From Candidatus Schekmanbacteria bacterium (GTDB lineage Bacteria; CSSED10-310; JACPHN01): a stretch of DNA of 32,515 nt. The translations under genes and the position numbers were made by a program. Position 1 is the first letter of the stretch, and each line of letters starts with the position of its first letter. Under the pieces are notes generated by a model. That model had not been told where the DNA came from and searched no databases. It was given only the letters and a program-made list of their open reading frames with translations. Below, piece after piece: positions 1-32,515 of this stretch. The stretch covers positions 1-32,515 of the forward strand of contig JACPHN010000224.1 of assembly GCA_016188575.1 (NCBI GenBank). Reading direction: 5' to 3'.

Positions 1-930
1 ACGACCTATCGCTACGCCTATGATCTCGTAGGGCGGCTCGAGCGGGTGTGGGAGAACGGGGCGGAGATCGCTCACTACACCTACGACGCCAACGGCAACC
101 GCCTGAGCGAGGATCCCGCGTCGGCGGAGCCGATCGCGAGCTACGACGACCAGGACCGGCTGGTAACGCGACTGGACACGACGTACGCCTATTCGCTGGA
201 CGGGACGCTGGCCGCGAGGACGAATGGGACCGGCACCACGTCTTATGACTACGACACGCTCGGAAATCTGCGGTCGGCCGTGCTGCCGGACGGGCGGGCG
301 ATCGACTATGTGGTCGACGGCCTCGGGCGGCGGGTCGGCAAACGCGTGGACGGAGCACTGGTCGCGGGATGGCTCTACGGCAGTCAGCTTGGGGTCGCGG
401 CGGAGCTCGATGGCACCGGAAACGTGGTAACTCGGTTTGTGCCGGGCGGGATGGTGCGCGGCGGGGTGACCTATCGCATCGTCCGCGACCACCTGGGGTC
501 GGTGCGACTGGTGGTGAATGCGGCGAGCGGCGCGGTGGCGCAGCGACTGGACTACGACGCCTGGGGCCGGGTGCTGCTCGACTCCAACCCGGGATTTCAG
601 CCGTTCGGGTTCGCGGGTGGGCTGTACGACCCCGATACCAGCCTCGTGCGGTTCGGCGCGCGGGACTATGACCCGGAGGTCGGGCGGTGGTGCGCGCCCG
701 ACCCCATCCTCTTCGACGGAGGGGACGCAAATCTATACACCTACGCCTATGGCGACCCGGTAAACGTCACGGATCCGAGCGGAGATTCGGCGGTAGTGAT
801 CGCGGCACCACTCGTCTTCGCCGCAGGGGCGGCGGTGCTCGGCGCTCACATCTACCAGAACTGGGATTACGTCAAACAGCCGTTTGAGGATCTCTGGGAC
901 TGGATGATGAGCGAGGAGGCTGGCGCGTGA
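1..930 (+). CDS. Rhs/YD-repeat protein, C-terminal part (5' end outside window)
   Basis: The frame is open from base 1 and stops with TGA at 928-930, so only the last 309 codons are seen. Repeats of the type YDANGNRL, YDYDTLGNL and DYDAWGRV are YD repeats, which build the beta-cocoon of Rhs/tc toxins. They are followed by the Rhs-associated core: RDHLGSVRLV, then GLYDPDTSLVRFGARDYDPEVGRW, then ANLYTYAYGDPVNVTDPSG. In the family the residues after the final DPxG form a variable toxic tip. Here only about 48 residues follow, with one hydrophobic segment (AAPLVFAAGAAVLGA) and an acidic Trp-rich end. That is short for a toxin domain. No immunity-like gene lies in the 173 bases before bioF. It may be an orphan or toxin-less Rhs protein, or a simple cell-surface YD protein. 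Confidence 0.93.
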   Translation, partial: TTYRYAYDLVGRLERVWENGAEIAHYTYDANGNRLSEDPASAEPIASYDDQDRLVTRLDTTYAYSLDGTLAARTNGTGTTSYDYDTLGNLRSAVLPDGRAIDYVVDGLGRRVGKRVDGALVAGWLYGSQLGVAAELDGTGNVVTRFVPGGMVRGGVTYRIVRDHLGSVRLVVNAASGAVAQRLDYDAWGRVLLDSNPGFQPFGFAGGLYDPDTSLVRFGARDYDPEVGRWCAPDPILFDGGDANLYTYAYGDPVNVTDPSGDSAVVIAAPLVFAAGAAVLGAHIYQNWDYVKQPFEDLWDWMMSEEAGA

Positions 931-1103
931 GACCTACGGCTTCTCCAAGGCCACAGACGTCCATGATGAGGTTACGTTCTTCGCTGGCCGTAGCTGCAAC
1001 TTTTGTGCATAGAAAAGCTTCCCCTCGCGACCAGGAGAGCCCGTGTAGGGCACCACCAAACCGTTCGTCATGGTTACGTTTGGCGGCCGTCATCCATTCG
1101 TCA

Positions 1104-2261
1104 TCAGGCGCCGCCACTGAGCCCCAGCCCGGCGATGGCGTCGCCAAGCCGATCGATATCGGCGGCGGTGTGCGCCGCGTTGACCGTTATCCGCAGCCGC
1201 GACGTCCCCGCCGGCACCGTGGGTGGCCGCATGGCCGTAACGTGAACTCCAGCGCTCAGGAGCTCCCTGCTCGCCGCCAGCGCGCGTCGCTCGTCGCCGA
1301 GCCGCAGCGGGAAAATCGCGCTTTGCGCCGGCGCGCCCCCGAGGCGCCCCGCAAGTTGCTCCGCGCGCTGCCACAGCGCGGCCCGGAGCGCATCGTCGCG
1401 CCGGGCGACCGCCAGCGCGGCCCGTGCCGCCGCGACCACCGGAAGTGGCAGCCCCGTGCTGAAGATGTAGCTCCTCGCCACGTTGAGCAGCCACTCACAG
1501 ACGTCGTGGGACGCGGCGGCGAATCCGCCCTGGGCGCCGACCGCCTTGCTCAAGGTGCCGACGCAGATGTCGACCGCATCGCGGACGTTCTCGCGACAGG
1601 CGAGCCCGCCGCCTTCCGCGCCGAGCACGAGCAGCGCGTGCGCCTCGTCCACGACCAGCGCGAAGTCATGCCGTGCCTTGAGCGCCGCCAGCTCGCGCAG
1701 CGGCGCCAGGTCACCGTCCATGCTGAAAACGGTCTCGGTGACGACGACGCGCGGGCCGGCGTCCGTTTTCCGGAGAAGCTCCTCCAGATCGTTCAGATCC
1801 ACGTGGCGATAGACGCGTACCCGCGCCCGCGACAGGCGGCACCCCTCGATGAGCGACGCGTGGTTCAGCTCGTCCGAAAAGATGGTTGGGGCGAACGCCC
1901 CGAGGCTCGCGAGCACCGCGCTGTTGGCGGCGAAACCGGTCGGGAACACGAGTGCCGCCTCGCTCCCCACCAGGCCGGCGAGATCCTCTTCCAGTGCCCG
2001 GTGGTCGTCGGAGTAGCCGCAGACCAGTGCCGAGCCGCGCGGCCCGCAGCCGAGCCGCAGCGCCACCTCCGCCGCCGCGGCGCGGACCTCCGGGTGGCCG
2101 CTCAACCCCAGGTAATCGTTGGACGAAAAGAGCGTCGTCCGCCTGCCGTCCACCATCGCCTCGGTCGGGTTCAGCGGGGTCACGACCTGGCGGCGCCGCA
2201 GTCGCCCGGCTGCGGAAATCTCGGAGAGCGCGGCGGCAGCAGCGAGGTCGAGTCGGGTCAT
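1104..2261 (-). CDS. bioF: 8-amino-7-oxononanoate synthase (BioF)
   Basis: PLP enzyme of the alpha-oxoamine synthase family. It condenses pimeloyl-ACP (or -CoA) with L-alanine, the first committed step of biotin ring assembly in the cytoplasm. Its 385 aa match the family length. Visible family signatures are SSNDYLGLSGHPEV (about 47-60), GPRGSALVCGYSDDH (about 73-87), the cofactor Asp in VVDEAHA (about 203-209) and the PLP Schiff-base lysine in GTLSKAVGAQGG (K239). The ATG at 2261 overlaps the stop of bioD as ATGA, so translation is probably coupled to the upstream gene. It is the last gene of the minus-strand biotin operon. The C-terminus converges on the Rhs gene. Confidence 0.96.
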   Translation of the reverse strand: MTRLDLAAAAALSEISAAGRLRRRQVVTPLNPTEAMVDGRRTTLFSSNDYLGLSGHPEVRAAAAEVALRLGCGPRGSALVCGYSDDHRALEEDLAGLVGSEAALVFPTGFAANSAVLASLGAFAPTIFSDELNHASLIEGCRLSRARVRVYRHVDLNDLEELLRKTDAGPRVVVTETVFSMDGDLAPLRELAALKARHDFALVVDEAHALLVLGAEGGGLACRENVRDAVDICVGTLSKAVGAQGGFAAASHDVCEWLLNVARSYIFSTGLPLPVVAAARAALAVARRDDALRAALWQRAEQLAGRLGGAPAQSAIFPLRLGDERRALAASRELLSAGVHVTAMRPPTVPAGTSRLRITVNAAHTAADIDRLGDAIAGLGLSGGA

Positions 2262-4738
2262 GATCCCAGGTCCACCGCCTGTTCAGCGTCCAGTCGACAG
2301 CTCCCGCCTCCGTCCCTCACGCCGCTTGCGGGAGGAGGTGAGGTGGAGGGTCTTCGTCGTGCGCTTTCCGCGCAGCTTGCAAGCGAACCGGTAGTGGATT
2401 CAGGTGATGCTGCCAGTAGCGAAGGAAGCCACGCCGCGATCTCCGCGAGCTCGGTCGCGGCGGCGGTCTCGCCGGCGCCTCGCGCCAGCACGGCGATGCG
2501 CAGCTCGGGGAACAGGCGGCGCAGCGCGGAGGCATTCTCTCCCGTGGAGCGATCGGGGCAAGCCGGTGCCGACAGCACCAGTCCCAGGCAGGCGACGGCG
2601 TGCTGCTCCATTGCGAGCAGCGTGAGGCGCACGTGATTGACAACCCCAAGGCGATCGGCAGCCACGAGCAGGGCCGGCGCTCCGCTCTGGCGCGCCACGT
2701 CCAGCGCTGTTTCCGCCCACGTCAGCGGCGACAGGACCCCGCCGGCACCTTCGATCAGCAGCACCTCGGCGGCTTCTCCGGCCGCAGCCGCAATCGCCTG
2801 GCGCATCAGCGCCGCCAGATCCAGCGGCCTGCCTTCGAGCTCGGCGGCGAGCGGCGGAGCCAGCGGCGCCGCGAACCGCGCCAGCGCCAGGCGCGGCGCG
2901 GCCTGCCCCGACGCTGCCGCCAGTAGCGCACCATCTTCCCCTTCCGGGTCCTCCCGCTCGCACCCGGTCTCGACGAGCTTCACCGCCACCACGCGTTGCC
3001 GGCGCCGCACCAGGTGGCGCGCCAGTGCGCAGGCCACGTAGGTCTTCCCCACCCCCGTGTCCGTTCCCAGAACCAGCACCAGCTCCCCCCCCCGCCCAAA
3101 CCATCCCTTCCCGAGCCAGGCGTGAGGCACATTGTCGCGCACGCTCGGGTGTTTCGACGCGCTGGTGTCGTTGTCGTCATGCTGGCGTGACCCCGGCTTT
3201 AGCCGGGAGGTATCCATTGTCTTGGTGCAACCGCTCAGGCGCACCCCGGCGACCATGCCCGGGCGAAAGTCGGGGGCCGGCGTGGCGGAGCACTGTGCAT
3301 CACGCCTCACTCGCGGCGGAAGGGAAGATTCCTCCCGTGTCGGCCCGATCTGGTCGCGGCTGGAGCAAGCCGCCGCAGGCAGCGCCTCCGAAATCGCCGC
3401 GGCGACGCTGGCGACGAGGTGATCGAGCTCGGGCACGGTTACGGAAAGCGGCGGCATCAGCACAATCGTGTCGCCCAGCGGGCGCAGAAAGACGCCGTGG
3501 CGCCGCGCCGCGCCGCAAATTTTCATGCCGGTGCGCGCCGCGGCCGGAAACGCGCTGCGATCGCGCCGGTCTTGAACGAGCTCAATGCCCGCCGCCAGGC
3601 CCACTTGCCTCACCTCGCCGACGTGCGGAAGCCCCCTGAGCGCGGCCAGCGCCGTGGCCAGCGCGGTGATCTTCGGCTGCAGCCCCGCAATGACGTCCTC
3701 TGCCGCGAAGATCTCGAGCACCGCCAGCGCCGCCGCCGCGGCAAGCTGGTTTCCGGTGTAGGTGTGACCGTGGAAAAAGGTGCGCCCTTCCTCAGGTGGA
3801 CCCAGGAACGCCGCGAATACTTCCTCGGTGGTGAGCGTTGCGGCCATCGGAAGGTAACCGCCCGTCAGCCCCTTGGCGAGACACAGGAAATCGGGCTTGA
3901 CTCCCTCGCGTTCGCAAGCGAACATCGATCCGGTCCGCCCCATGCCCGACGCGACCTCATCGCAAATCAGCAGTGCCCCGGCACGGCGCGCCGCCGCCGC
4001 GATCCGCGCCAGCCACCCTGCCGGCGGCGTAATGATGCCCGCGGCACCCTGAAAACCAGGTTCCACCACGACCGCTGCGATCTCCTCGGCATGAGCAGCG
4101 ATGGTATGCTCGGCCCGCTCTGCGCACGCCATGCCGCAGGTCTCCCGATCCTGGCCGAGCGGACATCGGTAACAGTACGGCGAAGGCGCGCGCAGCGTGT
4201 CGAACAGCAGCCTCCCGTAACGCGCGTGGAACAGGTCGATGCCGCCCAGCGAAACCGCTCCGACAGTGTCGCCGTGATAGGCATCGGCGAACGCGATGAA
4301 ACGCCGCCGCCGGCGATGCCTGCCGCTGTCCACCTGCTGCCAGTATTGAAACGCCATCTTCAGTGCGACCTCAACGGCGGTGGCGCCGTCGTCGGAGAAG
4401 AAAACGCGGCGCAGCCCTGCGGGCGCGATCTCGACGAGGCGCCGCGCAAGCAAGATCGCCGGGACGCTCGTGTTGCCGAGCTGCGTCGAATGGGCGATGC
4501 ACGCGAGCTGGTCGTGGATCGCGGCGTCGATGCGCGGGTGGCGATGACCGAAAACGTTGCACCACAGCGACGCAACGCCGTCGAGGTAGCTTTTGCCGTG
4601 TTCGTCGATGAGGTAGTTGCCGGCTCCGGCCACCACCAGGAGCGGTTGCTCGCTGGCATACACACTGTGCGGCGTGAACGGGTGCCACAAGACCTCACCG
4701 TCCCACCGCCGGAGGTCCGCCGCGGTCGGCTCCGCCAT
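2258..4738 (-). CDS. bioA-bioD: BioA-BioD fusion: DAPA aminotransferase + dethiobiotin synthetase
   Basis: One uninterrupted 826-codon frame. Residues about 10-455 are BioA (SAM:8-amino-7-oxononanoate aminotransferase, class III PLP): LWHPFTPHS, VASLWCNVFGHRHP, DAYHGDTVGAVS, LICDEVASGMGRTG, and PLP lysine K289 in LCLAKGLTGGY. Residues about 552-772 are BioD (ATP-dependent ring closure by CO2 insertion): P-loop GTDTGVGKT (558-566), KLVETGCE and EGAGGVLSPL. Residues 456-551 form a low-complexity linker whose DNA looks intergenic (a CCCGGC/GCCGGG hairpin and a G9 tract). Residues 773-826 are largely a translated copy of a dispersed repeat. I start at ATG 4738, 56 bases after the bioB stop. The upstream open frame to 5455 is only the shadow of bioB. 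Internal ATGs in the linker (codons 495 and 508) could let BioD be made separately. A one-base change in the G9 tract would also separate the two. Confidence 0.9.
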   Translation of the reverse strand: MAEPTAADLRRWDGEVLWHPFTPHSVYASEQPLLVVAGAGNYLIDEHGKSYLDGVASLWCNVFGHRHPRIDAAIHDQLACIAHSTQLGNTSVPAILLARRLVEIAPAGLRRVFFSDDGATAVEVALKMAFQYWQQVDSGRHRRRRRFIAFADAYHGDTVGAVSLGGIDLFHARYGRLLFDTLRAPSPYCYRCPLGQDRETCGMACAERAEHTIAAHAEEIAAVVVEPGFQGAAGIITPPAGWLARIAAAARRAGALLICDEVASGMGRTGSMFACEREGVKPDFLCLAKGLTGGYLPMAATLTTEEVFAAFLGPPEEGRTFFHGHTYTGNQLAAAAALAVLEIFAAEDVIAGLQPKITALATALAALRGLPHVGEVRQVGLAAGIELVQDRRDRSAFPAAARTGMKICGAARRHGVFLRPLGDTIVLMPPLSVTVPELDHLVASVAAAISEALPAAACSSRDQIGPTREESSLPPRVRRDAQCSATPAPDFRPGMVAGVRLSGCTKTMDTSRLKPGSRQHDDNDTSASKHPSVRDNVPHAWLGKGWFGRGGELVLVLGTDTGVGKTYVACALARHLVRRRQRVVAVKLVETGCEREDPEGEDGALLAAASGQAAPRLALARFAAPLAPPLAAELEGRPLDLAALMRQAIAAAAGEAAEVLLIEGAGGVLSPLTWAETALDVARQSGAPALLVAADRLGVVNHVRLTLLAMEQHAVACLGLVLSAPACPDRSTGENASALRRLFPELRIAVLARGAGETAAATELAEIAAWLPSLLAASPESTTGSLASCAESARRRPSTSPPPASGVRDGGGSCRLDAEQAVDLGS
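2309..2383 (-). repeat. Dispersed repeat copy A, translated as the BioD tail
   Basis: Read on the minus strand it shares with copies at 12161-12234 and 30718-30792 the ordered blocks TTGCAAGCTGCGCGGAAAGC, ACGAAGACCCTCCACCTCACC, and a small CCCGC/GCGGG-type hairpin region. Here it lies within the bioA-bioD frame and encodes most of the Ser/Pro/Arg-rich C-terminal extension of BioD, just before the ATGA overlap with bioF. Confidence 0.75.
3085..3093. repeat. C9/G9 homopolymer at the BioA-BioD junction
   Basis: Nine C on the + strand, nine G in the coding strand of bioA-bioD, directly before the BioD strand ELVLVLGTDTGVGKT. With nine G the BioA frame runs into BioD. With eight, the ATG inside the upstream GGATGG (different frame at present) would come into frame with BioD and read MVWAGGELVLVLG, a natural-looking BioD start. 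Long G tracts are prone to slippage in cells and to length errors in sequencing. Confidence 0.7.
3192..3207. repeat. Short perfect hairpin inside the BioA-BioD linker
   Basis: CCCGGC-TTTA-GCCGGG: a 6-bp GC stem with a tetraloop. No U tract follows on the minus strand, so it is not a convincing intrinsic terminator. It marks the linker DNA as intergenic-like sequence that is now translated. Confidence 0.5.
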
Positions 4739-4794
4739 CGGCGTCACGGCGGCGGCGCCGTCGGGGGCAGCGGGCGTAGGTCCCTGCGCGCCGC

Positions 4795-5775
4795 TCACTG
4801 GCGATGCACCTCGCCGACCTCGAACCCCGCCTGCGCGATCATCTCGAGATCGGCTTTTAGCCCCTGTCCCGGCGTCGTGAGATAGCCGCGCGTGAACAGA
4901 GAGTTTGCGGCAAAGAGCGCCAGCGGCTGCATCCGCCCGAGCACCGTCTCGCGGCCGCCCGCAACGCGCAAATCCACTGCGGGGTTCGCCAGGCGAAGGA
5001 CGGCGAGGCAGCGCAACGCCTCGGCCGCCGACAGCCGCGCCCGACCCGCCAGCGCCGTTCCGGGGCGAGGATCCAGGAAATTGACGGGAATCGAGTCCGC
5101 GCCAAGCTCGCGCAGCGCGAGCGCCAGGCCGACGCGGTCCTCCGGGCGCTCTCCGAGCCCGACAATGCCGCCGCAGCACGCTTCCATGCCCGCGGCCTTC
5201 GCCACGCGCACGGTGCCGACGCGGGCCGCGTATGTGTGTGTCGTGCAAACTTCGCCGAAGAATCGCTCTGAAGTCTCCAAGTTGTGGTTGTAGCGGTCGA
5301 GACCGGCGGCGGCGAGTGCGAGCGCGTCCGCGGCGTCGAGCAGTCCGAGCGACGCGCACAGGCGGATGGAAAGCTCCGATTTGATGCGCCTGGCGGCCTC
5401 GCAGATGGTCGCAAGCTCGCGACCGGACGGATCGCGGGTACTGGTCACCATGCAATAGGTGTGAGCGCCGTCACGCGCCGCGCTCCGGGCCCCCGCCACC
5501 AGCTCGTCCACGCTCTGCATTGCGTAGCGATCAACGCCGCTCGCGGCCCGCGCGGACTGGCTGCAAAACGAGCAGTCCTCCGGGCACAGACCGCTCTTGG
5601 CGTTCTGCAGCACGTGCAAGCTTACGCGTCGGCCGTGAAAGTGGCGGCGGATGCGAAAGGCCGCATCGAGCAGCGCGAGCAGCTCGTCGTCGCCAGCGGT
5701 AGCGGCAGCGAGCAGCGTTTCGCGCGGCACGGCCGTGCCGCTCAACGCCGTCGCCGCGACCCTATCCCAGTGCAT
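4795..5775 (-). CDS. bioB: Biotin synthase (BioB), radical SAM
   Basis: Inserts sulfur into dethiobiotin to make biotin, using a radical-SAM [4Fe-4S] cluster and an auxiliary [2Fe-2S] cluster. The CxxxCxxC motif is LCPEDCSFCSQS (C64, C68, C71). Further family landmarks are YCMVTSTRDP, DRYNHNLETSE, GGIVGLGE, SIPVNFLDPRPGT, GRE.VLG and FTRGYLTTPGQ. Length of 326 aa is normal. I choose ATG 5775 (MHWDRVAAT) because AGGAG sits 7 bases upstream. A TTG two codons earlier is the alternative. The gene is 56 bases upstream of bioA and 15-21 bases downstream of the NHL gene, consistent with one transcript. Confidence 0.97.
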   Translation of the reverse strand: MHWDRVAATALSGTAVPRETLLAAATAGDDELLALLDAAFRIRRHFHGRRVSLHVLQNAKSGLCPEDCSFCSQSARAASGVDRYAMQSVDELVAGARSAARDGAHTYCMVTSTRDPSGRELATICEAARRIKSELSIRLCASLGLLDAADALALAAAGLDRYNHNLETSERFFGEVCTTHTYAARVGTVRVAKAAGMEACCGGIVGLGERPEDRVGLALALRELGADSIPVNFLDPRPGTALAGRARLSAAEALRCLAVLRLANPAVDLRVAGGRETVLGRMQPLALFAANSLFTRGYLTTPGQGLKADLEMIAQAGFEVGEVHRQ

Positions 5776-5796
5776 GCTCAAGCTCCTGCTGATCCG

Positions 5797-6735
5797 TCAG
5801 CGAATGTCGCGAACCCACATTCCGTCGGGTGCGAAAACGATCACGCGATTTCCCTTGGAGTCGGCAACGTAGACATGCTCGTCCGGGCCAAACACCGCCT
5901 GCAAGAGCTGCGGTGGGCTGCGGCCGGCAATCCGTTTCGGCCGGTACTCGCGCAAATACTCGCCGCCGGCGGAAAACCGTTGCACGCGATAGTTTCCGAG
6001 GTCGGCGACGAGGAGATCGCCGTTGCCGGCGATGTCGATCGATTGCGGGAAGAGGAAGCGACCCGGCTCGCTCCCCTCGCCGCCAATCTCGAGCGCCTGG
6101 GTGCCGTCCGCGGTGAACTTTCGGAGGCGGTGCGGATACTCCTCGACAACCCAGAAGCCTCCGGCGAACAACGCGATCCCGCGGGGGTTATCGAGCGGTT
6201 GCCCGGCGTCGGGACCACGAAATGAGCGCAGCAGGTGACCCTGGGGGTCGAACCAAAGCACGGCCCCGAGCTGTTGGTCGACCACGGCAACCGACCCGTC
6301 CGCGGCGAGCGCGAGATCGGAAGGCCAACCGGCGGAGCTGGAAAACCCGTCCGTTACCGGGAATGCGAGACGTTCGCGGTGGTCCGGCCCGAAAACCTTC
6401 ACCTCGACGTACGGCTCCTCGTCGGCGGCCGTCGTGATCCGGTGATTGAGCACGTAGACCGCGTTGTCCGGCGCCGGGCGGACGCCCCACACCTTCCACA
6501 GCTTGCCTGTTCCCAGGCCCTGCTCGCCAAAGTCGCCCAGCCGGCGGCCTTCGCGATCGAAAATGGCGATGCGCTGATTGTGAAAATCGGAGACGAACAC
6601 ACGGCCCTGGGCGTCAAAGGCCAGTGCGTTAGGTCGATTCAAGGCGTCCGGGTGCCCTGTGCAGGCGCACAGGAAGGCGCACAGGACGCCGGCGGAAAAG
6701 ACGAGGCAAGATCGAGTTTCCCAAAGCAACAGCAC
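5797..6735 (-). CDS. NHL-repeat (six-bladed propeller) lipoprotein
   Basis: 312 aa with an N-terminal hydrophobic segment ending LCAFLCAC, which fits a lipobox (Cys about 25), so a membrane-anchored periplasmic lipoprotein is likely. The rest consists of repeats of the form NRPNALAFDAQGRVFVSDFHNQRIAIFD, NPRGIALF..GFWVVEEYPHRLRKF, FPQSIDIAGNGDLLVADLGNYRVQRF and LLQAVFGPDEHVYVADSKGNRVIVF, which are NHL repeats. NHL propellers bind ligands or proteins; no catalytic motif is recognisable. It is the first gene of the minus-strand group and ends just before bioB. A link with biotin metabolism is suggested only by position. GTG 6735 is used as start; TTG 6729 has better spacing to GGAG. Confidence 0.85.
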   Translation of the reverse strand: MLLLWETRSCLVFSAGVLCAFLCACTGHPDALNRPNALAFDAQGRVFVSDFHNQRIAIFDREGRRLGDFGEQGLGTGKLWKVWGVRPAPDNAVYVLNHRITTAADEEPYVEVKVFGPDHRERLAFPVTDGFSSSAGWPSDLALAADGSVAVVDQQLGAVLWFDPQGHLLRSFRGPDAGQPLDNPRGIALFAGGFWVVEEYPHRLRKFTADGTQALEIGGEGSEPGRFLFPQSIDIAGNGDLLVADLGNYRVQRFSAGGEYLREYRPKRIAGRSPPQLLQAVFGPDEHVYVADSKGNRVIVFAPDGMWVRDIR

Positions 6736-6940
6736 GGCTCCAAAGCGGCGTGACGAGGGCGCCGAAATCCCTCCTGGCGGACCGGGACAGCGCGTTCAGC
6801 GGAGCCCATTGTAGGCCGCCACGCGCGCGGTTGCACCCAAAGGCGCGCGGTCCGTGCTAACATGGCAATACTCCTGAACCTCGGCCAGCGGCGGAGAGCC
6901 GCCCCGCACAGACGCACAGCATTCTCCACGGGACAGCTCG

Positions 6941-8737
6941 GTGACGGTCACACGCAAGGTCACGTTTCCGCTGTGGTTGAAGCTCGGCGGGCTTTTCGGG
7001 CTATTATTCGCTGGCCTGGTCGCCGCGTCCGGGATCTACATCGTGAGAATCGACATTGAGGAAACGGACCGCGACCGCGAGGAACGGCTGCGGGGGCTCG
7101 TGCAGGTGGTCGTCCAGCACATCGACGGTGACGTGCACGATACCTTTCGGAGGCGCTCCGACATGAATCGCTCCGAGTTTCTCGCCGTGCGCGACGATCT
7201 GCGGATGGTGATGCGCACGAACAATCTGGTGTGGGCGGGCACCTATCGGCGCGACGACGGTGCCTACTCGGTGGTCGTGGATGCCGATTCCCGCGCGCCG
7301 CTGCCCATCCGCTATCCGCTGTTCGACATGACCGCCATGGAGGATCAGGCGTATGCCGGGCGGGTCGTGTACGCGAAGGGCCGCGTCGACGAGTTCGGCC
7401 GTTACGACTCGGCGCTGGCGCCGCTGCGCAACAGCGCGGGACAGGTCGTGGCGATTATCGAGGTCGCACTGGACGCCGACCACCGGCGGCTGCTGCAGCG
7501 GGCGAAAGCGCGCCGACTGACGGCGCAGTCAATTCTCGGCTCGTTGGCGGCCTTTCTCGGCTCGATCCTCTTTGCCCGGTACCTGAGCCGGCAACTGGAG
7601 CTCCTGGCGGAGAGCGCCCGCCGGGTCTCGCGAGGAGATCTCGATCACGTGGTACAAATTCGCTCTCGCGACGAAATCGGGCTGCTCTCGTCGACGGTCA
7701 ACCAGATGATCGAGGGGCTGCGCGAGCGCGATTACATTCGCGATACGTTCGGCCGCTACGTCACCGAAGAGGTGGCGCGCGCGGTCCTGTCGTCGCCGGA
7801 TCGCCTGCGACTCGGCGGTGATCAACGCACCGTCACGATCCTGATGTCGGACCTGCGGGGCTTTGTGGCGCTGAGTCAGAGGCTCACGCCGCAAGAGCTG
7901 ATACGGCTCCTGAATGCCTACCTGACCCGCATGGCGGATGTCATCATGACTCACGACGGGACCATCAACGAGTTTGTCGGGGACGCGATTCTCGCCGTCT
8001 TCGGGGCGCCCACCGGACGCGTAGACGACGCGCTGCGAGCGGTGACCTGTGCCGTGGAGATGCAGCGGGCGTTGGTGGCATTCGGGGAGACCTTGCCCGC
8101 GGAGCTGCGCCCCTTGGAGATGGGCATTGGCGTCAGCACGGGTCCGGCCATCGCCGGGAACATCGGCAGCGAGCGCCGCATGAAGTATGGCGTGGTGGGT
8201 GAGGCGGTCAATCTCGCGTCGCGCATCGAATCGCTAACAGTTGGGAATCAGGTGCTCATCAGCCAGGCGACCTACGCGGCGGTGCAAGATCACGTAGAGG
8301 TCGGCGCCCCACTGGAGGTGACGATCAAGGGGCGCCGCTGGCCGCTCGTCGTTTACGACCTCCACGCGGTCCGCGGTGCGCGTCCCGTGCATATGCCGCG
8401 CCTGGCCGACGACGCGTTCCGGCAAGTGGACCTCGCCGTCCGCGTTCACGAGATCGCGGGAAAACATGTCTCCGAAACCTTCACGCTCGGGCGCGCCACG
8501 GCGATCGGCATGCGCCGCATCGTGGTGCGGCTCAGCGAGGCGCTCGCCATGTATACCAATGTCTGCCTGGCGATCGAGCTCGCGGCGGCCGAGGAGTCGC
8601 TCGAAGCGGTGACGACGGGAATCTGGGGCAAGGTGGTTGCCGTGGAACCTGAAGACAGCGGCTTCGTCCATACCGTAGCAATTACGTCCCTGCCGGATAT
8701 AAGAGAATGGCAGGAGCTGGTAATCCGCGCCACCTGA
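6941..8737 (+). CDS. Membrane adenylate cyclase (class III) with Cache-like sensor, HAMP and PilZ-like tail
   Basis: 598 aa. TM1 about 12-34, periplasmic single-Cache-like region about 40-190, TM2 about 193-213, HAMP about 208-262, catalytic domain about 290-478, and an extra domain about 486-598. Catalytic features are metal Asp304 (LMSDLRGF), Asp348 (EFVGDAILAVFG), adenine-specifying Lys415 (MKYGVVGEAVN), Asn424 and Arg428, so ATP to cAMP is likely. The C-terminal domain resembles PilZ in its beta-rich pattern (RATAIGMRRIVVRL, WGKVVAVEPEDSG, HTVAITSL) but lacks clear RxxxR and DxSxxG motifs, so c-di-GMP binding is doubtful. GTG 6941 is the start, with GGGA about 8 bases upstream. A response regulator follows 45 bases later. 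Confidence 0.93.
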   Translation: MTVTRKVTFPLWLKLGGLFGLLFAGLVAASGIYIVRIDIEETDRDREERLRGLVQVVVQHIDGDVHDTFRRRSDMNRSEFLAVRDDLRMVMRTNNLVWAGTYRRDDGAYSVVVDADSRAPLPIRYPLFDMTAMEDQAYAGRVVYAKGRVDEFGRYDSALAPLRNSAGQVVAIIEVALDADHRRLLQRAKARRLTAQSILGSLAAFLGSILFARYLSRQLELLAESARRVSRGDLDHVVQIRSRDEIGLLSSTVNQMIEGLRERDYIRDTFGRYVTEEVARAVLSSPDRLRLGGDQRTVTILMSDLRGFVALSQRLTPQELIRLLNAYLTRMADVIMTHDGTINEFVGDAILAVFGAPTGRVDDALRAVTCAVEMQRALVAFGETLPAELRPLEMGIGVSTGPAIAGNIGSERRMKYGVVGEAVNLASRIESLTVGNQVLISQATYAAVQDHVEVGAPLEVTIKGRRWPLVVYDLHAVRGARPVHMPRLADDAFRQVDLAVRVHEIAGKHVSETFTLGRATAIGMRRIVVRLSEALAMYTNVCLAIELAAAEESLEAVTTGIWGKVVAVEPEDSGFVHTVAITSLPDIREWQELVIRAT

Positions 8738-8782
8738 GCGTGGTTCCGGGGAGCAATTCGACAGCGGGTCGGCGGTAAGACT

Positions 8783-9175
8783 ATGAGTGCAAACTCCATA
8801 AAGATACTCATCATCGATGACGACGACGCAATCCTCTTCCTGCTTTCGGAGCTCTTTCAGGAGCGCGGGCACGAGGTCTTGATGCTCAGCAACCCGGTGG
8901 GAGCATCGCTGCAAATCAGCCGATTTCTGCCGGACGTCCTGATTCTGGACTACTTCATGCCGGGGCTGAGCGGTTCCTCGCTCGCCGAGGTCTTGCGGAC
9001 CACAAAATCGCTGCGCGGGATTCCGATCGTGTTCTATTCGGCCGCCAGCCGCGAGAGTCTCGCCGAAGCAGCCAGACGCGCCAATGCGCGCATCGTCGAG
9101 AAGGGCGAACCGCTGAGCAACCTGGTCGCCGCAGTCGAGCAAGCCGTCACGGCCACACGACAGGCTCGCGACTGA
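8783..9175 (+). CDS. Single-domain response regulator (CheY-like)
   Basis: 130 aa consisting only of a REC domain. Acidic pocket IIDDDDA (about 10-16), phosphoacceptor Asp56 in VLILDYFMPG, switch Ser in VFYSAA, and conserved Lys107 in ARIVEKGEP. No output domain, so it would act by protein contact or phosphotransfer. It lies 45 bases after the cyclase and on the same strand, which suggests a shared pathway, but no histidine kinase is adjacent. Confidence 0.92.
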   Translation: MSANSIKILIIDDDDAILFLLSELFQERGHEVLMLSNPVGASLQISRFLPDVLILDYFMPGLSGSSLAEVLRTTKSLRGIPIVFYSAASRESLAEAARRANARIVEKGEPLSNLVAAVEQAVTATRQARD

Positions 9176-9320
9176 CAGCCGCGGACGCGGCAAGCACATT
9201 CGGCTGACGCCGAAAATCAGCGGCGCGGCTCCGCCATCGCTCAACGGTTCTTGGCAATCGCGGGTAATTCAGTCAAGCAGCGTGAAGCACTGTTACCTGA
9301 CTCCAGAGGATGGATCGACC

Positions 9321-9725
9321 ATGAAAACGCGTACCTTGGGCATGATGCTGGCCGTCACCATGGTTTTCGGCGCCACGGCGGCGTGCATCCTTGTCGACGA
9401 CGACGATGATGACTTCAACGACACCGAGATCGTTACCGTCGAAAACTTGACCTCCGAGGACGACGTCGAGTTTTTCTTCGACGATCGCTACGAGGCGACG
9501 CTAAACGGGTTGGGGACCTTCTCGATGGAGGGTCATCTCGAGGGCACGCACGAGCTCTACGCGGATAGCCCCCGCTACGAATGGGGACCCGACACGGTGC
9601 GCATCAGAGACGCTGACCACATCACGTGGACACTGGATCTGGAGCGCGCTCGCCCGCGCCAGGGGCCGCGACGGGGCGCGGCTGCCGCGGCGACAGCGCG
9701 TCCCGCGGCGACAAGCGCCCGGTGA
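9321..9725 (+). CDS. Small acidic lipoprotein of unknown function
   Basis: From ATG 9321 the product is about 134 aa with signal peptide MKTRTLGMMLAVTMVFG and lipobox TAAC, followed by ILV and six consecutive Asp. The mature start is strongly acidic. The middle (VTVENLTSEDDVEFFFDD, GLGTFSMEGHLEGTHELY) looks like a small beta fold. The last 30 residues are Arg/Ala-rich and come from DNA that overlaps the end of the convergent ArsA-like gene by 104 bases, so the original stop may have been lost. AGAGGA lies 11 bases before the start. A GTG at 9282 would add an N-terminus that is not signal-like. Confidence 0.65.
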   Translation: MKTRTLGMMLAVTMVFGATAACILVDDDDDDFNDTEIVTVENLTSEDDVEFFFDDRYEATLNGLGTFSMEGHLEGTHELYADSPRYEWGPDTVRIRDADHITWTLDLERARPRQGPRRGAAAAATARPAATSAR

Positions 9726-10914
9726 GGTAGTCTCCGAGCACGAGCAGGCCGTCGAGATCGCACACCTCATGCGGCAAGAACGGGATCTCGAGGATGTCGA
9801 CGCCGTCAGAGGAGGCGTTGGCGAGGCGACCGATGTTGGTCCGGTCGGCAAGGTGCCGCTCCTGTAGAAAGGTGTAGGAGCGGCGCAGCGCTTCGAGCAG
9901 GGCCGACATCCGCCCGCCATAAGCAGCCGCGGCCGTCTCCTCATCGCCGTCCCCGGGCTGCGGAGCCGATGCGGTTTGCGGGTGCACCTTGTTGACCACA
10001 AAGAAATCGAAGTTCATGCGCAGGTTTTCGAGCCGGCGATAGATGAACAGCGCCTCCTCGATGGAGACGGTCTGCGGCGAGCAAACGACGCCAAAGGCCG
10101 TCTGGGCCGGATCCTGGAGAATCTCGTGAATGACGCGTGCCCGGTCGCGAAAGTTGTTGGCGACGCCTTCGACGGCGACGGCGAACTGGCCGATATCGCG
10201 GAAGAAGGACGTGCCTATCGCTCGCTCAACGCGCTCCAGAATGGCGTCCACGCTGCGGCCGATGAACCCCTCGCCGAAGCGGGATAGTGCCGACATCGGC
10301 ATCCGCAGGGCGGTGAGAATCTTGCTGTCGAAGACGTTGAAGAGCCGCATCGGCGCCTCGAAAAAGCTGATCGCGTGCTCCGTGGGTGCGGTGTCGACCA
10401 CGATGAGGTCCCAGTCGGGACGCCGTTGCAGGTCATAGAGCTTGCCGAGCGCGATGTATTCCTGGGTCCCCGCGAGCGAATCCGAAGCCGCCTGATAGAT
10501 GCGGTTTCCCAGGATGCGGTCGCGCACATCGGGCGTGGGCGAAAGGCGCTCGACGAGCTCGTCGCAGGCGCGCTTCTGGTCGAGCATGAGCGCCCAGAGG
10601 CGGCCCCCGCTGGAAGTGTCGTCCCGCTCTGAGCGCAGCGCACGGAACCTGCCGATGTCGACCTCCGTGATTTCGCCTCCGATCTGGCCGATGCCGAGCG
10701 CGTCTGCGAGGCGGCGGGCGGGGTCTATGGTCATGGCGAGCACGCGACGGCCGCGAAGCGCGGCGTCCACCGCCGCCGCCGCGGCGACCGTGGTCTTGCC
10801 CACGCCGCCGCTGCCGGCAAAAAACAGGATACGGCGCTGCATGAGGTGGCGCCGGAAGTGTGTCGTCGCACGCTCCTGACTCCGCGGCAAGGAGAGTACG
10901 ATGAGCTCAGTCAT
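9622..10914 (-). CDS. ArsA/Get3-like P-loop ATPase, second of a tandem pair
   Basis: 430 aa. Walker A is AGSGGVGKTTVAA (about 34-46). The position that holds the signature Lys in deviant Walker A ATPases (GKGGVGKT) is Ser here. MTIDPARRLADALG (switch-type Asp) and DLIVVDTAPTEHA follow, as in ArsA/Get3. The family uses ATP-driven dimer rearrangement to move arsenite (ArsA) or tail-anchored proteins (Get3). In Actinobacteria a tandem pair (BagA/BagB, Rv3679-Rv3680) forms a heterodimer, which the layout here resembles. No arsenite Cys triad or arsB is seen, so arsenic resistance is unlikely. ATG 10914 has AAGGA 8 bases upstream and overlaps the previous gene; ATG 10920 is also possible. Confidence 0.88.
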   Translation of the reverse strand: MTELIVLSLPRSQERATTHFRRHLMQRRILFFAGSGGVGKTTVAAAAAVDAALRGRRVLAMTIDPARRLADALGIGQIGGEITEVDIGRFRALRSERDDTSSGGRLWALMLDQKRACDELVERLSPTPDVRDRILGNRIYQAASDSLAGTQEYIALGKLYDLQRRPDWDLIVVDTAPTEHAISFFEAPMRLFNVFDSKILTALRMPMSALSRFGEGFIGRSVDAILERVERAIGTSFFRDIGQFAVAVEGVANNFRDRARVIHEILQDPAQTAFGVVCSPQTVSIEEALFIYRRLENLRMNFDFFVVNKVHPQTASAPQPGDGDEETAAAAYGGRMSALLEALRRSYTFLQERHLADRTNIGRLANASSDGVDILEIPFLPHEVCDLDGLLVLGDYLTGRLSPRDALSPRQPRPVAAPGAGERAPDPVST

Positions 10915-12097
10915 CGGCATATTCCTTCAGCGCTCCCACACGCACGAGCGCCCGTTCAACGCTCTCCCGGACACACGGAACCGCCGGTGGGGCGAAGTCG
11001 GGCGTGGAGATCAGATGGCGGGCAACCAGATCCGGGACACCGCCGGGGTGGTCGTCAGGCACGGCGAGAAACGGTACGTACACCTGGGGGATGACCAGCT
11101 CCCGGCGCAACCGCTCGATGTGCTCGAAGTTCGTTTGCCACCGCGCCTCCTGGAAGCGCGCCGCGGCGATCAGCTCCGCTTCCGGTGGCAACGTCGCATG
11201 CAACGGACCTAACCCGGCACCGCCGCTGTCGACGAGCTCGTTGAACAGATCCTCGAGACCCGCGTCCGCGAACGGCGCGGGCGTGAAGTTGTTCACGACG
11301 ACGACGGCGGCGCGCACACCGCTGCGCGAGCCGAGGCGGTGCAGGAGCTCGATCGTCTCGCTTACCGGCATTTCCTCGGCAAGCGTGACCAGGACCACGG
11401 CCGTGCGATCCTGATCCGACAACAGGCTCTGCAGGCGCTCGGCCATGCGCGTGATCGGCCCGACACTGAAGCCGAAGCGGGCGCGCTGCGGCACTTCCAG
11501 GACGGACGCGCCATGCCCCGTGGCCGGGCTGTCCACGACGACGAGGTCGAATGGCTGTCCGTCATGGCCATCCTCTTGCGCGTCCACCAGCGTCGCGATG
11601 CGGTCCAGCAGCGTGAGCTCCTTGAGGCCGGGCACCGCGGCCGCGAAATACTGGTATACGAGGCTCTCTTTGAGCCGCTTGAAGACCATCTTCACGCGCA
11701 CCACGTCACGAATGTACTCGTCGAAGATGAGCTCCTGGTCGAGCCAGACGCCGGAGAGGCGATCGGCGAGCCGAACGGGCTTCTTGCCGATGCTGCGCAC
11801 GCCGAAGGTCCTGGCCAGAAGCAACGGCTCAAACGTCGAAGCGATGAGCGTCCTGAGCCCGCGCCGGGCGGCCAGAATACCCGTGGCGACCGCGACGGTG
11901 CTCTTTCCGACCCCTCCCTTACCTGCAACAATGACCAGACGTCTGTTCAGAAGCTCGGCGTACGGCAATTCTCTTTCCTTTTGGCTTCGCGGATCTCCGC
12001 CTGCAGGGTCAAAGCGCGCGAGACTCCGCGCGCTGATGAGCTCAGGCCGTGCCCGCGAGGTTTCCGAAACCGCGCCAGGCACGAGGTACTGTGACAT
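10907..12097 (-). CDS. ArsA/Get3-like P-loop ATPase, first of a tandem pair
   Basis: 396 aa with canonical deviant Walker A AGKGGVGKSTVA (about 58-69), including the signature lysine that works across the dimer interface. It also has DLVVVDSPATGHG (Walker B/switch), VTLAEEMPVSETIELL and VVVNNFTPAPF, the last in the region that sets the base contact in ArsA proteins. A 50-residue N-terminal extension precedes the P-loop. ATG 12097 is chosen since AAAGGA lies 7 bases upstream; a GTG at 12118 is weaker. Its stop overlaps the start of the second ATPase, so the two are probably co-translated and may form a heterodimer. The upstream 141 bases, shared with a divergent gene, contain dispersed repeat copy B. 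Confidence 0.88.
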   Translation of the reverse strand: MSQYLVPGAVSETSRARPELISARSLARFDPAGGDPRSQKERELPYAELLNRRLVIVAGKGGVGKSTVAVATGILAARRGLRTLIASTFEPLLLARTFGVRSIGKKPVRLADRLSGVWLDQELIFDEYIRDVVRVKMVFKRLKESLVYQYFAAAVPGLKELTLLDRIATLVDAQEDGHDGQPFDLVVVDSPATGHGASVLEVPQRARFGFSVGPITRMAERLQSLLSDQDRTAVVLVTLAEEMPVSETIELLHRLGSRSGVRAAVVVVNNFTPAPFADAGLEDLFNELVDSGGAGLGPLHATLPPEAELIAAARFQEARWQTNFEHIERLRRELVIPQVYVPFLAVPDDHPGGVPDLVARHLISTPDFAPPAVPCVRESVERALVRVGALKEYADD

Positions 12098-12160
12098 TCT
12101 TAGATCCTTTCGCGCCACCCTGTCAATCGCCCGGCGCTCCCCGAATCCACCGACAGTTCG

Positions 12161-12234
12161 CCTGCGCGCCGTGCGGAAAGCGCATCACGAAGGCCCCCAC
12201 CTCACCTTCCCCCGCAAGCGGGGGAAGGGACGGA
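12161..12234 (+). repeat. Dispersed repeat copy B
   Basis: Contains GCGCATCACGAAGGC, CCCCCACCTCACCTTCC, then a perfect hairpin CCCCCGC-AA-GCGGGGG and AAGGGACGGA. It lies in the divergent region between the ArsA-like pair and the exported metallopeptidase. Its last bases (AAGGGA) sit 8 bases before the GTG at 12239, so the repeat may supply that ribosome binding site. Confidence 0.8.
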
Positions 12235-12238
12235 TGCG

Positions 12239-15200
12239 GTGGACATAGGTCGCCGACCCAGCTTGCGTGCTCGACTGGCGAGAAATACACTCCCCGATAC
12301 GGAAGTTGCGGCTCGCGTTGCCCCTTCTACCCGTGGCCATCCCCCACCATTCCTCCGGATTTTGAGCTTGGATCTCCGCCCCATCGCGTCCATCGCCTGC
12401 GCGCTGTCGCTGGTGCCTGCAGCCGTGGCCGCCAACGCGGCGAGTCTGCCGTTCGACCCACCGCACGCCGATTGGCGGGTCATTGATACGGAGCATACGC
12501 GGATCCACTTCCCCGCTCCTTTCTTGCGCTTCGCTCGCTACGTGGCGGAACGCGTGGAACAGATCTCCGAGCAGGTCGCGCAAGAGGCCGGTGGGCAGCC
12601 GGACCGACGCGTGGACATCGTCATCGCCGACCCGGAAGGCGAGGCAAACGGCATGGCTGTCCCGTTTCTCAATGGGCCGCGCATCGTCCTCTGGGCGACA
12701 CCGCCCGCGCCCGCGTCCTTGCTCGGAAGTTTCAACGATTGGCCAGCGGTGCTGGCGATTCACGAGCTGGCGCACATCGCGCAGCTTACCCGGCCGTCGC
12801 GCAATCCCCTCGGGCGGGCTCTCGGCCGACTCCTGGCGCTCGGGCCAATCGCGACGGGAGGGCCGCGCTGGCTCCACGAAGGCTACGCAACGCTCATCGA
12901 AGGCGAGCTGACGGGCTCCGGCCGGCCCAACGGGGCGCTCCGTGCCGCCGTCCTGCGGGAATGGGCGAGTGCAGGAAAACTCCCTGCGTACGAGCAGCTC
13001 GATGGCAGCACGGAATTCCTTGGCGGGTCGATGGCGTATTTGGTCGGCTCGGCGTTTCTCGAATGGCTCTCGCGGCGAAGCGGCGAGGATAAGCCCGTCC
13101 AGCTCGCGCTGCGGCTGTCGGCATACCGCCGGCGGACGTTTACGGAAGCGTTCGCGGGCCTGTACGGCGGGCTCCCGGCCGACGTCTACGGCCGCTTCAC
13201 CGCGGCATTGACGCGGGACGCCATGAATCAGGCAGAGCTTCTGATCGCAGCCGGCTATGGGGACGGCGAGCATTTTCAGGACCGGCGCTGGTGGACGGGT
13301 CGGCCGGATTGCTCCCCCACAGGCAACCGGATGGCGGTGGTGCTCGGCGCGCGCGACGGCCCGGCTCGGCTCGTCGTCTGGGGGCTCGACGAGGATCACG
13401 ACGCGGCCGAGCGGGAACGGCAGGACCTCGACCGGCTTGCCCAGGTAGACCCCATGGACGTCCCCGACATCGCCTGGACTCCGCGCCCCCGCGAAATCGA
13501 AGCGCAGCTCTTCGAGCATGGTGGGCAGGCCGCAACAGGGCCGCGATGGGCCGCCGACGGCAAGTCCGTTCTCTTTACACGTGCAGAGCCGGACGCCAGC
13601 GGCGCGCGACACCGCGATCTCTTCCGGTGGTGGCCCGAGACCGGCCGAACGGAACGTATCACGCGCGGTGCGGACGTCGCGGAGGCCGACCCCGAGCCCG
13701 GCGGCACGGCGGCCGTGGCTGTCCGGTATCGGCACGGGCTATCGTCCCTGGTCCGCGTCCTCTTCGCGACCGGGCAAGCAGAGGATCTGACGCGCCCGCG
13801 GATTTCGCCGGTGCTCGCCAATCCCGACGTGTCGCCTGACGGCACCCGCGTGGCACTTGCGGCCCACGACGGCACGTCGTGGCGGATAGCGGTCGTGGAG
13901 TCCTACCACGTGCGGCCGCCCGAACCCTCTCTCGAGTCCCTGCTGGCGATGGCAACTGCGATCGACCCTCTCCGCGGCGCGCGGGCCCGCGATCCGTACG
14001 CCCATTTTCCGATCGCGGGGTTGCGCTACCTTACCGGTGAGGACGAGAACGGCGCGCATCCGCGCTGGACCACGGACGGCAGCCAGATCGTATTTGCCAG
14101 CGATCGCGGCGGCATTTACAACCTCGTCGAGCTCGAACCCGCGACGGGCGCTCGGCGCGAGCTGACGCGAGAGCTGGGCGCAGCGGTAGGCCCCGCTCCG
14201 GCAGCAGATGGTCTGGGGATGTACTACCTCGCACTGACCGCTGGCGGCCTTGATGTGCGGGTCGCGCGGCGCGTTGCCGAGGCGGCGCCGGCTGCTCCGC
14301 CACCTCTCGCTCGCGACCTGGGCCGGCAGGAATACGGCTTTACGCTACCACCGCACCCGCAACCGGACACACAGAAACCGCAGGACCGCGCCGTATCGGA
14401 GCCGCGCGCCTATGGCGTGGGCGAGCCGCGGACGACACTGCTCATTGGCGGCGCCGCGGGGTCATACGCTCGCCGCGTGGAGCTGCTTGCGCACGGCATT
14501 GACTTGCTCGGCCGGCTCGGCTGGCTGTTGACGGCCTCGTATGGCAGGGAGTCGGCCCCCATCGGCACCAACCTCGGAATCTCGCTGCGCCGGTCGGCGC
14601 TGGCGCTCTCCGCGCAGGTCTTTGCGTTCTCCAGCGAGCCAGCCCCGCAAGCGTCAGCCGGGGTGCGGATCGCGAAGGAGCTGAACGAGCGTTCGCGTGG
14701 CGCTGAGCTTACCGCTTCCTGGCATCGCGTCGCGGCGCCGTGGGAGCTGCGCCTCGCCGCCGCCGCACTGATGGAGAGGCGCACCTGGACGGCACGTGAC
14801 GTTGCGGAGACGCACGCGGCAGCGGCGCTGTCGGCAGACGGCGAGGCGCACTCAACACCGGGGCGCTGGCGACTTGACGGTGAGGGGCACCTGGCGCTGG
14901 TGGCCGGCCACGGTTCCGGGAGGCGGAGCGAACAGGTGCTGCTGGGAGTCAGCGCCGGGGCCGCCTACCACAACGTCGCGGCCAGAGGCATGGCGTGGTG
15001 GGGAGTCGCCAGCCGTGAAACGGCCACCGGCGACCAGTTTCGCATCGGCGGAGCCACCGCCACGGTGACACCGGACACCCGTGCGACCGGTCGAATTCCC
15101 GAGCCCGCGGCCCCGGAGGGCACCATCGTCGCCACGGGGATCGCGGCATGGCGCATTTCCGTTGGACCCGAGGCGATGCCCCACGCGTATTTCGCTCGGT

Positions 15201-15397
15201 ACCGCGCGCTGAGGAACGCGGACAGCGGCGCCACGGACCGACTTGACGTTTGGGGCGTGGAGCACGAAATTGCAGTGGCCCGCTCTTCGCTACTGGGGTT
15301 GCCATCGATGGATGTGCTGCTCGGCGCCGCGCGAATCAAAGACCCTGCTTTCATGACCGGTATCAAGTATTACTTCAACTGTAGGTGGCACTTATGA
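12239..15397 (+). CDS. Exported zinc metallopeptidase / PD40 propeller / C-terminal barrel protein
   Basis: Up to 1052 aa. A signal peptide with hydrophobic core IASIACALSLVPAAVAANA lies about 49-67. A gluzincin-type domain follows: HELAH at 175-179, with a downstream WLHEGYATLIEGE carrying E214 as likely third ligand. Residues about 330-700 hold PD40/TolB-like propeller repeats (GPRWAADGKSVLFTR, NPDVSPDGTRVALAA, HPRWTTDGSQIVFASDRGG). The last 320 residues are alternating beta strands ending KYYFNCRWHL, typical of an outer-membrane barrel. The same order occurs in peptidase_MA-like proteins of environmental bacteria; substrate is unknown. GTG 12239 starts inside a repeat and gives an Arg-rich leader before the signal. 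TTG 12362 would place the signal peptide at the N-terminus and is a serious alternative. Confidence 0.85.
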   Translation: MDIGRRPSLRARLARNTLPDTEVAARVAPSTRGHPPPFLRILSLDLRPIASIACALSLVPAAVAANAASLPFDPPHADWRVIDTEHTRIHFPAPFLRFARYVAERVEQISEQVAQEAGGQPDRRVDIVIADPEGEANGMAVPFLNGPRIVLWATPPAPASLLGSFNDWPAVLAIHELAHIAQLTRPSRNPLGRALGRLLALGPIATGGPRWLHEGYATLIEGELTGSGRPNGALRAAVLREWASAGKLPAYEQLDGSTEFLGGSMAYLVGSAFLEWLSRRSGEDKPVQLALRLSAYRRRTFTEAFAGLYGGLPADVYGRFTAALTRDAMNQAELLIAAGYGDGEHFQDRRWWTGRPDCSPTGNRMAVVLGARDGPARLVVWGLDEDHDAAERERQDLDRLAQVDPMDVPDIAWTPRPREIEAQLFEHGGQAATGPRWAADGKSVLFTRAEPDASGARHRDLFRWWPETGRTERITRGADVAEADPEPGGTAAVAVRYRHGLSSLVRVLFATGQAEDLTRPRISPVLANPDVSPDGTRVALAAHDGTSWRIAVVESYHVRPPEPSLESLLAMATAIDPLRGARARDPYAHFPIAGLRYLTGEDENGAHPRWTTDGSQIVFASDRGGIYNLVELEPATGARRELTRELGAAVGPAPAADGLGMYYLALTAGGLDVRVARRVAEAAPAAPPPLARDLGRQEYGFTLPPHPQPDTQKPQDRAVSEPRAYGVGEPRTTLLIGGAAGSYARRVELLAHGIDLLGRLGWLLTASYGRESAPIGTNLGISLRRSALALSAQVFAFSSEPAPQASAGVRIAKELNERSRGAELTASWHRVAAPWELRLAAAALMERRTWTARDVAETHAAAALSADGEAHSTPGRWRLDGEGHLALVAGHGSGRRSEQVLLGVSAGAAYHNVAARGMAWWGVASRETATGDQFRIGGATATVTPDTRATGRIPEPAAPEGTIVATGIAAWRISVGPEAMPHAYFARYRALRNADSGATDRLDVWGVEHEIAVARSSLLGLPSMDVLLGAARIKDPAFMTGIKYYFNCRWHL

Positions 15398-16830
15398 TCG
15401 CATCCGAGGAGGCGGCCCCTTCCGTAGCTACCGCACCGCCTCTGCCGCTGGCGACGTCCTACGGCGGCCTGCTGTTCATGAACGGAAACATGGCCCGTGA
15501 GGAGGAGCTCGTCGAGCGCTTCGCGCCCTTCATCGCAGAGCCTCGCCACGAGGATCCTGCGGTCCGCACGTCGCGCAAGGTGCTGCTGGTAACTGCGGCA
15601 TTCATGAAGGGGCACGAGCACCGTGATCGGCACCTGATCGCGATGTTCGAGCGGTTGCGAATCGACGCGGGCTGGAAAGGCCGTTACCCGACGAACATTC
15701 AGAATCTGTCGATCTACAGCATGTTTGAGGAGTTTAAGGAGCGAGAGCCGTGGATCTACCGGCGCTATACCGAAAAGCAAGACATGCTGAAGGCGCTGAA
15801 GGACGAATACCACGACAAGACGATTGCGAGCGTGCAACGACTGTGGGCGTTGAAGGGGGAGCTCGAGCAGGACTTCCCTGCGCTGGGCCTCTTCGAGCTT
15901 GTGCGCGCGGCGGACTGGCTCTCCGGGAGCGGGGAGCTTGGCGATCGGGGGACCGACACCGTCTGCGTTGACCTGGAACGGCTGTCGCGCAGCCCGGCGG
16001 CGCTGCACCGGACCGGCGAGATCGGCCGCCTGCTCGATCATTTGGTATATACCGACCGCTCTGTATTCTATGCGATCGAACAGCTCGAAAGCTATTTCCT
16101 GAGTGAGAGCGGCGTGCGCATGAGCGGGGTGTGGCAGGCGCAGCGGGCGAATCTCGTCGACCGCCTGAGGACGTGCGCCACGGTTTTCATTTTCGGCGGA
16201 CGGGTGTATGTGCTGGCGAATCGACTGCGATTCTACGACCTGGCGCCGGCATTCGCGGAGGCGGTGCGGCGTGGGACCAATATCTTCGGTATCAGCGCGG
16301 GGACTCTCGTGCAGACTGATCGCTTTTCTCTGGCCTTTGCGGGGTTGAGCGCCGACGCTGACCTGGTCGCGGCGGATTTTGGCATGGGACTCGTCTCGGG
16401 GCTGCGCGTCCTCCCACATGCCGAAGACTTCCGCTTCGTGCGCGAAGCGGAGCGCGACGTGCTCAGCTTTTTCGCGTTACGCCAACCCGACGCGGCAGCC
16501 ATCGGTCTGAGCCAGCGGAGCGTGCTGATGTGCGAGCGGTACTACACGCAGGGAGCGGGGCAACCGGCGACCCGTTACGTGTCCGCAGGGGAAGAGCCGG
16601 TGCTCGTCTTTGGGCCGCGCGGTCGCTGCTTCAAGTTGCGATGTGGCGACGAGCTGGCGCTGCCCGGTGCGGAGTTCTACAAGGGCGCTCCGGCGACGCT
16701 GACGGCGGAGGAGGCGGCCGAGGCGCGCCAGCGCCCGACTTGCGAGACGGCCGTAGGATCGTTGTGGCGCGCGGAGAACGATGCTACGCTACGTGTCGAT
16801 TCGGAGAACAGCGATTCCCGCAATCCGTGA
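15394..16830 (+). CDS. S51-like peptidase (peptidase E/cyanophycinase-type fold), enlarged
   Basis: 478 aa, about twice the size of dipeptidase E. VFIFGGRVYVLANRL is the Gly-rich turn of the S51/glutamine-amidotransferase-like fold. NIFGISAGTLVQTD carries the nucleophile Ser301 in the nucleophile elbow. GLRVLPHAEDF supplies His342. The third member is unclear because the usual G(I/L)D/E region reads AIGLSQRSVLMCE. Residues about 90-240 are a long helical charged insert not found in small S51 enzymes. The ATG overlaps the stop of the metallopeptidase/barrel gene as ATGA with AGGTGG upstream, so the two are translationally coupled. Possible roles are cytosolic peptide or polymer breakdown; substrate is not predictable. 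Confidence 0.78.
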   Translation: MIASEEAAPSVATAPPLPLATSYGGLLFMNGNMAREEELVERFAPFIAEPRHEDPAVRTSRKVLLVTAAFMKGHEHRDRHLIAMFERLRIDAGWKGRYPTNIQNLSIYSMFEEFKEREPWIYRRYTEKQDMLKALKDEYHDKTIASVQRLWALKGELEQDFPALGLFELVRAADWLSGSGELGDRGTDTVCVDLERLSRSPAALHRTGEIGRLLDHLVYTDRSVFYAIEQLESYFLSESGVRMSGVWQAQRANLVDRLRTCATVFIFGGRVYVLANRLRFYDLAPAFAEAVRRGTNIFGISAGTLVQTDRFSLAFAGLSADADLVAADFGMGLVSGLRVLPHAEDFRFVREAERDVLSFFALRQPDAAAIGLSQRSVLMCERYYTQGAGQPATRYVSAGEEPVLVFGPRGRCFKLRCGDELALPGAEFYKGAPATLTAEEAAEARQRPTCETAVGSLWRAENDATLRVDSENSDSRNP

Positions 16831-16837
16831 TAGGGAT

Positions 16838-18274
16838 ATGGACCGCGGCGGCATTCTTGTAATCGACGACTCAAACTTCCTGCGAAAGAAGCTCCGCTTC
16901 GCACTCGAGCAGGCTGGTTTCGCGGTCAGTGCGGAGGCGACATCGGGCAGCGAAGGCATCGGTCTTTTCCGCTCACTTTCCCCCGATCTCGTAATGGTCG
17001 ACATCTTGCTGCCGGATCGCAGCGGTGCCGCGATCGTGTCGGACCTCGTGCGCGAGAACCCCGGAGCCAAGGTGCTGATCATGAGCAGCCAGGGCCGGCG
17101 CGACGAAGTAGAAACGGCGCTGGCGAATGGCGCCATCGGCTGTATCTACAAGCCGTGGAAGCCGGAGGAGCTCCTGGAAACGGTGCGGAAGATCCTCGCC
17201 GCGGCCTCCCGCCCCGCGGCCGCCGCGGCCATGCGGGCGGCGCTCGGCGGCGAGACGCCGAGACCCATCGCGGGCCCGCGACCGACCGAGCCTCCCACCG
17301 CCATCAGTCAACAACCGCCGGCTGCCGCCGTTTCTCCCCTCCGCCAGGAGCCACCAGCCGCCCCCCCCCCGCCGCGGCCCGCGCCGCCCTCGGCCGATCG
17401 CGCGCCGGCCCGCCCGCGCCTCCGCCAGACCGCCGAAAATCTCGCTCTGACGTTTCAGGAGCTCCCCTCGCTGCCGAGCACGGCCGCTCGGCTCGTGTCG
17501 TTGATGAATGAACCGGAAGTCTCGATGTCGGAGGTCCTGGACGTCGTCCGGCGCGATCAGGCGATTACCAGCAAGGTTCTCCGCCTCGCGAACTCGGCTT
17601 CGTTCGGCGTGCCGCGGAGCGTCGCGACCATCGACCGGGCCGTCATTCTCGTCGGCCTCAACCGCCTGCGCAGCATCGCCCTGGCGGCCAGCATTTCCGG
17701 AGTGCTGGCGCCCCAAGGAAAGAATTTTGTCCTGGCGCGCAAGCTCTGGGAGCACGCACTCGTCAGCTCGCTTACGGCGCGAGGGGTTTCCGAGCGCCTC
17801 AAGTGCCGCGACCTGGAAGAAGCTTTTACCGCCGGATTGCTTCACGACATTGGTCGCTCAGTAATGATGGAGCGCGTCGGGGACGAGTATGCGCGGTTCC
17901 TGAAGGCCGCCGTCGACGAAGGCAGCGACGCTTCAGTCGCCGCCGAGCAGGACCGGTTCGGTTTCGATCATAGTGAGGTTGGCGGCCTGGTGTTGGACCG
18001 CTGGCAGCTTCCAGCGATTATTGTCAGCGCCGTCCAGCATCACCACGAACCGACGGACGCTCCGACCGACGAGTGGGCGCAACTTTCCGACATCTTGCGC
18101 CTCGTCGACGAGATCACCCATGTCGCGGGTATGGGATTCGGCGAAGTCGTGCAAGGCGACGGCCATGGACGCAAGGCCGGGCTGCGCCTGGGTATTGGCC
18201 CCAATGGCATTGAAGAGCTCGCGCGGTGGGCCGCAGAGTTGCCCAAGTCCGATCCGGCGCTCTTCGAAATTTGA
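16838..18274 (+). CDS. Response regulator with HDOD output domain
   Basis: 478 aa. The REC domain (1-122) has phosphoacceptor Asp55 in LVMVDILLPD, switch Ser in LIMSSQG and Lys in CIYKPWKPEE. A Pro/Ala linker follows (about 128-195) containing a C10 tract. The HDOD domain spans about 200-400: LPSLPSTAARLVSLMNEP, SKVLRLANSASFG, GLLHDIGRSVMMERV, VQHHHEP. HDOD is a non-catalytic relative of HD-GYP, used in motility, biofilm and stress signalling; the HD pair in LLHDIG is kept. ATG 16838 (MDRGG) is chosen because REC starts at once and the previous stop is 7 bases away. The next gene begins 3 bases after its stop. Confidence 0.92.
   Translation: MDRGGILVIDDSNFLRKKLRFALEQAGFAVSAEATSGSEGIGLFRSLSPDLVMVDILLPDRSGAAIVSDLVRENPGAKVLIMSSQGRRDEVETALANGAIGCIYKPWKPEELLETVRKILAAASRPAAAAAMRAALGGETPRPIAGPRPTEPPTAISQQPPAAAVSPLRQEPPAAPPPPRPAPPSADRAPARPRLRQTAENLALTFQELPSLPSTAARLVSLMNEPEVSMSEVLDVVRRDQAITSKVLRLANSASFGVPRSVATIDRAVILVGLNRLRSIALAASISGVLAPQGKNFVLARKLWEHALVSSLTARGVSERLKCRDLEEAFTAGLLHDIGRSVMMERVGDEYARFLKAAVDEGSDASVAAEQDRFGFDHSEVGGLVLDRWQLPAIIVSAVQHHHEPTDAPTDEWAQLSDILRLVDEITHVAGMGFGEVVQGDGHGRKAGLRLGIGPNGIEELARWAAELPKSDPALFEI
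17361..17370. repeat. C10 homopolymer in the HDOD regulator linker
   Basis: Ten C in a row coding for part of a poly-proline linker. The frame is intact on both sides as given. Tracts like this can slip, which would cut the protein after its receiver domain. Confidence 0.6.
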
Positions 18275-18277
18275 CGG

Positions 18278-20401
18278 ATGGAACGAGGGGGCCGCGCACT
18301 GCTGCGAACGCTGAGCGGTTCGGTGCGCGCCGCAGTCGGTGACGAGCACGGCGTCTTCCTGGGTCTGGTGATCGTGGTCGGCTGCCTTGCGGCGCTCGTC
18401 TCGACGCTCCTGCGCACCACCACTTCCGGCATCACCGGGTTGGTCACAGGGCGCTGGGCCGGCATGCTCGAAGTGACCTCGGCCTTGCCCCTGTGGGCAC
18501 GTGTCGCGCTACCTGCCGGCGCCGCTTTGGTCGCGGGGCTCATCCTTGCCCGGCTGCGGCCCGACGCCGGAGGAGAAACCATCGCCGGAGTCATGGAAGT
18601 CGTGGCGCTGGGCAAACGGCGGGACCAGATCCAGCCGGTGCTCGGCCGAGCGGCGTCCACCGTCGTCGCCCTCGCGGGAGGCAGCTCTCTGGGTCAGGAG
18701 GGTCCGATCGCGGCGCTGAGCACCCGCCTGTCGGCGTGGGTGGGTGCCCGCGCCCGCCTGTCCGACGAGCCGTTCAAGATCCTGAGCGCGTGCGGGCTCG
18801 CCGCGTCGCTGTCGGTCGCCTATAACACCCCGATCGCAGCCACGCTCTTCGTGCTCGAAATCATCATCGGCAGTCTGAACCCGCGATTTCTCGGTCCGGT
18901 CATCATGGCGTCGGCGGTCGCAGCAATCGCCCAGCATTCCGTCACCGCATCGAGCCCGCTGTACGCCGGCACCTTTGCCGTTTATTCGCCGGTCACCGAG
19001 CTGCTCGGATATGCGCTGGTCGGCCTGGCCACTGGGGTCGCGGCGGCGCTGTTCCGCGCGTGCATGAAGCTCGCCAGGGTGGCCTTCGACTACTTGCCCG
19101 CCTCAGTTCCTACTCGCATGTTCGTGGGCGGCGCCCTCGTAGGCCTTATCGGCATACCGCTGCCCTACGTCTATGGCAACGGCTATGACACGATCAACCT
19201 TCTGATTCACGAAGATGGTCTGGGCAAGAACGCGTTACCCGCCATTCTCCTTGCCGCCGTGCTCGTCGTCGGCAAAATCCTGGCAACCTCGCTATCTGCC
19301 GGCAGCGGCGTGAGTGGCGGCGTGTTCACGCCGACTCTCTTTGTCGGCGCGGCGGCCGGCGCCGCGGTCGGCGGCATCCTCCACCTGCTCTGGCCCACCG
19401 TGTTCGCTGGTGGCGCGTCTTACGCGCTGCTCGGCATGGGCGGCGCCATCGCCGGCGCCACGCGCGCTCCGTTTCTGGCGATCATCATGCCCTTCGAGCT
19501 CACCGGAGACGTCGGCATCTTCGTGCCGCAAATGGTCGTCGTGATTCTCGCACTCGCCAGCTCGCGGGCTCTGCAACGCGAGTCGATCTACACCGCCGAG
19601 CTGAAGCGCAAGGGAATCATCTGGGAAGGCAGCCCCGAGGAGCGCGTGCTGCGCTCGCTCAAGGTCCGCGACATCGTGCGGCGGGACGTTACTCTGGTGC
19701 CCGATACGCTGCCCTTCGGTCAGGTCCTGCAGTTTTTCCTGTCGGGGCGCAACGTTTACGCCTACGTGGGTACCAAGGACGGCAAGTTCCTCGGCGTGGT
19801 GGACATCCACGATCTCAAGGAAGTGCTCAGCGAAGATCTTGGGCACCTGGTGCTCGCGCGCGATCTGGTGCGGTCGGTGCCGACGCTGACCCTGGATGAG
19901 CCGCTGACGCGCGCCAATCAGGCGCTCTGGTATCGCGATGTCGGGCAACTTCCGGTAGTCACGAGCGCCCAGGACCAGCACTTCGAAGGGCTCGTCACCC
20001 GTCGCGATCTGCTGGCCACTTTCGATCGCGAGGTGCTGAAGCGCAACGTCATGTTGAGTCGCTTCGTGCACACGGACGAAGGTGGCGAAGTAGCGGAGGC
20101 ATTCGAGATTCCCGAGGAGCGGAGCTTGCAGCAAATCAAGGTGCCGCCCTCCCTGGTCGGGGCGACAATCGGGGAGGCGGACATCCGCCGGCGCTTTGAG
20201 ATCAATGTCCTGACGATCACCCGATACGCCGCCGATGGCCGGCGCACGTGCATTGAGCCGACGCCGCAGACGCGGCTCGAGTATGGTGACACGCTAACCG
20301 TGCTGGGTAAGGCAGAGCTCGTGCGGCGCTTCCAAGAGATTCAGGGGCGAGGCGACGGCACTCCGGTGGGGGGCGATGGTCGAAAGGTCCCCGGGCCGTA
20401 A
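18278..20401 (+). CDS. CLC-type chloride channel/transporter with CBS pair and TrkA_C domain
   Basis: 707 aa. The CLC membrane core spans about 20-440 with gating glutamate E141 in SSLGQEGPIAAL, YNTPIAATLFVLE (about 182-194), the pore motif GGVFTPTLFVG (about 347-357) and pore tyrosine in ESIYTAE (Y438). Two CBS domains (about 465-590) and a TrkA_C/RCK_C domain (about 612-692, PPSLVGATIGEADIRRRF) are regulatory modules that usually bind nucleotides. The position matching the internal proton glutamate of E. coli CLC (E203) is Ile195, so this may be a channel or a weakly proton-coupled carrier. The first motif (GSGIP in the family) reads GGETIAG, so anion selectivity is uncertain. Tight spacing to the HDOD gene suggests one transcript. 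Confidence 0.94.
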   Translation: MERGGRALLRTLSGSVRAAVGDEHGVFLGLVIVVGCLAALVSTLLRTTTSGITGLVTGRWAGMLEVTSALPLWARVALPAGAALVAGLILARLRPDAGGETIAGVMEVVALGKRRDQIQPVLGRAASTVVALAGGSSLGQEGPIAALSTRLSAWVGARARLSDEPFKILSACGLAASLSVAYNTPIAATLFVLEIIIGSLNPRFLGPVIMASAVAAIAQHSVTASSPLYAGTFAVYSPVTELLGYALVGLATGVAAALFRACMKLARVAFDYLPASVPTRMFVGGALVGLIGIPLPYVYGNGYDTINLLIHEDGLGKNALPAILLAAVLVVGKILATSLSAGSGVSGGVFTPTLFVGAAAGAAVGGILHLLWPTVFAGGASYALLGMGGAIAGATRAPFLAIIMPFELTGDVGIFVPQMVVVILALASSRALQRESIYTAELKRKGIIWEGSPEERVLRSLKVRDIVRRDVTLVPDTLPFGQVLQFFLSGRNVYAYVGTKDGKFLGVVDIHDLKEVLSEDLGHLVLARDLVRSVPTLTLDEPLTRANQALWYRDVGQLPVVTSAQDQHFEGLVTRRDLLATFDREVLKRNVMLSRFVHTDEGGEVAEAFEIPEERSLQQIKVPPSLVGATIGEADIRRRFEINVLTITRYAADGRRTCIEPTPQTRLEYGDTLTVLGKAELVRRFQEIQGRGDGTPVGGDGRKVPGP

Positions 20402-20447
20402 TCGTGGGCGCGCGGGTTCCGCCTTGCAACGCTACAAAGATGCGCAC

Positions 20448-21080
20448 TTGAACATACTACTTACGGGATTCGAGCCCTTCGGCGGGCATCGCCAGAACGC
20501 CAGTTGGGAGCTCGTGCGGCGATGGGCGGACCGGGGCTGCCACGTGCTGCAAGTGCCGGTCGCCTACGCGCTCGCTCGTGACACCGTCCTGGAGGCGATC
20601 ACGCGCGTGCGGCCGGAGGTCGTAATCATGTTTGGCCAAGCGCAGGGAGCGCATGCGGTGCGCATCGAACGGCTGGCGCACAACCTGCAGAATACGACGC
20701 GACCGGACAATTTGGGCTGCGTGCGGCAGGATGTGCCGATTGCGCCCGAAGGACCCGCGACGTATCGGTCGACGCTGCCCGTCTCCGCACTGCTACAAGC
20801 GATCACCGCGGCGGGGATCACGGTCGAGGCGTCGACCGACCCCGGCCGTTATGTGTGCAACTGCCTCTTTTACGGCGTGATGCACGCCTTGGCAGGGCAC
20901 CGCCGCCCACCGCTGGCCGGATTTGTGCACGTCCCGCTGTTGCCGGAGCAAGCGCTCGATTGCCCTGGAGCGCCGGCAATGCCGCTTCCCGAGCTCGACG
21001 CGGCGGTCGCGGCAATGCTGGCGGCGCTGGTGGCGTTGCCGTCTGTACACCCCCGTCTTCCCCCCGCCAACGAGGCGTGA
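20448..21080 (+). CDS. pcp: Pyroglutamyl peptidase I (pyrrolidone carboxyl peptidase)
   Basis: Removes N-terminal pyroglutamate from peptides; peptidase family C15, cytosolic. All three catalytic residues are present with canonical spacing: Glu74 (VRIERLAHN), Cys137 (DPGRYVCNCLFY) and His161 (GFVHVPLLPEQ). The spacings of 63 and 24 equal those of known family members. I start at TTG 20448 because the family begins MxILLTGFEPFGG at residue 1. An in-frame ATG at 20376 would overlap the CLC gene by 26 bases and add a 24-residue Arg-rich leader. The C-terminal 15 residues are low complexity. It closes the long plus-strand group; the convergent ABC-exporter adaptor ends 291 bases on. Confidence 0.9.
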   Translation: MNILLTGFEPFGGHRQNASWELVRRWADRGCHVLQVPVAYALARDTVLEAITRVRPEVVIMFGQAQGAHAVRIERLAHNLQNTTRPDNLGCVRQDVPIAPEGPATYRSTLPVSALLQAITAAGITVEASTDPGRYVCNCLFYGVMHALAGHRRPPLAGFVHVPLLPEQALDCPGAPAMPLPELDAAVAAMLAALVALPSVHPRLPPANEA

Positions 21081-21106
21081 TGGCCGCTATCCTACACGCG
21101 CCGTTT

Positions 21107-21142
21107 GCGGGGGGAGACAGGGGGCGCGGGCGCGGATGTGGG
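21107..21142 (+). repeat. G-rich stretch between convergent genes
   Basis: Between pcp and the adaptor gene. Runs of six, five, three and three G separated by short spacers, with more G triplets to about 21195. This could fold as a G-quadruplex. No coding frame with any recognisable signature is seen here. Confidence 0.35.
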
Positions 21143-21371
21143 CGCGGCGGGCGCGGTATGGAGGTCGAGTGCAGCGGGGCGGGGCGCGGCGGGGTCAAGC
21201 TTGGTGCTCATTGGGGACTCCAGTTGCGTGTGGTTTTCCCACCGTCTCGCAACAACTGCGCCAGCGCAGCGCAGTCCGCTGCGAACGCACGCCGAGCGCC
21301 TTCTGGACGATGGATGTGGCCGGCAGCGCAGGAAGAAACCGGTGTTTGCGCACAGCCGTGCGTCTGCCCAG

Positions 21372-22565
21372 CTATGGCGCCCAGGTCACCCGCGCACCCT
21401 CCGCGATCCTGTCGTCGGGATGCACAATCACCAGCTCCCCCTCGCGCAGGCCGTCCAGAATTTCCACGAATCGCTCACCGCGGTGCCCGACGCCCACGGC
21501 GCGCGCGCGCGCGCGTCCCTCCTCGACGACGAACGCTGCCCAGCCGTCGCCGCGGCGAAACAACGCCGAATCCGTGACCCGCAATACGTCGGGCCCTTCC
21601 CACAAGGTGAAATTCGCCTCGACCCGGAAGGAGTCGCCGAGCCGCTCGTACTGCGACAGTGGCGAGGTGAAGTCGAGAACAACCGGGACGCGCTGCTCCT
21701 CGACGCCCAGAGCCGAAAGGCGCGTATGCCCCGCGGGCTCGATCAGGCGAACACGCGCGTCCAGCACCTCGCCGCCTCCCCAGCGCAACAAGCGCACGGG
21801 CATTCCTGGAAACACCACCACGGCGTCCGCGGACAGCAGATCCACGACGACCTCGAGATCCGCAGTGTCGCCGATCTCCACCAGCGGTTCGCCTGCTTGA
21901 ATGGGGGCGGCGCTCTGCCGGAACCGCGCCAGCACGCGCCCCGCGACTGGCGATCGCACCTCGAGAACGGTGGTGTTGCGCCGCACGCGTTCACTGCTCC
22001 AACGCGCCGCCGCCTCTGCTGCCGCCACCTCCTGGCGCGCCACTTCGACGGCAAATGCGGCTGCCCGCTGGCGCGCCGCGCCCTGTAGCGCCGCACCAAC
22101 CGCGGTCTGCACTGCCTCCGCGGCCACCTGTTCGTGGGCAGCGAGCGCTTCGAGGCGCGCGCGCTGCGCCGCGGCCAGCTCCGCCGCCACCACCGACGCC
22201 GCAAGCTCCTCGCCAGCCACCGCCAGCGCCGCGCGCGCCGCCGCCACCCGCGCCCCTGCCTCCTCCGTCTGCCGTGCATCGAGCGGCAGCGCCATCGGCG
22301 GCGTCAGGGTCACAATCGTCTGCCCCGCCACCACGGTGTCACCGACCTCCAGCGCAATGCGCCCGGCAGTTCCGGCCACGGGCGCCGTGACGACGTGGCG
22401 GTTGCGCACCCTGGTCCGCCCTGCCTCCTCCAAGGCGGAGCGCACGGCTCCCCTGTCCACCCGCACCACCTCAATCGTCACCGCCTGCGGATAAAAGGAG
22501 TATCCGACCCCGGCAGCCAACACGGCGAGCGCAATCCACCTGGCGATCCGTCTCTTTTTCTTCAC
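21372..22565 (-). CDS. Periplasmic adaptor (HlyD/MacA-like) of an ABC exporter
   Basis: 397 aa. One N-terminal TM (WIALAVLAAGVGYSFYP, about 10-26), then a lipoyl/biotinyl-like half (HVVTAPVAGTAGRIALEVGDTVVAGQ), a long Ala-rich coiled-coil hairpin (about 95-200), the second lipoyl half (EVRSPVAGRVLARF), and beta-barrel/membrane-proximal domains. This is the membrane-fusion protein layout that links an inner-membrane pump to an outer-membrane channel. It starts 6 bases after the permease stop. Substrate unknown. An alternating (GC)8G tract (21499-21515) codes RARA near the C-terminus. Confidence 0.92.
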   Translation of the reverse strand: MKKKRRIARWIALAVLAAGVGYSFYPQAVTIEVVRVDRGAVRSALEEAGRTRVRNRHVVTAPVAGTAGRIALEVGDTVVAGQTIVTLTPPMALPLDARQTEEAGARVAAARAALAVAGEELAASVVAAELAAAQRARLEALAAHEQVAAEAVQTAVGAALQGAARQRAAAFAVEVARQEVAAAEAAARWSSERVRRNTTVLEVRSPVAGRVLARFRQSAAPIQAGEPLVEIGDTADLEVVVDLLSADAVVVFPGMPVRLLRWGGGEVLDARVRLIEPAGHTRLSALGVEEQRVPVVLDFTSPLSQYERLGDSFRVEANFTLWEGPDVLRVTDSALFRRGDGWAAFVVEEGRARARAVGVGHRGERFVEILDGLREGELVIVHPDDRIAEGARVTWAP

Positions 22566-22571
22566 GCAGCC

Positions 22572-24935
22572 TCACTCCCGCGTCTTCAGCACGCCGATCA
22601 GGTCGAGCTCATGCAGGCGGCGGCGAGCTACGAGCGCCGACAGCGCGGTCGAAGCCAGGATTATCGCCGTCGCGTAGGCGTAGCTATCCCGATCCACCAC
22701 CACCGGTATGCGCACGATATCGGTCTGTAGCCCCACCATCATCACCGCGCAGAGCGCTCTGCCGATCACCAGCGCCAGCGGAATCGCGGCCAGCACGACG
22801 ACACCGAGCTCTCCAAGGAGGATCGCCGAAATCTCTCTGCGGGTGAATCCGAGCACGCGCAGGCTCGCCAGCTCCCGTGATCGCTCGGCAAGCGAAATGC
22901 GAGCATAGTTGTAGACCACGCCGAAAGCGATGGTCGCCGCGAACAGGCTCGCGAAGATTGCGAAGACGATCATGTTGTTACCCATCGTCTCCCGCACTCG
23001 CGCCACCGCAGCATCGCGCACCACCACACCAGCCACCCCCGGCCGTGACCGTAACGCGGCGTAGACTGCGTCCTTTTCACGTGCATCGACGGCGAGCGCG
23101 GCGCCCGAGAACACGATGCCTTCCCCGAGATGCCGATTCAGCGCGGAAATCTCCATGTAGGCGCCTACCCCCAGATAGCGCCGCACGAGCGCCGCCACCG
23201 CCACCGTGCGGGTTCTGCGCCGGCCGGTCAGCTCTTCAACCGTAATCGTGTCGCCCGGACGCACCCCGAGGTAGCCTCCCAGGAAGTCGTCGAGCATCAC
23301 ACCGGTGGCGGGAGGATCCAGTGGGCGGTGGCGATGGTCGAGGAGACGGCGCAGCTCGGCGGCCGGATTGACTCCTTCCAACTGCGTGCGATAGCTGCGG
23401 TGCCCGGCGCGCAGCCGCACGGGAACCGCCCGCAACGGCTCCACGCGCAGAACACCAGGCAGGTGTCGAAGCTCCGACAACACCTCGATGCCCCTCGGCT
23501 CCACGAAGGTCACCGCAATGTCGTCCCGTTGCGCGAGCCGAAATTCGATTTCCACCAGCGCAGCGAACGAATCATCGAAGATCGTGCCCATCATCAAGAT
23601 TCCGCCCGCCAGGGCAACGCCGACGATCGACAGCGCGGTCTTGGCGGGCCGTCGTTCGAGGTCGCGCGCGATCATGCGCGAGGCGGGAGAAAGCCAGGCT
23701 CCAAACCCGAGGCGCTCAAGCACCGTCGTCCGATAGCGCGCCGGAGGCTCGGGCCGCATCGCCTCCGCGGGCGCCATGAGCGCCGCGCGCCGCACCGCCA
23801 TAGCTGTGCCCAACGCCACGGCGAGCGCGCTGAGGCCACCGGCGGTGAGGACCATGGGACCGCTGATCACCAGCACCAGGTAGGGGAGCTTGTAGAACCT
23901 CATGTACAGCTCCCCGAGCTCCTTTCCAAGCTGCGCCCCCAGCGCGGTCCCCGCCAGAATTCCCAGCACGGCAATCGCCAAGACGATCTTCAGATAGTGC
24001 CACCCGATCGCTCCTGTACTGTATCCAAACGCCTTGAGCACCGCGATCTGCTCTTTCTGCGTCCCCACGAGTCGATTGGCGACCACGTTCAACAGAAACG
24101 TCGCCACCGCCAGGAAAATCGCCGGGAACATGGTCGCCATCTGCCGGAGCTGGCGGAGCTCCTCCGACAGATAGCGATGGGAGAGCTGATTGCCGCGGTC
24201 GTAGGCTCCAAGCCCACCGTACGGCGCCAGAATCTCGTCGACCTGAGCGAGGATTTCGGCCACACTAGCCCCGGGGCGAACGGCCAGGGCAACATCATTG
24301 AAGCTGCCCTCCAGGTCGAGCGCCGCGGCGAGCGTCTCCCGCGCCATCCACACGATCGCAAATGCCTCGAAGTCCGGGAACACCGAACCGGGCGCAATCT
24401 GATAGATGTGCTCCGGACTGGCGCCGACGCCGGAGATCGTGAGCATTCGGCGACGCCCGTTGACAATGATGCCGAGACGATCTCCAGGCGAGAGCCCGTG
24501 GATGCCGGCAAAAGCGTCGCTAACAACGATCTGGTCCAGGCGCCCGACGTCGACCGGACGACCGCGCCTGATGAACAACCGATCGACGCCGGGAAGCCTG
24601 TCCACCGGTACGGACACCAGGGCGGCGATGATCGGCTCCTCATATCCTGACAGCTCAATCTTGGCAGGAGAGACCACCCGAGCTTCGACGTGATCGACGC
24701 CGGGAATCTCCGCCAACCGCCTCGCCACCGAGCTCGGCGCGCGCTGAAGCGAGGCGAACACGTCCGGGAAGCGGTTTTCTCGGTAATAAGTATCGCGGGA
24801 AACCCGCAGTGAGTCGAGCGCCGTCAGTGACATCACACTGGTGGCGACGCCACTGGCAATTACCAACGCAATTGCCAGCGCCTGACTGCGGATGTCCCAC
24901 AAATCCCTGAGCAGCTTCTTGTCCAGCGCCGTCAA
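22572..24935 (-). CDS. ABC transporter permease, FtsX/MacB-like, duplicated
   Basis: 787 aa. N-terminal TM (about 18-38), a periplasmic MacB_PCD-like domain (about 45-255), three TMs with FtsX-type sequence (about 270-385), then a second periplasmic domain and three C-terminal TMs (FAIFASLFAATIAFGVVYNYAR, LGELGVVVLAAIPLALVIG, SYAYATAIILASTALSALVA). This is the long two-unit FtsX permease found with a separate ATPase. VNRLVGTQKEQIAVLKAFGYS and RELASLRVLGFTRREI are the coupling helices that contact the ATPase. Start is TTG 24935, 3 bases after the ATPase stop; a weak start fits translational coupling. No outer-membrane TolC gene is nearby. Confidence 0.92.
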   Translation of the reverse strand: MTALDKKLLRDLWDIRSQALAIALVIASGVATSVMSLTALDSLRVSRDTYYRENRFPDVFASLQRAPSSVARRLAEIPGVDHVEARVVSPAKIELSGYEEPIIAALVSVPVDRLPGVDRLFIRRGRPVDVGRLDQIVVSDAFAGIHGLSPGDRLGIIVNGRRRMLTISGVGASPEHIYQIAPGSVFPDFEAFAIVWMARETLAAALDLEGSFNDVALAVRPGASVAEILAQVDEILAPYGGLGAYDRGNQLSHRYLSEELRQLRQMATMFPAIFLAVATFLLNVVANRLVGTQKEQIAVLKAFGYSTGAIGWHYLKIVLAIAVLGILAGTALGAQLGKELGELYMRFYKLPYLVLVISGPMVLTAGGLSALAVALGTAMAVRRAALMAPAEAMRPEPPARYRTTVLERLGFGAWLSPASRMIARDLERRPAKTALSIVGVALAGGILMMGTIFDDSFAALVEIEFRLAQRDDIAVTFVEPRGIEVLSELRHLPGVLRVEPLRAVPVRLRAGHRSYRTQLEGVNPAAELRRLLDHRHRPLDPPATGVMLDDFLGGYLGVRPGDTITVEELTGRRRTRTVAVAALVRRYLGVGAYMEISALNRHLGEGIVFSGAALAVDAREKDAVYAALRSRPGVAGVVVRDAAVARVRETMGNNMIVFAIFASLFAATIAFGVVYNYARISLAERSRELASLRVLGFTRREISAILLGELGVVVLAAIPLALVIGRALCAVMMVGLQTDIVRIPVVVDRDSYAYATAIILASTALSALVARRRLHELDLIGVLKTRE

Positions 24936-24938
24936 AGG

Positions 24939-25664
24939 TCACCAGTGCAGATCCCGGGCCGCCTTCTTGGTTTCATTCCGCCGGATCTCGTGAATGATCC
25001 CGTCGCTCAACAACACCACGCGGTCGGCCATCGCCGCAATATCGGCATTGTGGGTGATGATGATCGTCGCCGTGCCGAGCTCCCTGTTGACCTTCGCGAG
25101 GGCTTCGAGGACGACGATTCCGGTGGCGGAATCAAGCGCCCCGGTCGGCTCGTCGCAAAGCAGCACCGCGGGCCGCTTCGCCACCGCCCGCGCGATCGCC
25201 ACCCGCTGTTGCTGCCCGCCCGAGAGCTGGCTCGGGAAATGGTCGAGGCGATCTTTCAGGCCGACGAGCTCCAGCGCGTCTTCGGCCGCCATCGGGGCGT
25301 CGGCAATCTCGGTCACGATGGCGACGTTTTCCCGCGCCGTCAGGCTGGGAATGAGGTTGTAGAATTGGAACACGAAACCGACGTGACGCCTGCGATACTC
25401 CGTCAGCTCGGAGTCCCCGGCACGGGTGAGCTCCCAGTCTCGGTACCACACGGCGCCGCTCGTCGGCGTGTCAAGGCCGCCGACGATGTTCAGAAGCGTT
25501 GATTTTCCGCTGCCCGAAGGCCCCAGTAGCACCACGATCTCGCCCTCGAAAACCTCGAGGTCGATCCCTCGCAGCGCGTACACCACGACCTCTCCCATGT
25601 CGTAGCGTTTGGTCAGCCCGGCAATCCGAAAAACCGCGACGGACGGATGGAGCGTGACAGGCAT
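24939..25664 (-). CDS. ABC transporter ATP-binding protein (LolD/MacB type)
   Basis: 241 aa. Walker [10 protein letters not shown] (48-56), Q-loop [16 protein letters not shown], signature [14 protein letters not shown] (147-160), Walker [13 protein letters not shown] and switch His in [10 protein letters not shown]. The MacB/LolD subgroup typically powers mechanotransmission export together with FtsX-type permeases. It is the first gene of the three-gene exporter operon; ATG 25664 has GGGA 6 bases upstream. A strong hairpin at 25766-25792 separates it from the preceding minus-strand gene. Confidence 0.95.
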
Positions 25665-25765
25665 ACCGAGTCCCGTGACGAAGTTCGTGGAGCCGGTTCG
25701 CGCGCCCCACTGCGCGCATCACGGTCTCTTCTTTATGCCCATTCTCTGCGATGCTCTGGAAGCGC

Positions 25766-25792
25766 GGCCCGGCCCAAACACAGGGCCGGGCC
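25766..25792. terminator. Strong GC hairpin after the 135-aa gene
   Basis: Perfect 10-bp stem GGCCCGGCCC / GGGCCGGGCC with a 7-base loop AAACACA, lying 24 bases after the stop of the minus-strand gene at 25816-26223. No U tract follows on either strand, so it may pause or stabilise RNA rather than be a classical intrinsic terminator. Confidence 0.5.
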
Positions 25793-25815
25793 CATCACTC
25801 ACAGCTCCGGAAATA

Positions 25816-26223
25816 CTACTTCCATTCCCAGACCGTAGACTTGGCCGTGCCATCCGCGGCGACTTCGTGCTCGAAAATGGCCGCGATGCCGTTCAGGCGA
25901 AGGAGTCTCTCTGCGTTGGTCTGATAGTAGATCGCACCCCTCCAGACCGTCACATTGCCGGGCCCCTTGGTGTGGCCGATGCCATTGCCCAGGAAGGTGA
26001 CAGAGTCCCCGTTCTGGGTCATCAGGACGCCGTTGCCTTCGCCAAAAAGTGCGCCGCCGACGCGCGGTGCCCCCTTGTACGTAATCAGACCGTCATACGC
26101 GACCCCGAGCAGGTGGCCCTTCGACTCGAAGGTAACCTCCATCAGCGGCTGGCCGTCCTCGCGCAGGACGACGCGGCGGTTCGTGACGCGCCCGGTCTCC
26201 TCGCCAATCTTCTCTCCCAACAC
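25816..26223 (-). CDS. Conserved small protein of unknown function
   Basis: 135 aa, soluble, no signal peptide or TM. It starts MLGEKIGEETGRVTNRRVV and contains alternating strand patterns (EVTFESKGHLLGVAYDGLITY, GNGVLMTQNGDSVTFLGNGIG, VWRGAIYYQTNAERLLRLNG) ending STVWEWK. I recall similar small proteins in high-GC bacteria with no assigned function, but cannot name a family with certainty. GTG 26223 is chosen for the near-perfect Shine-Dalgarno AAGGAGG 6 bases upstream. Upstream in-frame codons to 26379 are not protein-like. The SD sits in a small hairpin (26228-26242). Confidence 0.82.
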   Translation of the reverse strand: MLGEKIGEETGRVTNRRVVLREDGQPLMEVTFESKGHLLGVAYDGLITYKGAPRVGGALFGEGNGVLMTQNGDSVTFLGNGIGHTKGPGNVTVWRGAIYYQTNAERLLRLNGIAAIFEHEVAADGTAKSTVWEWK

Positions 26224-26227
26224 TCGG

Positions 26228-26242
26228 CACCTCCTTGAGGTG
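26228..26242 (-). promoter_or_regulatory. Shine-Dalgarno inside a hairpin
   Basis: On the transcript CACCTC-AAG-GAGGTG forms a 6-bp stem with a 3-base loop. The AAGGAGGTG ribosome binding site of the 135-aa gene is the loop plus 3' arm. This could limit translation until melted or bound. Confidence 0.4.
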
Positions 26243-26293
26243 TGTGGTCGAAAATACCAGCTACGCTGCACATGGTGCCAGCTTTGTCGATTG

Positions 26294-28348
26294 TCAATAC
26301 ACCGATTCACGGTCCCCGGGCACCGCGGGGGAGGCGCCTGCACCGATGCTGGGCAACACCTGCCGCTCGCCGTGCCCATTCGCGGCGGCGGCTTCGCCAG
26401 AGGTCACAACCCGGTTGCGTCCCCGCCGCTTGGCGCAATACATCGCCACGTCCGCAGCCTTGATGCATTCGTCCACAGTCCGCCCATCAGCCGGGAGCTC
26501 AGCGACACCAATGCTGACCGTCTTCCGCAGTGGGCCAGCCGAGAGATCAATGATTTCCGCTTCGATTCTGGCACGCATGGTTTCTGCCACCACGGCCGCT
26601 CCTCCGGCCTCGGCATCCATGAGCAGCACGACAATCTCCTCCCCTCCGTAGCGCACGGCATAGTCGCTGTCGCGGATGCTCCTGAGCACAAGCGCGGCAA
26701 TCGAGCCCAACACGCGGTCCCCGACGTCGTGCCCATAGGAATCGTTGACCTGCTTGAACTCGTCGATGTCGATCATGAGCACGCCGATGGCAGTGTCGCG
26801 CCGCACCGCTTGCGCCAGCAGTTTCGGTGCGACGTCATCCAGGAACCGGCGGTTGAACAACTTGGTGAGCGGATCTTCCTCGGCCTTCCGATTCACGATG
26901 GCCAGATAGGTCTTCGCCTCGATGGCGGAAGCGATCTCGCTGATCGTGCGCGTGATGAAGGGAAACCCCTGGAGCACTTGCGCGCGGTCATCCTCCCCAT
27001 AGGCCACCTGCACCACCGCGCCGACCGTTCCTCCAATGATGATGGGAACGCAGAAATACCCGAGCCCCTTATGACAATGCGGATCCATCGGACACACGAA
27101 GTGCGGGCAGATGCGCGAAAACGAACGCGAATCTACCAGGCTCCGCGTGCGCACGGCGCGGCAGCTCTGCGCATCGGCGCGCACCGCGCTGTGGCACCAA
27201 CCCGAAGCGTCCTGGTCGCGCTCGGATCCGGAAGAGTGGTGCTCATGCACGATACCTTTGCAGCGTGGGAGGGCGCCGTTTACCACGATGTCCATGGTGC
27301 CGCTGTCAGGCTCGATTTGATAGATCACATACTTCGCGACCTTATGTTCCTTTATGATCATGTCTTCGATTCGCCGAAATATATCAAAGACGCTGATATC
27401 GTTTTCGATTACTCGCTTGAGATTGTACACATCAACGAGATGGTTTACTACCTTTACTGTATCTGAAATGGCGTTATCACTAGGCTCGAGTGTATAACCC
27501 ATGATGTGGAGTATCTTTTGGCGTATTGAAGAAAACGTGTTGTTTAGCTGAGACGCCATGTCTACGTAATATCTTGCCACATCGCCAGCTTCATCATCGT
27601 ACTTGAACTCTATGTCTGATGTGAAGTCCCCAGACTTCATTCGTTCAAAATTGTGCCGCAGTCTCTTATATAATGTTGTATAAGGCCTCAGAAAGGTAAC
27701 GATTATCCAGGATGCCGCCAGGAAGAACGACAGAAACATCATCATCAGCGCCATCATCAGGATAATACCGTTGCGCCTCGTCTCCGTCAAATCCATCGTC
27801 ACGTGTACTGCCCCAAGCGCTTCTCCAGGCTCTGCCTTGTGACAAGAGAAGCAGTTTACCGCATCCGACGCGCTGGGAACATAAGGGATGATCAAGGAGT
27901 AGGTAACGCGATCGAGACTTTCTTCCAGCAAGTCCTGCATCTTGCCCGTCTGCAGAACGGCTCGCTCGATGTCGCTCACCGCTGCCTCGTTCGCTCTGGG
28001 CGGCCCGAACTGCCTGATCACGGGATAGCCGCGAACGACACGGACCGCTGCGAGCCCCCTCGTATGTTTGAGCTTCTCGAGGAAAATGTCACGCTGGTTG
28101 ATTACTCCCGTTTGCATGAACGTCGTCAGGGAATCTTTGACGACGGCGGCGACGGAAAAGGCTCGCATCTGAGAAAACGACAGGGCTGACTTGCGGATGC
28201 TGGCTATCGTCGCGACCTGGATCGCGGCAAGCAGCAGAGCAAAGAGGAGCGCGAGCCGCAGGATGAGCTTGCGGTGAACCGAACGCGAGTGGGTCAGCCG
28301 GGCAATGCGGCCGATTCCCGCCTTGAGCGGCACCACGAAGGCACGCAT
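26294..28348 (-). CDS. Diguanylate cyclase with periplasmic c-type haem motif, HAMP and GAF-like domain
   Basis: 684 aa. TM1 about 28-50, periplasmic domain 51-190 with haem-attachment motif CFSCH (C166-H170), TM2 about 193-216, HAMP-like region about 217-270, a Cys-rich GAF-like domain about 319-479 (CPHFVCPMDPHCHKG, YFCVPIIIGGTVGAVVQV), and a GGDEF domain about 490-660. The active-site loop is RYGGEEIVVLL (GGEE 568-571), competent for making c-di-GMP. The product-inhibition I-site RDSD (559-562) sits at the usual distance. Haem in such a position can sense redox state, oxygen or NO. ATG 28348 is used; TTG 28426 is an alternative. GC content drops markedly in about 27290-27780. Confidence 0.93.
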   Translation of the reverse strand: MRAFVVPLKAGIGRIARLTHSRSVHRKLILRLALLFALLLAAIQVATIASIRKSALSFSQMRAFSVAAVVKDSLTTFMQTGVINQRDIFLEKLKHTRGLAAVRVVRGYPVIRQFGPPRANEAAVSDIERAVLQTGKMQDLLEESLDRVTYSLIIPYVPSASDAVNCFSCHKAEPGEALGAVHVTMDLTETRRNGIILMMALMMMFLSFFLAASWIIVTFLRPYTTLYKRLRHNFERMKSGDFTSDIEFKYDDEAGDVARYYVDMASQLNNTFSSIRQKILHIMGYTLEPSDNAISDTVKVVNHLVDVYNLKRVIENDISVFDIFRRIEDMIIKEHKVAKYVIYQIEPDSGTMDIVVNGALPRCKGIVHEHHSSGSERDQDASGWCHSAVRADAQSCRAVRTRSLVDSRSFSRICPHFVCPMDPHCHKGLGYFCVPIIIGGTVGAVVQVAYGEDDRAQVLQGFPFITRTISEIASAIEAKTYLAIVNRKAEEDPLTKLFNRRFLDDVAPKLLAQAVRRDTAIGVLMIDIDEFKQVNDSYGHDVGDRVLGSIAALVLRSIRDSDYAVRYGGEEIVVLLMDAEAGGAAVVAETMRARIEAEIIDLSAGPLRKTVSIGVAELPADGRTVDECIKAADVAMYCAKRRGRNRVVTSGEAAAANGHGERQVLPSIGAGASPAVPGDRESVY

Positions 28349-28485
28349 GATCGCGACAACTCCAGGAGCGGATTGAACGATACGCGACACCTGAAAGTAC
28401 TTCCCGGCTTTTCGAGATGCAACCAATAGTCCAAGATGAGCTCACGGTGTCGCTGTAGGCTGCCGAACGATTCGTTTCTGCTCAT
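28294..28485 (-). CDS. Possible 63-aa protein upstream of the diguanylate cyclase
   Basis: ATG 28485 has AAGGGA 8 bases upstream and the frame overlaps the cyclase start by 55 bases, so it could be a coupling leader. The product starts MSRNESFGSLQRHRELILDYWLHL, which vaguely resembles the helix that opens PAS_5-type sensor domains. The rest is Cys/Arg-rich and not protein-like. It may be the frameshifted head of a lost gene. Confidence 0.35.
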   Translation of the reverse strand: MSRNESFGSLQRHRELILDYWLHLEKPGSTFRCRVSFNPLLELSRSCVPSWCRSRRESAALPG

Positions 28486-28519
28486 CGCAGCATCCCTTCT
28501 GCAGATACCGGCTCTGCCG

Positions 28520-29380
28520 TCACACCCTGTCCAGCGCCTCCCGAACTTTCCTGAGCAACACCGCCGGCGCGGCGGGCTTCATCACGATCTCCGAGGTCTC
28601 GTCCACCAGGCCTTTGGCGCGAATGATGTCGGCCGGATACCCACTCATGAACACGATCGGCGCCTTGCTTGCCTCTCCAGGGCGGCGCGCACATCTCCAC
28701 CACTCAGCCCCGGCATGATGACGTCGCACAGGACCAGCCCGATGTCGTCGCGATTCTCCTCGATGACACGGACAGCCTCCGCTCCGTCTCTCGCCGCGAT
28801 GACTATCGGCGCTGTCCACAAGCTTTCCGCGGCCGGCAAGGCAGAGGTCTTCCTCGGTCCCCCCGCACATGCGGCAGGCGGCGGGGTTGGCGGAAAGCAC
28901 CGTGCCGTCGGGAGCCGTGACCATGACGGCGTCGATGCTACTTTCGTACAGTGCGCGGTAGCGCTCCTCACTTTCCCGCAGCGCTTCCTCGGCCAGCTTG
29001 CGCTCCCGTCGCTCGGGGAGCTTTTTCAGCGCTCGCCGCACCACGGCGCCAATACGACCCAGGTTATCCTTCAGCACGTAGTCGGTAGGGCCCCGCTTGA
29101 ACGTCTCGATCAGTCGGTCTTCGCCGATCGTGCCGGACACGAAAATAAACGGCACGTCCGGCTTTCGCTCGCGGACGAAAGTCAGCGCCGACAGGCCATC
29201 ATAGCAGGGTATCGTATCGTCACACAGGATCACATCATAGCGTTCCTGTTGCAGCCTGGTCGCAAACACCTCTCGCGTATCGACCCGGTCCACAATGCAG
29301 CCGACATGATCATCCTCGAGCGCCAGGCGTATGAGCTCGGCGGCGTTGGCATGGTCTTCCAGATACAGGATGCGAAGGTG
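28520..29380 (-). pseudogene. Remnant hybrid sensor kinase: REC-PAS-[deletion]-REC
   Basis: Reading on the minus strand, a receiver domain begins LRILYLEDHANAAELI (from about 29377) and continues VILCDDTIPCYDG with its Asp and VLKDNL. A PAS domain starts ERYRALYESSIDAVMVTAPDG and breaks off after its first third (about 28830). The kinase core (H-box, ATP-binding) is absent. What follows is the back two thirds of a second receiver: ARDGAEAVRVIEENRDD..LVLCDVIMPG in another frame (about 28815-28675), then back in the first frame KAPIVFMSGYPADII to the stop at 28520. So there is one large deletion plus at least two frame changes. No ATG/GTG/TTG lies in frame before the first receiver; the only start is a GTG at 29293 inside it. 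Protein function is very probably lost. Confidence 0.8.
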
Positions 29381-29427
29381 AGCGTGTACTTCGGTGGATC
29401 CTTTCCTGATCGCGTGCCTTTCGCGGT

Positions 29428-30534
29428 CTACCGCGGGTTCGGGGGCTGCGCGTTCAGAACCGCCCAGAACAGGCCGAGACTTTTGATTGCTTCCATGAGC
29501 TCGCGAAAGGCGATCGGCTTGACCACAAGAGCCTCCACGCCGTTCTCGTAGCAGCCCACGAGGTCCCGCTCCTCGCGGGACGACGTCAGGATTACGACGG
29601 GCGTGAGCCGGAGCTGGCTATCGGCGCGGACTCGCCGGAGCACCTCGTGGCCGTCGATCTTCGGCAGCTTCAGGTCCAGCATGATCACGGCGGGGGCGCC
29701 CTCGGAACGGTCTGCGAACGATCCTCGCCGGTACAGGTAGTCCAGGGCCTCTGCATCGTCCCGGGCCACGGCAACCTCGTTGGCGAGGTTGCATTCTGCC
29801 AGCCCCTCCAGCGTCAACGCGACGGTTCCACCCTGTGGCGTGAGCTTGAAGGCATTTGGCAGGAGGTTGAGAATGGCCCGCTGGCACTTTTCAGCATCGA
29901 TCTCCGCCCGCAGGGGATTCGGTGCCGTGACCAAATAATTGATGCGGCGCTCCTGGGTGAGTACCTCGAAGTGCGAAGCCAGGAAACGGGTGAGGCTCGC
30001 GAGGTCGTCGTTCCCATAATGCATCTGCGTCTGACCGGCCTCAAGCATGGCCACGTCATGCAGGTCGTTGACGTGCTGGCGGAGCAAACGGGCGTTACGT
30101 TTCGCGACCCTCAGCTCCCGGCGCGCCGCCGCGAGCGCCGCGGAAGCTCGGTGACTGGCTCGCCGCGGGCGCTCGTGCAAGCTGCTGAACAGCGCACCCA
30201 TGGCCAGGAACACCGCGATCGAAACCAGAGACACGGGATTATCCAAGCGGAACGAGCGCTCGGGGGGAATGAAGAAGCACCCCGCAAAAACCGTGGAGAG
30301 GGCCGTGGACGCGAGCCCACCGCTCAGCTCCCGATCCACGAGCTGAAAAAGACAGCGGGGAAAACAAGATCAGACATAGGGCGGGAGCGCCCCCCAGAGC
30401 ATCCACTGCAAGCCGAAACATCCGAGCGGCAGCAACAGCGCCAAAGCAAAACGCAGCGCACCGATGGAGCGGGGCGCCTGTACCTCTTTTGCGCCGGAAT
30501 CGTGCCCGTGTTGTAGCCCGATTTCATCGGCCAT
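29428..30534 (-). pseudogene. Remnant hybrid histidine kinase (DUF4118-like membrane domain, partial kinase, REC)
   Basis: The natural start is ATG 30534 (MADEIGLQHGHD). The membrane domain reads ALRFALALLLPLGCFGLQW then meets TGA at 30372-30370. About 45 bases beyond the stop (SDLVFPAVFFSSWIG) lie in the +1 frame, after which the first frame resumes with LSGGLASTALSTVFAG. Two compensating indels therefore bracket the stop. Downstream, the PAS/H-box part is missing between AALAAARRE and LRVAKRNARLLRQHVND. The ATP-binding domain ends at its N-box (LLPNAFKLTPQGGTVALTLE). Then comes a receiver lacking its first strand (CNLANEVAVARDDAEAL, VIMLDLKLPKIDG, VVILTSS, VKPIAF). A GTG at 30339 could yield a truncated 303-aa product, but a working kinase is excluded by loss of the phosphorylated His and G boxes. 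Confidence 0.8.
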
Positions 30535-30717
30535 CACAGCGACTCATCGCTTCGACACCGCCTGCGTTTCGCCGCGCCGAAGCTTGCGGAAAATCGCGTT
30601 CTCCCCGCTACACCCATGACAGGATATGCGCTATGCCACCAGGCGTCAAGCTCGGACAACCTGCGCGCCGCGCAGCGCCAACCGCCGGCGGGTGAGCAAC
30701 GAAAGTAGTCCTGGTCG

Positions 30718-30792
30718 ACTGCAAGCTACGCGATATGCGCATCACGAAGACCCCCACCTCACCTCGCCCGGCAAAGCGGGGGGACAGCGGAG
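30718..30792 (+). repeat. Dispersed repeat copy C
   Basis: Contains ACTGCAAGCTACGCGATAT, GCGCATCACGAAGAC, CCCCCACCTCACCT, then CGCCCGGCAAAGCGGGGGG. Shares block order and spacing with copies A and B. Not within a gene. Confidence 0.8.
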
Positions 30793-30928
30793 GGGGGCAT
30801 TGTCGCACCGACGGTGAGTGGACGGTGAATCATGGGACCACCGCCTCCCAAATACGTTGATGCCACCAATATGGAATAGCTACATGAGATTCTTGCCGAT
30901 CAGCGACGGAAATTGACATGGGCACGAG

Positions 30929-30953
30929 AAACCCAGGGAAAAACCTGGGTTTT
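30929..30953 (+). terminator. Terminator-like hairpin with T tail
   Basis: AAACCCAGG-GAAAAA-CCTGGGTTTT: 9-bp stem, 6-base loop, T run on the + strand. No plus-strand gene ends here, so it may stop read-through towards the island or belong to an unrecognised short RNA. Confidence 0.45.
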
Positions 30954-31097
30954 GCGAATCTACTATCACTGGCCACTCTGCATAGCGGCGAGTGTGGTCG
31001 CACCCCACCTCTCACACCACAAATCGATGAATGATCATGTTTTTTTGCACGCGTGCTAACACCGGGCCCAAGTGGTACGTGGTCTGGAAGGTGACCC

Positions 31098-31337
31098 ATG
31101 CCTCGAAAGGGCGCATCCCGGTGGGTTCGCGTGGCAACCGCTGGGCCGACGGCGACGCGGTCGACTTCAAGGTGCTGCCGCTCCGCATGGAGGCCGAGCT
31201 TGTCGCGCAGCTCGACGAGACGCGCGGGCGGCTCGGCCTCGAGAGCCGCGTGCAGCTTTTCCGCCGCTCGCTCCCCCGCGTTTCTCCTCGAGGCGGGCGA
31301 GGTCCGCGTCGCCCAGCTCTTCGCGCCCGAGGCGTGA
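31098..31337 (+). pseudogene. Ribbon-helix-helix (CopG-like) gene with two compensating indels
   Basis: ATG 31098 has GGAAGG 6 bases upstream. After MPRKG the sensible reading moves to another frame: RIPVGSRGNRW, then FKVLPLRMEAELVAQLDETRGRLGLESRVQLFRRSL, a typical ribbon-helix-helix DNA-binding pattern. At a C5 run (31270-31274) it returns to the first frame as AFLLEAGEVRVAQLFAPEA and stops at 31335-31337. One missing G near 31108-31110 and one extra C in the C5 run would explain both shifts. Corrected length is about 79 aa. Either the gene is dead or the sequence has two homopolymer errors. As written, the first frame alone gives an Arg/Ser-rich nonsense protein across the middle. Confidence 0.65.
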
Positions 31338-31341
31338 CCGC

Positions 31342-31545
31342 ATGGGTGACGAGTACGAACGTCGCCGCCTGGCCGAGTGGCAAGGGGCCGAGATGGCCCG
31401 AGCCACCGGCCGGGCGTACCGCATCGACCGCGATCGATTGGACACCGCGAGCCTGCGTGAGCTGCAGCGGTTGGTGCGCAACCTCGACGGCGAGCACCGC
31501 ATGGCCCTCCAGCGCGCGCGGCTCTGCCCCTGGCGCACGCCCTGA
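31342..31545 (+). CDS. 67-aa charged protein of unknown function (island gene)
   Basis: Starts MGDEYERRRLAEWQGAEMAR and is rich in Arg and Glu with helix-forming sequence (LDTASLRELQRLVRNLDGEH). No family recognised. It begins 4 bases after the stop of the ribbon-helix-helix gene, with GAGG upstream, so it is likely co-transcribed with it. Codon use is like that of a real gene (high third-position GC). Ends WRTP at 31545. Confidence 0.6.
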   Translation: MGDEYERRRLAEWQGAEMARATGRAYRIDRDRLDTASLRELQRLVRNLDGEHRMALQRARLCPWRTP

Positions 31546-31609
31546 CGATACCCCCGCGCCGTTCTTCTTGGTCCCCATCCCACACCGTCGACGCCGCGAA
31601 GATCCAGGG

Positions 31610-31638
31610 TTGTGCCCTTCGGTATTTCTTGGTATACA
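31610..31638 (+). promoter_or_regulatory. Candidate promoter for the HTH-brxF genes
   Basis: TTGTGC (31610-31615), 17-base spacer, TATACA (31633-31638), 37 bases before ATG 31676. The -10 matches 4 of 6 consensus bases and the -35 matches TTG. This is the best sigma70-like pair in the island. Confidence 0.4.
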
Positions 31639-31675
31639 TGGCAACGCTGAGCCGCCGAGCCGGATATCCCCTGCA

Positions 31676-31885
31676 ATGACCGACGAGCTCCTGACGATGA
31701 AAGAGGTCGCGACCCTCCTCAAGATCGGGGAAAAGACCGCCTACACCATGGCCTAGCGAGGCGAGCTTCCGGGCTTCAATGTCGGCGGGCAGTGGCGCTT
31801 CAAGTGGGCCGACATCGATCGCTGGATCGAGGATCAGAAGGCCGGCGCCGGCGGCAAGAGGGAGGACGACCCCGATGTCCGCTGA
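31676..31885 (+). pseudogene. Excisionase-type HTH regulator with in-frame amber codon
   Basis: The full frame is 69 codons: ELLTMKEVATLLKIGEKTAYTMA, TAG, RGELPGFNVGGQWRFKWADIDRWIEDQKAG. This is a small MerR/excisionase-family winged HTH, with the recognition helix before the stop and the wing after it. TAG (31754-31756, codon 27) replaces what is usually Gln or Lys and is one base from CAG. Everything after it stays in frame to TGA at 31883-31885. The stop overlaps the next start region (ATG 31875). Such HTH genes often sit just ahead of defence operons as regulators. As written only a 26-aa peptide is made, unless the amber codon is read through. Confidence 0.8.
31718..31745 (+). other. HTH helix region of the interrupted regulator
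   Basis: Encodes the KIGEKTAYTM part, helix-turn-helix turn and recognition helix of the excisionase-type protein. It is retained ahead of the amber codon. Confidence 0.4.
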
Positions 31886-32515
31886 CGTCCTCCACGCCAT
31901 CCGCGACCGCGTTCGGGAGGTGGCCGCCGAGCGGCCCTACCACCAGCTCGTGCTCGTGGTCGGGGACCTGAAGTCGGGCAGGACGACCGCTCTGCGCGCG
32001 GCCGCCGCGGAAAGCACGTGGGCCTATCTCGGGTTGGGTGCGGCCCTCGCCGAGCGCCTCCTGCACGTGCCGACGCGCCAGCGCCCGGCGGTAGTCCAAC
32101 AGCTCGCCGAAGACGTTGCGCGCGAGGCCCAGGGCGACATCCTCGCCATCGACAACATCGAGCTGCTGTTCCACCCGGACCTCGCCGTGGACCCGCTCCG
32201 GCTGCTCCTCGCGCTCTCACGCCACCGCGTCGTGGTCGCGACCTGGCCCGGCACCCTCGACGGCGCGACGCTCACCGACGCGGAGCCCGGGCACCCGGAG
32301 CACCGCCGCGAACCGCGCCCTGCCTGCGCCATCGTGACCCTTCAGAGTGTGGGGCAGGCTTCCCAGCCTGCCCCGGGGTTGACAGCAGTGTATTTTCGTG
32401 ATAGACATTCGTCGCCATGGATGTCTCGCTCACGCCCGGAGAAGCAGCGCGGATATTGGGAATCTCTGTTCGGACCTTGCACCGGTGGGACAAGGCCGGG
32501 AAGATCCGGTGCGAG
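31875..32515 (+). CDS. brxF: BrxF-like P-loop protein of a type 3 BREX system, 3' end disrupted
   Basis: The frame from ATG 31875 stays open to the window edge. Residues 1 to about 157 match my recollection of BrxF, the small P-loop protein that opens BREX-3 loci (phage defence by methylation-guided exclusion): YHQLVLVVGDLKSGRTTALRA, DILAIDNIELLFHPDLAVDPLRLLLALSRHR, VVATWPG, LTDAEPGHPEHRR, AIVTL. The P-loop GDLKSGRT has Arg36 where Lys is expected. After AIVTLQS (about 32348) the reading enters a REP-like hairpin and then the out-of-frame start of a recombinase gene, so the native C-terminus is replaced by a nonsense tail. It overlaps the HTH pseudogene by 11 bases. The other BREX-3 genes (brxC, pglX, brxHII, pglZ, brxA) would lie downstream, if present. 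Confidence 0.7.
   Translation, partial: MSADVLHAIRDRVREVAAERPYHQLVLVVGDLKSGRTTALRAAAAESTWAYLGLGAALAERLLHVPTRQRPAVVQQLAEDVAREAQGDILAIDNIELLFHPDLAVDPLRLLLALSRHRVVVATWPGTLDGATLTDAEPGHPEHRREPRPACAIVTLQSVGQASQPAPGLTAVYFRDRHSSPWMSRSRPEKQRGYWESLFGPCTGGTRPGRSGA
32351..32374. repeat. REP-like palindrome at the brxF break
   Basis: GGGGCAGGCT-TCCC-AGCCTGCCCC: perfect 10-bp stem, tetraloop. This palindrome type is common between genes of environmental high-GC genomes. It lies exactly where BrxF similarity ends. Confidence 0.7.
32379..32407 (+). promoter_or_regulatory. Possible promoter of the recombinase gene
   Basis: TTGACA (32379-32384), perfect -35, 17-base spacer, weak TAGACA (-10). The ATG follows 9 bases later without a Shine-Dalgarno, so the message could be leaderless or nearly so. 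Confidence 0.3.
32417..32515 (+). CDS. MerR-type HTH N-terminus, probably IS607-family TnpA recombinase (3' end outside window)
   Basis: 33 codons: MDVSLTPGEAARILGISV, RTLHRWDKAGKIRCE. This is a MerR/excisionase helix-turn-helix followed by the wing turn, as at the start of IS607 serine recombinases (TnpA), where a resolvase domain follows. It could also be a free-standing HTH regulator. It begins just after the REP-like hairpin that interrupts brxF, which supports a mobile element. No inverted repeats are expected for IS607. Confidence 0.6.
   Translation, partial: MDVSLTPGEAARILGISVRTLHRWDKAGKIRCE

Follow-up and report, generated by a model that had tools for sequence, protein, structure and literature searches.

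Probable remnant of a BREX type 3 operon head disrupted by an IS607-family insertion sequence at a contig end

Does the right-hand end of contig C65 carry a phage-defence operon broken by a mobile element and, if so, where does the break lie? We analysed the contig over its whole length (32,515 bases, hereafter the window). It belongs to a 9.2-Mb bin of 275 contigs that is 93.8% complete. The site of interest lies at the physical right end of the contig, which stops inside an insertion sequence (IS), 141 bases past the IS junction. An earlier note had read this site as the head of a BREX-3 locus whose first gene, brxF, was interrupted by a REP hairpin and an IS607-like element. The features that we recognize there are as follows.

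31676..31885, plus strand: helix-turn-helix (HTH) regulator gene, excisionase-type (HTH_17, 60 bits with the stop masked)
31875..32346, plus strand: brxF, all conserved positions present (NF033453, 127.9 bits; alignment with 80 relatives)
32351..32374, no strand: perfect palindrome GGGGCAGGCT-TCCC-AGCCTGCCCC, outside the IS, single copy in the genome
32375..32515, plus strand: left end of an IS607-family element, identical to the final 141 bases of contig C78, with a terminus common to the element on contig C48
32417..32515, plus strand: start of tnpA (MerR-type HTH of an IS607 serine recombinase; PF00376), 33 codons in the window

The frame opening at ATG 31875 codes for BrxF, as the earlier note had proposed. 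Its product scored 127.9 bits against NCBIfam NF033453 (BREX_3_BrxF), for which the curated cut-off is 50, and 1.1e-37 against the PADLOC BrxF model; the bin contains no other BrxF. The GC content at its three codon positions (0.82/0.48/0.92) is that of a typical coding sequence. In intact BREX-3 systems, BrxF is a component with a STAND/ORC-Cdc6-like ATPase fold and is counted as core (PMC12839542). An alignment-based scan of genome contigs returned 80 named loci with brxF, spread over many phyla, and a single-sequence scan returned none; a search in plasmids found no BrxF. Aligned with these 80 relatives, the protein extends as far as the natural C-terminus (...AIVTLQ), thereby indicating that brxF was not cut mid-gene. 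The claim that the IS interrupts brxF consequently needs amending: the element does sit at the 3′ end of the gene, but all conserved positions are kept. Beyond the natural C-terminus, relatives carry variable tails, mostly of 0-20 residues. Here the frame has no stop of its own: it continues across the palindrome and into the IS until the contig ends, and the 157-aa product previously ascribed to it has no stop codon to end it.

The protein nevertheless departs from its relatives at positions that are rarely changed. Its Walker-A motif reads GDLKSGRT in the metagenome consensus, an arginine replacing the lysine required by GxxxxGK[TS], which is kept in 78 of the 80 relatives. Among 38 near-invariant columns (at least 90% conserved), 10 are altered, this lysine being one of them, which gives the second highest count of altered columns among 81 sequences (median 1); a handful of relatives diverge to a similar extent. 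Judged from sequence, this pattern suggests that BrxF is under relaxed constraint or decaying, yet the frame is open and has a strong coding signature. A 2026 review places BrxF among the inactive STAND NTPases (PMC12839542), a grouping that contrasts with the Walker-A lysine found in 78 of 80 sequences (L030-L109).

The HTH gene overlaps the start of brxF by 11 nt and lies ahead of it, so the unit opens with the HTH gene and not with brxF. At least 20 of the 80 loci have an excisionase-type HTH gene directly ahead of brxF, which makes such a gene a recurrent component of BREX-3; its fold and place in the unit predict that it regulates the operon. In the metagenome consensus, an in-frame TAG occupies positions 31754-31756, codon 27 of 69, a codon that specifies glutamine in the closest relatives and in a paralogue on contig C257. 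The HTH gene is broken independently of the IS. The earlier note's "broken at its first gene" has to be amended on this point. Further upstream, positions 31031-31545 hold small genes of no assigned identity; on visual inspection one of them seems to be frameshifted, with a continuation in another frame near 31275; none of the frames tested in this interval matched a PHROG. No tRNA was found near the brxF locus, and a sequence search for a solved structure gave no match.

The MerR-headed recombinase start described previously was borne out. The tnpA frame starts with ATG 32417, scores 40.3 bits against the MerR model PF00376 (cut-off 28.2) and shares 59% identity over 27 aa with the TnpA of contig C48, which has MerR and Resolvase domains. 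Contig C78 finishes with 141 bases identical to positions 32375-32515, preceded there by an unrelated flank that ends in ...TCTGTATCAT and lacks the palindrome, and the diverged IS607 on C48 starts with the same GGGTTGACAGCAGT. Because this second copy on C78 has a different flank, the left edge of the IS is placed at 32375. A k=141 assembly graph leaves a common terminal 141-mer where two places enter one repeat, from which we infer the same edge. The junction is CCCC/GGGG in the window and CAT/GGGG on C78, with GG present. IS607 inserts at a GG target without target duplication (PMC6188088), which fits the CCCC/GGGG junction. The IS lies at the 3′ end of brxF, ahead of the place of brxC. In relatives, the start of brxC mostly falls between -3 and +60 nt relative to the stop of brxF, so the IS occupies the place where brxC should begin. 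The element thus resembles known IS607 elements (serine-recombinase TnpA, usually with TnpB) in its MerR-type TnpA start, its G-rich junction, its left terminus in common with the MerR and Resolvase element of C48 and its two copies with different flanks, a likeness drawn from 141 bases that include neither the catalytic domain nor tnpB nor the right end. On C48 (L134), the related IS607 runs from about 445 to about 2,870 and disrupts a gene of propeller-like repeats; the TnpB frame of this element is in two pieces.

Between brxF and the IS lies the palindrome, which is exact at 32351-32374 as the earlier note had it, with perfect arms of 10 bp and a loop of 4 nt. Perfect stems of such length number 3 in the 32.5-kb window, and other contigs have 0-2 in every 20 kb, making it unlikely that chance placed one between brxF and the IS, although the number of stems compared is small. 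It is not part of the IS, as the copies of the IS left end on C78 and C48 lack it, nor is it a regular feature of the brxF-brxC junction, where none of the 80 relatives has a similar hairpin. The absence of a T-run 3′ of the hairpin excludes an intrinsic terminator. A resident REP family is likewise excluded: the genome holds one copy, seven genomes of the same phylum hold none, and the exact copies found in four viral contigs all have one common flank that differs from the one seen here. The designation "REP hairpin" is accordingly unsupported in this genome.

Could the palindrome nonetheless be a REP element that served as a landing site, drawing the IS607 into the locus? We regard this as improbable. 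A perfect hairpin does abut the IS, and like a REP it is short and GC-rich. Related palindromes (GGCAGGCT-loop-AGCCTGCC) form a high-copy family of 84 copies in genome G359, and one in genome G368 (L019:14618) marks the beginning of a Y1-transposase (PF01797) frame that is found some 12 kb downstream of brxF in a BREX-3 locus where that gene looks damaged. ISs residing in REPs are also known (PMC8450116). However, REPs usually exceed 100 copies per genome (PMC2817692), so that a palindrome with one copy here and none in the seven phylum genomes lacks the main mark of a REP as given there. Moreover, the other two left ends of the IS lie outside palindromes, GG suffices for IS607 (PMC6188088), and the palindrome may just as well belong to the native tail of brxF, a stretch that varies among relatives. 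It is possibly a stray REP-like hairpin or, alternatively, part of that native tail.

Elsewhere in the bin, searches for PglZ-3, BrxC, PglXI and BrxHII turned up only genes unlinked to brxF. No PglZ-3 scored above cut-off in this 93.8% complete bin. The sole BrxC homologue is on contig C67 (PADLOC 579 bits, 35% identity); this BrxC/DUF6079 protein (L024:14733-18104) scores 562.9 bits against PF19557 and has an intact P-loop. Its gene lies outside any BREX operon, with a PilZ-like gene on one side and, following it, transaldolase and PGI-type sequence, so that it does not supply what the C65 locus lacks. A full-length PglXI methyltransferase of 885 aa with DPPF motifs (PADLOC 1031 bits) is coded on contig C227 (L137:9557-12214, about 21.5-24.2 kb of the contig); seven genomes of the phylum gave only weak PglXI matches. 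This pglXI is an orphan outside any BREX operon and adjoins a glycosyltransferase-like gene; it does not continue the C65 locus. BrxHII queries matched only scattered SNF2 helicases in the bin. Several large SNF2-helicase frames resembling BrxHII were seen on contigs C122, C161, C226 and C197, and methyltransferase matches on the first three; these regions are probably further defence islands.

Our best reading of the contig end is the head of a BREX-3 operon that has decayed to a remnant and into which an ordinary IS607 has inserted, and we consider it likely that C65 carries the inactivated 5′ end of an operon that comprised the HTH gene, brxF and, originally, brxC and the rest. In favour of this reading are the identity of BrxF, the HTH-brxF-brxC order in relatives, the TAG of the HTH gene, the altered columns of BrxF, the left edge fixed by C78 and C48, and a bin with neither PglZ-3 above cut-off nor any brxC but the unlinked gene. 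The nonsense codon truncates the regulator. The G-rich site where the IS607-family element inserted is at the 3′ end of brxF, just ahead of where brxC starts in relatives. The brxF frame enters the IS without a stop, and BrxF has lost its Walker-A lysine along with other near-invariant residues. The insertion would have uncoupled brxF from the downstream genes and, given these lesions, the locus presumably no longer gives phage defence. The IS itself would behave as an ordinary IS607, with a serine recombinase, a GG target and no target duplication. Compared with BREX type 3 (brxF, brxC, pglXI, brxHII, pglZ, brxA), the locus is alike in a BrxF above the curated cut-off and in the HTH gene ahead of it, as in the relatives counted above; unlike that system, it retains the head only, with the other operon genes unlinked, a stop in the regulator and arginine for the Walker-A lysine. 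The locus is a further instance of already known kinds, BREX-3 and IS607, and the defence-gene remnant is ordinary and probably dead. It is a further example, from a phylum with sparse sampling, of how a defence system of several genes decays through a nonsense mutation and the insertion of an IS.

Rather than being dead, the BREX-3 system might be otherwise whole, the IS607 merely separating its head from an intact block on a missing contig, and perhaps be partly expressed. The contig does end inside the IS, a single contig missing from the incomplete bin could carry the whole block, and brxF retains its full conserved length. We consider this rather unlikely, as the bin has neither PglZ-3 over the cut-off nor a linked brxC, the regulator carries a stop and BrxF lacks the Walker-A lysine. 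Far less credible is a dispersed BREX-3-derived system in which the brxF of C65, the brxC-like gene of C67 and the pglXI of C227 act in trans.

Finally, identification of the HTH gene as MAD1, and hence of the locus as a methylation-associated defence system (MADS) instead of BREX-3, can be virtually discarded: with its stop masked, the HTH product scores 74.7 bits against NCBIfam MAD1, which is below the curated cut-off of 80, BrxF is a BREX-3 marker, and HTH genes ahead of brxF in relatives themselves reach that cut-off (L034:9808-9984, 88.6; L036:9785-9997, 80.2), one in Bradyrhizobium preceding a clear BREX-3 set. The MAD1 model is therefore not specific to MADS and does not separate it from BREX-3; since it fires on BREX-3 HTH genes, defence annotation can be misled. 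The paralogue of the HTH gene on C257 (L027:13493-15710) is a close one, with 79% DNA identity over 102 bases, and precedes other genes, one of which looks AlbA/Schlafen-like by eye.
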